Below, one piece after another: positions 1-64,000 of a DNA stretch of 64,000 nt. The DNA comes from Gammaproteobacteria bacterium. Lineage in GTDB: Bacteria > Pseudomonadota > Gammaproteobacteria > SZUA-229. The translations under genes and the position numbers were made by a program. Each line of letters begins with the position of its first letter. Position 1 is the first letter of the stretch. Below the pieces are notes generated by a model, which did no database searches, had not been told where the DNA came from, and was given only the letters and a program-made list of their open reading frames with translations. The stretch covers positions 1 through 64,000 of the forward strand of contig JADGFA010000004.1 of assembly GCA_016744065.1 (NCBI GenBank), written 5' to 3'.

Positions 1-1754
1 ATTAATGGTGAGATTATAAAACCTGATTCACCCATAGAAGGAATATATCTATATTTCTTAATATTCTCGTTACGCATCTCAATTTCAATTTCTAACTGCT
101 CTCTTTTATACACGAGGCCTTTGAATAACCCAAAAAATGTTGGTTTAACTATTATTTTAGAAAACAAAACATCAGTCGTATCTGGCATATAAAAAACCTC
201 ACCTAATTTCATTTTCTTTTCATAAGTATTAACTTCTTTAACTTCATTAGGTTTGACTGTATTTTTTTTAAGGTACAGAAACTTTTCATCCATCATAAAT
301 GGCTTATAATTTCTTATCAATACAGGCCAACTTACCCCGTCCTCAAGCGAAGGCAATCTATTATCTATAGGCTCAATATTAAATACAATATTATCAGGTG
401 AGTTAGCTTTCAACAAATGATCTCTATTATTTTCAGCTAGATAAGGCGAATACACGGAATAACTTTGAAACACTGGCCGAGGATTCCAGTCATTTTTTGA
501 AGCTAGTAAATATGCCTGACTATAAGAATAAATATCACTACTACCCTGTAATTCTGGAATTTTATAAGTACTTTTTATTTCATTAAAATTTTCTTTATAT
601 AAATTTTCAAAATACTCTGGATCATTTATACGAAGTTTAAAACCCTTGCGTGCATCATGAATAACTTTGTACATATTATTGAAAACAGCTTCTGTGGAAG
701 TATTATAATAATTTTTATCTGTAACCCCCCAAGTAATAAATGACATAAGCAATGCGTAAGGAAATAATACATGTTTCATAACATATTTAAGTGTTATCGT
801 TACAACAACAAGACCAGTCACGGCCATAATTGCATGGCCATCATGGCGTACAAAGCCACCTTTAAACATGATAAACAGCACTAACGCATACACTACAAGC
901 AAGTAGTATTTTGATGATTCCGATCGTTTTTTAACAGTTATTAACATATATAAAATAATGGAAGATGATATTAAATAAAGTACAATTTCATACATATTAC
1001 CATTGATAGACATCGCATCTGTATAACCTGATATTATAGGTAACAAATTTAATGCATAGTAAATAATAGCCATAATTGGCTGGCCTGCAACAATCCACAT
1101 TATAATAGCCGATAGTATAGGCACAACTATCAACAGAATTGATAAGGTTATTTTATTTTTATATTTTAAATATACTGAACTTAAGATAACAATTGATACA
1201 CATATTATTAAATATGAACCTTTTATCAGGCATAACAATCCTAAGGGTATAAATAATAACGAAAAACTTATTTCCTGTTTTTTAGTAAAATTTAAACTAA
1301 AACAATCTGTATCTGGCAAAGTTAATCTATAAAAAATAATTGCTAGTAACAATGGAAAAGTAATAAAAATAGGGTCAATAAAATAAACAATACCTGCCAT
1401 TACTACGTACAACAATAACGACCAAATAAATGAAACATTCTTAATTAAGACCAAAAGAGAAAGCGAATAACCTGCCCCTAATATACTAGCTCCAAAAAGC
1501 ATTAAACTATCGGTTTCAGGGCTGTATAGTTTTGTCACAATTGAAGCATATGGGCCAAAGGTAAATAATATATCTTTGCCAATTATCAAATTATTACTTA
1601 TTGCAGCATTCATGGCTAATGCCCATGAATTATCCAGACCTTCATTTGGCATTTCAGGGGTTAACGGTATAAACAATAAAAAAACAAATAGAAGCAATAT
1701 AAAAACAGAGATTGCATAGCCATATTTATTTATAAAACTTATACTGTAATTCAA
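1..1754 (-). CDS. Large membrane protein, GT-C-like, partial (3' end beyond window)
   Basis: An open frame runs from a TTG at 1754 to the window edge, so at least 584 residues are encoded and the C-terminus is missing. The TGA of the upstream gene (1764-1766) is in frame just before it. The next possible start is TTG, with GAG about 8 bases upstream. The protein has many hydrophobic helices over residues 12-380, an acidic stretch with Asp41 between the first two helices, and a GKDILFTFGPY motif near 60-69. The last 200 residues are hydrophilic. This layout fits GT-C type polyprenyl-phosphate-dependent glycosyltransferases, but I do not recognise the exact family. It is the last visible gene of the polysaccharide operon and follows another GT-C-like gene by nine bases. 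A sugar-transfer role at the outer face of the inner membrane is inferred. Confidence 0.7.
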   Translation of the reverse strand, partial: MNYSISFINKYGYAISVFILLLFVFLLFIPLTPEMPNEGLDNSWALAMNAAISNNLIIGKDILFTFGPYASIVTKLYSPETDSLMLFGASILGAGYSLSLLVLIKNVSFIWSLLLYVVMAGIVYFIDPIFITFPLLLAIIFYRLTLPDTDCFSLNFTKKQEISFSLLFIPLGLLCLIKGSYLIICVSIVILSSVYLKYKNKITLSILLIVVPILSAIIMWIVAGQPIMAIIYYALNLLPIISGYTDAMSINGNMYEIVLYLISSSIILYMLITVKKRSESSKYYLLVVYALVLFIMFKGGFVRHDGHAIMAVTGLVVVTITLKYVMKHVLFPYALLMSFITWGVTDKNYYNTSTEAVFNNMYKVIHDARKGFKLRINDPEYFENLYKENFNEIKSTYKIPELQGSSDIYSYSQAYLLASKNDWNPRPVFQSYSVYSPYLAENNRDHLLKANSPDNIVFNIEPIDNRLPSLEDGVSWPVLIRNYKPFMMDEKFLYLKKNTVKPNEVKEVNTYEKKMKLGEVFYMPDTTDVLFSKIIVKPTFFGLFKGLVYKREQLEIEIEMRNENIKKYRYIPSMGESGFIISPL

Positions 1755-1763
1755 AATATTTTC

Positions 1764-3398
1764 TCAATCAAGACAATATAAGTTAATACTATTGACATTA
1801 ACTAAGCTCATTGTTTCTGCAGGGTCAACTCTTAATATAAGCGGAGTACTTTCAATTTCAAATGCAAAACTCATAGTCACATTACCTTTTGGATAATATC
1901 TTCTAATAGATCTAGTTTCACTAAACCCTAAATTAGTACCCCAGAATAACTGAGCCCAACCTTCTATTTCGCGATATAAATTAATTTCAACTCCTATATA
2001 CTTACTACTTTTGCACTGAGTAACTTTAGGGAGATTAATCTGTGAATCATTATTCGTTGGTTTTATCACCAAGACACCTTTATTCAAGTATTTTTTAGCG
2101 CTAAGTACATCTAAACTTGATAAATCTACTTCAATTAATTCAAACAAAGGTTCAATATTGGGCTTATCAACAATTGATCTGATATACCAACCTGGATGAG
2201 TTGCCCAAACAGGATTTATTGGTATATTTAATTCATTTTTAACCTTAGAAAATGCGGCATAAGCATGGTATTGTAAATCTGCACGATAGATTGGTGAAAA
2301 TGATTTAGCACATATAACAGCAAGACTCAGCATTAACAATATTCGTAATTTTATATTTTTTATATACAGCATAGCTGTAGACACGAACAATAGTGTATAC
2401 GGGATAAAAAAATACCTAGAACCATTAAATAATGGATTAAGTAAATTTGGCGCATGTTTTGATGCATATAAGCCTGCTGCATATAAAATAAACGCCATAT
2501 ACAATAACAAATAGGCCATAAAGTTACTTGCCTTATACTTATCTGGTGTTTTATATATACTATTTAAAATCACATAAAAAAATACAAACCAGTATATCAA
2601 AGATAATATATTGACTATTATATTTTCAGATCCAAAGGTAAAAAATATTTTTAGCGCTTCAATCCAGTGAAGAACATTAAGATCAACTCCTGCTGAGCTA
2701 ATTCGCTGTGAATTTATGAAAACCAAAAACTGTATTATTGAACCAATAGCAACTATTACATATATATATAATGACTCTTTTTTTATACCTTTTTCAAATA
2801 AAAACTTTATAAACAAGCCTGGTATTAAAAGCAATGAAAATGGCCCAGTTAGTGAGGCCAATGCAACTCCACCTCCTCTCATAATATATGATTGATATCT
2901 TTTATTTTGTTTACGATCATTTCGATTCTTTGGTGCCAGGACATAAATAATCAGAGCTGTTCCAATAAACCATTGACTATTAGTAAGAGAAAAATAAACC
3001 TCTCCGCTTGTTGGCTGCAAAATTATAACAATTAAAGTTGATAATATAACTATGCTACTTACACCTAATGATCTCAGTCTTTTGTAAACAACGCTTATAA
3101 GTAAAAAAAACGCTAATAACCAGGCACTAAAAAACACATAAGGAATAGTATGAAGTGATAAAAAAGATGCAACATATGCAACAATGCGTGGATACACATG
3201 CAAATATCCAGCATATGGTATCCATAAAGAACTAAAACCAGATTCAACTGCTTGTTTTATAAAAACGTTACCATCTTCAGCCCATAGGCTTCTACTTATG
3301 AGAAAAACATCTCCCATACGTATATAAAGTGATATACATATTAAACTGAATACAACTACCTTATATCCACATATAGTACTAGCGCTATATTGATTCAT
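1764..3398 (-). CDS. GT-C-like integral membrane glycosyltransferase
   Basis: This 544-residue protein has a first hydrophobic helix near residues 12-28, then a loop with an acidic Glu41-Asp42 pair (WAEDGNVF), then an AGYLHVYPR motif, and roughly ten further hydrophobic helices. The final 170 residues are a soluble domain. An acidic pair in the first extracytoplasmic loop is the hallmark of GT-C enzymes that use polyprenyl-phosphate sugars. Its ATG overlaps the stop of the DprE2-like gene (ATGA), so the two are probably translationally coupled. In that context it could transfer D-arabinofuranose from polyprenyl phosphate onto a glycan or protein. The substrate is inferred from neighbours only, and a flippase-like or polymerase role is possible. 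Confidence 0.65.
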   Translation of the reverse strand: MNQYSASTICGYKVVVFSLICISLYIRMGDVFLISRSLWAEDGNVFIKQAVESGFSSLWIPYAGYLHVYPRIVAYVASFLSLHTIPYVFFSAWLLAFFLLISVVYKRLRSLGVSSIVILSTLIVIILQPTSGEVYFSLTNSQWFIGTALIIYVLAPKNRNDRKQNKRYQSYIMRGGGVALASLTGPFSLLLIPGLFIKFLFEKGIKKESLYIYVIVAIGSIIQFLVFINSQRISSAGVDLNVLHWIEALKIFFTFGSENIIVNILSLIYWFVFFYVILNSIYKTPDKYKASNFMAYLLLYMAFILYAAGLYASKHAPNLLNPLFNGSRYFFIPYTLLFVSTAMLYIKNIKLRILLMLSLAVICAKSFSPIYRADLQYHAYAAFSKVKNELNIPINPVWATHPGWYIRSIVDKPNIEPLFELIEVDLSSLDVLSAKKYLNKGVLVIKPTNNDSQINLPKVTQCKSSKYIGVEINLYREIEGWAQLFWGTNLGFSETRSIRRYYPKGNVTMSFAFEIESTPLILRVDPAETMSLVNVNSINLYCLD

Positions 3399-4135
3399 AA
3401 TGATAAGCGTTTAAATATAAAGCCCGGTATAAATCTAATGATTAACATAATTACACTCCAAAAATATGGCGTGTATATTACATCTGATTTCTTTAATATT
3501 CCTTTATCTATACATTCGGCAATTCTCGAAGGAGAAGATGTTAATAATGCAGGTAGATTTAAATCCTTTGTCATCGGTGTATCAACAAAACCTGGCTTAA
3601 TAGTTATTACATGCACACCAGATTTGAATAGCCTAACACGCAAACCTTCACTGAAAGTAGAAACAGCTGCTTTAGCAGCACCATATAAATAATTTGTTTG
3701 ACGGCCACGGTCACCAGCAACAGAAGAAATAATAGCAATTGTACCTTTACCCTGAGACTCTAACTTATTTGCGAGCAATGTTAGAATAGCAATAACGCTT
3801 AAAGCATTAGTAGAAAATTCTTTAACAGCAAGATTCACATCAGCCTGGCATTCATTCTGATTTGGTAAAGTACCATGGGCAACTAACACTAAATCAATGC
3901 AACTTAGTGTTGAATTACAATCATCCAACATTGATAGATGTTTATCAAAATCGTTCATATCAAGATTATAGGTATGCACTTTACTTGAACCTCTAACTCT
4001 AAGATCCTCAGAAACTTGCTTTAGTCTTTCAGCATTTCTAGCCACAAGATAAAATGTTACATCTGTATTTGACCATTTTTTTGCACATGCTACTGCGATT
4101 GCAGAAGTTGCGCCTATTATTAATATATTTTTCAT
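3395..4135 (-). CDS. SDR-family oxidoreductase, DprE2-like
   Basis: This 246-residue short-chain dehydrogenase has a Rossmann motif GATSAIA at residues 8-14 and the catalytic set Ser137/138, Tyr151 and Lys155. The GATSAIA form and placement directly after a DprE1-like oxidase match DprE2. DprE2 is the NADH-dependent reductase that turns decaprenylphosphoryl-2-keto-erythropentofuranose into decaprenylphosphoryl-D-arabinofuranose. DprE1 and DprE2 act together as a two-step 2'-epimerase at the inner membrane. The start overlaps the DprE1-like stop as ATGA, and the stop overlaps the next gene the same way. The SDR fold is certain; the DprE2 assignment rests on context and the N-terminal motif. 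Confidence 0.85.
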   Translation of the reverse strand: MKNILIIGATSAIAVACAKKWSNTDVTFYLVARNAERLKQVSEDLRVRGSSKVHTYNLDMNDFDKHLSMLDDCNSTLSCIDLVLVAHGTLPNQNECQADVNLAVKEFSTNALSVIAILTLLANKLESQGKGTIAIISSVAGDRGRQTNYLYGAAKAAVSTFSEGLRVRLFKSGVHVITIKPGFVDTPMTKDLNLPALLTSSPSRIAECIDKGILKKSDVIYTPYFWSVIMLIIRFIPGFIFKRLSL

Positions 4136-5454
4136 ATTGAAGTTACTCTATCCCAGAACCGTGAGTTTAGCCCCGGATCACGTAATAAATCTAATTTTTC
4201 CCAATTGCTATAGAACATACGAAAATCCTTAGCTTTCATATGCGCATCCTTTGCAGGATAAAGACGACCACCTGACTCTAAAACTATTTTATCTAAACTT
4301 GAAAATAGTCCTGATATCAGACCATCACTCTGAGGAAAATCTAAAGCTAAAGAAATTCCAGGTATTGGAAATGACAATAGGCCAGGCGACACTATATCGC
4401 CACATCGTTTTAATACCGCCAAAAATGAACCATTACCTGTTTTTGAAATAGCTATTAACAATTCTCGTGCTGCTTCTTCAGAGTTTACATTCGGCAAAAC
4501 ACATTGATATTGCTGAAATCCTTTTGAGCCATATGCTCGATTCCAGTTATTAATTTGATCCAAAGGATAGAAAAACGGATCATAATTATCTATACCTGCA
4601 TGCCGACCAGGCTTATGGCTTCGATAGTACATATTATTTAATAAATACAAACTAAATCGATTAATCACTGAAACAGAAGGTATTATTGGTACTGATATTC
4701 TTTTGTTATTTCTTAATTCAAATATCTCATCATGAGCATGATCACCTACAATAAATACACCTCGACCTAAACTATTACCTGTAGCCAAACAGTCAATCCA
4801 TGCAACTGAATATTCATGTTTATGATCTAACTCATTAGATAACTCAACAAACTCATTTAATGAATTAAATCTAATCTTAGTAGTAACTATATTGCTCGAA
4901 TGCACAGGCATTAATTGTAGTGCAACCCACTCTATTATTCCTGTCAACCCTAACCCACCAATTGTTGCTTCAAAAAAATCCTTATTTTTAACAGGTGAGC
5001 AAACTATCGTTGATCCATCCGTCCGTAGTAAGCCAAACTGTTTAACATGACAACCAAACGTACCTCTTACATGATGGTTTTTCCCATGTACATCATTCGC
5101 TATAGCTCCGCCTAATGTTACATATTTAGTACCAGGTGTAACCGGTAGAAACCAGCCATTAGGAATAGCAATATTTATTATATCTTCTAAAGTAACGCCA
5201 GATTCAGCAACTATTACACCCGTTCCCCAATCAACAGATATAAAACGGTTTAATAATGTAGTTTGTATTACATGATCAGAACGAGCTAAACAACTATCCC
5301 CATAACTTCTACCCTTTCCAAAAGCTAAAGTACTGCCATGCTCCCTTACTAAATGTGAAACATCAGCAGCAAGATCATCACGCCAACTACTCAGGAATGC
5401 TGTTTGTGAATAGGCAGGATATCGCCCCCATGACATTAATTTACTTTCGCTCAC
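4132..5454 (-). CDS. FAD-linked oxidase, DprE1-like
   Basis: This 440-residue protein has an FAD-binding domain of the PCMH/vanillyl-alcohol-oxidase type in its N-terminal half. Visible motifs are GKGRSYGDSC at 46-55 and LGGAIANDVHGKNHH at 114-128, the latter very close to the FAD-binding segment of mycobacterial DprE1. The C-terminal half has the usual substrate cap and ends in a short conserved segment with Tyr/Asp residues (LYPAKDAHM). DprE1 oxidises the 2'-OH of polyprenylphosphoryl-D-ribofuranose. Translation begins at GTG, overlapping the stop of the HAD-UbiA gene (GTGA). The order UbiA, DprE1, DprE2 strongly supports an arabinofuranosyl-donor pathway. Confidence 0.88.
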   Translation of the reverse strand: MSESKLMSWGRYPAYSQTAFLSSWRDDLAADVSHLVREHGSTLAFGKGRSYGDSCLARSDHVIQTTLLNRFISVDWGTGVIVAESGVTLEDIINIAIPNGWFLPVTPGTKYVTLGGAIANDVHGKNHHVRGTFGCHVKQFGLLRTDGSTIVCSPVKNKDFFEATIGGLGLTGIIEWVALQLMPVHSSNIVTTKIRFNSLNEFVELSNELDHKHEYSVAWIDCLATGNSLGRGVFIVGDHAHDEIFELRNNKRISVPIIPSVSVINRFSLYLLNNMYYRSHKPGRHAGIDNYDPFFYPLDQINNWNRAYGSKGFQQYQCVLPNVNSEEAARELLIAISKTGNGSFLAVLKRCGDIVSPGLLSFPIPGISLALDFPQSDGLISGLFSSLDKIVLESGGRLYPAKDAHMKAKDFRMFYSNWEKLDLLRDPGLNSRFWDRVTSI

Positions 5455-6875
5455 GTAGCAATCCAGAAAACAACACCAAAGAGCACACCAACAACGAGAC
5501 TGATACGGTCCTTTATTGCAAAAATCACAGGATCATCATTCATTAACCCTCTATGTGTTAATAGCCATATACGGCTAACCCAATATAATAATAATGGGCA
5601 TGCTAACCAGATAAATTCATGATGCTTATATAATGAAATAGTTGATAGCTCTTGAATATATAGCGCCAGAACCATGACGGATATATAACCTGCAGAGCCG
5701 CCTAATGAAGATATCATATGAAGATCTTCAGGGTAATAGTCTCGTCCACGTGTCTTTTTTAATATACCACTATTTTTTGCTTCTAGTAATTCAGCATATC
5801 TTTTTACAAGAGCCAAACTAAGAAATATAAACATTGAAAACGCTAACATCCAATAGGTTAAATCTAAGCCAAAAGCAAATGCCCCCGCAACAATCCTAAT
5901 TGTGTACAATATTGCTAATGTAATCACGTCAACCATCATCTTACGCTTAAGATACATTGAGTAAGCTAGAGTAATAATGTAATAAACAATTAATGTTTTA
6001 ATAAACTCTAATGGCAGCAAAATATAAGAGGCCACAAATGACAAAACTAAAATTAGTGGTAACACTAAAATCACTGACTTAATAGACAACAAGCCAAAAG
6101 CTACTGGTCTTAATCGTTTTTTAGCATGATGCCTATCATCTTGTAAATCAAATAAATCATTCAACAAATACACACTAGAGGCACACAGTCCGAAGAAAAT
6201 AAATGCAAAAAAACCATTCAATAAAAGACCAACATCATTAAGCTGATGACTAGCAAGTAAAGGAACAAATAACAATAAATTTTTAACCCATTGATGAAGT
6301 CTTAGTTGCTGAGCCCATACTTTAAGATGGTTAGCATCATCTCGCATAACCTGCCCAATATTTCCTATAGACCTTACTTTAGATTCGACACCTCTTTCAG
6401 GATTAACTACATGGGCTACAATAGATGATTTCCAAACGCTAAGGTCATCATGTGAGTTACCCATATAGTCAAAACCCTTTTCTCCATACTCTTCAATTAA
6501 TTTATCTCTCTTGATTTGCGATGAAAAATTCACTTCACCGTCAGAAGAAAAAACGCTATCGAAAACATTCAAATGATTTGCTATCTGTTGTGCATAAACA
6601 TTATTACTTGCTGTTGCAAGCACAATTTTTCTTCCTAGTTTTTTTTCATCTCGTATGAATTTTAAAACCTGATCATTATATGGTAATACACTAACATCAA
6701 CATTAGATTCTTCAGCTAACTTTTCTTTTAGGCGAGCTTTACCCAATAACAACCATATTACAGGCATAAAAAATTTAGTAGGATGGCACTTTATATAATC
6801 AAGACCTGTTTCAAGTAACATGTCAGACTTTAGTAGTGTACCATCTAAATCTACAATCAATGGACGTGATGACAA
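5451..6875 (-). CDS. HAD phosphatase-UbiA prenyltransferase fusion (polyprenyl-phosphate phosphoribosyltransferase-like)
   Basis: This 474-residue two-domain protein starts with a HAD hydrolase (DLDGT at residues 9-13, a second conserved GNSHDD near 139-144) and continues as a UbiA membrane prenyltransferase from about residue 190. The UbiA Asp-rich signature NDLFDLQDDRHH lies at 239-250 and is followed by eight or so helices. In mycobacteria the UbiA protein Rv3806c attaches 5-phosphoribose to decaprenyl phosphate, and a separate phosphatase removes the 5-phosphate. The fusion would carry both steps in one chain, feeding the DprE1/DprE2 pair directly downstream. The start is TTG with GGAG upstream (GGAGTAGAGTT). 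The reaction is inferred from domains and neighbours. Confidence 0.85.
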   Translation of the reverse strand: MSSRPLIVDLDGTLLKSDMLLETGLDYIKCHPTKFFMPVIWLLLGKARLKEKLAEESNVDVSVLPYNDQVLKFIRDEKKLGRKIVLATASNNVYAQQIANHLNVFDSVFSSDGEVNFSSQIKRDKLIEEYGEKGFDYMGNSHDDLSVWKSSIVAHVVNPERGVESKVRSIGNIGQVMRDDANHLKVWAQQLRLHQWVKNLLLFVPLLASHQLNDVGLLLNGFFAFIFFGLCASSVYLLNDLFDLQDDRHHAKKRLRPVAFGLLSIKSVILVLPLILVLSFVASYILLPLEFIKTLIVYYIITLAYSMYLKRKMMVDVITLAILYTIRIVAGAFAFGLDLTYWMLAFSMFIFLSLALVKRYAELLEAKNSGILKKTRGRDYYPEDLHMISSLGGSAGYISVMVLALYIQELSTISLYKHHEFIWLACPLLLYWVSRIWLLTHRGLMNDDPVIFAIKDRISLVVGVLFGVVFWIAT

Positions 6876-6897
6876 AACTCTACTCCCTAACTAATCA

Positions 6898-7647
6898 TTA
6901 ATATTTACGAGAAACTAAAACTTCAATATATTCAGCTCTTATTCCAAAGCTAAGATCATCAATCATTACAATCGTCGTTGGAATGCCAGATGATTTATAA
7001 ATAAAATCAGCAATATCATAACCCCAATGCATAGTAACTAGCACACCATCATCATTGATTGGATCACCGTGAAATTCAGCTTCATGATGATTGACTATTT
7101 CACCTTTATTATTTCTTGAAGCCCAGCGCTCTGACTTTGCAGCTTTATTTATAATAGGAACGGTAAAAATATGTGCTCCACCTGGTTTGAGTACTCTTGC
7201 TATTTCGCTAAATGCCTTTTCAGGATCGAATATATGTTCCATAACATCTTGAGTGACAAACAGATCAAATGACTCATCTTCAAATGTTAACATCTCTAAA
7301 TTTTGACATTGTTCGTTGGACTCAAGGTGAAATTCACCTGGTTTGACATCAGGGTAATAATAAGAAGAGCTGTAGTTTTTTACATTTTTCTTCAGCTTTA
7401 AGCTTGCTCCTCTTATTGAAGGAGAAGACTCATGTATTGTCATTTCACCATAATTTTCAAAGTATATTTGAATTGCATGAATCAAAGCACGTTCCCTAGG
7501 AATAGATCCACAATTAGTACACAAAAACCAATCTCTTAACCACTCATTTTCCGCGCGAAACACAACTGATTTATCACAAACAGGACAAAAACCTTTCGAT
7601 TGCAGTATAAAATCTTTATCTTTATTCTTTTTATTAAAAATTCGCAT
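6898..7647 (-). CDS. SAM-dependent methyltransferase with N-terminal zinc-ribbon-like motif
   Basis: This 249-residue protein begins with two Cys pairs (CPVCDKS near 22 and CTNCGSIPRERAL near 43), a likely structural zinc site. A class I methyltransferase domain of the Methyltransf_11 kind follows, with VTQDVMEHIFDP and ARVLKPGG motifs in the middle. Proteins of this shape are common in O-antigen and capsule loci, where they may methylate sugars or cap chains. It lies between the WbsX fusion gene and the HAD-UbiA gene in the same direction. ATG start with GAGG eight bases upstream. The acceptor is unknown. Confidence 0.8.
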   Translation of the reverse strand: MRIFNKKNKDKDFILQSKGFCPVCDKSVVFRAENEWLRDWFLCTNCGSIPRERALIHAIQIYFENYGEMTIHESSPSIRGASLKLKKNVKNYSSSYYYPDVKPGEFHLESNEQCQNLEMLTFEDESFDLFVTQDVMEHIFDPEKAFSEIARVLKPGGAHIFTVPIINKAAKSERWASRNNKGEIVNHHEAEFHGDPINDDGVLVTMHWGYDIADFIYKSSGIPTTIVMIDDLSFGIRAEYIEVLVSRKY

Positions 7648-7704
7648 ACATAAGCCTCAAAAAACATTAAACAACCCCATATTTCTTAAATAAAATCAAA
7701 AATT

Positions 7705-10700
7705 CTATTTAATGACGGATTTAACTGCCTCTAGATAACCTGCTCCATACCTCATATCTGGCTCAAGATAAGTCCCCTCAGCCCACTCATTCCATGCATT
7801 AATAAATAGCATTTGTTTATTATTCGATGTACTTTTATCTAAGCTATGCTGATATGCCGTGTCTAGCCATTTTCTGAAGGTTGCAGGAGTAGAACCATGA
7901 AAAACATCAGATTTAAATTGTCGCCTAGCAGTATTATCCCAACCACACATAACACCTAAACTAATATCAGTAGTTTTACCGGATTTAATTTGCTCAACTC
8001 TAGCATTAGCAACCGACTCATAACTATATACATTCCCTTGAAAGTCGTCATCTAATTCAGGCAGGATGTTATTACGTACACCGATAAAATTTAACCTATG
8101 CGGCGGAAACTCTGAAAAACCATCTACACCATAAATTTCAGAATCGTTTACAACACCATAAAACCAGACAGCTATTATTTCAATTTCACCTACACCAAGC
8201 TCTCTAAATACTTCTCTCATTTTATACATACTAGACTTACAATTAGGTATCGCAGAAACATTATATATCAATAAAACTGGCCGACCATTTCTAGTGTAAT
8301 ACTTAGCAGACTGAAAATAGGGTAAAACGTCACGCACATATTCCTCTTCCCAACCATTTTCATATTGCTGCTCAAGAAGGATATCTTTATTTAAACCATC
8401 CCAACTCCTCGTCCAATTTTCATTTGCCCAGCAAACTAAAAACTTTAAATCTATATTTTCATTATTCATGAAATCGTCAATAGGCGAGGATAATAATTTT
8501 TTCCCTGAGAACCAATACTGATAAAATGCAAAAGCGGCTAATCCATGTTCATTTGCCATCTCAGCCTGACGCTCCTGAACTTCACTCATTTTTAAATCAT
8601 AATAACCTAGCTCTTCAGGAATTCTTGGTTGATAATGAGTTTTAAACATCGGCCTAGCTTTACCCACATTTCGCCACTCTGTAAAGCCTTTCCCCCACCA
8701 TGCATCATTCTCTTTAATTGAATGGTATTGAGGCAGATAAAATGCAAGCACATCAACTTTAGAGTTATTTTTTGTTTCATTAAAAATCACTTTATTCATT
8801 GAAGAAATACTATAACCAGCCTTAATTGCAACAACACCTATGAAACGCTCTAATGCATGTGCCATTGTTCCATCTAAAGCCAATGGCTCTGGATCAAAAT
8901 CATTAGCTGTTAACTCTAAAGCATCCAGGTGCCTTAATAACCAAGGTTTGATCCAGAACATTGTACCAGCCGGAAACTCAAACTCATCTCGATTAAAATC
9001 AAGACCTAGTGAGTTACAAAGCATCTTCAAATAGACTTCATTGCTACCCATATGCTCATCATCATAAATATAATCGTTATGGCATATAACACCGACTTTT
9101 TTTGAAGCAACAAATTTTTCAAGAATAGCGTCTATTCCGCTTATCGGAACAAGCTCATTCAATACGTTTTTTCGCCAACTTTCACCATCAAAATCATAAG
9201 ATGATCTATCATTTTTTGACTGTTTACTATGTATTTTTAATACAGCATCATACTTATATAAAACTCCAGATTGTATAAATTTTAAAAATGGATACACGTC
9301 TCTTCCATGATTCTTAAATACATGAATATAACTGTCCGGAAAATCATTTTTGATTATATCGAGCAGGCTTTCTGACTTTCCTTCCACTAAACTAATATAG
9401 ACATCTGCCGATGGTACCCGTTTTATAGCTTCAAGTAATTCTGCATAAACCTCAACGTAATAAACATGACAAACCACTGCGTATTTATTATTTACTTTAA
9501 CTTGCCGCATTGGAAAGCAATCCGCTTCAGAATATGCTGTTTTGAGTTTCTGGAGCCTAATATTTCTATACTCATATAAAGTATTAATTAAATCTCCACC
9601 AAGTCTAATACCCTGGTATGAGGAGACAACATCTTTCTTAAAGCACTTTAATGCCGTAATAATTGAACGTTTTAAAATCTGTAAAAAACTAACTGGCTTT
9701 AAAAAAATCATTTTAAAAGCATGCAATATAATACTTAACTTACGCTCACTATTAGACAAATCTAGATCAAACCTGTTTTGTTTAGTATTTGAGGATTTCA
9801 TATATAACTTTGATTTTATAGACGCCTTTTTAATAGCCTGATTAGCACTAGCAGATACAATCGCTTTTGTATAATATTTTCTAACTCTATCGATATGACT
9901 GAAAATAATATTATAATCATAACCTGAATCACTAATTGTTTTTTGAACAAGACTTAAATCAATATCAAATGGGTTATCTCGAAGCAATTCAACTTTAACA
10001 AATGGAACTTTATACTTATCAATGATTTCATACCACAAATGATGCGTGGGGTTTATTATAGTAATGCCGGGTATCGACTCTAGGCAATTACTTCTGCCAA
10101 AACCGGTTCCATATGTAAACCCAGCTTCCTTAAGAGTTCCAGTCAATGTAATTTCATATGATTCAATTATTTTTTGCTTATTATCTAAATTCTTATAGCT
10201 TTGCCAAAAAGAACGAAACAACTCGCTTTGTAGTATTTTTTTTGTATAATTTATATAGAAGCTCTGGATATGCGGCTTTATTTGGTAACTTTCGGTAACA
10301 CCCCAAAAATCATACCCTTTCTTATTCATACCCTCAATAAATAATGCTAAGTCAGAAAATGGCCCATAGATACTATCATTTACTAATGTTAGATTATCTG
10401 CATTTAAAATACCCGGATAGGTATTTAAAACATTAGCCCAGCCACCAAAATCCAAACCCACGTTATCACGCAATATTACCGAATGGCATATTTTACTTAG
10501 CTTTTCAATTTCTAGTTCAGAAAGTTTAATGCAAGTTGATATAAAAACAATCTTATACCCACACTTATTAAACTCTTCAAGTGCTAGAAAAACATACTCA
10601 TCCACTGAATTTTCATAATCAAAATGAGAATACAAACAAACATTACTATTTATAAAAGATGAAAAATCACCGAAGACCACTTTCATATCAGAATTTGACC

Positions 10701-10713
10701 TTTCTAAAATCAT
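7705..10713 (-). CDS. Multidomain glycosyltransferase: RgpF-like, RgpF, WbsX
   Basis: This 1002-residue cytoplasmic protein appears to join three units. Residues about 25-270 resemble the rhamnan synthesis protein F family (DNVGLDFGGW near 83-92, then a VNDSIYGPF motif). Residues about 400-640 are a second, more typical RgpF domain (HGRDVYPFLK near 468, then KIHSKQS). Residues about 655-1000 are a WbsX-type domain (LAFYLPQYH, WWGKGFTEWRNV, FINAWNEWAEGTYLEPD near the end). RgpF is linked to rhamnose-polymer synthesis and WbsX to O-antigen assembly, which fits the linked rml genes. It follows a CmcI-like methyltransferase gene. An internal ATG at 10686 is an alternative start; the first ATG has an AGAGAAAG sequence upstream. 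Confidence 0.85.
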   Translation of the reverse strand: MILERSNSDMKVVFGDFSSFINSNVCLYSHFDYENSVDEYVFLALEEFNKCGYKIVFISTCIKLSELEIEKLSKICHSVILRDNVGLDFGGWANVLNTYPGILNADNLTLVNDSIYGPFSDLALFIEGMNKKGYDFWGVTESYQIKPHIQSFYINYTKKILQSELFRSFWQSYKNLDNKQKIIESYEITLTGTLKEAGFTYGTGFGRSNCLESIPGITIINPTHHLWYEIIDKYKVPFVKVELLRDNPFDIDLSLVQKTISDSGYDYNIIFSHIDRVRKYYTKAIVSASANQAIKKASIKSKLYMKSSNTKQNRFDLDLSNSERKLSIILHAFKMIFLKPVSFLQILKRSIITALKCFKKDVVSSYQGIRLGGDLINTLYEYRNIRLQKLKTAYSEADCFPMRQVKVNNKYAVVCHVYYVEVYAELLEAIKRVPSADVYISLVEGKSESLLDIIKNDFPDSYIHVFKNHGRDVYPFLKFIQSGVLYKYDAVLKIHSKQSKNDRSSYDFDGESWRKNVLNELVPISGIDAILEKFVASKKVGVICHNDYIYDDEHMGSNEVYLKMLCNSLGLDFNRDEFEFPAGTMFWIKPWLLRHLDALELTANDFDPEPLALDGTMAHALERFIGVVAIKAGYSISSMNKVIFNETKNNSKVDVLAFYLPQYHSIKENDAWWGKGFTEWRNVGKARPMFKTHYQPRIPEELGYYDLKMSEVQERQAEMANEHGLAAFAFYQYWFSGKKLLSSPIDDFMNNENIDLKFLVCWANENWTRSWDGLNKDILLEQQYENGWEEEYVRDVLPYFQSAKYYTRNGRPVLLIYNVSAIPNCKSSMYKMREVFRELGVGEIEIIAVWFYGVVNDSEIYGVDGFSEFPPHRLNFIGVRNNILPELDDDFQGNVYSYESVANARVEQIKSGKTTDISLGVMCGWDNTARRQFKSDVFHGSTPATFRKWLDTAYQHSLDKSTSNNKQMLFINAWNEWAEGTYLEPDMRYGAGYLEAVKSVIK

Positions 10714-10823
10714 TCTTTCTCTGCACTTTTTTAGTAGTCAATATACCCATAAACCAAACAACATAAATAGCAGGTTTACACCATTTTTCAGACAACAAGC
10801 TGTGACTTACAATATAAATAAAT

Positions 10824-11825
10824 CTAGGTTTTATTTAAAAAAAAGCCATACAGGGTATAAATAATTTTTTTTACATATCTCAAGGGCAGCGTCATCTTCC
10901 AGCTCAAAGATTCCTTATATCCTAAGATTATTAGCCTTAAATCATCTATCTCTAAATAAGCTTGTTTTAAATTTTCTTTATATTCTTCTATTTCACTCAA
11001 TTTTTTAATTATATTTTCTTCAATTGGCATTATTGTTAATGCATTGCTTTTTCCGGATTGATTAGGTACAAAATAACATTCATCACTCAAGTCATGATGC
11101 CCCTTAACAACATCTTCAATATTACCTGCAGCAATTCGTACACCAAGAACATTATTTTCAGGTTTTAATTTTTTAATTACACACATAGAATTAATGAATT
11201 CAACAGAGTGGATCTTAGAAAGATCTTCATCCGTTATTCTACAGTTGTATTTTTTTGAAAATCCATCTAATAACTCTCTACGTTCTTTATTTAGTCCAAA
11301 ATGCTCATAATTTACAATATCTGCAAGTCTCTTAAAAAATGCTATTGATGAATAAGGATCATAAATACCACCTTCAAATTCAAACCAATAACTACAATGA
11401 AGGTCTTCTGCTATGAACACACCACCATCATTTATAACTGGAAAATAGGCCATAAACGCTTTAACAATGTCACTTGATCTATGTGAGCCATCATCTATTA
11501 CAATGTCAAATTTATCTGACTGCTCAAGTACTTTGCATTTTGTTTCAGAATCACCCGCATCACCTATAATAATTGTGACTCTTTCATCCTCATAGGACAA
11601 TTTACCGCAATCTGTATTTATATCACAACCAACAAGATTTACTGCTTGCTCAAAATATGTAGACCAAATTTCAATAGAACCTCCATTTTGAACACCAATT
11701 TCCAGTAAATTAATTTTTTCGTTCTTATAGGAATAAAATATTCTGTCATATTCAGGAATGTAAATAGACCATTTATCTGAGAGCTTATTTTGATGACTAC
11801 TATAAATATCTTTAAGTGAACCCAC
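10824..11825 (-). CDS. Class I SAM-dependent methyltransferase (CmcI/MycE-like fold)
   Basis: This 333-residue protein has a SAM-binding motif LLEIGVQNGGS near residues 35-45, a second-strand motif VGCDIN, and VIDDGSHRSSD followed by GGVFIAEDLH. These resemble the cephalosporin-hydroxylase/macrocin-O-methyltransferase-like group that often acts on sugars. Residues about 272-300 look like a short coiled coil. The C-terminal 35 residues are basic and hydrophobic and could touch the membrane. The start is GTG, with GGAAG upstream overlapping the end of wzt. Placed after the exporter genes, it could methylate or cap the glycan; this is inference. Confidence 0.75.
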   Translation of the reverse strand: MGSLKDIYSSHQNKLSDKWSIYIPEYDRIFYSYKNEKINLLEIGVQNGGSIEIWSTYFEQAVNLVGCDINTDCGKLSYEDERVTIIIGDAGDSETKCKVLEQSDKFDIVIDDGSHRSSDIVKAFMAYFPVINDGGVFIAEDLHCSYWFEFEGGIYDPYSSIAFFKRLADIVNYEHFGLNKERRELLDGFSKKYNCRITDEDLSKIHSVEFINSMCVIKKLKPENNVLGVRIAAGNIEDVVKGHHDLSDECYFVPNQSGKSNALTIMPIEENIIKKLSEIEEYKENLKQAYLEIDDLRLIILGYKESLSWKMTLPLRYVKKIIYTLYGFFLNKT

Positions 11826-11829
11826 GACT

Positions 11830-13146
11830 TTAATACTTCCTTAAATCAATTTCTTCAAATGGGATCCCCATTAAACCCCATCTCACTTTACTAGACACTA
11901 CATTAATGATTAACGCATCATGTATATAGTGATGCTGAATATTGTTATATAAATCACCATTCGCCACTGAAACCATTATCGAATACTGACCATTAGGCAA
12001 CATTGGCATTTTAAAAATAAATCTTGCCTCAAAAATCTCATCTGCGCCTATCGACACAGGGTTTAATTTTGTTCTAGGCAATGTGTTTTCACCAAATAAA
12101 TCTTGCCCTAACTTGTCCTTAACAATAAACCCTATTATTGGTTCATCTAAACCTTTTATTGCTTTCGCACGAACAATCATGCGAACCTTTTCTCCACCAC
12201 CGTATACCTTCGTTGAGGCCTCACCCACTTTCTCCAAAACAACTTCTGTTATTTCTGCTGAACCAGACTCCCATCCTGATGCCATTTGTAAATTATTTTC
12301 AACTGTTATCACTGATTCATAATTTACAACTGACTCTATATCACTGTCATCAGAATCATTAACATCTAATGACGACTCTTTTGATGTTAATGAAACGTCT
12401 GTTCCATACACTTCCTGCAATGAGCTCTCAAGATATTCCTGAGCAATCTGCTTTGAAATACCCTTTTTCCTAATTCTACCATTGTCAAGCCATACAGCCG
12501 TTTCACATAAGTTCATAACTGAAGCCATATCATGACTTACAAACAATAATGTACCCTTACGCTGAAAATCACGTATAAATCGCATGCACTTTTGAACAAA
12601 TACTGCATCACCAACTGCTAGCGCTTCATCAATTACTAGAATATCTGCATCTACGTGAGCGATCACTGCAAAGGCTAAACGAATATACATACCACTTGAA
12701 TATATCTTTACAGGTTGATTTATAAACTCACCAATACCTGCAAACTCAACAATATCTTCATATCTTTTTTCTATTTCTTCTTTACTCAAACCTAGTATAG
12801 TTGCTGACATAAAAACATTTTCTTTGCCAGTAAACTCTGGATTAAAGCCAGCACCTAATTCTAATAAAGCTGCAACTCTTCCTTGTATTTTAATTTCACC
12901 AGATGTTGGCGTAAGCGTTCCACAAACCATCTGTAATAATGTTGATTTACCCGCACCATTACAACCAACAATTCCAACTGTTTCACCCTTTCTTACATCA
13001 AATGAAATTTCATTAAGCGCTTTATATTCTTTATAAAATTGTTTTTTCCCACCCCACACAGATTGCTTTAATCTATCAATAGGCTTATCGTAAATTTGAA
13101 ATATTTTAGCTATTTCATTTATTTTAATAGCGATATCAGACGACAT
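11830..13146 (-). CDS. wzt: O-antigen/polysaccharide ABC exporter ATP-binding protein
   Basis: The N-terminal half is an ABC ATPase with Walker A GCNGAGKST near residues 61-69, a signature YSSGM and a Walker B VIDEALAVGD. About 60 low-complexity acidic residues link it to a C-terminal beta-rich Wzt_C domain (from about residue 290), which in known systems recognises the modified end of the exported glycan. The true start is probably the ATG at 13146 rather than the TTG two codons earlier. It overlaps the wzm stop and has AAGGG upstream. A Wzt_C domain implies that chain length is set by a terminal modification. The two methyltransferases in this operon are candidates for making that cap. Confidence 0.93.
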   Translation of the reverse strand: MSSDIAIKINEIAKIFQIYDKPIDRLKQSVWGGKKQFYKEYKALNEISFDVRKGETVGIVGCNGAGKSTLLQMVCGTLTPTSGEIKIQGRVAALLELGAGFNPEFTGKENVFMSATILGLSKEEIEKRYEDIVEFAGIGEFINQPVKIYSSGMYIRLAFAVIAHVDADILVIDEALAVGDAVFVQKCMRFIRDFQRKGTLLFVSHDMASVMNLCETAVWLDNGRIRKKGISKQIAQEYLESSLQEVYGTDVSLTSKESSLDVNDSDDSDIESVVNYESVITVENNLQMASGWESGSAEITEVVLEKVGEASTKVYGGGEKVRMIVRAKAIKGLDEPIIGFIVKDKLGQDLFGENTLPRTKLNPVSIGADEIFEARFIFKMPMLPNGQYSIMVSVANGDLYNNIQHHYIHDALIINVVSSKVRWGLMGIPFEEIDLRKY

Positions 13147-13963
13147 CAGCAAAACCCTTACGTGTTTTCTGAAACCAGATGAACCCTAACCACATTGTTA
13201 TCACACTCACAGAAAATGCAATAATGAGCCCTGACCAGTTTGGCATATGTCCCCACATTAAAACATCTCGAGATTGTTCAATTACAAATGTAAGTGGATT
13301 CAAATAAATGATTGTCTGATAAGGTTCGGGCAGGCGTGATGCAGGGTAAAATATAGGTGACAAGAAAAGTAAAATAGTTGTTAAAACAGATGTCATTTGC
13401 CCTATATCTCTGATATACACACCTAACGAAGCGATCATCCAAGAAACACCTAATGAAAATAGTATTAGTGGAATAAACACTAACGGTAAAAACACTATAG
13501 TCCATTGGACCGTTTGATTAACAACTACATAAAATAAACCCCATACCACCAGGCTAATAAATGTATGAAATAGTATTGAACCCATAACCACCCAAGGTAA
13601 TACCTCAAGCGGAAAGACAACTTTTTTAATATAGCTTACGTTTCTTAGCATCAAAGTTGGTGAATTATTCATACTTTCCGCTAACACACTGTGTACTATC
13701 ATGCCAATAAAAAGAACCAGCGCAAATTCAGTTTTACTATTCGAACCGACTCCCCATTTAGCATTAAATACTACGCTAAATACCACAGTATAAACCGCCA
13801 ACATAATAAGCGGATTAAAAAAAGACCAGGCAATTCCTAACATTGAACCACGGTAACGCCCGATCACTTCACGTTTAGTCATTTGATAAATCAAACCACG
13901 ATTGCGTATAAAGCTAATTAATATTTCAGTTATTGCAACACTATGCTGCTTACTAGCATTCAT
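13136..13963 (-). CDS. wzm: O-antigen/polysaccharide ABC exporter permease
   Basis: This is a six-helix ABC-2 type permease of about 275 residues. The typical cytoplasmic motif TKREVIGRYRGSMLGIAW is followed by FFNPL, and the C-terminus has the FYPASRLPE segment seen in Wzm/TagG proteins. It forms the membrane channel that moves undecaprenyl-diphosphate-linked glycan to the periplasm together with Wzt. The ATG at 13963 is preferred over an upstream codon because a perfect GGAGG sits seven bases before it. That ATG overlaps the rmlD stop (ATGA), giving translational coupling. Confidence 0.92.
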   Translation of the reverse strand: MNASKQHSVAITEILISFIRNRGLIYQMTKREVIGRYRGSMLGIAWSFFNPLIMLAVYTVVFSVVFNAKWGVGSNSKTEFALVLFIGMIVHSVLAESMNNSPTLMLRNVSYIKKVVFPLEVLPWVVMGSILFHTFISLVVWGLFYVVVNQTVQWTIVFLPLVFIPLILFSLGVSWMIASLGVYIRDIGQMTSVLTTILLFLSPIFYPASRLPEPYQTIIYLNPLTFVIEQSRDVLMWGHMPNWSGLIIAFSVSVITMWLGFIWFQKTRKGFADVV

Positions 13964-14847
13964 TTTAATTCCTCCACACACAAAGACAGAACATCTTTCC
14001 AGTCTGGAACTTTAAGAGCATACGTCATTTCCAGTTTATCCAGCACTAAGCGAGAGTTTATTGGTCGCTTAGCTGGCGTTGGGTACTCTTTCGTAATAAT
14101 AGCATTTAATGATTTTAACTTTATTTTTATATCTGTTTTTTCTTTTACTAAGCTAATAATTTCTTCAGTAAAACCATACCAGCTAGTATAGTTAGACGAA
14201 GTTAGATGGAAGACTTGAGACGTGAAAGTTGCTGACTTTTTTTCTTTTATTGCCGAATTAATACAAAGTGATGTTATTTCTGCAATAAGCCTTGCTGATG
14301 TGGGAGAACCAATTTGATCAGAAACTATTCCCAATTCCTCTTTTTCACTGATCAGTTTCAATATTGACAACAGAAAATTATGCCCCCGAGAAGCATATAC
14401 CCACGACGTCCTGAAGATTAAATAATCACAACCAGAAGATGCTATTGCCTGCTCACCAGCCAGTTTTGTCTGCCCATAAACATTTATAGGGCACGGTTTA
14501 TCTGTTTCATTATATGGGCTGTCTTTACTACCATCGAATACGTAATCCGTGGAATAATGAATTAACAACGCATTTAATTTTAATGCCTCTTGCGCTAATA
14601 CGGCAGGAGCTTTCGCATTAATTATTTCTGCTAATCCAGCTTCACTTTCTGCTTTATCAACTGCTGTATAAGCAACCGCATTAACAATCACATCTGGCTT
14701 AACCTGAGCCACAATTTCACGTAACTCTTTTAACTTTGAAAAATCAGCCTGCGTTCTATCAAGTGCAATAATTTCACCCAGCGCTATCAACGAGCGATTT
14801 AACTCCCAACCGACCTGTCCATTTTTACCTAATAATAAAACTTTCAT
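13960..14847 (-). CDS. rmlD: dTDP-4-dehydrorhamnose reductase
   Basis: A 295-residue extended SDR that makes the last step to dTDP-L-rhamnose, reducing the 4-keto group with NADPH. It has the RmlD-type N-terminal glycine motif GKNGQVGWEL, the STDYVFDG motif and the YGQTKLAGE motif with the catalytic Tyr and Lys. It is fourth in rmlBACD and overlaps rmlC by four bases and wzm by four. Length is normal for the family. Confidence 0.95.
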   Translation of the reverse strand: MKVLLLGKNGQVGWELNRSLIALGEIIALDRTQADFSKLKELREIVAQVKPDVIVNAVAYTAVDKAESEAGLAEIINAKAPAVLAQEALKLNALLIHYSTDYVFDGSKDSPYNETDKPCPINVYGQTKLAGEQAIASSGCDYLIFRTSWVYASRGHNFLLSILKLISEKEELGIVSDQIGSPTSARLIAEITSLCINSAIKEKKSATFTSQVFHLTSSNYTSWYGFTEEIISLVKEKTDIKIKLKSLNAIITKEYPTPAKRPINSRLVLDKLEMTYALKVPDWKDVLSLCVEELK

Positions 14848-15401
14848 TCAAACACATCAGAATCTTTAAAAGCAGTTCCATTTGAATCTTTTTCAGAAAC
14901 TAAAGGATTTTCTGCACACTGCCAATCTATTGCTAAATCTGCATCGTCCCAATGAATACAACGCTCATATTCTGGCGCATAATAATCAGTGGTTTTATAT
15001 AAAAATTCAGCTAGCTCAGATAACACGACAAAACCATGCGCAAAACCAGCAGGCACCCAGAACTGGCGTTTATTTTCAGCAGATAAATGAGTACCCACCC
15101 ATTGACCAAATGTAGCTGAAGCTTTCCGTAAATCAACAGCTACATCGTATACTTCACCACAGGTAACTCGTACCAGCTTGCCCTGCGGTTGCTTTATTTG
15201 ATAATGTAGACCGCGTAAAACGCCTTTTGATGATTTTGAATGATTATCTTGAACAAACTCAACTTTACTTACTGCTGTTTTGTCGACAGCCTCGTCAAAT
15301 TCTTTTTTATTAAAACTTTCGAAAAAGAACCCCCGCTCATCTCCAAACGATTTAGGTTCTATAATTAATACGTCTGGAATTTTAGTTGCTGTAACTTTCA
15401 T
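14844..15401 (-). CDS. rmlC: dTDP-4-dehydrorhamnose 3,5-epimerase
   Basis: A 185-residue cupin-fold epimerase acting on dTDP-4-keto-6-deoxyglucose at C3 and C5. The GDERGFFFESFN segment, the RGLHYQ motif with the catalytic His, and the FWVPAGFAHGF motif are all present. It starts at the position where rmlA ends and overlaps rmlD by four bases. Nothing unusual is seen. Confidence 0.95.
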   Translation of the reverse strand: MKVTATKIPDVLIIEPKSFGDERGFFFESFNKKEFDEAVDKTAVSKVEFVQDNHSKSSKGVLRGLHYQIKQPQGKLVRVTCGEVYDVAVDLRKASATFGQWVGTHLSAENKRQFWVPAGFAHGFVVLSELAEFLYKTTDYYAPEYERCIHWDDADLAIDWQCAENPLVSEKDSNGTAFKDSDVFE

Positions 15402-16288
15402 TAACCTAATAGGCCCTCTTCAGCTCTACGCAATAAGTATCGACCATACTGATTTTTCTTTAATGGCTGAGCCAATTCAATTAATCTATCTTTATTTATG
15501 TAACCCATTTCATATGCAATCTCTTCTATACATGCAACTTTTAGGCCCTGCCTGTTTTCTATTGTTTGTATAAAATTCGACGCTTCTAATAAGCTTTCAT
15601 GGGTACCTGTATCTAACCATGCATAACCACGGCCCATCAGCTCAACTTTCAAGTTACCTTGCTCAAGATACTTTTGATTAACTGTCGTAATTTCCAGTTC
15701 ACCCCGATCCGATGGTTTAATTGTTTTAGCTATGTCAACAACACTGTTCGGATAAAAATACAGCCCGACAACTGCATGGTTGCTTTTAGGTGCTTCAGGT
15801 TTTTCTTCCAGACTTAATACATTTCCATTTTCATCAAACTCAGCCACACCATATCTCTCTGGGTCTTTTACATAATACCCAAATACAGTGGCTTTATTTT
15901 CTTTTTCAACATTAGTAATTGAGCTAGCTAACATGTGAGTTAAACCATGCCCATAAAAAATATTGTCGCCTAGCACAAGACAAACATCATCATCACCAAT
16001 AAAGTCCTCACCTAAAATAAATGCTTGCGCCAATCCATCTGGTGAAGGTTGCTCAATATAGGTAAACTTCATTCCTATATTTTCCCCGTTGCCTAATAAG
16101 TTTTTAAATTGCGGCAGATCATGAGGTGTAGATATAATTAAAACCTCAGTAATTCCTGCGAGCATTAAAACTGACAATGGGTAATAAATCATCGGCTTAT
16201 CATAAATTGGCGTTAACTGTTTACTTACACCTTGCGTTATCGGATAAAGGCGCGTTCCTGAGCCACCTGCTAAAATAATACCTTTCAT
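15401..16288 (-). CDS. rmlA: Glucose-1-phosphate thymidylyltransferase
   Basis: A 295-residue nucleotidyltransferase that joins dTTP and glucose-1-phosphate. The signature [11 protein letters not shown] is at residues 8-18, followed by [17 protein letters not shown] and EITTVNQ motifs typical of RmlA. It begins three bases after the rmlB stop and ends overlapping the rmlC start, so it is part of one operon. Length and motifs are normal. Confidence 0.96.
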
Positions 16289-16291
16289 ATT

Positions 16292-17350
16292 TTATTTTTC
16301 ACCTGCACCCAGCCTTTCTCTTTTATAACTTCCATCTTGAACATGCTGACACCATTCGGAATTATCCAGATACCACTTGATCGTTTTCTCCATACCGCTT
16401 TCAAACGATTCATCTGGCGTCCATCCTAGTTCTTTTGCTATTTTATTCGCATCAATAGCGTACCTTACATCATGTCCGGGCCTGTCAGTAACATATGTAA
16501 TTAACTGCTCATGTGGAATGTATTTTGATTCCGGTACTGATTTATCTAACAATGCACAAATTGTCTTAACAACTTCAAGGTTAGTTTTTTCATTATGTCC
16601 GCCGATGTTATATGTTTCACCGTTTTTTCCCGTTTCTAAAACCAGGCGAAGCGCTCTTGCGTGATCATCAACATATAACCAGTCACGTATCTGATCACCC
16701 TTACCGTAAATAGGTAATGCCTTGCCTTCGAGTGCATTTAAAGTTACCAGAGGAATTAATTTTTCTGGAAATTGATAAGGTCCATAATTATTTGAACAGT
16801 TAGTAATGACTATAGGAAACCCATACGTCCTATTCCATGCCCGCACCAAATGGTCTGATGAAGCTTTACTCGCTGAATAAGGAGAGCTGGGCTCATAGGC
16901 CATTTCTTCGGTAAACAGCCCCGTTTCACCTAGATCACCATATACTTCATCTGTAGAGACATGATGGAAACGAAAAATCTCTTTACGCTCTGCTGTTAAA
17001 TTTTCCCAGTAAGATCTGGCAACATCTAAAAGATTAAAGGTACCCACTATGTTGGTTTGAATGAAATCAGCAGGGCCATCGATAGATCGATCAACATGTG
17101 ATTCGGCGGCTAAGTGCATAATGGCATCTGGCTGATATTGTTCGAATACTCGCCTGACTTCATCAATATTTCTAATATCTACATGTTCAAACAAATATCT
17201 AGAACTGCCTGCAACAGATTGTAGCGATTCAAGATTACCCGCATAAGTCAATGCATCTAGATTAACAACTTCATGATCTGTATCTTGAATATACTGGCGT
17301 ATAACAGCAGAGCCTATAAAGCCTGCCCCACCTGTTACTATAATTTTCAA
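16292..17350 (-). CDS. rmlB: dTDP-glucose 4,6-dehydratase
   Basis: A 352-residue extended SDR with the NAD motif GGAGFIGS at 7-14, [18 protein letters not shown] and the catalytic YSASK. It converts dTDP-glucose to the 4-keto-6-deoxy sugar. The start codon is TTG at 17350, with AGGA eight bases upstream; no ATG is available that keeps the Rossmann motif. It is the first gene of the polysaccharide operon, which is read away from the tRNA-Ala gene. No JUMPStart-like element was seen upstream. Confidence 0.95.
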
Positions 17351-17399
17351 AGTTGTATCCTGAAATACCCGTAGTGATTTTTCAATACAGACAAGAATC

Positions 17400-17475
17400 T
17401 GGTGGAGCTAGGCGGGATCGAACCGCCGACCTCAACACTGCCAGTGTTGCGCTCTCCCAGCTGAGCTATAGCCCC
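17400..17475 (-). tRNA. tRNA-Ala (anticodon GGC)
   Basis: Read on the minus strand, the 76 bases fold as a complete cloverleaf. A GGGGCTA acceptor strand pairs with TAGCTCC (one G-U). The D arm is GCTC/GAGC. The anticodon loop CTGGCAG gives GGC, and the T loop is GTTCGATCC. The CCA end is encoded. It sits upstream of rmlB and could be read with it or alone. Confidence 0.96.
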
Positions 17476-17637
17476 AAATTAGGTTGCGAATTTTATGGGA
17501 AAAAGACTTTGGAGTCAAAGATTTAAAGGCATTGTTAGATCTAAATCACTAGTCAAAAGCTTATTTACAACAAGAAGATTCAAACTTCATAACTCAGGTA
17601 GTCAATATTGATAGACTCGATAAATAAGCCCTATGCT

Positions 17638-17665
17638 TATGACTCTATAAATATGACTCTATAAA
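17638..17665. repeat. Perfect 14-bp tandem duplication at the end of gltX
   Basis: The 14-base unit TATGACTCTATAAA occurs twice without a gap. The gltX stop codon lies in the copy at 17638-17651, and the other copy encodes the last few residues. It looks like a recent slippage duplication that slightly changed the C-terminus. Confidence 0.85.
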
Positions 17666-19045
17666 CTCTATCGCTTTTTCTAACCTTATAAGCGTTTGTT
17701 GTTTACCCAACAACTCCAACGTGATGTCTATTGAAGGCGACCTACCATGCCCGGTTACCGCCAGGCGCAATGGCTGGCCAACTTTACCAAAACCTATTTC
17801 TAATTTTTCCACTGTGTTTTCTAATACCTGATGAATCGCTTCTGCACTCCAGTCATCTAACGCTTCATACGAATCTTTCAGGCTTTGTAATACTTCAGCT
17901 GCCGCAGGTTTAAACTGCTTTTTAGCCTGTTTTGCATTGTATTCGGTTATATCTTCGTAGAAATAGCGTATATCTTCCACTAACTCCACTAAAGTTGAGC
18001 AGCGCTCCTGGTATACTTTCATTACCTCCACCAGGTTCGGGCCATCTGTGATATCCAGATTTGCCTGCTTAATATAAAACTGCAATTCTTTTGCGAGCTG
18101 CACGGGTGTCATTTGCTTCATGTAATGCTGGTTAAGCCATTGCAACTTCTCAATACTCAGACTGGATGATGACTTATTAATATCATCAATATCAAATTTT
18201 TCGATCATTTCCTCAGGACTGAAAATTTCCTGATCCCCATGTGACCAACCCAGGCGCACCAGATAGTTAATAACCGCTTCCTTCAGATAACCATCATCTC
18301 GGTATTGCATCACACTTACCGCATCTCTGCGTTTGGAAAGTTTTTTGCCATCTGTACCATTAATCATGGGTACATGGGCGTATTCTGGGATATGAGCATT
18401 CAGTGCTTTTAATATATTGATCTGTCGCGGGGTATTATTTAAGTGATCATCACCTCGAATAACATGGCTTATTTTCATATCCCAGTCATCAACTACAACC
18501 GTCAGGTTATAGGTAGGGTTACCATCTGAGCGCTCGATAATCAGATCATCTATCTCCTGGTTACTAACAATCACTTTCCCGCGTACATGGTCCGTTATTT
18601 CAACGTCACCCTCTAATGGGTTTTTAAAACGAACAACCGTATCTTCCGCTTCAGCCAGACCTTTATCACGACAGCAGCCATCGTATTTTGGCTTTTGTTT
18701 ATTCGCCATCTGCTCTTCTCGCATTTTATCCAGTCGTTCTCTGGAGCAATTGCAGTAGTAGGCATTATCTTCATTAAGCAAAGTTTTAATAACTTCCTTA
18801 TATCGATCATAACGATCAGTCTGATAGACAGGGCCTTCATCGTGGCTCAAACCCAACCAGTTCATACCTTCCAGAATAGCATCTACCGCTTCCTGAGTAG
18901 ATCGCTCACGGTCTGTGTCTTCAATTCGCAGAACAAATTCACCACCCATCTTTTTTGCATAGAGCCATGAGAACAGCGCTGTTCTGGCACCGCCTATGTG
19001 AAGGTACCCTGTTGGGCTGGGGGCGAATCGGGTACGAATTTTCAT
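17645..19045 (-). CDS. gltX: Glutamyl-tRNA synthetase
   Basis: A 466-residue class I synthetase charging tRNA-Glu. The HIGH-type motif is HIGG at residues 16-19, followed by ARTALF, and the KMSKS-type motif is KLSKR near residue 240. Cys98, Cys100 and Cys124/125 mark the zinc-binding insert. Length is that of the discriminating bacterial enzyme. The C-terminus runs into a 14-base tandem duplication. The gene stands alone, divergent from queG. Confidence 0.96.
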
Positions 19046-19240
19046 GTTTTATATGCCTGCTTAAAGTAAAGATCCTTCACATATGTTCAGGATGACGGTG
19101 TAAGGCGCGTATATGACCAAAAAACGCTAAAATTATCAACTGAATTGTTATAGCATACCGTTAATATTTATATGTAGTCGATAATCTAGATCCCTCCAAC
19201 CTGCTCCCTCTCATTAAAAGAGAGCTTTTTATTAATCATT

Positions 19241-20323
19241 ATGAACCAGCTAACATTGAAAACGCTTCCAGAACAGTTTCTAACTAATATTGAGCAATGG
19301 GCGACTGAATTTGGCTTTTCTCAGCTTGCCGTTACCAATATTGACCTTTCACAGCATGAGGCCCACCTTCAGGAATGGCTAAACAACCACTATCAGGGTG
19401 AAATGGGCTATATGTCTAAACATGGCACTAAACGCAGCCGACCTGATGAGCTTGAACCAGGTACATTACGAGTTATTTCTGTACGGATGGACTACTTCCC
19501 ACCTGAATCTGTGTCTATACAAAAAGTACTAAACAATAGAAACCTGGGGCTCATCTCACGCTATGCCACTGGACGCGATTACCATAAATTAATTCGTAAG
19601 CGCTTACAGAAACTGGTAGATAAAATGCAAAAAGAAGTAGGTGGTTTTGGATATCGGGTATTTACCGATAGCGCACCAGTCCTGGAAAAAGCACTCGCTG
19701 AAAATGCAGGTCTGGGCTGGATGGGCAAGCACACCAATCTTATTAATCGTTCAGCGGGTTCCTGGTTTTTTCTAGGCGAGATTTATACTGATCTTCCCTT
19801 GCCTGTTAATAAAAACATTCCTGAAAACCACTGCGGTACCTGCTCCGCCTGTATCGATATCTGTCCCACCAGAGCCATTATAGCCCCCTATAAGCTAGAT
19901 GCCCGCCGCTGCATTTCTTATTTAACAATTGAATTAAAAACAGCTATTCCCATAGAGTTTCGTAAAGCAATTGGTAATCATATTTATGGCTGTGATGACT
20001 GCCAGCTAGTTTGTCCCTGGAATCGTTTTTCTAAAGCCAGTGATGAAAAAGACTTTGAAGTTCGCCATGGCCTGGATGCTCCACAACTACTGGATTTATT
20101 TGCCTGGACAGAAGACGAGTTTCTTAAAAAAATGCAGGGCTCACCTATTCGACGAATAGGGCATATGCAATGGCTGAGAAATATTGCCATAGCTCTGGGC
20201 AATGCACCTTATTCAACCGCGATTATTCAAGCACTAGAAAACCGGCGAGCAGATGTTAATGAGATGGTAACAGAGCATATTGACTGGGCACTTAAGGAAA
20301 TAGCCATAAACCATAAACCATAA
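19241..20323 (+). CDS. queG: Epoxyqueuosine reductase
   Basis: A 360-residue cobalamin- and iron-sulfur-dependent enzyme that performs the last step of queuosine synthesis in tRNA. Two ferredoxin-like clusters are visible: CGTCSACIDICP beginning at Cys198 and GCDDCQLVCPW around Cys251. The N-terminal part has the YHKLIRKRL and DSAPVLEKALAENAGLGWMGK-type segments of QueG. The C-terminus ends inside four copies of a CCATAAA repeat, so its last residues are set by the repeat phase. It is divergent from gltX. Confidence 0.95.
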   Translation: MNQLTLKTLPEQFLTNIEQWATEFGFSQLAVTNIDLSQHEAHLQEWLNNHYQGEMGYMSKHGTKRSRPDELEPGTLRVISVRMDYFPPESVSIQKVLNNRNLGLISRYATGRDYHKLIRKRLQKLVDKMQKEVGGFGYRVFTDSAPVLEKALAENAGLGWMGKHTNLINRSAGSWFFLGEIYTDLPLPVNKNIPENHCGTCSACIDICPTRAIIAPYKLDARRCISYLTIELKTAIPIEFRKAIGNHIYGCDDCQLVCPWNRFSKASDEKDFEVRHGLDAPQLLDLFAWTEDEFLKKMQGSPIRRIGHMQWLRNIAIALGNAPYSTAIIQALENRRADVNEMVTEHIDWALKEIAINHKP

Positions 20324-20331
20324 ACCATAAA
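20304..20331. repeat. CCATAAA x4 short tandem repeat spanning the queG stop
   Basis: Four perfect contiguous copies of a 7-base unit lie at 20304-20331. The TAA stop of queG (20321-20323) is inside the third copy. Because 7 is not a multiple of 3, gain or loss of a unit would change the last residues or the stop position. Confidence 0.9.
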
Positions 20332-20457
20332 GATGTGGTTTAATATTTTGAATAAAAAACCGAATGCTTTATTCCTTTCTGGCAATTCACTACACCAGAT
20401 CCTTCGCTTTCACTCAGAACGACAACTTTAATTTTAGCTAAAAATCACAGCGACGCT

Positions 20458-22128
20458 TTAATCCAGCTTCCGTCGGTCAACATCCTGAAAATAAACCCCC
20501 TTACGATAATTAATCAAACCATTAGTAGATGAATCATGATCATCAACATTGCCAGGCTGGGCCAGATCCTGCTGAATCTCCCCCGCCAGCACTTTGCCAT
20601 ATTCCACGCCCCATTGATCAAAAGAATTGATATTCCAGACGACACCCTGCACAAACACCTTATGCTCATACAACGCCATAATTGAGCCTAATGTTTTAGG
20701 GTCTAATCGCTCAAAAATAATCGTATTCGTAGGTTTGTTACCCTCAAACACTTTATGCTCTATTGCCCCATCAATTTCTTCCGATGAACTGCCAGCACCC
20801 TGCATCTCTTCCAGGGCTTCAGTGTATTTTTTACCTAGCATCAAAGCCTTGGTTTGCGCCAGGCAATTAGAAAATAAAACCCTGTGATGTAGCCCTAACG
20901 GGTTCTGACTCAACGCTGGAATCAAAAAATCGGCAGGAACAGGCTTAGTCCCCTGATGTAAAAGCTGAAAAAAGGCATGCTGCCCATTAGTACCTGACTG
21001 CCCCCAGATAATTGGACCGGTTAAATAATTAACCCTTTGGTTCTGCCTGTCTATTGTTTTGCCGTTACTCTCCATATCTAACTGCTGCAAATAAGCAGGT
21101 AAACGTTCCATATATTGGCTATAGGGCATCACCGCATGGCTTTGAGCATCAAAAAAATTGTTATACCAGATACCTAACATGGCCAGTATTACCGGCATAT
21201 TCTGTTCCAGCGGTGCACTTTCAAAGTGCTGATCCATTTCATGAGCGCCCAGTAACAGGTCTTCAAAATGATCCATACCAATATAAAGCGCAATAGGCAG
21301 ACCAATAGCAGACCAGAGAGAATAACGCCCACCAACCCAGTCCCAGAACTCAAAGACATTATCGGGATTTATACCAAATTTAGACGTTGCTTCATGGTTT
21401 GTACTCACTGCTACAAAATGCTTAGCAACTGCTTTTTCATCCCCCACCAGATCAACAAACCATTTCCTGGCACTGTGGGCATTAAGTAAGGTTTCCTGAG
21501 TGGTAAATGTTTTTGAAGATATAATGAATAAGGTTGTTTCCGGCTCCAGTTGTTTTAATGTTTCAACCAGATGCGTTGCATCCGCATTAGACACAAAATG
21601 CACCTTTAAGCCCCTTTGTGCGAAAGGTTTCATAGCATCACATACCACATGAGGCCCCAGATCAGAACCGCCAATACCAATATTGACAATACTTCTGATT
21701 CTGCGCCCATCGTAGCCCCGTAACCGGCCACTTCTTACCCGTTCAGAAAAATCACGCATTTTAGACAATACTGCATTGATCTTAGGCATCACATCTTCAC
21801 CATTGACCATTACAGGTTTATTTGAGCGATTTCTCAACGCCACATGCAGTGCTGGGCGAGATTCGGTGCAATTCACATTCTCACCTGCAAACATACGTGC
21901 ACGGTGCTTTTCAACATTGGTGATACGCATCAGATCCATTAATAACTTAACCGTCTCATTGGTAATACGGTTTTTAGAATAATCCAGTAAAATATCATTT
22001 AAACTAACTGAAAACTGCTCAAATCGCTCTGAATCTTCATTAAACAAGTCTCGCATATGCACATGAGAGATAGCTTTAAAATGTTTTTTTAATGCTTTCC
22101 ATTCTGCTGAATCAGTTAAATCGCTCAT
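20458..22128 (-). CDS. pgi: Glucose-6-phosphate isomerase
   Basis: A 556-residue phosphoglucose isomerase. It has the IGIGGSDLGP phosphosugar motif, the SSKTFTTQETL motif, WDWVGGRYSLWSAIGL, and GTNGQHAFFQLLHQGT in the C-terminal part with the catalytic His. The start at 22128 is chosen over an upstream in-frame codon at 22209. It gives the expected MSDLTDS-type N-terminus and has AGGA nine bases upstream. An inverted repeat lies in the leader. It is divergent from ppc and acts beside it in central carbon metabolism. Confidence 0.95.
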   Translation of the reverse strand: MSDLTDSAEWKALKKHFKAISHVHMRDLFNEDSERFEQFSVSLNDILLDYSKNRITNETVKLLMDLMRITNVEKHRARMFAGENVNCTESRPALHVALRNRSNKPVMVNGEDVMPKINAVLSKMRDFSERVRSGRLRGYDGRRIRSIVNIGIGGSDLGPHVVCDAMKPFAQRGLKVHFVSNADATHLVETLKQLEPETTLFIISSKTFTTQETLLNAHSARKWFVDLVGDEKAVAKHFVAVSTNHEATSKFGINPDNVFEFWDWVGGRYSLWSAIGLPIALYIGMDHFEDLLLGAHEMDQHFESAPLEQNMPVILAMLGIWYNNFFDAQSHAVMPYSQYMERLPAYLQQLDMESNGKTIDRQNQRVNYLTGPIIWGQSGTNGQHAFFQLLHQGTKPVPADFLIPALSQNPLGLHHRVLFSNCLAQTKALMLGKKYTEALEEMQGAGSSSEEIDGAIEHKVFEGNKPTNTIIFERLDPKTLGSIMALYEHKVFVQGVVWNINSFDQWGVEYGKVLAGEIQQDLAQPGNVDDHDSSTNGLINYRKGVYFQDVDRRKLD

Positions 22129-22150
22129 TTCTGTCCTAATGTTTAATAAC

Positions 22151-22173
22151 ACTCTTATTATATCGATAAGAGT
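22151..22173. promoter_or_regulatory. Perfect 8-bp inverted repeat in the pgi leader
   Basis: ACTCTTAT and ATAAGAGT are separated by seven bases, 23-45 bases upstream of the pgi start. The minus strand reads TATAAT inside the element. It could be an operator over the pgi -10 region, or an mRNA hairpin. No T-run follows, so a terminator is unlikely. Confidence 0.4.
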
Positions 22174-22211
22174 ATGATTATTAATCAATTTTATCAATGG
22201 CTCAATCAAAT

Positions 22212-22241
22212 TTAGCCCATCATTAGCCTTTCATGTATAAT
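22212..22241 (+). promoter_or_regulatory. Possible sigma-70 promoter of ppc
   Basis: A perfect TATAAT at 22236-22241 has a weak -35 candidate TTAGCC 18 bases upstream. It would place the start of transcription near 22248, about 30 bases before the ppc ATG. The -35 match is poor. Confidence 0.45.
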
Positions 22242-22278
22242 ATCGCGCCTTGTATCAACTTCTGGTAAAAACACACAC

Positions 22279-25107
22279 ATGGTAAGCACTGCTAAAAAGT
22301 CAACTCTTCCTAATGACAAAAAACTCCGGGCACGGGTAAAGCTTTTTGGTAACCTGCTAGGCAATGTCATTAAAAACCTGGCAGGCACTCATGTCTATGA
22401 TGCCGTTGAAAAGCTACGTAAAGGTTATATCAGCTTACGCAAAACTGATAATCCAAAAAAACGTGCCCAGTTAATGGCATTTATCGAAACACTGGATGCA
22501 GATACTCTGACTCAGGTAGTACGCGCCTTTAGCATTTATTTTAGTCTAATTAATATCGCTGAAGAAGACTATCAACACCTACAACGTCGTGAACAGGTCT
22601 TTAATGGTAAATCACTCTGGACAGGTTCATTTGATAATACACTGGAACAGTTCCGTTTAGATGGTATAAACGCCTCTCAGTTACAGGACTTACTGGATGA
22701 GCTGGCTTATATCCCTGTTTTCACAGCACACCCGACAGAGTCCAAACGCCGAAGCATAATGAATGCCCTACGACGCATCTTTCTGCTAAATGACAAACTC
22801 AATGATACACGCATAGGCAAACTACAACGCGCAGAATTAACCGAAGATCTGGAAACAGAAATCCAGCAATTATGGCGCACCAATGAAGTCCGTGAGCATA
22901 AACCTCAGGTACGTGATGAAATTAAAAATGGCATGTATTACTTCCGCACCAGCCTGTTTAATGCGGTACCGCATATTTACCGTAATCTGGAACGTAAAGT
23001 TAAAAAACACTATCCAGATAGCAGCATCACTGTACCCAGCTTTTTACGTTTTGGTTCATGGATTGGCGGTGATCGCGATGGTAACCCGTTCGTAAAGCCC
23101 GACACGACTGCAATGGCTCTACGTATGCAGACTCAGGTAATTCTACAGGAATACATCTACCGCGTAGTAGAAGTTAACAAGCAACTCACTCACTCTATTG
23201 ACCTCTGCAGCCCAACTAAATCTTTTATGGATAGCCTCGAAGCAGATGAAAATATTCGCTTTGAAGTCTATGCAGCTTCGCCTAATGCATTCAGCAATGC
23301 TCCTTATCGTCGTAAACTATCATTTATGCATTATCGACTACAGCAAAATTTAGCTCTGATAAATGCACGCCTGTCTGGAGAGAGTACAGAAGAAAACATA
23401 GATGAATTTAATCAGGCATACACATCAGAAAAAGAGTTTATTGCTGATTTACAGCTTATTCGTAGCTCACTAATCAGCCATGGCGATGAAAACATTGCTA
23501 ATGGTGACTTAAAAGACTGTATTCGCATTGCCGAAACATTTGGTTTCTTCCTGCTTAAACTCGATATTCGTCAGGAATCAACCCGCCATTCAGACGCTGT
23601 AGCAGATATCATTAAACAAATTCCCGGGGCTCCAGATTACAACGAACTCAATGAGGAGCAACGCCAGGAATTACTTTCTAAATACATAGAAACACCACCT
23701 GTTTTAGATATAGATAAAAAACAGATGGATGAATTAAACCTTGAGACACTGAATGTATTTGAGTTAATCGCTAATATGCGCGATGAAATTTCACCTAATG
23801 CATTTGGTAATTATGTTATTTCCATGACTCATGCCGCCAGCCATGTACTAGAAGTAATGTGGCTGGCGACATTAGCAGGTTTAACCGGTACTGATAAAGA
23901 GACAGGGGAAGCTTTTTGCCGAGTTAGTATTTCTCCCCTGTTCGAAACAATTGAAGACTTAGAACATATAGAACAGGTATTAAAAACCCTGTTTGAAAAC
24001 CCTGTTTACAACAAATTACTTAAAGCCTCAGGCAACCTGCAGGAAGCCATGTTAGGTTACTCAGATTCCTGTAAAGATGGGGGCATAATGGCCTCATCAT
24101 GGAACCTGTATGATGCTCAACAAAAAGTCATCAGACTCACTGATGCATTCGATATAGATTGTCGCTTATTCCATGGACGTGGTGGCACTATTGGTCGTGG
24201 CGGCGGCCCTACTCACGATGCGATTCTGTCTCAGCCAGAAGGTACGGTTCACGGACAAATCAAATTCACTGAACAGGGTGAAGTACTATCATATAAGTAC
24301 AGCAATCAGGAAACCGCTATTTACGAGCTAACCATGGGTGTGTCTGGCCTGATGAAAGCCAGTAAATCCATTGTGACCGAAAAAGCCAAACCGGCTAAGA
24401 GTGAATACCTGCAAACCATGCAGGCATTAACTAAAGATGGTGAAAATAGCTACCGAGATCTAACCGATCGTACTGAGGGCTTTCTGGATTATTTCTATGA
24501 AACCACCCCGGTAACTGAAATTGGCCTGATGAATATTGGCTCACGCCCATCTCATCGTAAAGCAAATCGCTCAAAAGCATCTATTCGTGCTATTCCATGG
24601 GTATTTGGCTGGGCACAGTCTCGTACCACCCTGCCTGCCTGGTATGGAATTGGTACTGCTTTAGCCAATTTTATTGATGGTAAAGACGAGAATCTGAGAT
24701 TGTTACAGGAAATGAATGCCAACTGGCCTTATTTCAAAGCCATGCTCAATAATACACAAATGGCATTACTGAAAGCCGACATGTCAACGGCAAAAGAATA
24801 CTCAGAATTATGTGAAGATAAAGATGTGGAACAGCGGGTATCAAAGAAAATTTTTACAGAGCACAAACGTACCGTTGAAAATATTCTAGCCATTACCTGC
24901 AATGCACAATTATTATCTGACAGTCCAACTCTGGCACTATCTCTACGACGCAGGGACCCATATCTCGACCCATTAAGCCATATTCAAATTTTAATGCTAA
25001 CCCGCTATCGTGACGAACAGGCAACAGAAAATGAACAGGATACATGGATTAACCCTTTATTACGGACGATAAGTGCTGTTGCTGCTGGAATGCGTAATAC
25101 AGGGTAA
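22279..25107 (+). CDS. ppc: Phosphoenolpyruvate carboxylase
   Basis: A 942-residue PEP carboxylase that makes oxaloacetate from PEP and bicarbonate. The catalytic His151 sits in VFTAHPTES, the second signature HGRGGTIGRGGGP at about 632-644 is intact, and the C-terminus ends in the conserved RNTG. It is slightly longer than the E. coli enzyme (883). A strong terminator follows. The gene is divergent from pgi. Confidence 0.97.
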   Translation: MVSTAKKSTLPNDKKLRARVKLFGNLLGNVIKNLAGTHVYDAVEKLRKGYISLRKTDNPKKRAQLMAFIETLDADTLTQVVRAFSIYFSLINIAEEDYQHLQRREQVFNGKSLWTGSFDNTLEQFRLDGINASQLQDLLDELAYIPVFTAHPTESKRRSIMNALRRIFLLNDKLNDTRIGKLQRAELTEDLETEIQQLWRTNEVREHKPQVRDEIKNGMYYFRTSLFNAVPHIYRNLERKVKKHYPDSSITVPSFLRFGSWIGGDRDGNPFVKPDTTAMALRMQTQVILQEYIYRVVEVNKQLTHSIDLCSPTKSFMDSLEADENIRFEVYAASPNAFSNAPYRRKLSFMHYRLQQNLALINARLSGESTEENIDEFNQAYTSEKEFIADLQLIRSSLISHGDENIANGDLKDCIRIAETFGFFLLKLDIRQESTRHSDAVADIIKQIPGAPDYNELNEEQRQELLSKYIETPPVLDIDKKQMDELNLETLNVFELIANMRDEISPNAFGNYVISMTHAASHVLEVMWLATLAGLTGTDKETGEAFCRVSISPLFETIEDLEHIEQVLKTLFENPVYNKLLKASGNLQEAMLGYSDSCKDGGIMASSWNLYDAQQKVIRLTDAFDIDCRLFHGRGGTIGRGGGPTHDAILSQPEGTVHGQIKFTEQGEVLSYKYSNQETAIYELTMGVSGLMKASKSIVTEKAKPAKSEYLQTMQALTKDGENSYRDLTDRTEGFLDYFYETTPVTEIGLMNIGSRPSHRKANRSKASIRAIPWVFGWAQSRTTLPAWYGIGTALANFIDGKDENLRLLQEMNANWPYFKAMLNNTQMALLKADMSTAKEYSELCEDKDVEQRVSKKIFTEHKRTVENILAITCNAQLLSDSPTLALSLRRRDPYLDPLSHIQILMLTRYRDEQATENEQDTWINPLLRTISAVAAGMRNTG

Positions 25108-25135
25108 ACATACAGTTATATAGTTCTATAACAAA

Positions 25136-25171
25136 AACGGCTACCCCCCTACCAGGTGGCCGTTTTTTTAT
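25136..25171 (+). terminator. Rho-independent terminator of ppc
   Basis: A nine-pair stem (ACGGCTACC with GGTGGCCGT, one G-T) encloses a short loop and is followed by seven T residues. It separates ppc from the wsp operon. Confidence 0.85.
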
Positions 25172-25310
25172 TAATTAAAACTCACAAATTTTAACTAACA
25201 ACTTACCACTCTCTTTTTGCTTTCCCCATAAAATCTGCTATATACACACAGTAGAATCAAATACTTATAATAATAAAATAAATATTTTTAGGGAACACGG
25301 CAAAAATACC

Positions 25311-26711
25311 ATGAAGAAGCTTATAGAGGCATTTAATACCTATCCAATTAAAAAACGTCTAATCATATTATTCACCCTGCCACAAATTTTTCTCGGTATA
25401 TCACTTCTTTACTTACTTGAGCAACACCGCTCTTTAGAGCTAATCAGTATATTTATTTTAATAGTAATGGGCACTATTCTCGCTCTGTATTACATTATAC
25501 TAAACAATATAATTACACCTGTTATGACAGCAATAGACAGTGGACTGGAATCTATTTCATCAACCATAAATCGCTTTATGGTTGAAAGAGCAGAAGCGCC
25601 CAGCTTACAACTCACCCATGATAAATCCGAAATCAATCAGGTAGTTCATAATTTTCATTACCTGGCCTCAGAAATGAATGACATTGCTGAACGTGAAAAG
25701 GAAATTAATGCCGATCTGGAAGGCAAGGCAGAACTTGTTCAGGAAGTTGTTTCAATGGCTGCTCAGGGTAACCTTACTTCAAATATGATGATATTTTCAT
25801 CTAATGACTCTATCTCACATGTAGCTGCTGGTGTTAAAACCATGCTGGAAAATTTAAATAGCCTGGTAAAACAAGTACAGATTTCAGGCATTCAGGTCAC
25901 TTCATCAGCAACCCAAATAGCCGCCAATGCCAAAGAACATGAAGCCACTGTTGCAGAACAGGCTGCCAGCACTAATCAGATCATGTCTACCATTACTGAA
26001 ATTTCTGCAACTGGCAAAGAGCTTTTAACAACAATGCAAGAAGTTAAAAAAGTAGTACACAACACATCTGAACTGGCAACAGATGGCCACAACTCATTAG
26101 TATCGATGGAAAATACAATGGGACAAATGCAGTCAGCAACTGAGAACATTTCATCCAAATTAGCGATACTCAGTGAAAAGGCAGATAATATTAATACCGT
26201 TGTTACCACTATTAATCGAGTTGCAGACCAGACCAATCTGCTATCACTCAATGCTGCTATCGAAGCAGAAAAAGCCGGTGAATACGGCCGTGGCTTCTCT
26301 GTAGTCGCCACTGAAATTCGCCGACTTGCTGACCAAACTGCTGTAGCCACCTGGGACATTGAACAAACAGTAAAAGAAATGTTATCAGCTGTATCTGCTG
26401 GTGTAATGAGTATGGATAAATTCTCTGAAGAAGTAAGCCGCGGTGTATCCGATGTCGCCACGGTCGGGGCACAACTTACACATATTATTCAGCAGGTACA
26501 GGCCCTGCTACCTCGCTTTGAAACCGTAAGTGAAGGTACACGCCTACAGGCTGAAGGCGCATACCAGATAAAAGAAAGTATGATACAGCTAAATGAAATG
26601 GCACAGCAAACGGCTGAAACATTAAAACAGTCAGGGGTATCAGTTGAACAATTAAAAGATGCAGCTCGTGGATTACAACAAGGAGTATCCACCTTTAAAG
26701 TGACCGACTAA
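25311..26711 (+). CDS. wspA: Methyl-accepting chemotaxis protein, WspA-like, lacking periplasmic sensor
   Basis: This 466-residue receptor heads a seven-gene wsp-like operon. Two hydrophobic helices (about 17-36 and 42-66) are separated by only about eight residues, so there is no periplasmic ligand domain. Pseudomonas WspA is longer (about 540) with a four-helix-bundle domain there. The cytoplasmic hairpin is intact, with DQTNLLSLNAAIEAEKAG and the WspA-typical TAVATWDIEQ and AGVMSMDKFSEEV segments. In Pseudomonas the receptor responds to surface contact and activates WspE. The assignment rests on hairpin motifs and operon order. Confidence 0.88.
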   Translation: MKKLIEAFNTYPIKKRLIILFTLPQIFLGISLLYLLEQHRSLELISIFILIVMGTILALYYIILNNIITPVMTAIDSGLESISSTINRFMVERAEAPSLQLTHDKSEINQVVHNFHYLASEMNDIAEREKEINADLEGKAELVQEVVSMAAQGNLTSNMMIFSSNDSISHVAAGVKTMLENLNSLVKQVQISGIQVTSSATQIAANAKEHEATVAEQAASTNQIMSTITEISATGKELLTTMQEVKKVVHNTSELATDGHNSLVSMENTMGQMQSATENISSKLAILSEKADNINTVVTTINRVADQTNLLSLNAAIEAEKAGEYGRGFSVVATEIRRLADQTAVATWDIEQTVKEMLSAVSAGVMSMDKFSEEVSRGVSDVATVGAQLTHIIQQVQALLPRFETVSEGTRLQAEGAYQIKESMIQLNEMAQQTAETLKQSGVSVEQLKDAARGLQQGVSTFKVTD

Positions 26712-27166
26712 TGTTAATTTTAGGACTCAATATAGGTAAAGAACGATATGGCATTGAAGCTATGCGCATTATTGAAATTGTACCGTTAATTGAACTTAAA
26801 AAAATACCTTTAGCACATAATGCTATTAAAGGACTATTTAATTATCGTGGAAAACCTGCTCCTGTAATAGACCTATGCCAACTTTTTGAAAATCGCAACT
26901 GCAATAACAACCTGAGTACACGCATTATTATTATTGAATACAAATCTCTTTCTGGTGTTTCACGTCCCATTGGTCTAATTGCTGAAATGGTTACCGATGT
27001 CATGATGTGTGAAACCGACGAAATATCAAGCACAGGCATTCAGTCAAAACAAAATGATTTTCTTGGTCTTATTTACAAACACAATCACGATATAATTCAA
27101 CTCATTGATACACATAATGTATTACCTGAATCCATCAGCTATCAGCTAGCAAATCAACTTAGTTAA
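26711..27166 (+). CDS. wspB: CheW-like coupling protein, WspB-like
   Basis: A 151-residue single CheW domain. It has LILGLNIGKERYGIEAMRI at the N-terminus and GLFNYRGKPAPVIDL in the middle, the typical CheW core. It would connect the receptor to the WspE kinase. Its ATG overlaps the TAA of wspA by one base. First of two CheW-like genes in the operon, as in Pseudomonas. Confidence 0.88.
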   Translation: MLILGLNIGKERYGIEAMRIIEIVPLIELKKIPLAHNAIKGLFNYRGKPAPVIDLCQLFENRNCNNNLSTRIIIIEYKSLSGVSRPIGLIAEMVTDVMMCETDEISSTGIQSKQNDFLGLIYKHNHDIIQLIDTHNVLPESISYQLANQLS

Positions 27167-27179
27167 GGCATGCGATTTA

Positions 27180-28445
27180 ATGCATTCATCACTTAACAAA
27201 ATAAAATTAATCGTAAAAGATAAAATTGGTCTGGATAGCAGCACCATTGGCGACTCAACAATTGAAAACATTATTACACAGCGTATGAATCAATGTGAAA
27301 TCAATGATTTCAATACATATTACTCACTTGTAAAAGAAAACAGGGAAGAATTACACGAATTACTGGAGGTTGCAGTCATTCCTGAAACCTGGTTTTTTAG
27401 AGATATAAAACCTTTCGAAATAATATATCAAAAAATAAAAAAACAGATTAGCCAAAACAAATCATCCATCTTTAAAATATTAAGTATACCCAGCTCTACT
27501 GGTGAAGAGCCTTATTCACTTGCAATGTACCTTATAGATAAAAACATCGAAGAATCCAGATTTACAATAGATGCAGTCGATGTTAGCGCTCGAGCCCTTC
27601 AGAGCGCTGAACAAGGATTATATGGCAACAACTCCTTTCGTGGAAAACATTACCATACATATCAGAACAAATTTTTCAGTAAAAAAGGTGATTTTTACAA
27701 AATAAATTCCAATATCAATAAAAAAATAAAATTTTATCCTTTAAATATTTTGCATGAAAATCCTTCATTAAGGCATAAATTTGATTATATACTCTGCCGA
27801 AATTTGCTTATCTATTTTGATGCCTCAACTAAATTAATTGCATTTAATAATCTATCAAACTTCATGAAAAATGACGGCCACCTTTTTATTGGTCACTCTG
27901 AATTTGGCTCTGTTCCAACTAATACATTTAAAAATACAGGATTTGAACAGGCTTTTGCATTAATTAAACATTGCCATCCTGATTTTAAAGAAAAAAAACC
28001 AATAAAACAGCTTGCACCGCAATCAACCGTTCAAATAAAATCAAAAAAGCTTCCCTTCAAACAAAAAACAGCTTTTAAATCACTTATTCATAAAAAAACA
28101 GAGCCAGATACACAAAATCAGGAAATAGATATTTCCCTATTATTAGAAAAAGCACATGAATTAGCTAACTCGGCTAATTACAACGAAGCTGAATCTTTAT
28201 GCCATCAACATATAGACAAACAGGGTGAGAGCCCCGAAACCCTGTTTCTTCTAGGTTTAATTGCTAATAGCCAGAATAAAACTCAAGTAGCTGAATCACT
28301 TTTTCGTAAAGGACTTTTTCTTGAGCCTAAACATTATGAATTATTAACTCATTTATCACTGTTATTACAGGAAAATGGAGATCTAAAAAATGCCATGCTA
28401 TTTAAAAAAAGAGCAAACAAAGTGCTTTTAACCGATAAAAATTAA
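27180..28445 (+). CDS. wspC: CheR methyltransferase with C-terminal TPR, WspC-like
   Basis: A 421-residue protein with a CheR methyltransferase domain over residues 10-270 and a TPR-like C-terminus from about 315. The SAM motif is SSTGEEPYSLAM. The ILCRNLLIYFD segment and the IGHSE motif are typical of CheR. It would methylate glutamates on the WspA-like receptor and raise kinase activity. Length matches Pseudomonas WspC (about 420). AAGG lies before the ATG. Confidence 0.9.
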   Translation: MHSSLNKIKLIVKDKIGLDSSTIGDSTIENIITQRMNQCEINDFNTYYSLVKENREELHELLEVAVIPETWFFRDIKPFEIIYQKIKKQISQNKSSIFKILSIPSSTGEEPYSLAMYLIDKNIEESRFTIDAVDVSARALQSAEQGLYGNNSFRGKHYHTYQNKFFSKKGDFYKINSNINKKIKFYPLNILHENPSLRHKFDYILCRNLLIYFDASTKLIAFNNLSNFMKNDGHLFIGHSEFGSVPTNTFKNTGFEQAFALIKHCHPDFKEKKPIKQLAPQSTVQIKSKKLPFKQKTAFKSLIHKKTEPDTQNQEIDISLLLEKAHELANSANYNEAESLCHQHIDKQGESPETLFLLGLIANSQNKTQVAESLFRKGLFLEPKHYELLTHLSLLLQENGDLKNAMLFKKRANKVLLTDKN

Positions 28446-28449
28446 GCTA

Positions 28450-29109
28450 ATGACAACACTAAATATCAATGATTGCTGGAATAAAATTGGTGTCTGGGGC
28501 AGCAAGTCTCCCCGTTGTGAAAAACTGAAAAGGCTGACTCATTGTCACAATTGTGAAATTTATAGCCAGGCAGGTAGTCAACTACTCAGTCGCCCAGCTG
28601 AAGAAAGCTATCTTTTAGAATGGAAAAATAATCTTAATCAGCCTCGACAGGAAAAAAACATAAATCTAAAATCAGCACTTGTATTTCGAATGGGAGATGA
28701 ATGGTTTGCTTTAGCATCAAAACTTGTCAAAGAAATCACACATTGCGACAAACATCATTCACTACCTCACATAAAAAACCAGGTACTTAGAGGGCTCGTT
28801 AACGTACATGGAGAACTACTACTTAATGTATCACTGGGATATTTATTCAAAATAAATAAAAGCGAAAGTTCAAACAAGCACACTCAAGAACGCTATATAA
28901 TCATTGATGACAATGAAGAGTCTTTTGCTTTCCCAGCCACAGAAGTCAGAGATATAATTCATTACGATATGGACGATATCCAACCAACACCATCAACAAT
29001 TAAAAAAGATACATCCTGCTTCATCAATGGCATTATCCGCCATAAAAACACAGACGTAGGCCTTTTAAATAGCGACCTTGTTTTTTCTGCTTTACATAAA
29101 AACATCTAA
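28450..29109 (+). CDS. wspD: CheW-like coupling protein with Cys-rich N-terminus, WspD-like
   Basis: A 219-residue protein with a CheW domain from about residue 75. The N-terminal 45 residues carry NDCWNKIGVWG and HCHNCEIYS, a cysteine pattern also found in Pseudomonas WspD, where it may bind metal. This N-terminus is the strongest single marker that the operon is wsp and not an ordinary chemotaxis cluster. The gene starts four bases after wspC ends. Confidence 0.88.
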   Translation: MTTLNINDCWNKIGVWGSKSPRCEKLKRLTHCHNCEIYSQAGSQLLSRPAEESYLLEWKNNLNQPRQEKNINLKSALVFRMGDEWFALASKLVKEITHCDKHHSLPHIKNQVLRGLVNVHGELLLNVSLGYLFKINKSESSNKHTQERYIIIDDNEESFAFPATEVRDIIHYDMDDIQPTPSTIKKDTSCFINGIIRHKNTDVGLLNSDLVFSALHKNI

Positions 29110-29126
29110 TATACGGCCTATTTTTA

Positions 29127-31820
29127 ATGACAAATAAAAACAATATAAATAAGGCCATGTTTGATCTTTTCAAGTCTGAAATTGAAACTCAGTCAGAAAA
29201 ACTATTTAACTCAATAAAGAAACTCGATTCATCCGATGACCTGTGCAGCACATACGAATCACTCATAAATCACACACGTGCTATCAAAGGAGCAGTAAAG
29301 CTAGTACATGTGAATATTGTAATATTAACAGTAGAATTGCTAGAACAGGTATTTTCTCGCTATCAAAGTATAAATATAAAAACAGATAAACCAGGCACAG
29401 ACATTCTCAATAGCACAGTTAATTTATTTATATATATAGCCTCTTTGCCTTCAGAAAAACTCGACACTCCTGAAGAAAAAACAAATAAAAAAGTAAAATC
29501 ATGCAATGAACAACTAACCTCATTACTTAACAAACAAGATAAATGTGGATCTTCTAAAAGCATAACAACTGAATCACCACAATCAGAAAAGCCCTTATCC
29601 TTTTCAACTGCAGAAAACATTGACCCTGAAATGTTTCAACTATTTTGCACTGAGTTGCACAACAGTATTGATATAATAAATAATAACTTACTTGAAATTG
29701 ATAGTGACAGTCAGGATAGCAGGCTACTTGAATCAATGATGCGTGCGGCACACTCCATAAAAGGGGCCGCACGCATGGTAGGCATAGAAGGCGTGGTAAA
29801 ATTAGCTCATGCTATGGAAGATGTTTTTGTTGCTGCGCAAAACAATAAAATAAACTTATTAAAAAACAGTATTGACCAAATCTTCATCTGCAATGACCTG
29901 CTAATACAAATAAAATCATTACCCCCCAGTGAAATAGCTCAGTGGACACAGGAAAACACGCATTATTTAAATACGTTTATAAAATTATTAACAAGCATAT
30001 ATAACGGCCAGGCCATTACACCTGAAACATTAAAACAAAATAACTCACTCACAGAAAAAATTAGCACATCTACAAGCGACAATATGGTCAAGGTTAGCAC
30101 AAGTCGAATCAACAAACTTGTCGGCCTTGCTGGAGAATTAAGCGTTTCTTCAAACTGGATACGTCAGCATTCTGATTCTATGCTTATCCTTAAACGAAAA
30201 CACAATGACATTCTTGGCCAAATTGATCTTCTACGTAGTATTATTGAAGATAATAAACACTCAGAACATGAAAACAAACTCATTATTGACATTCAACATA
30301 AAGCTGAAAACTATCGAGATGAAATCACATCACAACTAATCAGTCTTGATAGTTTTGATCGCCGTTCATCTAATATAAATTCAAAAATAAACCATGAAAT
30401 TGTTGCCAGTCGAATGCGACCTTTTAGTGATAGCACCAGAGGCTTTAAACGAATGGTTAGGGATATTTCCAATTCTCTAAATAAAAAAGTCATTCTAAAA
30501 ATAGAAGGTGAAGATACACTCGTCGATAGAGATATTATTGAAAAACTGGATGCTCCCTTAAATCATATGATTCGTAATGCCATAGATCACGGTATAGAAA
30601 CACCTGAGAATCGCTTACTTAAAAACAAACCCGAGTCAGGTACTATTAAAGTTAGCGCAAACCACCAGTCAGGAAGGTTACGTATTCAGGTAAAAGATGA
30701 TGGCCGTGGAGTTGATATAGAAAAATTACGCCGTAAAATTTTAGATAAAAACCTGGTTAATGCCAATATGGCTGAAAGTCTGTCTAAATCTGAATTACTG
30801 GACTTTCTATTTCTACCTTCCTTTTCTACTCGCAGTGAAGTTACTGAGTTATCCGGAAGAGGTGTTGGACTGGATGTCGTACACAGCGCTCTACAGCAAG
30901 TACGCGGGAAATTACATGCTGATACTGAGTTAGATAAGGGCATGGAAATTAACATGGAACTACCATTAACACTTTCTGTAATTAGAAGTTTAATGGTAAG
31001 TATAAACAATGAATTCTATGCATTTCCTCTGGCTAAAATACAAAGTTTAATGACTATAAAAAAACAGGACATTTCTATTTTTGAAGACAAACAGTATATT
31101 TCAGTTAATGATAAACATATCGGTTTAATACACTGCGCTCAAATACTTGGAATAAACTACTCTTCACCAGAAGACAATGATATTCCTGTTATTATTATTG
31201 GCGACTGGAATATGAGTTATGGCCTGGTTGTGGATGAATTAATTGGTGAAAGAGGACTGGCTCTACGAACTTTAAATAAAAAATTAGGTAAAATAAAAGA
31301 TATTAGCTCAGCTGCTATTACTGATGATGGCGAACCTGTACTGGTATTTGATATTGACGACCTCCAACAAAGCATTCATGACATCATTACTGGAAAAGAT
31401 TTATATAAAGTTGGTGCTAACATCTCACTCGATACAATGACACATAAACGAGTACTTGTTGTAGATGACTCATTAACAGTTCGTGAAATTGAAAAAAAAC
31501 TACTTGAATCAAGAGGGTATCTCGTTGATATAGCTATAGATGGTGTCGATGGCTGGAATACGGTACGTAATGGCAATTATGATCTGGTTATTTCTGATAT
31601 CGATATGCCTCGCATGAACGGCATTGAATTTATAACTATGATAAAAAATGATGCTGCTCTACGCAGCATTCCTGTAATGATGGTTTCATATAAAGACCGC
31701 GCCGAAGATAAGCAAAAAGGACTTGAAGCAGGTGCAGATTACTATTTAACCAAAGGTAGTTTTCATGATGATACGCTACTTGATGCTGTTGTTGATTTAA
31801 TTGGCGAAGCCAAAGGTTAA
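29127..31820 (+). CDS. wspE: Hybrid CheA histidine kinase/response regulator, WspE-like, with two Hpt-like domains
   Basis: An 897-residue kinase. Order: a first Hpt-like domain (about 8-100) in which the expected His is Arg51 (RAIKG), a second intact Hpt (about 165-270) with His209 in RAAHSIKG, then dimerisation, ATPase (NHMIRNAIDHGIE, DDGRGVD, SGRGVGLDVV), CheW-like, and a C-terminal receiver (VVDDSLTVR, SDIDMPRMNG). Pseudomonas WspE has, from memory, one Hpt and about 750 residues, so the extra domain explains the length. It should phosphorylate WspR and the attached receiver. The first domain cannot be phosphorylated at the normal position. Confidence 0.9.
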   Translation: MTNKNNINKAMFDLFKSEIETQSEKLFNSIKKLDSSDDLCSTYESLINHTRAIKGAVKLVHVNIVILTVELLEQVFSRYQSINIKTDKPGTDILNSTVNLFIYIASLPSEKLDTPEEKTNKKVKSCNEQLTSLLNKQDKCGSSKSITTESPQSEKPLSFSTAENIDPEMFQLFCTELHNSIDIINNNLLEIDSDSQDSRLLESMMRAAHSIKGAARMVGIEGVVKLAHAMEDVFVAAQNNKINLLKNSIDQIFICNDLLIQIKSLPPSEIAQWTQENTHYLNTFIKLLTSIYNGQAITPETLKQNNSLTEKISTSTSDNMVKVSTSRINKLVGLAGELSVSSNWIRQHSDSMLILKRKHNDILGQIDLLRSIIEDNKHSEHENKLIIDIQHKAENYRDEITSQLISLDSFDRRSSNINSKINHEIVASRMRPFSDSTRGFKRMVRDISNSLNKKVILKIEGEDTLVDRDIIEKLDAPLNHMIRNAIDHGIETPENRLLKNKPESGTIKVSANHQSGRLRIQVKDDGRGVDIEKLRRKILDKNLVNANMAESLSKSELLDFLFLPSFSTRSEVTELSGRGVGLDVVHSALQQVRGKLHADTELDKGMEINMELPLTLSVIRSLMVSINNEFYAFPLAKIQSLMTIKKQDISIFEDKQYISVNDKHIGLIHCAQILGINYSSPEDNDIPVIIIGDWNMSYGLVVDELIGERGLALRTLNKKLGKIKDISSAAITDDGEPVLVFDIDDLQQSIHDIITGKDLYKVGANISLDTMTHKRVLVVDDSLTVREIEKKLLESRGYLVDIAIDGVDGWNTVRNGNYDLVISDIDMPRMNGIEFITMIKNDAALRSIPVMMVSYKDRAEDKQKGLEAGADYYLTKGSFHDDTLLDAVVDLIGEAKG

Positions 31821-31829
31821 TTACCTGTT

Positions 31830-32816
31830 ATGCGTATAGCAATTGTTCATCATAACCCAGATATTATTCGATTATTTAGCTACTTGATTGCAGACCTGGG
31901 ATTCAGTATATGCTGGGCATGCCATACAGGAAAAGAGACAATTATACACTGTCAAAATGACTGTCCTGATCTACTATTAGTACAAATAAATTTAAGTGAT
32001 ATGAAAGGCGATGAGCTTATTAGACAGATCATGGAAACATCGCCTACAACTGTCATTGCCATTAGTGACTCTGTAAAACAAAATCCAGGACAGGTGTTTG
32101 AAGCAATGTCAGCGGGTGCACTAGATGCTTTTTCTGAACCATCAACTGAACAAACTGAATCTTTACATGATCTTAAAAATAAAATTTTAAACATTCAAAA
32201 GCTCCATGATAGTCTGACAACAAAAAATAAAAATCAACAGGTAATATCTATAAAGAGCACCCCCTTAATTGCCATTGGTGCATCAACTGGGGGGCCCGCT
32301 GCTCTTTTAACGATACTGAAACAACTGCCCAAAAAAACCAATGCTATCTGGGTTATTATTCAACATATGGATAATCAGTTTAGCCAGGGCATGGCCCAAT
32401 GGTTAAATGAGCAAACCAGTATAAACATTGAAATAGCAAAGGAAGGCCAAGTACCCAAAATTGATAATGTTTATATGGCAAGCACCAATGATCATCTAAT
32501 CATTAATAAAACAGGGCACTTTGAATACACTGCTGAACCTGTTAACTATCCCTACAGGCCTTCAGTTGACCGTTTTTTCGAGAGTGCGGTCACTCACTGG
32601 CCGAATAAATTAATTGGCGTTTTACTTACGGGTATGGGACGTGACGGTGCAAATGGTCTATTATCATTTTATAACCGTGGCATGTTAACAATCGCTCAGG
32701 ATAAAAATAGCTGCGCAGTATATGGTATGCCCAAGGCTGCCTGCGAACTTAAAGCAGTAGAGATTGAGCTTGATATAAATGATATTGCAAAAAAAATAAT
32801 GAAAAACTTAATTTAG
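31830..32816 (+). CDS. wspF: CheB-type methylesterase with degenerate receiver, WspF-like
   Basis: A 328-residue protein. The C-terminal methylesterase has its catalytic residues: Ser in IGASTGGP, His in IIQHMD and Asp in GMGRDGANG. The N-terminal receiver aligns well with WspF (VFEAMSAGALD). However, the acidic pair is His7-His8, and the phosphoacceptor Asp position is Gln52 (LVQINLSDMKG). The receiver therefore should not be phosphorylated in the usual way. In Pseudomonas WspF demethylates WspA and damps the pathway, and its loss raises c-di-GMP. Confidence 0.9.
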   Translation: MRIAIVHHNPDIIRLFSYLIADLGFSICWACHTGKETIIHCQNDCPDLLLVQINLSDMKGDELIRQIMETSPTTVIAISDSVKQNPGQVFEAMSAGALDAFSEPSTEQTESLHDLKNKILNIQKLHDSLTTKNKNQQVISIKSTPLIAIGASTGGPAALLTILKQLPKKTNAIWVIIQHMDNQFSQGMAQWLNEQTSINIEIAKEGQVPKIDNVYMASTNDHLIINKTGHFEYTAEPVNYPYRPSVDRFFESAVTHWPNKLIGVLLTGMGRDGANGLLSFYNRGMLTIAQDKNSCAVYGMPKAACELKAVEIELDINDIAKKIMKNLI

Positions 32817-32903
32817 GGTGTCTCTATAAAATAGCTATTCCCTTTAACTCTGTAGATGATGGACGACACAACTCTGAGTTTTTTTATTAACATAAGGAAA
32901 TCT

Positions 32904-32924
32904 ATGCTGAAAAATTTAATATGA
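32904..32924 (+). CDS. Possible 6-codon leader ORF overlapping the wspR start
   Basis: An ATG preceded by AAGGA opens a six-codon frame (MLKNLI) whose TGA overlaps the wspR ATG. wspR itself has no other ribosome-binding site, so it may depend on translational coupling to this mini-ORF. Its sequence resembles the last residues of the upstream gene, but this may be chance. Confidence 0.4.
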   Translation: MLKNLI

Positions 32925-33925
32925 ATAAAGAAAATATATTTAATACCGATAAAATTATTCGAATTATGCTGGTAGACGACCAACCTATTATTGCCGAAGG
33001 TATTCGTCGAATGTTATCCAGTGAATCTGATATGGAATTAACTTATATAGAAGACCCAGCACTGGCTATTGAAAGCGCTGTTGATCTTGATGCAACGATT
33101 ATATTACAGGACCTGGTCATGCCTGATGCAGATGGCATGACTTTATTGCGTTTTTATAAAGCCAATCATGAAACACGGGAGATTCCTGTCATTGTTTTAT
33201 CCTCTAAGGAAGAAGCAACAACAAAAAGTGAGGCTTTTAGCTATGGTGCCAGCGATTACCTGGTCAAGCTACCAGACGAAATAGAACTCATCGCTCGCAT
33301 TCGCGCCCATGCTAAAAACTATATATTACAAAAAGAACGAGATTCTGCATTTTATGCACTCAGCCAGTTAAAAAAACAGCTTGAATCAAGTAACAGACAG
33401 TTGCACAAGCTTTCTATGAAGGACGGCCTTACAGGCATCTCTAATCGTCGTCACTTTGATGAGCAACTTGAGTCGGATATCCAGGATGCCAGAGACAACC
33501 AGACACCTGTTTCCCTGATTCTCATGGATATTGATTACTTCAAATTATTCAATGACAGTTATGGCCATCAACTTGGTGATGAATGCCTGAAAGAAGTCGC
33601 TGGCCTGTTAGCCAGGTCGTGCTTTAATCCACAGGATATGGCGGCTCGTTATGGGGGTGAAGAATTTGTTGTCCTATTGCCCGGAACAACCGAAATTAAT
33701 GCTGAAAAAGTAGCTAATCGTTTCGCCGAATCATTAAAAACAGCTAAAATTGAACATAAAGACTCAAAAGTAAATAAGTACCTTACTGTTAGCATGGGAA
33801 TAGCAACGCATGACAAGGGTAGCAGTTACAAAATAAAAGATTTAATCGAAAATGCTGACAGGGCACTTTATAAGGCAAAAGAAAATGGTAGAAATCAAAT
33901 CGAACTGGCTTCTGAAATTGACTAA
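32921..33925 (+). CDS. wspR: Receiver-GGDEF diguanylate cyclase, WspR-like
   Basis: A 334-residue response regulator. The receiver (about 13-135) has LVDDQ and the phospho-site ILQDLVMPDADG, almost identical to WspR. A coiled linker leads to a diguanylate cyclase domain with GGEEF, so it should make c-di-GMP. The inhibitory-site RxxD, five residues before GGEEF, reads NPQD here: Arg is replaced by Asn. Product inhibition should be weaker. It lies 104 bases after wspF and is the output of the operon. Confidence 0.92.
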   Translation: MNKENIFNTDKIIRIMLVDDQPIIAEGIRRMLSSESDMELTYIEDPALAIESAVDLDATIILQDLVMPDADGMTLLRFYKANHETREIPVIVLSSKEEATTKSEAFSYGASDYLVKLPDEIELIARIRAHAKNYILQKERDSAFYALSQLKKQLESSNRQLHKLSMKDGLTGISNRRHFDEQLESDIQDARDNQTPVSLILMDIDYFKLFNDSYGHQLGDECLKEVAGLLARSCFNPQDMAARYGGEEFVVLLPGTTEINAEKVANRFAESLKTAKIEHKDSKVNKYLTVSMGIATHDKGSSYKIKDLIENADRALYKAKENGRNQIELASEID

Positions 33926-33966
33926 AACGGCTTTTACATAAACCCACATTTACATAAAATATCCCA

Positions 33967-33988
33967 ATAAAGGAAACTTTCCTTTTAT
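33967..33988 (+). terminator. Weak terminator after wspR
   Basis: AAAGGA and TCCTTT form a short hairpin followed by TTAT, 42 bases after the wspR stop. The stem is AT-rich and the T-run short, so efficiency may be low. Confidence 0.4.
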
Positions 33989-34197
33989 GCCATTCCTCTC
34001 AGATAGCATCAAAAAATACTGAAAATTACACTTATTTCCAATCTCCGAGACAATTCAGCCCATAGCAGTCATCCTGGCTTAATCGTAACATTATCTGAAA
34101 TTAATAGCCTGAAGTGGATTAATCTATGACTTTAAAAGGAAAATATGCTTAGTAGTAAGCACGTTGTAATTGATAAACAAGCGATATAACTGTCTTT

Positions 34198-34578
34198 TTA
34201 GGCAACCTGAACCGGAATTCGATCACTGGTATGAGTAATCTGATTATGCTTATCTAAATATACTAACTTAGGCTTAAAATTGACCGCTTCTTTGTGATCT
34301 AGTTGCGTATAACTACAGATAATAACGCGATCACCCGGATTGGCCTTATGCGCAGCTGCACCATTTACAGAAATCATACCGCTATCGTCTTCCCCGCGAA
34401 TAGCATAGGTTGTAAATCGATTACCATTTGCCAGGTTATATATCTGGATTTGTTCATATTCATGAATACCTGCCTCATCCAGTAACTTTCCATCAATCGC
34501 ACAGGAACCTTCATACTCTAATTCAGAGAGTGTGACGCGAGCTTGATGTAATTTGGCCTTGAGCATGGTCAGATGCAT
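34198..34578 (-). CDS. panD: Aspartate 1-decarboxylase
   Basis: A 126-residue pyruvoyl enzyme making beta-alanine for pantothenate. The self-cleavage site is Gly24-Ser25 in YEGSCAID, and the later NGAAAH and GDRVIICSY motifs are present. It is on the same strand as panC and panB but separated from panC by 353 bases, so it may have its own promoter. Confidence 0.96.
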
Positions 34579-34931
34579 AAATATTCCTGTTAAAACGCAA
34601 TAAAAAACGAAGCCTTTATTATGCTGGAATCAAAAGATTCTATCAAGTTAAGATAAGGCTTATATTATAGGACATCGCCTCTCTATTAACCAGATACAGT
34701 CATACCGGACACCGATAATGGACTATCTAAATCCGGTTATTTTACAGGAACTGACTCTTTACAGAACCCTGCCATCATTAGAGCTTAATATCATATCTAA
34801 CGGCCAAAAATAGCACTTAAAGCCACGTTTTATCGATCTAAAACATGGTAATAACTCATTATCATAAAATTATAGATCACGACTAATGCCGCACATTATA
34901 TTGGCGCCTATCCATAAACAACGTAACCAGA
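34579..34931. other. Intergenic, panC-panD
   Basis: 353 bases downstream of panC and upstream of panD. No open frame with a convincing start, no RNA fold and no strong hairpin was seen. It presumably holds the panD promoter on the minus strand, but no clear -35/-10 pair stands out. Confidence 0.5.
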
Positions 34932-35777
34932 CTACCTGACCACAATATTGTCTATTAGTCTCACCTTTCCTAGTCTGGCCGCTGCCAGAACAACCTTAAC
35001 AGTTGTTTGTGCTGTAACAGGCTGTAAATTATATGCATCTCTCACGGATACATATTCAACCTCAAACCCCTGGTTTTTTAATAATTTTTCCGCAGCCAAC
35101 TCCACTTCCTGAAGAGAAATGTCAGGGATTTCCAGTTTCTGCACTAATTGCTGTAACACTTTATAGAGCTCAGGTGCTAGTTTCCGCTGATCTTCTAATA
35201 AACGGGAGTTCCTTGAGCTCATCGCCAGGCCATCCTCTTCACGGTGCGTAGGTACTGCCTGAATCTTAACTGGCATATTCAGGTCATCTACCATTTTTCT
35301 TACTAACAATAATTGCTGATAGTCCTTTTCACCAAAAAATGCCATACAGGGCTGCACTAAGTTAAATAACTTATTCACCACCGTAGAGACACCATCAAAA
35401 TGTCCCGGACGATGCTCACCTTCAAGCTCTTGAGTGATTTCAGGAACACATACTTTTGTTGTTGCCACTCGCCCGTTTGTATACATCATTTCATTGTCTG
35501 GTAAAAACAACAGATCTGTTTTAGCTGATATGAGCTTTTTCTGATCCATATCTAATGTTTTAGGATATGCTTCAAAATCACTGGCTTCATTAAATTGCAG
35601 AGGGTTTACAAAAATACTAACAACAACCTTGTCACAATGACTTCTGGCCTGATTAACCAGCTCAATATGCCCGGCATGTAAATGCCCCATGGTCGGGATA
35701 AAGCCAATGCGCTGACCACCCAGCCGCCACTGCGAAATAACACTTTTTAAGGATGAAATGGTTTTAGAAACTTTCAT
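34932..35777 (-). CDS. panC: Pantothenate synthetase
   Basis: A 281-residue ATP-dependent ligase joining pantoate and beta-alanine. The PTMGHLHAGH motif with the HIGH-type His residues, FGEKDYQQL and MSSRNSRL are all present. It follows panB by 33 bases on the same strand. Length and motifs are normal. Confidence 0.97.
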   Translation of the reverse strand: MKVSKTISSLKSVISQWRLGGQRIGFIPTMGHLHAGHIELVNQARSHCDKVVVSIFVNPLQFNEASDFEAYPKTLDMDQKKLISAKTDLLFLPDNEMMYTNGRVATTKVCVPEITQELEGEHRPGHFDGVSTVVNKLFNLVQPCMAFFGEKDYQQLLLVRKMVDDLNMPVKIQAVPTHREEDGLAMSSRNSRLLEDQRKLAPELYKVLQQLVQKLEIPDISLQEVELAAEKLLKNQGFEVEYVSVRDAYNLQPVTAQTTVKVVLAAARLGKVRLIDNIVVR

Positions 35778-35810
35778 AAATACATGACTATAGAATAAAA
35801 ATAACAGCGT

Positions 35811-36629
35811 CTAATTAAAAGTATGATCTTTATCAGGAAATTTACTGCTCTTAACTTCTTCAATATACTGCTCAACCGCCTGTTGAATGGAGCTGGCCTG
35901 TGGCATGTAGTTTTTGGAAAAGCGTGGAATACGCCCGGCTGAAATTCCCAGAATGTCATATAACACTAAAATTTGCCCATCTGTCTGGTTACCTGCACCG
36001 ATACCAATTACAGGGATAGTCGATTGCTCCGACACTCTTCTGGCAAGCTCATCTGGCACACATTCCAGTAATAATAAATCAGCACCTGCCTGCTCCAGAA
36101 CACGGGCATCATTTAACATTTTATCAGCCGTAGCCTTATCACGCCCCTGCACTTTATAACCACCCAGTTTATGAACCCTTTGTGGCTGTAAACCTAAGTG
36201 CGCACAAACAGGAATACCCAGGCGGGTTAACGTCTCAACCAGTTCCTGCTGATCAGCTCCACCTTCAAGCTTAACCATATTCGCACCACATTCTTTCATA
36301 AAGCGCCCGGCATTTTCCACTGCCTGAGAAGTTGAAGCATCAGACATAAATGGCATATCCATTATTAACAGAGCACGCTTTAAACCACGGGAAACAACTT
36401 GCCCATGATAAATCATTTCATCCATGGTTACAGGAATAGTCGAATCCAGCCCCTGAATAACCATACCCAAAGAATCACCCACTAATACAATATCAGCACC
36501 GGCATTATCAAGCAGTTGCGCAAAACTCACATCATAAGCCGTAAGACAGGCAATTTTTTCCTCATTTGCCTTCATTTCTCGTAGTGTATTTATCGTCACT
36601 TTATTGAAATTTTCAGATTGTACGCTCAT
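35811..36629 (-). CDS. panB: 3-methyl-2-oxobutanoate hydroxymethyltransferase
   Basis: A 272-residue (beta/alpha)8 enzyme making ketopantoate from ketoisovalerate and methylene-THF. The LTAYD and LVGDSLGMV motifs at the N-terminus, and GIGAGNQTDGQILV later, are typical. It lies upstream of panC and downstream of the deoxynucleoside kinase gene. Confidence 0.97.
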   Translation of the reverse strand: MSVQSENFNKVTINTLREMKANEEKIACLTAYDVSFAQLLDNAGADIVLVGDSLGMVIQGLDSTIPVTMDEMIYHGQVVSRGLKRALLIMDMPFMSDASTSQAVENAGRFMKECGANMVKLEGGADQQELVETLTRLGIPVCAHLGLQPQRVHKLGGYKVQGRDKATADKMLNDARVLEQAGADLLLLECVPDELARRVSEQSTIPVIGIGAGNQTDGQILVLYDILGISAGRIPRFSKNYMPQASSIQQAVEQYIEEVKSSKFPDKDHTFN

Positions 36630-36732
36630 ATTTTTATTCTTTAGTTTTTTGCCGGTGCTTTCAGGGATACATTAATAGTTTTATTTCATAATGACGACTT
36701 ATGCACCCGAAAGATACGCTGCTTTCTTGTTT

Positions 36733-37377
36733 CTAAATTAACTCTGGCTGAGGGTTATAATAATGTCGTCCACTATTAATAGACTTTAATCGCTGTAACA
36801 ACTGTTGATAATCATTTTCATTATTTGCAAAATCAATATCCGCCGCATTCACAATCAGTAACGGCGCATCACTATAGTGATAGAAAAAATTCACATAAGA
36901 ATCAGACAGCCGCTGTAAATATGCCGCTTCAATTAAACGCTCATGCTGAATACCACGATTTTCAATACGCCCCAACAACACTTCAACTGGAGCCTGTAAA
37001 TATACAACTAAATCCGGTTCCGGCACATCTATTGTTAATTGCTCATATACCTGCTCGTATAATCGCAACTCATCATCATCCAGTGTGAGCTCCGCAAACA
37101 AGCGATCTTTTTCCATTAAAAAATCAGCAATACGTACAGGACTAAACATATCTGCCTGACGCATTTCCTGCATTTGTCTTGCTCTCTGTAACAAAAAAAA
37201 CAGTTGTGTTGATAATGCAGCCGCTTTCGGATTTTCATAAAAACGCGTCATAAATGGATTTTCAGCCGCGCCTTCAAGTAACAATTCACTATCAAAGCTA
37301 TGCGCCAGTTTTTTTGCTAACGTTGTTTTACCCACACCAATAGGGCCTTCAACAACAATAAACTCAGGCTTATCCAT
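36733..37377 (-). CDS. Deoxynucleoside kinase (deoxyadenosine/deoxyguanosine kinase-like)
   Basis: A 214-residue P-loop kinase of the dNK family. Walker A is EGPIGVGKTT near residues 9-18, with the LFFLLQRARQM segment and the DLVVYLQAP strand typical of the family. The ATG at 37377 is preferred over a GTG three codons upstream because AGGTG lies at the right distance. It overlaps folK by eight bases. This gene is often linked to folK and panB in gammaproteobacteria. Substrate preference cannot be read from sequence. Confidence 0.88.
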   Translation of the reverse strand: MDKPEFIVVEGPIGVGKTTLAKKLAHSFDSELLLEGAAENPFMTRFYENPKAAALSTQLFFLLQRARQMQEMRQADMFSPVRIADFLMEKDRLFAELTLDDDELRLYEQVYEQLTIDVPEPDLVVYLQAPVEVLLGRIENRGIQHERLIEAAYLQRLSDSYVNFFYHYSDAPLLIVNAADIDFANNENDYQQLLQRLKSINSGRHYYNPQPELI

Positions 37378-37882
37378 TAAATTCACCTACTTTTTTTAAT
37401 GGCTGGTCACTCATATTCTGTAATATTTTTTTCAAAGCACCTTTACCTGGAATCTCTAACTCAGATGAAATTTGTGATAACGGTAACAATACAAAATTTC
37501 TCTTTTCTATCTCATTATGGGGCACAATTAAACGCTCCATTTTAATTTCCTGCTCCCCATATAATAAGATATCTAAATCAATTGTCCTTGCACCCCAGCG
37601 TTTTTCTTTAACTCTGCCCTGATCTATTTCTATCTGTTGTAAAACATCCAGCAATGACTCTGCATCAAGCGTTGTTTCTATTTCCAGCACCGCATTTAAA
37701 TAATCATTTTGTGGTTCATCATCAAGCGTTAAAGCCTTGCTTTGATAAATGGAAGAACATTGCAATAAAGCAACATCAGATAATCTGGCAATTTTTTCTT
37801 TTGCATTCTTAATTTGTTGCAATGGTTGATTCAAATTACTACCAAGACCAATATAACATCGCACTCTTGAATTTTGAAACAT
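37370..37882 (-). CDS. folK: 2-amino-4-hydroxy-6-hydroxymethyldihydropteridine diphosphokinase
   Basis: A 170-residue HPPK of the folate pathway. It has YIGLGSNL at the N-terminus, RWGARTIDLDILLYG in the middle and PHNEIEKRNFVLLPL after it. The ATG at 37882 is used rather than a TTG one codon before; AGG lies just upstream. It begins 13 bases after pcnB ends. Confidence 0.95.
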   Translation of the reverse strand: MFQNSRVRCYIGLGSNLNQPLQQIKNAKEKIARLSDVALLQCSSIYQSKALTLDDEPQNDYLNAVLEIETTLDAESLLDVLQQIEIDQGRVKEKRWGARTIDLDILLYGEQEIKMERLIVPHNEIEKRNFVLLPLSQISSELEIPGKGALKKILQNMSDQPLKKVGEFNG

Positions 37883-37895
37883 CAACCTGAACTCA

Positions 37896-39191
37896 TTAAC
37901 TCTTTGGAGCTGTTTTCTTTTTACGTGATTTAGTTTTTGCAGGGTTTAAAAGAATATCCTGTTCCTGAGCCCCCAATACCTGTATCCGTGTCCACCACTC
38001 ACAGCTATCATCTTTTACTTGACCTGCCCTGCTTCTAATACACATAAAATCATAAGCTGCACGAAATTTTTTGTGTACTAACAAAGCTTTTGCACGCCGG
38101 CCATGGCGAAATTTAAATCGATATTGCATCTGCCATATATCACGAACCACCATACTAAAGCGCTTGGGAATGCTGATGGTTTTAACCTGTTGAGATAACA
38201 CCACCGAACTGGCATTCTGTATAGCAATACTTCCAGACTCTCCCGACTGCTTTAGCTTTTCAGTCAACTTATCCACGGTTCCCCATAACATAGCTGCAAA
38301 TAAAAAGGCAGGCGTCACAGGCTGCCCCTGATTAATTCGTTTATCTGTACTTTCAAGCGCCATATATATAAACGCCTCAAAAAACTCATTACTCTGCTTT
38401 AAAGCATCATCTGCCGGCTTAAATAAATATTGCAACAGGTCATATTTGCGCAGCAACTGCAGTGAAGCAACCCCTTTTCCTGAATGAAATAATTTCAACA
38501 CCTCATCATATAAACGAGCAGGTGGAATATCGGCAAGTAAATGCCCAAGCTCAAATATGGGTCGTTCGGAATCAGGGTGTATTGTGAAATCCAGTTTTGC
38601 AGCAAACCTGATAGCTCGCAACATACGTACAGGGTCTTCACGATAACGGGTTTCCGGATCACCGATTAAGCGCAGTATTTTATTTTCAATATCATCCATC
38701 GCGGAGGTGTAATCTACAATAGAAAAATCGGCGATATCATAATAAAGCGCATTTACAGTAAAATCTCGCCGCCAGACATCATCTTCTAACTGCCCATAAA
38801 CATTGTCACGTAAAATACGCCCGCTGTCGTCATGAGCTCGATCTAAATCATTATTACTGTTGTTATTTTCATCCAGCTGTGAAGCCCTGAAAGTTGCAAC
38901 TTCAATTATGTCACGACCAAAAAACACATGGGCCAGACGAAAACGCCGGCCAATCAGGCGACTATTGCTAAACAGTTTTTTAACATCCTCAGGAAGAGCA
39001 TCAGTGGCAATATCAAAATCTTTTGGTGCATGCCTCAACAATAAATCACGGACGCCCCCCCCCACTAACATAGCGCGATACCCCGCTTTATGTAGACGAT
39101 ACAAAACTTTCAATGCAATATCGTCAATATTATCTCTGGAGACGGAATGCTCAGGGCGAGGAATTATTTTAGGCTGGGCGATGTTGGTAAT
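37896..39191 (-). CDS. pcnB: Poly(A) polymerase I, probable ATT start
   Basis: A nucleotidyltransferase that adds poly(A) tails to RNA and speeds its decay. It has GGGVRDLLL, the catalytic DFDIAT and the RRDFTVNALYYD motif. The C-terminus is basic (Lys/Arg-rich). The first ATG/GTG/TTG in frame is TTG at 39113, which would remove the family-conserved IPRPEHSVSRDNIDDIAL segment encoded just upstream. That segment stays open up to a TAA at 39195-39197. Between them only ATT, ATC and ATA triplets occur. ATT at 39191 is proposed because E. coli pcnB is known to start at AUU. Length would be about 431 residues. Confidence 0.9.
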   Translation of the reverse strand: MTNIAQPKIIPRPEHSVSRDNIDDIALKVLYRLHKAGYRAMLVGGGVRDLLLRHAPKDFDIATDALPEDVKKLFSNSRLIGRRFRLAHVFFGRDIIEVATFRASQLDENNNSNNDLDRAHDDSGRILRDNVYGQLEDDVWRRDFTVNALYYDIADFSIVDYTSAMDDIENKILRLIGDPETRYREDPVRMLRAIRFAAKLDFTIHPDSERPIFELGHLLADIPPARLYDEVLKLFHSGKGVASLQLLRKYDLLQYLFKPADDALKQSNEFFEAFIYMALESTDKRINQGQPVTPAFLFAAMLWGTVDKLTEKLKQSGESGSIAIQNASSVVLSQQVKTISIPKRFSMVVRDIWQMQYRFKFRHGRRAKALLVHKKFRAAYDFMCIRSRAGQVKDDSCEWWTRIQVLGAQEQDILLNPAKTKSRKKKTAPKS

Positions 39192-39392
39192 CTTTTAGTT
39201 AAATTTATTCTGGAGGATTTTAACATAAGAGGCATCATAAGTCGTAAGTCGTTATTTTAAGCGTCAAAAACCTGAAAATGCTCATCTAGAACGTTTATAT
39301 AAAGAATCTGATGAAGTATTCTAACGATTAACGTTATCGCAGCCGGTTTTTTGACTTCGCTCAAAATAACAACTTTTAACTTATAGCCTCTC

Positions 39393-40694
39393 TTACAGGT
39401 CATACCCCCGTTCTTCATGGAGCACAATATCAAGACCTTCAATCTCTTCTTCTTCGGTTACACGTAGCCCAATCAGCATATCAACTACTTTGAGAATAAC
39501 CCAGGTTACAACTGCCGTGAAAACAATCGTGGCCATTACACCGATAAGTTGCACTTTAAGCTGCCCTGCCATGGAGACAATACCATCAGCAAAACCGTAT
39601 CCACTAAAAACACCCAGGCTAGTCGCAGAAAACACCCCTGCCAGTATGGTGCCTAAGATACCACCTACACCATGAACCGGAAATACATCCAGAGAATCAT
39701 CTATTTTCAATACACGCTTTATGTACTGGGTAGCAGTAAAGCAAACGCCCCCCGCTAACAAACCTATAACTAAAGCACCACCAGGGCCAACAAAGCCTGA
39801 AGCAGGTGTAATCGTACCCAGGCCTGCAACCATACCGGTAACAACACCTAATGCACTGGGCTTTCCAAAACGAACCCATTCAATTAACATCCAGGTCATA
39901 GCACCGGTTGCAGCTGAAATATGCGTCACTAGCATCGCCATAGATGCATTACCGTTAGCGGCCAATGCACTACCCCCATTAAAACCAAACCAGCCGACCC
40001 AGAGCATACCCGCACCGGCAATCACCATGGTCATATTATGTGGCATCATCGCACTGCCAGGAAAACCACGACGTGGCCCAATCACAATAGCTGAAACCAG
40101 TGCAGCAACACCAGCCGTTATATGAACTACGGTTCCACCAGCAAAATCATACAGGCCCATCTGATAAAGCCAGCCACTTTCGCTCCATACCCAATGCGTC
40201 ACCGGGGTGTATACCAATATCAACCAGAAAGCGCTAAATAATAGCATTGCGGAGAATTTCATACGCTCAGCAAATGCACCAATTATTAACGCAGGTGTAA
40301 TAATGGCAAAGGTCATTTGAAACAGCATAAATAATGACTCAGGAATCGTTCCCGATACTGTGTTTCGATCCAGACCTGACAGCATCACCTTACTAAAATC
40401 ACCTATAAAGGCATTGCCCTCACCAAATGCCAGGCTATAACCTAATACTAACCAGAGTATGGATACCATACCCGCAATGGCAAAACACTGCATTAGTACA
40501 GACAGTACATTACGTGAACGTACCAGACCCGCATAAAACATTGCCAGACCGGGTAATGTCATAAACAGGACCAGGGCTGTAGAAGCCATAATCCAGCCCG
40601 TATCTGCACCATTTATTGTATCTTCAGCAAATGCTGATACTGGCAATAAAACCAGTAAACACATAGAAATAAAATTTGTGTATACTTTTTTCAT
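39393..40694 (-). CDS. amtB: Ammonium transporter
   Basis: A 433-residue Amt protein with an N-terminal signal sequence (about 1-23) and eleven transmembrane helices. The family motifs FYAGLVRSRNVLS, the DFAGGTVVHITAG segment with a pore His, and the PVHGVGG segment with the second pore His are present. The C-terminal tail contacts PII in this family. It lies 176 bases downstream of the PII gene on the same strand, the usual glnK-amtB arrangement. Confidence 0.97.
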   Translation of the reverse strand: MKKVYTNFISMCLLVLLPVSAFAEDTINGADTGWIMASTALVLFMTLPGLAMFYAGLVRSRNVLSVLMQCFAIAGMVSILWLVLGYSLAFGEGNAFIGDFSKVMLSGLDRNTVSGTIPESLFMLFQMTFAIITPALIIGAFAERMKFSAMLLFSAFWLILVYTPVTHWVWSESGWLYQMGLYDFAGGTVVHITAGVAALVSAIVIGPRRGFPGSAMMPHNMTMVIAGAGMLWVGWFGFNGGSALAANGNASMAMLVTHISAATGAMTWMLIEWVRFGKPSALGVVTGMVAGLGTITPASGFVGPGGALVIGLLAGGVCFTATQYIKRVLKIDDSLDVFPVHGVGGILGTILAGVFSATSLGVFSGYGFADGIVSMAGQLKVQLIGVMATIVFTAVVTWVILKVVDMLIGLRVTEEEEIEGLDIVLHEERGYDL

Positions 40695-40870
40695 ATTTCA
40701 ATATTTTCCCATATAAATTAAAGATAAAAGATCCTAGATAGGCACCTTTCAAGCCTTGTACAATACTATTAAGTGATTTATTCGAAGTAATGATCTGGAT
40801 ACATATGCCAGACTAAATCGAATGGCATCATTTTACGATACAGAGCTCACTTACATTGCAACCCTGTTAA

Positions 40871-41218
<348 letters not shown>

Positions 41219-41251
41219 TTATTTTTTATTTGTTTAGACGCACCAAAATAC

Positions 41252-41267
41252 GGCAATTATTGCACCA
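41252..41267 (-). promoter_or_regulatory. Sigma-54 promoter of glnK-amtB
   Basis: On the minus strand the sequence TGGTGCAATAATTGCC has the invariant GG and GC ten bases apart and closely matches TGGCAC-N5-TTGC. Transcription would start near 41240, about 30 bases before the PII start. This fits nitrogen control by NtrC. Confidence 0.75.
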
Positions 41268-41287
41268 TATCTATGCAAATGCACCAT
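41261..41287. repeat. Direct repeat TGCACCAT near glnK promoter
   Basis: TGCACCAT occurs at 41261-41268 and 41280-41287, 19 bases apart. The GCACCA core matches the NtrC half-site, but the two copies are in direct, not inverted, orientation. The first overlaps the sigma-54 -24 element. Confidence 0.5.
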
Positions 41288-41474
41288 GAGTTGACGTTTT
41301 ATAGAGGGAAAGCGGCTTGCTTCTACCCCTCGCCTCAGACAGGAATGAAGACAAAGCAGCCTTTAACATATTGATTTAACTAAAATTAACAGCGAGAAAC
41401 AGGTGAAATAAAGAAAAACTGCACCTATATTATGAGGTGCAATAAAAAGAACTAAATGAAGAACTTATATATAA

Positions 41475-42140
41475 TCAAAAATGGTATGCAGTACCAAATG
41501 TAATTGAAACAGCATCAAATTCCAGTTCAAGATTAGTAAATGAAAAATCAACAAAATGATTTTCTATATTAAACTTTAGCTCAATATTTTCACTAAGCCC
41601 GTAACTAATACCTACACCTAGCAACATCGCCGAGGCATTATCAGACAGGAACTGCTCCTGGATAATATAATTAGCATCTGTGCTAAGTAATGCGGTATCT
41701 ACTTCTGTTTGGTTATAATTTATGTCCCATACAGCAAAACCTAAGCGGGCATTAAATGCCCAGTTACCCTGAACAGGCCACAATCCAACGAAGGCAGCAT
41801 AAATATAAGATGTTTCAACCGTTTCAATACCACCATTACCGGTATTTAATATACGTATATCACCTTCAAGCTCTTCATTTATAGCATAGCCCACTTCCAG
41901 CGCAATATCCGAACCTAACTTATATCCAGCAAATAAAGAATATGTCAGCCCCACTTCATCAGGAGCCTGATAATCCTTTGCTAATACACTTGTTGAGCCT
42001 GTGGGCGGATTACTGTCATTAAGTGAAAAATCACCATCTTCAGTCATTCCACCTGCATTAACACCAAAATAAAAATTGGTAGCTGAAGCTGGTGAGGTTA
42101 ATATTAAAAATAAAACAAAATACGGTAAGCGAAATTTCAT
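41475..42140 (-). CDS. Outer-membrane beta-barrel protein (OmpA/OmpW-like fold)
   Basis: A 221-residue protein with a signal peptide (about 1-20, cleavage after a Ser-Ala-type site before TNFYFG). The rest alternates short amphipathic strands and glycine-containing turns and ends in an aromatic residue (TAYHF), the usual barrel end signal. It resembles small 8-strand outer-membrane proteins. It is a single gene, divergent from the TlpA/DUF3570 cluster. Function unknown. Confidence 0.8.
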   Translation of the reverse strand: MKFRLPYFVLFLILTSPASATNFYFGVNAGGMTEDGDFSLNDSNPPTGSTSVLAKDYQAPDEVGLTYSLFAGYKLGSDIALEVGYAINEELEGDIRILNTGNGGIETVETSYIYAAFVGLWPVQGNWAFNARLGFAVWDINYNQTEVDTALLSTDANYIIQEQFLSDNASAMLLGVGISYGLSENIELKFNIENHFVDFSFTNLELEFDAVSITFGTAYHF

Positions 42141-42406
42141 AATTAAAACAAATCCTGTACTAAAATAATCTTAAAAAATAGATTATGTATGAATAAATAT
42201 TACACGATGAATGTATTTTTATAAATATATTCAATAGATATGAGAGGATTATCACATTTCTAGAGAATTTTGTTTGAATTCAATTAAATTGCGACATTTA
42301 ATAAAAACTTAAGGAAAATTCATCTAAAATAAGATCATTGCTTTATTGCAATATCAATTATTATGAGTTCCTTATATAGTATAGTGTTTCATTTGGAGAA
42401 GTATGC

Positions 42407-42895
42407 GTGTTTAGTTTGACCAAGCAAGTTAAGTTTATTACATTATTGATCGTTTTATTTTCATCTCAGTCTTTTGCACAAAAAGCACCTGATTTCACAT
42501 TAGAGGGTGATAAAGGTAAAATTAAGTTATCCGCCTATAAAAATAAAGTTGTTTATATCGATTTCTGGGCATCATGGTGTAAACCATGTCGGAAATCATT
42601 TACGTTTATGAACGACATGCAAGAGCGTTATGGCAAAAAAGGCTTTAAAATCATTGCTATTAACCTGGATAGTGAACGATCTGCAGCCAGCTCTTTTCTG
42701 AAAAAACATCCAGCTAAATTCGCCATTGCCTATGATTCAAAGGGTAAAACCCCCGACCTTTATAAATTAAAAGTGATGCCTACATCTTACCTGATTGATC
42801 GCAGAGGTAACCTGGTAAATATACATAAAGGGTTTAAAGAGCCCCAGGCGGCTAAACTCGAAAAGTTAATTGTTCAAACATTGAACAAAAAGTAA
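42407..42895 (+). CDS. TlpA/ResA-like periplasmic thioredoxin
   Basis: A 162-residue exported thioredoxin-fold protein. A signal sequence covers residues 1-24 (ending SQSFA). The redox motif is WCKPC with Cys58 and Cys61, and the cis-Pro motif is MPTSYLID. The start is GTG with GGAG ten bases upstream; an ATG nearby is followed by a stop after three codons. It is the first gene of the cluster with the DUF4266 and DUF3570 genes and might reduce the cysteines of the small lipoprotein. That partnership is inference. Confidence 0.88.
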   Translation: MFSLTKQVKFITLLIVLFSSQSFAQKAPDFTLEGDKGKIKLSAYKNKVVYIDFWASWCKPCRKSFTFMNDMQERYGKKGFKIIAINLDSERSAASSFLKKHPAKFAIAYDSKGKTPDLYKLKVMPTSYLIDRRGNLVNIHKGFKEPQAAKLEKLIVQTLNKK

Positions 42896-42911
42896 CCCTT
42901 AAGAAAACACT

Positions 42912-43169
42912 ATGATGAAATTATTATTTAGATTATCAATGAGTATAGGGCTTAGCCTTTCACTTGGTGCCTGTTCCTTTTACAATGCTACAGGCGAAGC
43001 CTTTTCCATGGAAAACGTAGAACCATGGCAACGCGATGTACTTGCACAGGATGATATGCAGCTTGACCCAGATGCCATGCGCACCTTTGCAGATGAGCAC
43101 ATATACTTCAGTAAAGAAGCATCAACCGGTGGTCGCGGTGTTGGCGGCGGTGGATGTGGTTGTAATTAA
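42912..43169 (+). CDS. Small DUF4266-type lipoprotein with C-terminal GlyCys motif
   Basis: An 85-residue lipoprotein. Its lipobox is LGAC with lipidated Cys21. The middle carries VEPWQRDVLA and HIYFSKEA, and the end is GGRGVGGGGCGCN with Cys82 and Cys84. I recognise these as features of the DUF4266 family, whose function is unknown to me. The C-terminal Gly/Cys tail looks like a metal-binding or modified site. The gene lies 17 bases after the thioredoxin gene and 3 bases before the DUF3570 gene. Confidence 0.85.
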   Translation: MMKLLFRLSMSIGLSLSLGACSFYNATGEAFSMENVEPWQRDVLAQDDMQLDPDAMRTFADEHIYFSKEASTGGRGVGGGGCGCN

Positions 43170-43171
43170 TT

Positions 43172-44425
43172 ATGAATAATATAAAAAGTAAATTATCAAT
43201 TGCCTCCTGCACATTATTAGGTGGCACAGCACAACAGGCTACGGCAATTGAAAACTCATGGGATCTTGATTCATCTTTTCTCTACTACAGTGAGGCTGAT
43301 GACAGGGTTGAGATTAAAAAAGCAATGGCATTTTTGACCGGTGATATTTCTGCCGAAGATACAGTTAATGTAAACCTTGTTTTAGATACTATGTCCGGTG
43401 CGACGCCTACTGGAGCAGTTCGAAGCAAAAACTCCAGTGTATCGTTTTCAAGTGCATCGGGTGCGGGCTCATCAACAGTAGATGGTGGCTCCGTCGACAG
43501 AGTAAACTTCAGTGATACACGTTTAGGTATCGCTCTAAGCTGGGCACACAGCCAGGATAGATTAACGACTCTGACCTATGGTGGCAGCTTGTCCGTTGAA
43601 AAAGATTATCAGTCATATGGTGCCAGCATCAATTACAGCCTGGACACTGAAGACAGGTTGAGCACATATACATTCGGTTTTGCTGGTTCTTTTGACGAAA
43701 TATACAGGAAAACAGATGGCACGCCAGAGCCTCTTTCCAAAGTAGATGATAATAATATCTTTTCTAATGGTGAACGATATGCCTACGATTTTATAGTCGG
43801 TGTAACAAAAGTATTAAATAGAAAAACAGTTGGTCAGTTAAATTACACCCTGTCATATTCCGATGGATACCACACCGACCCCTACAAAGTAATTTCTGAA
43901 GTTAACCTGGTTGAAGATACAGGTACCGGTGAATTTGCATGGGCAGAGTTAAATCGTTACTACGAAGCCCGCCCTGACAATCGGTTACGCCATGCTATAT
44001 TTACCTCTATGGCGCACCAGTATGGTGAATCAGGTGAAACAGTGCATGCTTCATATCGCTTTTACACTGATGACTGGGGCGTTTCGTCTAATACCCTTGA
44101 TTTAACTCATCGTACTCCTCTGTCCTCGACTAGCTACATTGAACCTCATTTCCGCTATTATCTTGCATCTGCTGCTGATTTTTTTGTACATAGCTTCAAT
44201 AATACTGATGTCTCAACTCCCATTACCTTACCAGAATATGCAAGTGCAGATTATCGCCTTGATGACAGTGTAGGTGTGACGGCTGGTATAGAGTATGGAA
44301 CAAAATTATCTGGAGGTGATTTCAGGGCTCGTATAGAATATATAAACTGGCAGTATGAAGAGGCTGAATATGATGAAACCAAAGCGCTTGTATTGCAATT
44401 TAGCTATCAAAAATTATTTGACTAA
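43172..44425 (+). CDS. DUF3570 protein with SGAT (flavinylation-like) motif
   Basis: A 417-residue exported protein, mostly short beta strands, ending in an aromatic-containing strand (FSYQKLFD), consistent with an outer-membrane barrel. The N-terminus (1-25) is a probable signal. Residues 72-80 read DTMSGATPT. This fits the S/T-G-A-S/T-x-T consensus that ApbE enzymes use to attach FMN to a Thr, as in NqrC and RnfG. The candidate residue is Thr78. I place it in DUF3570 by the overall pattern and its DUF4266 neighbour. apbE lies just downstream beyond a hairpin. Confidence 0.82.
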   Translation: MNNIKSKLSIASCTLLGGTAQQATAIENSWDLDSSFLYYSEADDRVEIKKAMAFLTGDISAEDTVNVNLVLDTMSGATPTGAVRSKNSSVSFSSASGAGSSTVDGGSVDRVNFSDTRLGIALSWAHSQDRLTTLTYGGSLSVEKDYQSYGASINYSLDTEDRLSTYTFGFAGSFDEIYRKTDGTPEPLSKVDDNNIFSNGERYAYDFIVGVTKVLNRKTVGQLNYTLSYSDGYHTDPYKVISEVNLVEDTGTGEFAWAELNRYYEARPDNRLRHAIFTSMAHQYGESGETVHASYRFYTDDWGVSSNTLDLTHRTPLSSTSYIEPHFRYYLASAADFFVHSFNNTDVSTPITLPEYASADYRLDDSVGVTAGIEYGTKLSGGDFRARIEYINWQYEEAEYDETKALVLQFSYQKLFD

Positions 44426-44452
44426 ATAATTATTAACAAACATATTATTTAA

Positions 44453-44484
44453 TAAAAAAGCTGAACAGATGTTCAGCTTTTTTA
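44453..44484 (+). terminator. Hairpin with T-run between the DUF3570 and apbE genes
   Basis: AAAAAAGCTGAAC pairs with GTTCAGCTTTTTT around a 4-base loop, a near-perfect terminator that can work on both strands. It ends about 24 bases before the apbE ATG, leaving little room for a new promoter. Confidence 0.8.
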
Positions 44485-44507
44485 TTTCTCATATATAACC
44501 AAAACCT

Positions 44508-45398
44508 ATGACAGACATCACAACTGAAATAAATAAAAATTACAGTATTGGTCGCTTCACAGCTATGGCATGCCCCTGTGAAATATTACTCGACTCACAG
44601 AATAAACATCTAATTAAATCAATCACACGCCTTGCATATAAGGAAGCAAAGCGTATAGAAAAAAAATTTAGCCGTTACACAAATAATAATATTATTTATA
44701 AAATTAACAACGCTAATGGCATTGCCATAAAAACAGACACTGAAACAGCTTTAATGTTTGATTTCGCCAATCAATGCTACCAATTAAGTGACGGTAAATT
44801 TGATATTACATCTGGCGTATTAAGAAAAATATGGAAATTTGATAGCAGTGATAATATCCCAACTAAAGACGAAGTTAATTTAATAAAACCCAATATTGGC
44901 TGGGATAAAGTTAAGTGGGAAAACCCAGTTATCACTCTTCCTCAAAATATGGAAGTTGACCTTGGGGGTATAGGGAAGGAATATGCGGTTGACTCAACTG
45001 TTAAAATTCTAAAAAAACATACAGATAAAAGCTTTCTGGTTAACTTTGGCGGTGATATCGCCTGCCCCAAGCCTAAAGATGATAGTACCCCCTGGTATAT
45101 AGGAGTAGACGACCCAAACAAAACAGGTGAAAAATCAGTTGGACAGATAGCATTATACCAGGGTGGGCTGGCAACCAGTGGAGATGCCCGGCGCTACCTG
45201 CTCAAAGATGGAAAACGTTATAGCCATATACTGGATCCACATACAGGTTACCCTGTCCCCGATGCACCACGATCTATAAGCGTTATAGGAAACACCTGTA
45301 TTGAAGCAGGTATGCTATCTACTTTTGCTATGTTACAGGGGAAAAATGCAGTAGAATTTTTAGATGCTCAGGATGTTAAGTACTGGTGTGTACCTTGA
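44508..45398 (+). CDS. apbE: FAD:protein FMN transferase, apparently without signal peptide
   Basis: A 296-residue ApbE. Motifs: FSRYTNNN near residue 54, SDGKFDITSG, DLGGIGKEYAVD, NFGGDI, SGDARRY and HILDPHTGYP. It transfers FMN from FAD to a Thr in a target protein. Most ApbE proteins are periplasmic lipoproteins, but the N-terminus here (MTDITTEINKNYS) is hydrophilic with no lipobox, so it may act in the cytoplasm. It follows the DUF3570 gene with a terminator-like hairpin between them. Start has only a weak ribosome-binding site. Confidence 0.93.
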   Translation: MTDITTEINKNYSIGRFTAMACPCEILLDSQNKHLIKSITRLAYKEAKRIEKKFSRYTNNNIIYKINNANGIAIKTDTETALMFDFANQCYQLSDGKFDITSGVLRKIWKFDSSDNIPTKDEVNLIKPNIGWDKVKWENPVITLPQNMEVDLGGIGKEYAVDSTVKILKKHTDKSFLVNFGGDIACPKPKDDSTPWYIGVDDPNKTGEKSVGQIALYQGGLATSGDARRYLLKDGKRYSHILDPHTGYPVPDAPRSISVIGNTCIEAGMLSTFAMLQGKNAVEFLDAQDVKYWCVP

Positions 45399-45431
45399 TT
45401 TATTATTAATAACTCATTTATTAATTTTCAT

Positions 45432-45473
45432 AGACAATAAAAAACCTGCTAGTAAGCAGGTTTTTTATTGTCT
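45432..45473. terminator. Perfect 19-bp palindromic bidirectional terminator
   Basis: The 19-base arms are fully complementary around a 4-base AGTA loop, with an A-run on one side and a T-run on the other. It sits between the convergent apbE and DUF1501 genes and should end transcription from both sides. Confidence 0.92.
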
Positions 45474-45503
45474 ACTACGTTACAGACATTACAGCTTTAA
45501 AAT

Positions 45504-47033
45504 TTAAAACAATGTTGGTTCACCAGCAACTGTTTCATCAATTTTAGAATCACCTGAAGGATTCATACCAACATCTGCAGTTAAAACCTCTGGGTTTTGC
45601 ACACCAAAATATGAATACACAGTTGAACCAATTGACATGGGTTCCACCTCATAACTATCAGATGTTGGCCTTGTAAACTGCCTGTTCTGTTTCGCATCGC
45701 CAAAACGCTCAGTTTTACCAACGACCTTACCTAAGGCTCCTGCGGGCCGAATACCAGCACCGCCAATAGTAAATAAGTTCTGATTGTTACCGTGATCCCA
45801 ACCCATAGAACCATTTAAATTAACATTTCGACCAAAATCACCATGTACATTAATTACAATATTATCTGTAGCTAATGGACTTCCATTTATATCATTACGC
45901 GTACCTAAACGAATATGTTTCGCTGCCACCCTTAATACGGTCATCAACTGGGTCATACGATCTTCATATTTCTCTATTGAATTATCATGATCATCCCAAC
46001 CACCCAAACCACCACCAACTGTAATGTACATAGTATCAGGGTTTTGCATTGCAAGCGTTACAGCAGCCTTAACTCGACTTGTATACCTGTTATTATCTGG
46101 ATAAACCAATCTACCAGACGTTGCATCCCGGTCAGGATCATTTACATCTGCAATTAATGGAAGTAAGGTCGGGTCATCGTTATTCGTTTTAAGCCCGGCA
46201 ATTCTTGTCTGAAGATTTTTACGATTAGTAAAACCATCTGCAACTTTCTGAAAACGACTATTAGTAGCAGGTGAAATTTTATCGACAAGCGCCTCAATAA
46301 CAGCCTCATTACCAATACCTGAATTTCTGGCATATGGATTATCAAAACCCGTATCTAAACTGATACCTCTCATCTGCAAAGGCAAGTTGACACTGCCTGT
46401 CGAACTATCGACAGCAAAACCTGAACTCTCACCCTCAAATGAAACAAAAGGAAGAATCATCTCTTCTAACTGTCTACCATTTAATAATGCGCTCCCATCT
46501 AACTGCGCTTTATTCGCAAATAAAACAGACGCCAGAGTCGTACCTACTCCACCGCTCAGCTCTATATCAAGGTTACTTTTCTGACTGGATAAAATACTAT
46601 TTCTATGGGCACGAGTATTAGCCTTACGCCTGTTAATCGTTCTATAAACAGATAAATCATCCGATGCCAGCATATCTTCCATTGCCAGGCCACCCGCATC
46701 TTTCCAGAAACCATTAGGCGTAATTTGACCATCAGCACCCGGGTCATTAACATCCATTTGAGTAAGAATATCATTTCTCACTGCCGTATATGGGTTTTGA
46801 GAGTTAGCATCTATGTCTGTTATATTTGTCAGGTTAGCCGATAACTCTGAAGGCCCTCCATAAAGAAAAACATTAATTACCTGGGGTAAAACTGTTGGCA
46901 CAATAAGATTTGCATCCTGCACTACACCAGCAGCACTGACTTTCTTAATAAAAGAGCCATTGTTAAAAACAGAGGGAGCAGCTAGTGTCGCACCAAGTGC
47001 ACCCATGGATTTGATAAATTTTCTACGTTTCAT
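45504..47033 (-). CDS. DUF1501 family protein, Tat-exported
   Basis: A 509-residue protein from the ATG at 47033, with GGAGAG upstream; a GTG five codons earlier is less likely. The N-terminus MKRRKFIKSMGALGATLA is a twin-arginine signal. The core carries VINVFLYGGPS, GGGLGGWDDHDN, VINVHGDFGRN and DHGNNQNLF, the alkaline-phosphatase-superfamily features of DUF1501. Members are usually encoded with a DUF1800-type protein; here the partner is the upstream lipoprotein gene. The substrate is unknown. Confidence 0.85.
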   Translation of the reverse strand: MKRRKFIKSMGALGATLAAPSVFNNGSFIKKVSAAGVVQDANLIVPTVLPQVINVFLYGGPSELSANLTNITDIDANSQNPYTAVRNDILTQMDVNDPGADGQITPNGFWKDAGGLAMEDMLASDDLSVYRTINRRKANTRAHRNSILSSQKSNLDIELSGGVGTTLASVLFANKAQLDGSALLNGRQLEEMILPFVSFEGESSGFAVDSSTGSVNLPLQMRGISLDTGFDNPYARNSGIGNEAVIEALVDKISPATNSRFQKVADGFTNRKNLQTRIAGLKTNNDDPTLLPLIADVNDPDRDATSGRLVYPDNNRYTSRVKAAVTLAMQNPDTMYITVGGGLGGWDDHDNSIEKYEDRMTQLMTVLRVAAKHIRLGTRNDINGSPLATDNIVINVHGDFGRNVNLNGSMGWDHGNNQNLFTIGGAGIRPAGALGKVVGKTERFGDAKQNRQFTRPTSDSYEVEPMSIGSTVYSYFGVQNPEVLTADVGMNPSGDSKIDETVAGEPTLF

Positions 47034-47049
47034 GGTTGAACTCTCCACT

Positions 47050-48795
47050 CTAATTAGCTTTCAGGAAATAATAAAATTCGGGTAATCTTGTCATATAATC
47101 AAATGCGACCTGAGCCATTTCATCATGACGACCCTCTCTAATTTCAAGCGTTTCATCATCGCCTTCAATTAAATAATCACCTGAATTATTGCCATTATTT
47201 GTCAGGTCAAAATAATATGCTTTAAGATCTTCTTTTTCTATAGTAGACGCACGCCTTTGCAATCCTGTTAAGAAAACAAAATCAATAAAATCATCAAGAC
47301 TTAAATCAGTAACACGTTCAGCTCTATCAGCCAGCTTTGACATACGATCAATCTCATATTGACGTATAATAATAGCCTGGTCAGTAGCATCATCATCCAG
47401 TGGACCAGTCAGATCCTCGTCGCTTTCATTTAGTCCCATTCCCGTAGACCAACGACACCTGGCATTATTATTACTATCTTCATCAGAACAACTACTGCCC
47501 CCTGAACTACCTAAAATTAATTGTTCGCGTACCGCTTTATGGTAATTCGCAAAACTTAATGAATCTAATGGCACACCGGTAAATCGACCTAATTTTAATG
47601 ACATTACAGGCCAGCCCATTTGCTTCAAACTTAAATCATCATTATCACTGGTCATATCTTCCAGTACATCACGATAAGGCCTCCAGTCCATTTGGTGGGC
47701 AAGTGAATAAAATGTTTCTTCAACTGATTTTGGACGCTCATTATTCAATAAGTATTCTTTACTAAATAAAATACTTACAAAAATATCCTGGAAGGTAGTA
47801 GGAGAATCAGACAAGATAGCTTGAACAATCTCTGCTCGCTCTTCCCCTGTTTTCCTAAAGAAAAAATACTCAACAATTGAAGTTGTAATCCTTGGCATAA
47901 CCAGAGGATGATTAGCGACCACATCATAAAAATCACCACAGGTCGTTACAAATGTATCTAATACATATTGAGGTTCCGTATTTGCAAAGCCATTTGAGAT
48001 TAATTCATAATCTGCATCCTGATCTGTAAGATAAAGATTTTTACAGGCAATAGCTGCTCTTGGCACGTCATCATCACGATCAAATAATCCGAGATAAATT
48101 TCTATCATTTCTCGGGTATTATCCTCTGGAGAACGGAAGCGCCTCCAGTTTTCCTGGCTACGCTGATGTCGAGAAATTATCTGACTTACTGTTTTATTCG
48201 CACGTAAATCTTCCCTTAACTTGTCAAATACTTTCTGTACATCACGAATGGAAGCACTATCTATCTCTTCTGCTGGAGAAAACAGTATGGTATTAGCCAG
48301 TACATAAGCTATCCAGTTATCCAGTGTATCCTTACTAAGAGGGTATTGGTATATTCGACTAAGTGGTAAATGCTTAGGCCAGTCACCTTCAGCATCATTA
48401 AAATTTATACTAAATAAAGAGTTATTATTATCATCATCAGGGTCTGTAATAATCAAGTCATTTTCATTAACAACCTGCTGGATCAGATCCCCTGCTAAGG
48501 CGCTTTTTGTATCTGATAATAAATTAGTCCCTGATTTAAGAGCTAGGCTGCCGCCCATACCGTTTGATATATCAAAAAACTCATCAACAGGTATACCTTT
48601 AAACATTGTGCCGTATAACTTATTCGCTACCTGATATTTTTGCTCATTACTCAATGCATCATATTCAGATTTAGTTAACTCACCTGTATAGTTTTTTACG
48701 GCATTACTAGAATTACCTGATGGTGTACTTGGGGAGCACCCCGAAAATGAAAGCGTTGCCAGCAATGTAAACGCCAAAGGCTTAAAATTACGCAT
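47050..48795 (-). CDS. Large lipoprotein of unknown function, partner of DUF1501
   Basis: A 581-residue lipoprotein with lipobox FSGC and lipidated Cys20, followed by a Ser/Asn/Pro-rich linker. The rest is helical and acidic. In the middle is a Cys-rich acidic insert (SSCSDEDSNNNARCRW near 438-453). I do not see the clear markers of DUF1800, though the position upstream of a DUF1501 gene suggests the same job. It is co-transcribed with the DUF1501 gene. Function unknown; it probably acts at the periplasmic face of a membrane. Confidence 0.7.
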   Translation of the reverse strand: MRNFKPLAFTLLATLSFSGCSPSTPSGNSSNAVKNYTGELTKSEYDALSNEQKYQVANKLYGTMFKGIPVDEFFDISNGMGGSLALKSGTNLLSDTKSALAGDLIQQVVNENDLIITDPDDDNNNSLFSINFNDAEGDWPKHLPLSRIYQYPLSKDTLDNWIAYVLANTILFSPAEEIDSASIRDVQKVFDKLREDLRANKTVSQIISRHQRSQENWRRFRSPEDNTREMIEIYLGLFDRDDDVPRAAIACKNLYLTDQDADYELISNGFANTEPQYVLDTFVTTCGDFYDVVANHPLVMPRITTSIVEYFFFRKTGEERAEIVQAILSDSPTTFQDIFVSILFSKEYLLNNERPKSVEETFYSLAHQMDWRPYRDVLEDMTSDNDDLSLKQMGWPVMSLKLGRFTGVPLDSLSFANYHKAVREQLILGSSGGSSCSDEDSNNNARCRWSTGMGLNESDEDLTGPLDDDATDQAIIIRQYEIDRMSKLADRAERVTDLSLDDFIDFVFLTGLQRRASTIEKEDLKAYYFDLTNNGNNSGDYLIEGDDETLEIREGRHDEMAQVAFDYMTRLPEFYYFLKAN

Positions 48796-49472
48796 GAGCC
48801 TGAACCTCTTGTTGTTTTGGCCAGCCCTCTGAAGCCCTTCAATATTCTGATACTAAAACAATCCAGGGGGCATATTATTTATTTCTGAGTACAGTATATG
48901 CATATAGTGAACTTGAAAATGTGAATAAATTAACAGTTAGGAGATAAACTGTTTTTAACTATGCACTTTTCGCCATTATTAAGCTTAAGCGGGTAAGATA
49001 ATGCGATATACATCACATTGTTTACTTTTACACAGAAACAAATAACTAATAAAATCATCAAGTTAGTAAATATACGTAACAAATGTTACATTTATATTAA
49101 AATTATTCAAATTAACTTAAAAAGAGCAATACTAAAAAGATTACTTTTAAAAAAACAAGGGTTTTATTATAAAATAGATACCTAAAAGTGCTAAATTATC
49201 TTGATATATGACAAAAGGTATATTTATACCGCTAAAGTGTATATTAATTTTATTCTATGGTAATTCTATTTATTGACCTTAATCTTTAGACAATGACAGG
49301 GGCATAACTTAATAACAAAAATAACGCTCCATCAAACCACTAAATATAATCTAAACACTCAAAATCATAGCTTCATGGTATTTTGCTTTAAATTAAGTCG
49401 TCTATATATTCCTCATTCTAATCAATGATGACTCACGCTCATTGAATTTCAAAATAGAGATAGAGCCAGATT
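48796..49472. other. Long AT-rich intergenic region
   Basis: 677 bases upstream of the lipoprotein gene and downstream of hslR. No open frame with a good start was seen. It holds a CRP-like palindrome (49002-49017), an AT-rich 7-bp hairpin (48932-48953) and a 14-base palindrome GGTATATTTATACC (49217-49230). It is long enough to carry complex control of the lipoprotein-DUF1501 operon, or an unrecognised small RNA. Confidence 0.5.
49002..49017. promoter_or_regulatory. CRP/Vfr-like site
   Basis: TGCGATATACATCACA matches TGTGA-N6-TCACA with one mismatch. It lies about 210 bases upstream of the lipoprotein gene. No CRP gene is visible in the window, so use is uncertain. Confidence 0.35.
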
Positions 49473-49865
49473 TTAGCTTTCTGTACGTTTTAAACGGGTT
49501 ATTTGCCTACGTTGCTTCTTATCTGGACGTTTTTCTGTATGAGGCATATTGGCATTTAATATTTTCAATGACAGGGCCAACTCTTTTCGCTTATTAATAC
49601 TCTCTTCATCTTCTGTGTAAAGCGTCTGGGCCTCCGTTGCGGGTCGCCTGTGCTTATTTAAAGCATCAACCCTGATCCTAAACTCAAATTGTCCTCGGGT
49701 AATTTTCAGCTGATCGCCTACTTTTACATTACGTGAAGCTTTAGCCCGTTCTCCATTTAAATGCACCTTACCTCCATTTACCGCTTCTGCTGCTAATGGG
49801 CGTGTTTTAAAAAAACGTGCAGCCCATAGCCATTTATCCAGTCTTTGCTGACTATCAGGTTGCAT
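49473..49865 (-). CDS. hslR: Hsp15-like S4-domain RNA-binding protein
   Basis: A 130-residue protein with an S4 RNA-binding domain over residues 8-75 (RLDKWLWAARFFKTR, then GGKVHLNGERAK and VGDQLKITRG). The C-terminus is basic. Hsp15 binds free 50S subunits that carry a nascent chain and helps recycle them. Length and motifs fit the family. Confidence 0.92.
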   Translation of the reverse strand: MQPDSQQRLDKWLWAARFFKTRPLAAEAVNGGKVHLNGERAKASRNVKVGDQLKITRGQFEFRIRVDALNKHRRPATEAQTLYTEDEESINKRKELALSLKILNANMPHTEKRPDKKQRRQITRLKRTES

Positions 49866-49946
49866 TATTTTTGCCTGATTGAATTTTTATTATGGATGTT
49901 AATTTAAGCCTGCTTATAACTCCAAACCCTTCAGATTCACTTCGTT

Positions 49947-50957
49947 TCACTTAGAATTCAAGCCCCTTAATATAAAGACCGCAGGCATTAGAAAAATTAA
50001 CCATGGCATTGAACCCAAAAAATGACTTTTTTTATCATCCACTTGTGTACTATCAAAAACACCATCATTGACATTAATATTTTTTAAAGGCCCCATATCA
50101 TCAGCTAAATGTGCGGCCTCTCCCTGATTCATAGCCCGTTTTTCTGTTTTGCTCTGAATATCTATAGCACCACGGTTAACTTTCACAAACAGGCCTTTAC
50201 TGTTGACATCCAGGCTTCCATCACAGCCATACTGCTGCAATACACGAATGGCATACTCTGTACCACGAACCCCTACCGTAGCTAAGGGTGTATGCATTTC
50301 ATATATGTCTTCTGCCATTTTGCCAATACTACCGGTGATTTTTTTAACACTTCCCTTAATGAGGTATATCACACTCCGGTTCCCGCCACGTAAAAGCTGA
50401 TAGTCTTCAATTAGCATTTCACTATTACAACGCAAGTCTATTTTTGCTTCATCAATCATATTTAATCGAATAAAGCCGTTTACACCTGTATATACTCTAT
50501 CACCAACAAATATTTCACTGCCCACATCCAGATTACGTTTTTTATCTTTATTAGAAATCACAAAGGTTTTACCCTTCTTTTTTATAACCTGGCCTACAGC
50601 CTGAATTTTTTTAAATGCGATGACATCACCAGATAAAGCATCTCTACCACCTGATGATATCGCAGGTAACTCAAGACGCTCACCCACCTGGATTTTTGTT
50701 GCATCTGCACCTATAAATGCATGAGGATTAATTCTCACTACTTTTTTAATAATACGTGGCCACTGACTCTGCTGGTCTGGATACAGTACTTTAACAATAC
50801 TGAATATACTTTGGCCTGGCTGCACATATAAATAACGTTTTTGTGCATTGAATCGGTCAGAAGCGAAGACACTACTAAAAGATAAAAATAAATATAATAA
50901 CAACACAGCTGACAAACCATGCTTAATACAAATGAACTGGCTAGAAAATAGACGCAT
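49947..50957 (-). CDS. LysM-FecR domain protein with C-terminal membrane helix
   Basis: A 336-residue protein. A signal sequence (about 15-33) is followed by a LysM-like region (YVQPGQSIFSIVKVLYP near 44-60) of the FimV type. A FecR domain comes next (about 165-265, with the THATVGVRGTE-like MHTPLATVGVRGTEYAIRV segment), and a final hydrophobic helix near 316-334. FecR domains usually sense or relay envelope signals, but no sigma factor or TonB receptor gene lies beside it. It stands alone between hslR and htpG. Function unknown. Confidence 0.75.
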   Translation of the reverse strand: MRLFSSQFICIKHGLSAVLLLYLFLSFSSVFASDRFNAQKRYLYVQPGQSIFSIVKVLYPDQQSQWPRIIKKVVRINPHAFIGADATKIQVGERLELPAISSGGRDALSGDVIAFKKIQAVGQVIKKKGKTFVISNKDKKRNLDVGSEIFVGDRVYTGVNGFIRLNMIDEAKIDLRCNSEMLIEDYQLLRGGNRSVIYLIKGSVKKITGSIGKMAEDIYEMHTPLATVGVRGTEYAIRVLQQYGCDGSLDVNSKGLFVKVNRGAIDIQSKTEKRAMNQGEAAHLADDMGPLKNINVNDGVFDSTQVDDKKSHFLGSMPWLIFLMPAVFILRGLNSK

Positions 50958-51081
50958 ATTTATAGGTTATTAGTTAGCACAACATCCTGCTGGTGATTTC
51001 TAAGTAACGAAATTATAGTATTTACAGGACTAATTAACACCTCTATTTCAAGTGATATGCTAAATTTGATAACTGGCAAAC

Positions 51082-51111
51082 AAAAAACGCCCACCCTTTC
51101 GAGTGAGCGCT
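51082..51111 (-). terminator. Terminator of htpG
   Basis: On the minus strand CGCTCACTC and GGGTGGGCG pair (two G-T) around a GAAA tetraloop, followed by six T residues. It lies about 30 bases past the htpG stop. Confidence 0.85.
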
Positions 51112-51137
51112 TTGTTTTCTACCTTATGAATGCTCTT

Positions 51138-53048
51138 TTATTTATTCAACATATCATTCACACGTTTCACATAGGCTGCGGGGTCTTCCAACTGACCACC
51201 TTCAGCCAACATCGCCTGATCAAACAGAATATGCGACCAGTTTTCAAACTTTTCCTGATCAGCCATATTTTTTAACTGCTTAACCAGCTCATGCTCCGGA
51301 TTAATTTCCAGAATAGGCTGACTCGGAGGCACCTCCTGCCCCGCGGCACGCATAATTTGCTGCATTTGCATACCCATATCATTAGAGTCCAGTACCAAAC
51401 AGGATGGGGATCCTGTCAACCTGTGAGTAATACGAACCTCTTTGGTTTTATCAGCCAGCTTTTCTTTCATTAGCTCAACCACACCTTTCATATCACCTTC
51501 GGCTTTTTCCTGAGATTTCTTTTCTTCCTCATCTTCAAAATTACCCAGATCCAGATCACCTTTAGCTATATTCTGCATAGGCTTACCATCAAAATCCGTT
51601 AGATGTTGCACTAACCATTCATCGATACGATCTGATAGTAGTAATACTTCCAGACCTTTACCTTTAAATACCTCTAGATGCGGGCTGTTTTTAGCTGAAA
51701 CATGACTATCAGATGTGATGTAATAAATCTGCTCCTGACCCTCTTTCATACGGCTAATGTAGTCTTCTAAAGAAACAGTCTGTTCTACACTACCTGTTTC
51801 AGTTGTTGCGAAACGAAATAATTTAGCAATACGTTCTTTATTTGAAAAATCCTCTATAGGACCTTCCTTCATGACATTACCAAACGCTTTCCAGAAAGTA
51901 GAATATTGTTCAGCTTTATTTTTTGCCATTTTCTCTAACAAACCTAACACCTTTTTAACCGATGCTGATTTAATTTTATCAATCACTTTATTATGCTGCA
52001 GGATTTCACGAGATACATTTAATGGTAAATCGTCTGAATCAATCACGCCACGGATAAAACGTAAATATTGTGGCATCAGGTGATCTGTATCATCCATAAT
52101 AAAAACACGTTTTACATATAACTTAACACCCTGTTTACGATCACGCTCATACATATCAAATGGCGCTTTGTTGGGAATATATAACAATGATGTATAAGCC
52201 TGACTTCCTTCAACTTTATTATGGCTCCATGTCATTGGGTCTTCGAAATCATGGGCGATATGCTTATAAAATTCGTTATATTCTTCGGCTTTCACTTCAC
52301 TTTTAGGGCGCGCCCATAATGCAGAGGCTTTATTAACCACTTCATTTTCTGGAATAACAATTTCGTCTTTTGCTTCATCGTCTTCTGAAACAGGCTCAGC
52401 CTCTTTTGGCATGGTAATAGGCAGTGATATATGATCAGAATAAGTATGAATAATTGTTTTTAAACGCCAACTATCAAGAAACTCTTCTTCCGCTTCACGA
52501 ATGTGCAAAATAACATCAGTACCACGTGACTCTTTTTCAATGGTTTCCAGTGTGTAATTACCTTCACCTTCAGATTCCCATAAAACAGCCTGATCAGCGG
52601 CCTGACCTGCACGACGTGATCTAACCGTTACCTTATCTGCAACAATAAAGGTGGAGTAAAAACCCACACCAAACTGACCGATCATATGAGAATCTTTCAT
52701 CTGATCACCGGTTAATGAATCCAGGTATTTTTTAGTACCTGAGTTCGCTATTGTACCGATATTATTAACAATCTCTTCACGTGACATACCAATGCCATTA
52801 TCAGAAATCGTTAATGTTTTAGCATCCTTATCAAACTCAATATGAATTTTAAGCTCTGAGTCGCCAGCATATATTTCATCATTACCTAACGCTTCAAAAC
52901 GCAACTTGTCACAGGCATCCGATGCATTTGATACCAGTTCACGCAGAAAAATTTCTTTATTTGAATACAGAGAATGAATCATCAGCTTAAGTAACTGCTT
53001 CACTTCTGCCTGGAATTCGAGGGTTTCTTTATAGGCTTCAACGCTCAT
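51138..53048 (-). CDS. htpG: Molecular chaperone HtpG (Hsp90)
   Basis: A 636-residue bacterial Hsp90. The ATPase site motifs [20 protein letters not shown] and GQFGVGFYS are visible, and the middle and C-terminal dimer domains are complete. The start at 53048 gives the usual short N-terminus ([13 protein letters not shown]) and has GGAG ten bases upstream; an earlier ATG at 53069 is in frame but unlikely. It is followed by its own terminator. Confidence 0.95.
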
Positions 53049-53186
53049 TGGGGACTCCGAGAAAATCATTGATAATTAATTGTAAAATCTGCATTCTCAG
53101 ATGGGGGGGACAGGGCCTGATTTCAACCCCTTTATGCCGATTTTAAAGAGCCTTAACTAAGGTCAGCCACATAAATATCCCTGGCA

Positions 53187-55013
53187 TTAAGATTGCTTTT
53201 TAAGCTGAATTGCCTGTAAACGTTGCCCTATCACTGCTTTACGTGCTGCATTCTGGGTGATTTTTAATAAATGCAAATAACGTTGTTTTGCATCTTCAAA
53301 TAATTTGGCTTCAAACATACTCTCAGCAGCCCTGAAAGTAGCCGTGTGATACCAGGGATCATAAACATTATCAGGTGAACGCGCGGACTTAAGAAATAGA
53401 AATGCAGCCTGTTCATACTGCTTCAAACCATGATATGACTCGGCTTTCCAGAACATAAGCTCCCTGTTAAGACGCACATCATCGACCCTTTTTTGTAATT
53501 GAGTAAATAGCTCTAATGAAACCTGATGTTGCTCAACCGCCTGCAAATCAAAAACAACCTGTAAATATTTTTCTACCTGTAGAGATTCAATTTTCTCATT
53601 ACTTAGCATTTCATTTAAAACTTTTGCACCTTGCCCAAATGAACCACTTAAAATAAGCACCCTTGCTCTACGAAGATTCCAGTCAAACTGAGGCTGATCT
53701 TCAGGTGGTTGTTTAAGGTCAGCCATTAGTGCCGCCGCCGCTTTAACATTCGATCGGGAAAGATTAAAATCAATTAACCGATAACGAACCTCAGGTACCA
53801 CATCAGATATTTTTGAAATATATTTTGACTCAGTAAAAAGCCGATTAATTAACTCTAAAGGCTGCTGATTAATATCCATTAACTTAACCAGTTGTTTCAT
53901 TGAAAGTTCACGATGCAACTTTTGTCCCGCTTTTACTGAAAGCACCGCAAATAAAGACTTGGCGGTTAACGGATCAGTCTGGAACAGATTATTTGCAAGC
54001 GCATACCAACTTTCATCATTACCTTTTAACAGTCCTTTTCTATTTGCTACCAAATTTCCTTTATCAATATACAGGCCCCACAATCTATCTGCATTAATTT
54101 CAATACCACCTGTTCGCATCAAAGAGTCCGAAAGAGTCAGGTTTTGTTCCGAGAGCAAAATTTCATGTAATAAAATAGCCTGATCAATATCATCCGCCGC
54201 AATAGCGGCAACTAAAGCGATATACTGAAACAGGTTTTTACGCACATCATCTTCACTAATACTGGCTAAAACAAGTTGTGCACTATCCAGCGCATTTAGT
54301 GGTGAAATCATCTTTGCATTTATTTTTGCCAATAACACCAATGCCTGTGCTTCTGGCTTTTTAATCTGTTTTAATAGCGTAACTGCTTCACTGTATTGCT
54401 GTAATTGAATTAATAATTCTGCCTGCAATTGTAACCAGCCCACCCCATCTTCATTCTGTAATTCACCATAGTCCTGCTGATAACGACGCATGGCTATTTG
54501 TGCATCGTTTATATTTGATTGATTTAAATATATCTGAATAATAATACGGCGCCAGGCTGCGTATGTATTGGTACGCACCAGGTTACTGGCACTCCACAAT
54601 AGCTGACGTGTTTTAGAGAGAGCTAACTGATATTGTTTTAACGCAATTAATGCTCGCAATTGCTCAGTTAAAAACCAGTTTCTATCTGCTGTTGCTACTT
54701 TAAAACTGGACAGATTTTTACTTTGCTGGCTAATACGTGAATCGATCATCTGCCATTGCTGCATATATTTTAACAATGAGATACGCTTCTGCTCCCAGTA
54801 AAGCCAGTCCATCGGATCATCTTCATTGTATTCTGGTTGTTCACGTTTAATATAATTTAGCGCTAGGCCAGGTGCATGCAGATTGACCAGTTCATCAATA
54901 TCTTTAAAGTGCCTGACTCTTTGTATCTGTATTTTATCATCAACTTCATCTTCAGCATGCAGGGGCTGAAAAGATATAAAAAATACTAAAAAAATAGATT
55001 TAAATATATTCAT
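53187..55013 (-). CDS. Exported TPR-like repeat protein of unknown function
   Basis: A 608-residue protein with a signal sequence (about 1-20, ending PLHA). The rest is almost all alpha-helical, with repeated Leu/Ala/Tyr patterns at about 34-residue spacing, like a long TPR array. No enzyme motif is seen. It would act in the periplasm as a scaffold. It lies between rplS and htpG on the same strand, and the rplS terminator separates it from the ribosomal operon. Confidence 0.75.
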   Translation of the reverse strand: MNIFKSIFLVFFISFQPLHAEDEVDDKIQIQRVRHFKDIDELVNLHAPGLALNYIKREQPEYNEDDPMDWLYWEQKRISLLKYMQQWQMIDSRISQQSKNLSSFKVATADRNWFLTEQLRALIALKQYQLALSKTRQLLWSASNLVRTNTYAAWRRIIIQIYLNQSNINDAQIAMRRYQQDYGELQNEDGVGWLQLQAELLIQLQQYSEAVTLLKQIKKPEAQALVLLAKINAKMISPLNALDSAQLVLASISEDDVRKNLFQYIALVAAIAADDIDQAILLHEILLSEQNLTLSDSLMRTGGIEINADRLWGLYIDKGNLVANRKGLLKGNDESWYALANNLFQTDPLTAKSLFAVLSVKAGQKLHRELSMKQLVKLMDINQQPLELINRLFTESKYISKISDVVPEVRYRLIDFNLSRSNVKAAAALMADLKQPPEDQPQFDWNLRRARVLILSGSFGQGAKVLNEMLSNEKIESLQVEKYLQVVFDLQAVEQHQVSLELFTQLQKRVDDVRLNRELMFWKAESYHGLKQYEQAAFLFLKSARSPDNVYDPWYHTATFRAAESMFEAKLFEDAKQRYLHLLKITQNAARKAVIGQRLQAIQLKKQS

Positions 55014-55092
55014 ATTTAATTATGTTACATATATTTTGCAAGCATTAAAGTGTAATGCAAAGCGTTATACACCTAAAGGAACATCTACAAAT

Positions 55093-55119
55093 AAAAAAGG
55101 GTGCCGAAGCACCCTTTTT
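55093..55119 (-). terminator. Terminator of the rpsP-rimM-trmD-rplS operon
   Basis: On the minus strand AAGGGTGC and GCACCCTT pair around a TTCG tetraloop, followed by T residues. The hairpin lies just after rplS and closes the operon. Confidence 0.92.
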
Positions 55120-55144
55120 ACAACTACGAATAGTAATAAATAAC

Positions 55145-55489
55145 TTATAACTTTTCTTTAATACGTGCAGCCTTACCAGTAAGACCACGAAGATAGTAAA
55201 GTTTAGCACGACGTACCTTACCGTGACGTTTAACTTCAATTTTACCAATCATTGGGCTATGTGTTTGAAAAACACGCTCAACACCTTCTCCGTTCGAAAT
55301 TTTACGAACTGTAAATGCTGAATGTAAACCACGATTACGCTTTGCAATTACAACACCTTCAAATGCCTGTAAACGCTCACGATCACCTTCTTTAACTTTA
55401 ACCTGTACTATCACAGTATCACCAGAAGAAAATACTGGGATGTCTGTTTTCATCTGTTCTGCGTTTAGCTCTGCGATGATGTTGCTCAT
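55145..55489 (-). CDS. rplS: 50S ribosomal protein L19
   Basis: A 114-residue ribosomal protein with the [20 protein letters not shown]-type N-terminal region and the RRAKLYYLR motif near the C-terminus. It is the last gene of the rpsP-rimM-trmD-rplS operon and is followed by a strong terminator. Length is normal. Confidence 0.98.
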
Positions 55490-55518
55490 GGTCTTACTCC
55501 ACCAATAATTAAATTCTT

Positions 55519-56259
55519 TTAAGAATTGCTATATTCCTGTTGAAAGGCTTCTAACAACTGCTTCTGTTCATCTGTCAGGTTTAAGGCGTCTATCAAATCA
55601 GGTCGCCTTAACCAGCTTCGCCCCAGACTCTGCTGTAATCGCCACCGGTCAATATCACGATGATTTCCACTTAGCAGCACCTGCGGCACTGTGCGACCAT
55701 CAATCTCTTCTGGTCGCGTGTAATGCGGGCAATCTAACAAGCCCTGCATAAATGAATCCTGTTGTGCTGAATTTTCATCCCCTAATACACCGGGAATCAT
55801 TCTAGCTATCGCATCTATCAGTACCAGTGCAGGTAACTCCCCGCCACTCAGCACGTAATCGCCGATTGACCATTCTTCGTCAACATGGGCTTCGATAATC
55901 CGCTCATCTATTCCTTCATAGCGACCGGCAATAAGTATCAGGCCAGGTAGCTCAGCGAGTTTTATAACATCCTGCTGGGTGACTCTTCTGCCCTGTGGGC
56001 TCATATAAATCACCCGGCTATTCGCCGCTTGCTTCTTCACATCCTCTATTGCTAACTTAAGTGGCTCCACTTTCATTAACATGCCGGGACCACCTCCATA
56101 AGGGCGGTCATCGACGGTGCGATGTTTATCTATTGTATAGTCTCTCGGATTCCAGCTATTTAACTGAATCTGGCCGTTTTTAACCGCCCTGCCCAAAACA
56201 CCTACATCCGCAACGCTTTCCACCATTTCGGGGAACAATGATACGATGTCAAACCTCAA
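55519..56259 (-). CDS. trmD: tRNA (guanine-N1)-methyltransferase
   Basis: A 246-residue SPOUT methyltransferase that makes m1G37 in tRNA. The knot motifs [13 protein letters not shown] and [16 protein letters not shown] are intact. The start is TTG with GGAG close upstream; it overlaps the rimM stop (TTGA), so translation is coupled to rimM. Confidence 0.97.
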
Positions 56260-56789
56260 AACTCCGGATCCCAGTCAACCGCTATTAAGCCTGCTGAAAG
56301 ATCTACCTCTGTTACCGCATGTCCCATAGTAAAAGGAATTAATCGTTCCCGTTCACCCTGAACAACCAGCACATCGTTAGCACCCGTTTCCAGTAAATGA
56401 TGAACTATCCCTAATTCAACACCTTCTGTAGTCACTACTTTCAGGCCCGTTAGTTGATGCCAGTAATATTCATCTGGTTTCAGTTTATCTAACTGATCCG
56501 GATAAATAGCAATTTCATCACCCTGATAAAGCATCGCTTCATCCCGGTCGTCTAACCCAGCTATCCTGGCTACAACGGTTTTACCCTGACGTTTTCCGCC
56601 AGTCAGTTCAACTTCGCGCCATTGACCCAGGTGTTTTATTTGCCAGGTGCTGTATTTAACTATTTTTTCTCTTGGATCGGTAAAAGAATGCACCTTTACC
56701 CAGCCCTTCACACCAAAAACGCCGGATATATTACCCAGCGAAATTAGTCGATTTCCATCAGACCCTTCAATTGTAGCCTGCTCAGCCAT
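56256..56789 (-). CDS. rimM: Ribosome maturation factor RimM
   Basis: A 177-residue protein needed for 30S assembly around S19. An N-terminal RimM domain ([16 protein letters not shown] near 17-32) is followed by a PRC-barrel domain with [11 protein letters not shown] and a LIPF motif. Its stop overlaps the trmD start. The order rpsP-rimM-trmD-rplS is the standard one. Confidence 0.97.
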
Positions 56790-56818
56790 TAGCCTGCCTG
56801 CATTACAACCGAAAAGAC

Positions 56819-57073
56819 TTAAGCCGCTACTACTTTACGTGCTTGCTTGATCAGGTTTGCAACGCGATCAGACGTGCCTGCACCCTGGCCAACCCAGTGA
56901 TCAATTCGATCAAGGCTAATTTCAAGGTTCTTTTCAGCACCTTTAGCCATAGGGTTAAAATAACCTACACGTTCGATGTAACGACCGTCACGTGGCATAC
57001 GTGAATCAGTTACAACTACATGATAAAAAGGCTTTTTCTTAGCGCCGCCGCGGGATAAACGAATGGTTACCAT
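56819..57073 (-). CDS. rpsP: 30S ribosomal protein S16
   Basis: An 84-residue ribosomal protein with the conserved N-terminus [20 protein letters not shown] and [16 protein letters not shown]. It heads the operon. Length is normal. Confidence 0.98.
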
Positions 57074-57380
57074 TAGTATCTATCTCAATATTAGTTAATC
57101 TGTGTCCACAAAATGACCTTCCGGTCACGGGAAAAGCGGGATTTTAGTGGTTTTTGAAGATGTTAGCAAGCGCTAATTGACTCTTTTTTCAAAAGCTTAA
57201 AGCTACCTGTATATACCTTGTAAGAGTAAATATTCTATTTATATACCGGCAAGCCTGCTCATCAATTATTAATGACTATTCGGGTTGCCTCTACAGAGCT
57301 TCAGATCACGGCGAAAAATATGAGTTTACATGTGTGAATGACCATTTTTTAACGATGATATGGGCCATATAGGGGTATTA
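57074..57380. other. Intergenic, ffh-rpsP
   Basis: 307 bases downstream of ffh and upstream of rpsP on the minus strand. It should hold the rpsP operon promoter, but no pair of -35/-10 boxes is clear. A short palindrome ATATGGCCCATAT lies at 57358-57370 without a T-run. No open frame or RNA gene was recognised. Confidence 0.45.
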
Positions 57381-58739
57381 TTACATTCCCATACCAGGCG
57401 GCATCTTACCCTGCATCGCACGCATCATCTTCTTCATACCGCCACCTTTCATCTTTTTCATCATTTTTTTCATTTGCATCTGCTGTTTCATCAGCTTATT
57501 CACATCCTGCACCTGCACACCAGCACCCGCAGCAATACGTTTTTTACGAGATCCTTTAATTACATCTGGAAATGCCCTTTCCTTCGGAGTCATGGATTGA
57601 ATAATAGCAATCAGACGCTTAATGTCCTTATCGTTTACCTTGTCTTTCAATGCACCCATTTTACCGCCCATGCCTGGCATCTTATCCAGCAAGCCACCTA
57701 GCCCACCCATATTCATCATTTGTTCCATCTGGGCTTTTAAATCATTAAAATCAAAACCAGCCCCTTTTTTAAATTTATTCGCAAGTTTTTCAGCCTCTTT
57801 AACATCTACACTCCGCTGAACTTCTTCCACGAGGCTAAGCACATCCCCCATACCCAATATTCTAGATGCCAGGCGATCAGGATAAAACGGCTCCAGTGCG
57901 TCTACTTTTTCACCTGCACCTAAAAATTTAATCGGTTTACCTGTGATCTGACGAATAGATAAGGCCGCACCACCTCGCGCATCACCATCTGTTTTAGTCA
58001 AAACCACGCCCGTGAGCTCTAATGCATCATTAAAGGCTTTGGCGGTATTGGCTGCATCCTGCCCCGTCATACTGTCGACAACAAACAATGTTTCTACTGG
58101 ATTAACCGCTTGATGGATTTGCTGAATCTCACGCATCATCTCTTCATCAATGTGCAATCGACCTGCTGTGTCAACCAACAACACATCCTGAAACTGCTTT
58201 TTGGCGGCATCGAGTGCTGCATTTGCGATATCTATCGGATTCTGTTCTTTTTCACTGGGAAAGAAAGCCGCACCCACCTGATCAGCAAGGGTACGTAACT
58301 GTTTAATCGCCGCAGGACGGTATACATCACAGCTCACAACCATCACTTTTTTATTATGGCGTTCCTGAAGTAATCTGGCTAACTTGGCTACGGTTGTGGT
58401 TTTACCCGCTCCCTGCAAACCCGCCATTAATACTACCGCGGGAGGCTGTGCCGCCAGATTAAGCTCTTCATTAGCCGCTCCCATCGTCGCGACCAGTTCA
58501 TCATTTACTATTTTAATTAACGCCTGACCAGGGGAAAGGCTACTCATGACCTCCTGACCAACAGCTCGTGTTTTTATCCTGTCAATAAAATCCCTTACCA
58601 CTGGTAATGCAACATCGGCTTCGAGTAGTGCCATACGTACATCTCGCATGGTTTCTTTTATATTATCTTCGCTGATTCGACCCTGACCACGCAGGTTCTT
58701 AATCGTTTTAGAAAGACGATCACTTAAATTATCAAACAT
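57381..58739 (-). CDS. ffh: Signal recognition particle protein Ffh
   Basis: A 452-residue SRP GTPase. The N and G domains carry GLQGAGKTTT, DTAGRLHIDEEMM, TKTDGDARGG and GAGEKVDALEPF. The C-terminal M domain is rich in Met and Lys (MKQQMQMKKMMKKMKGG), forming the signal-peptide and 4.5S RNA binding surface. It guides membrane proteins to FtsY. Divergent from ypjD beyond the hydrolase gene. Confidence 0.97.
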   Translation of the reverse strand: MFDNLSDRLSKTIKNLRGQGRISEDNIKETMRDVRMALLEADVALPVVRDFIDRIKTRAVGQEVMSSLSPGQALIKIVNDELVATMGAANEELNLAAQPPAVVLMAGLQGAGKTTTVAKLARLLQERHNKKVMVVSCDVYRPAAIKQLRTLADQVGAAFFPSEKEQNPIDIANAALDAAKKQFQDVLLVDTAGRLHIDEEMMREIQQIHQAVNPVETLFVVDSMTGQDAANTAKAFNDALELTGVVLTKTDGDARGGAALSIRQITGKPIKFLGAGEKVDALEPFYPDRLASRILGMGDVLSLVEEVQRSVDVKEAEKLANKFKKGAGFDFNDLKAQMEQMMNMGGLGGLLDKMPGMGGKMGALKDKVNDKDIKRLIAIIQSMTPKERAFPDVIKGSRKKRIAAGAGVQVQDVNKLMKQQMQMKKMMKKMKGGGMKKMMRAMQGKMPPGMGM

Positions 58740-58844
58740 GATTTTTTAACGTTTTAGAAATTAAGAAAGTGGAGATTATACCTTAAGAATAAACACTTAC
58801 ATTAAGAAAGATGACAGGCTATTAATAAAAATGATAATTCCCAG

Positions 58845-59615
58845 TTAAATCTGAAAACAATCATCAGTAACTAAATGACATAGCTCATGTTCGCCCTTCA
58901 CCTGATCATTGCACTGCCTGAATATATGCGCTTCGTCGCCAGGCTTAAGGTGAGATACACCTATTTTAGCTTTATGATTCAGTTTTTTAAGATCCTGCGC
59001 CAGCAAACTGGGGCAATAATGCTTGGCTAACCTGGCCAGCTCAATCTCTTCTTCAGAAAAAGCCGTTTCAACGACCATAAAATCAAGCCTTGGGTACTGA
59101 TTAAGCCGATTCCATAAATTATCATTTGTCGTTGTATCACCAGAATAAGCAAACACCTTACCCTCGGACTCCACTATATATGCAGAGGCGGGAACCGTAT
59201 GGTTAACATTCACCATTTCTATGCAACGCTCACCCACATCAACAACATCACCGGGGTTCATTTCAACCAGTTTCAATGAAGGATTTTCTTTATTGGGTAA
59301 TTCGGTAAAATCGGGCCAGAGCTGCCAGTTAAAAACATGTTCTTTTAATATTTTAATGGTCTCAGTCCGCGCATAAACCAGTAACGGCTGCTCCAGCAAG
59401 TCAGCAAACAAGGTATCTACCAACAAGGGAATACTCAATACATGGTCCATATGGCTATGGGTAATAAAAATATGTTTCAATCGATGCATTTCTTCCAGTG
59501 ACAACTCCCCTACACCGGTACCTGCATCTAGTAAAATATCATCATCAATCATATAAGATGAGGTATGCAGCCCCTGGCCAATGCCACCGCTGCACCCTAA
59601 AACACGTAATTTCAT
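58845..59615 (-). CDS. Metallo-beta-lactamase-fold hydrolase (class II cyclic-nucleotide phosphodiesterase-like)
   Basis: A 256-residue protein. The metal site is THSHMDHV with a later His-rich NVNHTVPASAY and SGDTT motif. The long spacing and the ETAFSEEE segment resemble class II cAMP phosphodiesterases and RNase Z-like enzymes. The ATG at 59615 is preferred over one four codons upstream because GGGAG lies just before it. No signal peptide is seen, so it acts in the cytoplasm. The substrate is uncertain. Confidence 0.8.
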   Translation of the reverse strand: MKLRVLGCSGGIGQGLHTSSYMIDDDILLDAGTGVGELSLEEMHRLKHIFITHSHMDHVLSIPLLVDTLFADLLEQPLLVYARTETIKILKEHVFNWQLWPDFTELPNKENPSLKLVEMNPGDVVDVGERCIEMVNVNHTVPASAYIVESEGKVFAYSGDTTTNDNLWNRLNQYPRLDFMVVETAFSEEEIELARLAKHYCPSLLAQDLKKLNHKAKIGVSHLKPGDEAHIFRQCNDQVKGEHELCHLVTDDCFQI

Positions 59616-59866
59616 AGGGTCTCCCAAAGACCAACATTTTCAAACTATAACCAAAGCACCCAGTACCTTACTAGATGCTAGCACGACACAGCAAATTTGC
59701 AGCGAAAAAACACTGTAAATTGATGAACTTAACGGTTTTTCTAATGAATATGGCAGGTAACAGAAAATATAGTAGGCACTAGATAGAATCTTAGCTTTCC
59801 ACGTATCCTTTCTTTACCTTATAATAAACAGCACAAAACAATTAAACGAGTTAATCTTTAAACTTA

Positions 59867-60673
59867 ATGGACGCAATTACAGGGCTTATTGCTTTTACAC
59901 TTTATCTGGTTTCCACTCTGGGGCTGTTACTGCGCCTGAAAGGTGACACTTTTTTTAACCAGAAACCCATTTCTTATTTGTTACTACCCGGCTTTGCTGC
60001 AGTTATTTTGCACAATATTGTTCTATATAAGAACTTGCTAGGCACGGACGGTTTTCAGTTTGGCTTTTTTGATGCTGCATCATCTGTTGCTATGGTTATC
60101 AGTTTATTAGTATTAATGATTTCCATAAAGCGTCGAACAGAAGTACTGGCTATCATAATTTTACCTGTTGCAGCTATCACAATATTAAGCCAGAGCATGT
60201 CATCACCCAGCTATATGTTACCCTACGATGCACCGCAGGGCTTAAAAGTACATGTACTGGTATCTATCATTGCATACAGCCTGTTAGGTTTTGCTGCCAG
60301 CATGTCAATTGTTCTATCATTACAAAATCGTATGCTACACAACCACCATCCGGGGGGGCTGATGAAAAAACTACCCCCCTTACAGGTAATGGAAAAGCTA
60401 TTATTTGATTTTATTTTTGCAGGTTTTATTGGTTTAACACTCGCCTTATTGAGCGGTTTCGTTTTTTTAGAAGATCTGTTTGCTCAGCATCTGGTGCATA
60501 AGACCGTACTCAGCATTATTGCCTGGCTGGTATTTGCAATTCTGCTAATAGGACGCTTTACCATTGGCTGGCGCGGACGCACGGCAATACGCTGGACATT
60601 AAGTGGCTTTGCCAGTTTGATGCTCGCTTATTTTGGCAGCAAATTTGTATTTGAATTTATTGTAATGACTTAA
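59867..60673 (+). CDS. ypjD: YpjD-like inner-membrane protein (CcsA/HemX family)
   Basis: A 268-residue protein with about eight hydrophobic helices. It belongs to the cytochrome-c assembly (CcsA/CcmC-like) family. Conserved His residues include the one in LKVHVLVSIIAYSLL and the HLVHKTVLSIIAWLVF segment. In many gammaproteobacteria it is found beside ffh and a CorB-type gene, as here. Its role in haem or cytochrome assembly is unproven. Confidence 0.85.
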   Translation: MDAITGLIAFTLYLVSTLGLLLRLKGDTFFNQKPISYLLLPGFAAVILHNIVLYKNLLGTDGFQFGFFDAASSVAMVISLLVLMISIKRRTEVLAIIILPVAAITILSQSMSSPSYMLPYDAPQGLKVHVLVSIIAYSLLGFAASMSIVLSLQNRMLHNHHPGGLMKKLPPLQVMEKLLFDFIFAGFIGLTLALLSGFVFLEDLFAQHLVHKTVLSIIAWLVFAILLIGRFTIGWRGRTAIRWTLSGFASLMLAYFGSKFVFEFIVMT

Positions 60674-60692
60674 GGGCAGTTCTAACACCTAA

Positions 60693-62012
60693 ATGAACCA
60701 TATCTCTTCCAGCACCCTGTTTATAATTCTGGGGCTACTTATTGTACTCTCTGCTTTTTTCTCCAGCTCTGAAACAGGACTTATGTCGCTAAACCGGCAT
60801 CGCCTGAAATACCTGTCTGAAAAAGGTAGCCGCGGTGCAAAACTGGCAAAACGGCTTCTGGAACGCCCTGATCGCTTACTTGGGCTAATTCTACTTGGCA
60901 ATAATTTTATTAATATACTTGCCTCTGCCATCTCAACAGTATTGGCACTGAGATACTTTGGAGAAGCTGGCATCGCAATTGCCACAGGCCTTTTAACCTT
61001 TACTATATTAATTTTTGCAGAAGTGGCTCCCAAAACATTAGCCGCTCTCCATCCGGAACGTATCGCCTTTCCCGCTGCTTACATTTACACACCTTTATTA
61101 AAGGCTATTTACCCGCTTGTATTTATTGTTAATTTAATCGCTAATAGCCTGTTAAGACTGGTTGGTGTTAATCCAGAGCAAAAGCAGAACGAAGGCGTCA
61201 GCGTAGATGAATTACGCAGTGTTGTGATGGAAACCGGTCAACTGGTTCCACAAAAACATCAGGATATGTTGCTTGGTTTACTCAATTTAGAACATACCAG
61301 TGTTGATGATATTATGGTGCCCCGTAATGAAATTACCGCACTGGATCTAAATGAAAACTGGGATGATATCATTGATGATCTGACAACATGTCAGCGCACA
61401 CGGCTACCCGTTTACCGTGATGATATTAACAACATCATTGGCGTTATTCATATGCGCAGAGTCATTAATCTATTAAGCCGTAATGAACTCACTAAAGAGA
61501 ACCTGGAGCTTCAGATTCGTGATGCTTATTTTATCCCCAAAGGTACATCACTGTATCAACAACTGATTAATTTCCAGAAAAACAAACGTCGCACAGCCCT
61601 GGCAGTAGATGAATATGGTGACATACAGGGCCTGGTGACTCTGGAAGATATTCTGGAAGAAGTAGTCGGTGAATTTACCACCGACTCCCCCATCAACAAT
61701 AACAGCATAATTAAACAGGATGATGGTAGCTTCTTAATTGCAGCCAATACACATATTCGAGAAATTAATCGCAGTTTAAATATATCCTTACCCACCAATG
61801 GACCAAAAACACTTAATGGTTTAATTCTTGAACGACTTGAATCCATACCCGCTACTGGCACCAGTTTATTAATAGAAAACCATCCAGTTGAAGTAATAAA
61901 AACACAAAACAATGCGGTTCAAATGGCGCGCTTAATGCCTTGCCTGGATACAGGTAAAAATGATTCAGAAGACAATGATGACTCTCAAAAAGATATAAAT
62001 TCAGATGGCTAA
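60693..62012 (+). CDS. CNNM/CorB-type transporter with CBS pair and CorC domain
   Basis: A 439-residue membrane protein of the HlyC/CorC (YfjD/CorB) family. An N-terminal CNNM domain (about 1-190, with FFSSSETGLMSLNRHRLK) is followed by two CBS domains (RTRLPVYRDDINNIIGVIHMRR, then DEYGDIQGLVTLEDILEEVVGE) and a C-terminal CorC_HlyC domain. It is linked to magnesium or cobalt homeostasis in other bacteria. It lies 19 bases after ypjD and overlaps radA by 8 bases. Confidence 0.92.
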   Translation: MNHISSSTLFIILGLLIVLSAFFSSSETGLMSLNRHRLKYLSEKGSRGAKLAKRLLERPDRLLGLILLGNNFINILASAISTVLALRYFGEAGIAIATGLLTFTILIFAEVAPKTLAALHPERIAFPAAYIYTPLLKAIYPLVFIVNLIANSLLRLVGVNPEQKQNEGVSVDELRSVVMETGQLVPQKHQDMLLGLLNLEHTSVDDIMVPRNEITALDLNENWDDIIDDLTTCQRTRLPVYRDDINNIIGVIHMRRVINLLSRNELTKENLELQIRDAYFIPKGTSLYQQLINFQKNKRRTALAVDEYGDIQGLVTLEDILEEVVGEFTTDSPINNNSIIKQDDGSFLIAANTHIREINRSLNISLPTNGPKTLNGLILERLESIPATGTSLLIENHPVEVIKTQNNAVQMARLMPCLDTGKNDSEDNDDSQKDINSDG

Positions 62013-63366
62013 AACTAAACTTCAATTTCTATGTAATAACTGCGGCTCTATACATAACAAATGGGCAGGACAATGTGGCGATTGTGGGGAATGGAATACC
62101 TTAGCCGAAAGCACTTATGAAAAAGAAAACAGCAACACCAGTTCTCGCTTTACCGGTTACGCCGGAAAAGCGGCCGTACAGAACATGTGCGATATTGAGT
62201 TACAGGAAGAACCTCGAACACCCACCGGCATTACTGAACTAGATCGGGTTTTAGGCGGTGGTCTGGTACAGGGCTCAGTCGTTTTAATGGGCGGCAATCC
62301 AGGCATTGGAAAATCAACACTACTCACTCAAACCCTGGCCACGCTTGGCAATGAAATGAACGCTCTTTATGTAACCGGTGAAGAGTCATTACAGCAGGTT
62401 ACCTTACGTGCACGACGCTTAAATCTGGGAGATGACAAATTCCAGCTACTTGCTGAAACCTGTGTAGAGCGTATTTTAAAACTGGCAAAACAGGCCAGAC
62501 CCCAGGTTATGGTTATTGATTCCATACAAACTATTTATACTGAATTATCACAATCAGCTCCTGGCTCAATAACACAGGTAAGAGAAAGCGCAGCCCAGTT
62601 AGTCCGTTTTGCAAAACAGACAAATACGGCTTTATTTTTAGTCGGCCACGTTACAAAAGAAGGCACCCTGGCCGGCCCCCGCGTACTGGAGCATATGGTC
62701 GATACCGTTTTATATTTTGAAGGTGACTCGGGTGAACGCTATCGCATGATTCGTGCTATTAAAAATCGCTTTGGCGCCGTCAATGAACTGGGCCTGTTTG
62801 CCATGACAGAAACAGGACTAAAAACAGTAAACAACCCTTCTGCCATTTTTTTATCTCGCCATGATGAACCGGTTGCAGGCAGCGTAATTACGGTAACCCG
62901 CGAAGGTAACCGTCCACTCCTGATTGAAGTACAGGCACTTGTTGATGAATCACACCTGGGTAATCCACGACGCGTAACGCTAGGCCTTGACCAAAATCGC
63001 TTATCAATGCTACTCGCAGTATTGCATCGCCACGGAGGCATTCCTATGTATGATCAGGATGTATTCATCAATATTGTCGGTGGCGTTCGAGTAACCGAAA
63101 CCGCAGCAGATACTGGCATGTTATTATCAATACTTTCCAGTTTTCGTGACCAGCCCCTCCCCCCCAAATTATTTACTTTTGGTGAAATTGGACTGGCAGG
63201 TGAAATTCGCCCTGTACCCAATGGTCAGGAGCGGCTAAAAGAAGCAGCAAAACATGGTTTTACCCATGCAGTTATACCTAAAGGCAATATGCCAAAGCCT
63301 CAGGACATACCTGCCGACATGGAAATTATCGGCGTAACCCGAGTTAGTGAATTACTAGATATTTAA
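62005..63366 (+). CDS. radA: DNA repair protein RadA
   Basis: A 453-residue RecA-like repair ATPase. The N-terminal zinc finger uses Cys10, Cys13, Cys24 and Cys27. Walker A is GGNPGIGKST at 96-105, and the RadA-specific KNRFG is at 253-257. The C-terminal Lon-like domain is complete. It helps branch migration in recombination. It overlaps the corB-like gene by 8 bases, implying coupled expression. Confidence 0.97.
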   Translation: MAKTKLQFLCNNCGSIHNKWAGQCGDCGEWNTLAESTYEKENSNTSSRFTGYAGKAAVQNMCDIELQEEPRTPTGITELDRVLGGGLVQGSVVLMGGNPGIGKSTLLTQTLATLGNEMNALYVTGEESLQQVTLRARRLNLGDDKFQLLAETCVERILKLAKQARPQVMVIDSIQTIYTELSQSAPGSITQVRESAAQLVRFAKQTNTALFLVGHVTKEGTLAGPRVLEHMVDTVLYFEGDSGERYRMIRAIKNRFGAVNELGLFAMTETGLKTVNNPSAIFLSRHDEPVAGSVITVTREGNRPLLIEVQALVDESHLGNPRRVTLGLDQNRLSMLLAVLHRHGGIPMYDQDVFINIVGGVRVTETAADTGMLLSILSSFRDQPLPPKLFTFGEIGLAGEIRPVPNGQERLKEAAKHGFTHAVIPKGNMPKPQDIPADMEIIGVTRVSELLDI

Positions 63367-63648
63367 AATAATAATAAAACGCGACTCTTACTTTATTAAC
63401 CTGTCACTTTACAACAATAAATTATTTTCCCCATCCAGATAACAGACTGCATTATATTATGACTAAACGCCTGTCGACATCATTAACACCTGCACTCAAT
63501 ATATAAGCAACAAAACCAGGTTTTTATTTATTTTTAAATACTACGTATCTGGTTATCATACAGTTTATACTCTATGGCAAAAATCTTGCTAGCATGCTAC
63601 TAATACGAACTGTTTTCCTACACTTAAATAACATCTTCGGGTGAAAAA

Positions 63649-63939
63649 ATGATTAAAACCAAAAACACACCACTCTGGGTATTCCTTGCTTTCTCGGCTA
63701 TTGAAACACGAAAAGGCGCATTGTTATTAATATGGTGCTGTATGCTATTTTCTGTTTACTGCATACCCTGGAATCTCATATCAGATAATTCCTTGGGCGA
63801 ATTAGGCAAACAAATCCTGCTCATTGATGACTGGAGCTGGATAGCCATGATGGCCCCTATGACACTCTGGTACATACTCAGCCTGATATGGATGGATAAA
63901 AATGATGGGTGGGTAGCACGCCCTGTTGGTGCCGAATAA
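63649..63939 (+). CDS. Small membrane protein of unknown function
   Basis: A 96-residue frame with two hydrophobic stretches (about 22-44 and 62-80), Trp-rich, and a soluble tail ending VARPVGAE. No family is recognised. The ATG follows a run of A residues and has no strong ribosome-binding site (GGGTG nine bases upstream). It lies 282 bases after radA and is probably a separate unit. Confidence 0.55.
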   Translation: MIKTKNTPLWVFLAFSAIETRKGALLLIWCCMLFSVYCIPWNLISDNSLGELGKQILLIDDWSWIAMMAPMTLWYILSLIWMDKNDGWVARPVGAE

Positions 63940-64000
63940 AAGCCTTTTCTTTTCCCCATCCATAGAACACTCCCTGTTGCTCTGATTATTTCAGCCAGAC

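Follow-up and report, generated by a model that had tools for sequence, protein, structure and literature searches.

A cluster of four genes, all on the + strand, in the window (i.e., the 64,000-nucleotide stretch of gammaproteobacterial DNA analysed here) encodes a DUF3570 protein which, in the reading we favour with moderate confidence, is an outer-membrane β-barrel that carries FMN on Thr78 at its outer mouth, works in a thioredoxin/flavin relay, and is modified in the cytosol by an ApbE without a signal peptide. The first gene (42407–42895, +) has a GTG start and encodes a TlpA/ResA-like periplasmic thioredoxin with a signal peptide, a WCKPC motif, and a Redoxin match (1e-24); it scored 110 bits against the ResA subfamily model, below the cut-off of that model, and is the likely electron donor. 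The second gene (42912–43169, +; PF14086, 2.5e-21) encodes a DUF4266 lipoprotein with the lipobox LGAC, in which Cys21 and a Ser at +2 represent the outer-membrane type. Its C-terminal tail, GGGGCGCN, contains Cys82-Gly83-Cys84 (codons 43155–43163, +), a CXC presumed to be a redox pair, and is near-invariant, with GGCGCN as the last six residues in 114 of 127 DUF4266 proteins. The third gene (43172–44425, +) encodes the DUF3570 protein itself (417 aa), which has a Sec-type signal peptide and matches PF12094 with an E-value of 6.4e-85 and 285.9 bits, exceeding the gathering score of 25. The fourth gene is apbE (44508–45398, +), encoding a 296-aa FAD:protein FMN transferase (PF02424, 3.7e-66; 223.8 bits, above the gathering score); as the preliminary description had it, this gene lies directly downstream of the DUF3570 gene on the same strand, at a distance of 82 bp. 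A scan of 42100–45600 for promoters and terminators gave results near shuffle expectation. Convergent with apbE, positions 45504–48795 (− strand) encode a DUF1501 protein and, as its partner, a lipoprotein-like product of 581 aa that matches no Pfam family.

Codons 43385–43411 (+) confirm that residues 72–80 of the DUF3570 protein read DTMSGATPT; the motif does lie in the span of 43380–43412 given previously, which is a few bases too wide. The predicted FMN acceptor, Thr78 (codon acg, 43403–43405), is the fourth residue of the SGAT at 75–78. We collected DUF3570 loci with their flanks from 96 genomes belonging to the family and class of the window as well as from named genomes of other phyla, and computed motif statistics on 143 distinct DUF3570 proteins, with columns numbered as in the window protein. 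Columns 75–78 read [ST][GSA][AS][ST] in 135 of the 143 homologues, and 139 have Ser or Thr at column 78; 73 proteins fit [ST]G[AS][ST], while 62 carry a variant with Ser or Ala replacing Gly. This variant is typically found in Bacteroidota (TSAS/SSAS) and in a second class of proteobacterial DUF3570 proteins. Among the 60 window ORFs of at least 100 aa, the DUF3570 motif is the sole occurrence of [ST]GA[ST], and 126 of the 127 occurrences in the homologues fall within residues 60–200. Absence of the motif from apbE-linked DUF3570 proteins had been named beforehand as a possible refutation, and the motif was found in 86 of 89 such proteins. The expectation that it would be conserved mainly where apbE is linked was not borne out, as 22 of 25 unlinked proteins (counted only where the context available was 4 kb or more) also keep it; linkage is therefore no predictor of the motif, ApbE may act on DUF3570 in trans, and we rejected the idea of a motif confined to apbE-linked loci. 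At Bacteroidota loci such as L049, L070, and L102, apbE is tightly linked although the acceptor motif, TSAS or SSAS, has no Gly, a residue considered to mark the sites of ApbE; depending on the genus, the enzyme is secreted or has no signal peptide. Seven loci (L148, L149, L150, L151, L152, L154, and L155) encode a divergent DUF3570 class whose motif is of the SSAS type (SISSASIDV); the single linked ApbE seen there (L149) is secreted and Asp-bearing.

Flavinylation of DUF3570 by ApbE has been demonstrated on a homologue, so that the central inference of the preliminary description, i.e., that ApbE attaches FMN to Thr78, is right, by analogy, yet already published. Meheust et al. 2021, eLife, described two conserved [S/T]GA[S/T] motifs in DUF3570; the Chlorobium luteolum protein, coexpressed with its own ApbE, showed flavin by in-gel UV fluorescence, and flavinylation was lost only after the serines of both sites had been replaced (PMC8238504). 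That study also described the cluster of DUF3570, thioredoxin-like protein, DUF4266 (CXC), and apbE, a DsbD being linked in some genomes and absent from 316 clusters, and proposed a thioredoxin-flavin hybrid system with CXC redox cycling (PMC8238504), in agreement with the earlier suggestion that DUF3570 is a redox carrier partnered by the thioredoxin and the Cys-tailed lipoprotein. The preliminary description knew of no function for DUF3570, whose role as an ApbE substrate had been published in 2021 (PMC8238504); in the literature searched, we found no other paper naming DUF3570 or DUF4266. The window cluster resembles that of C. luteolum (ABB24424/ABB24423) in the N-terminal-side [S/T]GA[S/T], the apbE, the thioredoxin-like protein, and the DUF4266 CXC tail, all in one cluster. 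It differs from the subset of DUF3570 clusters that contain DsbD in lacking that gene and from the C. luteolum system in its degenerate second site; a further possible difference is its ApbE without signal peptide and triad Asp. Both the degenerate site and these features of ApbE were missed by the preliminary description.

The second site of the window protein reads S96-G97-A98-G99 (43457–43468, +), with Gly at the acceptor position, and hence departs from the [S/T]GA[S/T] pattern of the DUF3570 system; a single FMN is predicted from this sequence. Column 99 is Ser in 73, Thr in 11, and Gly in 28 of the 143 homologues, and the paralogues of the window protein read TPSG-N or similar at this site. 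The neighbouring S93-S94-A95-S96 resembles the Bacteroidota variant, so the second site may retain partial function. Since 121 of 135 DUF3570 proteins have no Cys after the N-terminal 40 residues, thiol chemistry must usually come from their partners.

An AlphaFold2 model of the window DUF3570 protein, built on 96 homologues, has 18 strands (pLDDT 88.4, pTM 0.85). In prediction, the protein combines the features of outer-membrane β-barrels (i.e., a signal peptide, a C-terminal aromatic residue, and a closed antiparallel barrel whose turns are short on one of its sides), and Foldseek matched the model to the FadL, OprD/Occ, OmpG, and BcsC barrels with E-values down to 3e-8; both results agree with the previous view that the protein is probably an outer-membrane one. 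These proteins share the transmembrane β-barrel architecture with DUF3570 but only about 10% identity and TM-scores of 0.3–0.5, and no solved homologue was found by sequence search; we know of no covalent flavin on FadL, OprD/Occ, OmpG, or BcsC. Barrel closure is predicted, and orientation assumed by the porin rule, rather than read from coordinates. All turns after even strands have 2–5 residues, and the long connections (80–109, 178–199, and 333–365) all follow odd strands; in porins, both termini are in the periplasm, a rule that places the long loops of DUF3570 outside the cell. C-terminal aromatic residues, a feature of the β-signals of outer-membrane proteins, are present in 110 of 143 DUF3570 proteins. 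In the model, Thr78 lies at one end of strand 3, the outer end by the porin rule, with the second site in the next loop; the TSAS of a distant Chryseobacterium member (L049), modelled separately, maps to this same end of strand 3. Conservation is one-sided: among the most conserved tenth of positions, 33 of 39 fall in the outer third of strands or in long loops, and none in the inner third or the short turns (116 residues). This conserved outer set includes Y39, D115, R117, E143, D145, D175, E265, R271, R296, D300, W302, R328, and D360, and the motif residues D72 and A77 also belong to the most conserved tenth, so the active site, flavin included, looks to be at the outer mouth of the modelled barrel. 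Because Thr78 is at the outer end, where conserved residues cluster, the flavin probably faces outward. In six Methylococcaceae loci (L047, L048, L051, L054, L055, and L066), giant DUF3570 proteins of about 890 to 1970 aa are enlarged by long insertions behind the first motif and end in a C-terminal extension, rich in Met and His, without a Pfam match.

The window ApbE has no hydrophobic N-terminus, signal peptide, or lipobox; the longest possible ORF starts MTDITTEINKNYSIGRF and its first residues are MTDITTEINKNYSIGRFTAMACPCEILL. A signal peptide missed through a wrong start was rejected for this protein and its close kin, for which the longest possible ORF was used. A review from 2025 describes an Asp-Ser-His triad in ApbE (e.g., Asp285 in V. 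cholerae; PMC12052999). The window ApbE retains the triad Ser224 and His240, while Gly268 (codon 45309–45311, +) occupies the position of the catalytic Asp in alignments to solved ApbEs, including Listeria FmnB (Asp301). Among 105 sampled ApbEs, with signal peptides called by hydrophobicity rather than by SignalP or another dedicated predictor, 55 combine Gly with no signal peptide, 25 have both Asp and a signal peptide, 21 (mostly Bacteroidota) have Asp but no signal peptide, and the remainder are uncertain; no clear case in this sample pairs a signal peptide with Gly. The ApbE tree shows a single switch from Asp to Gly and three gains or losses of the signal peptide, and the Gly group holds nearly all sampled proteobacterial ApbEs linked to DUF3570 of the window's class. 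Flavinylation itself being known, a signal-less, Asp-less ApbE next to an exported barrel looks like the new part; as it lacks the triad Asp, this ApbE counts as a putative transferase. Klebsiella pneumoniae likewise has a signal-less ApbE plus a second, secreted one in the same genome, and its cytosolic ApbE flavinylates a soluble fumarate reductase (PMC12052999); however, that substrate stays in the cytosol, whereas the linked substrate in the window has a signal peptide and is predicted to be an outer-membrane barrel.

Of the same 96 genomes from the family and class, 41 have both signal-less ApbE and DUF3570, 10 have only DUF3570, five have only signal-less ApbE, and 40 lack both (Fisher p = 3e-12, in a test that ignores phylogeny and shared ancestry); the association is also seen within the family (p = 8e-4) and outside it (p = 3e-5), both tests again ignoring phylogeny. 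Signal-less apbE is operon-linked to DUF3570 in Gammaproteobacteria, Methylococcales, Campylobacterota, and Acidobacteriota. Two congeners (G002 and G004) have the thioredoxin and signal-less apbE genes adjacent, with no DUF4266-DUF3570 between them (L198:5121–6665 and L205:4237–5799), and DUF3570 elsewhere in the genome, an arrangement that fits action in trans. In genus g11 (L192, L193, L204, and L206), signal-less apbE lies near aprAB and sat, away from DUF3570.

Three other explanations were weighed against the favoured reading. One of them takes the SGAT motif to be incidental and DUF3570 to be an ordinary porin, as four-residue motifs are generally common by chance; the motif's position-specific conservation and the confinement of nearly all occurrences to one stretch led us to reject a chance motif, and the direct flavinylation of the C. 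luteolum homologue contradicts this explanation for the family (PMC8238504), leaving it very improbable. A flavin facing the periplasm, with the barrel inverted or the loop reaching down the lumen, would make DUF3570 a periplasmic-side redox enzyme and would suit its presumed partners, the thioredoxin and DUF4266, which are periplasmic; moreover, loop 80–109 has a pLDDT of only 55–69, so its position is undefined and it might plug the lumen. Such an arrangement is unlikely, in our view, as the asymmetry of loop length and the C-terminal aromatic residue fit a normal porin orientation, and the same loop accommodates inserts of hundreds of residues after the first motif in Methylococcaceae.

The main rival, although we doubt it, concerns the enzyme: DUF3570 would be flavinylated in the periplasm by the only other ApbE of the same genome (contig C86), and the signal-less ApbE would have another role or be degenerate. 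The C86 enzyme carries a lipoprotein signal together with the Asp motif (LADAAAT), both lacking in the signal-less clade with its Gly, and known ApbE substrates are as a rule modified by secreted ApbEs (PMC12052999). In six genomes with DUF3570 (G007, G014, G036, G043, G045, and G046, of which the first two are near-complete), the only ApbE found is of the other, longer type, so the periplasmic type might suffice. Nevertheless, the signal-less ApbE keeps Ser224 and His240, co-occurs with DUF3570, and is operon-linked to it across four groups, and the C86 enzyme has Rnf-type substrates of its own. Furthermore, in three genomes with a motif-bearing DUF3570 (G059, 96% complete; G024, 92%; and G091, 81%), a Pfam-level search found no ApbE other than the signal-less protein, which must modify DUF3570 there if DUF3570 is flavinylated in these genomes.

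Under the favoured reading of an outward-facing flavin and a cytosolic transferase, DsbD, encoded elsewhere (own genome, a single copy on contig C81, unlinked to the window cluster), would reduce the periplasmic thioredoxin, which in turn would reduce the CXC tail of the outer-membrane lipoprotein DUF4266; this flexible, Gly-rich tail would hand electrons to the FMN on Thr78, and the FMN would reduce an acceptor at the cell surface, with Fe(III) or sulfur species as candidates. The signal-less ApbE would modify unfolded DUF3570 in the cytosol, ahead of Sec export. Sec carries unfolded chains, which makes cytosolic modification physically plausible. Its plausibility is also suggested by the flavinylated DUF3570 obtained in E. 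coli from truncated proteins, mostly in the insoluble pellet (PMC8238504). That most proteobacteria flavinylate DUF3570 in the cytosol through this signal-less, Asp-less ApbE clade, with the surface FMN serving a cytochrome-free, thiol-fed relay, is a wider proposal that we offer only tentatively, as a possibility short of a probability. If true, it would spare the cell the export of FAD and would break two assumptions, i.e., that flavinylation of exported proteins takes place outside the cytosol and is the work of a secreted ApbE, and that ApbE requires the Asp; it also predicts an outer-face flavin that receives its electrons from thiols and not from haems, which would bear on iron and sulfur metabolism in the many bacteria with this cluster. 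Surveys that accept ApbE only with a signal peptide would miss the signal-less clade.

The genome from which the window derives encodes dsrAB, sat, Rnf, and three DUF3570 genes, and a role of DUF3570 in surface sulfur or iron redox is possible. A second thioredoxin-DUF4266-DUF3570 cluster, without apbE, is located on contig C35 (L116:4140–7770), where it adjoins an ATP sulfurylase gene (sat) and a divergent two-component system. The arrangement recurs in relatives: clusters of this type next to sat were also found in five other loci (L212, L214, L215, L217, and L218), and most of these loci have a divergent two-component system of the OmpR type.
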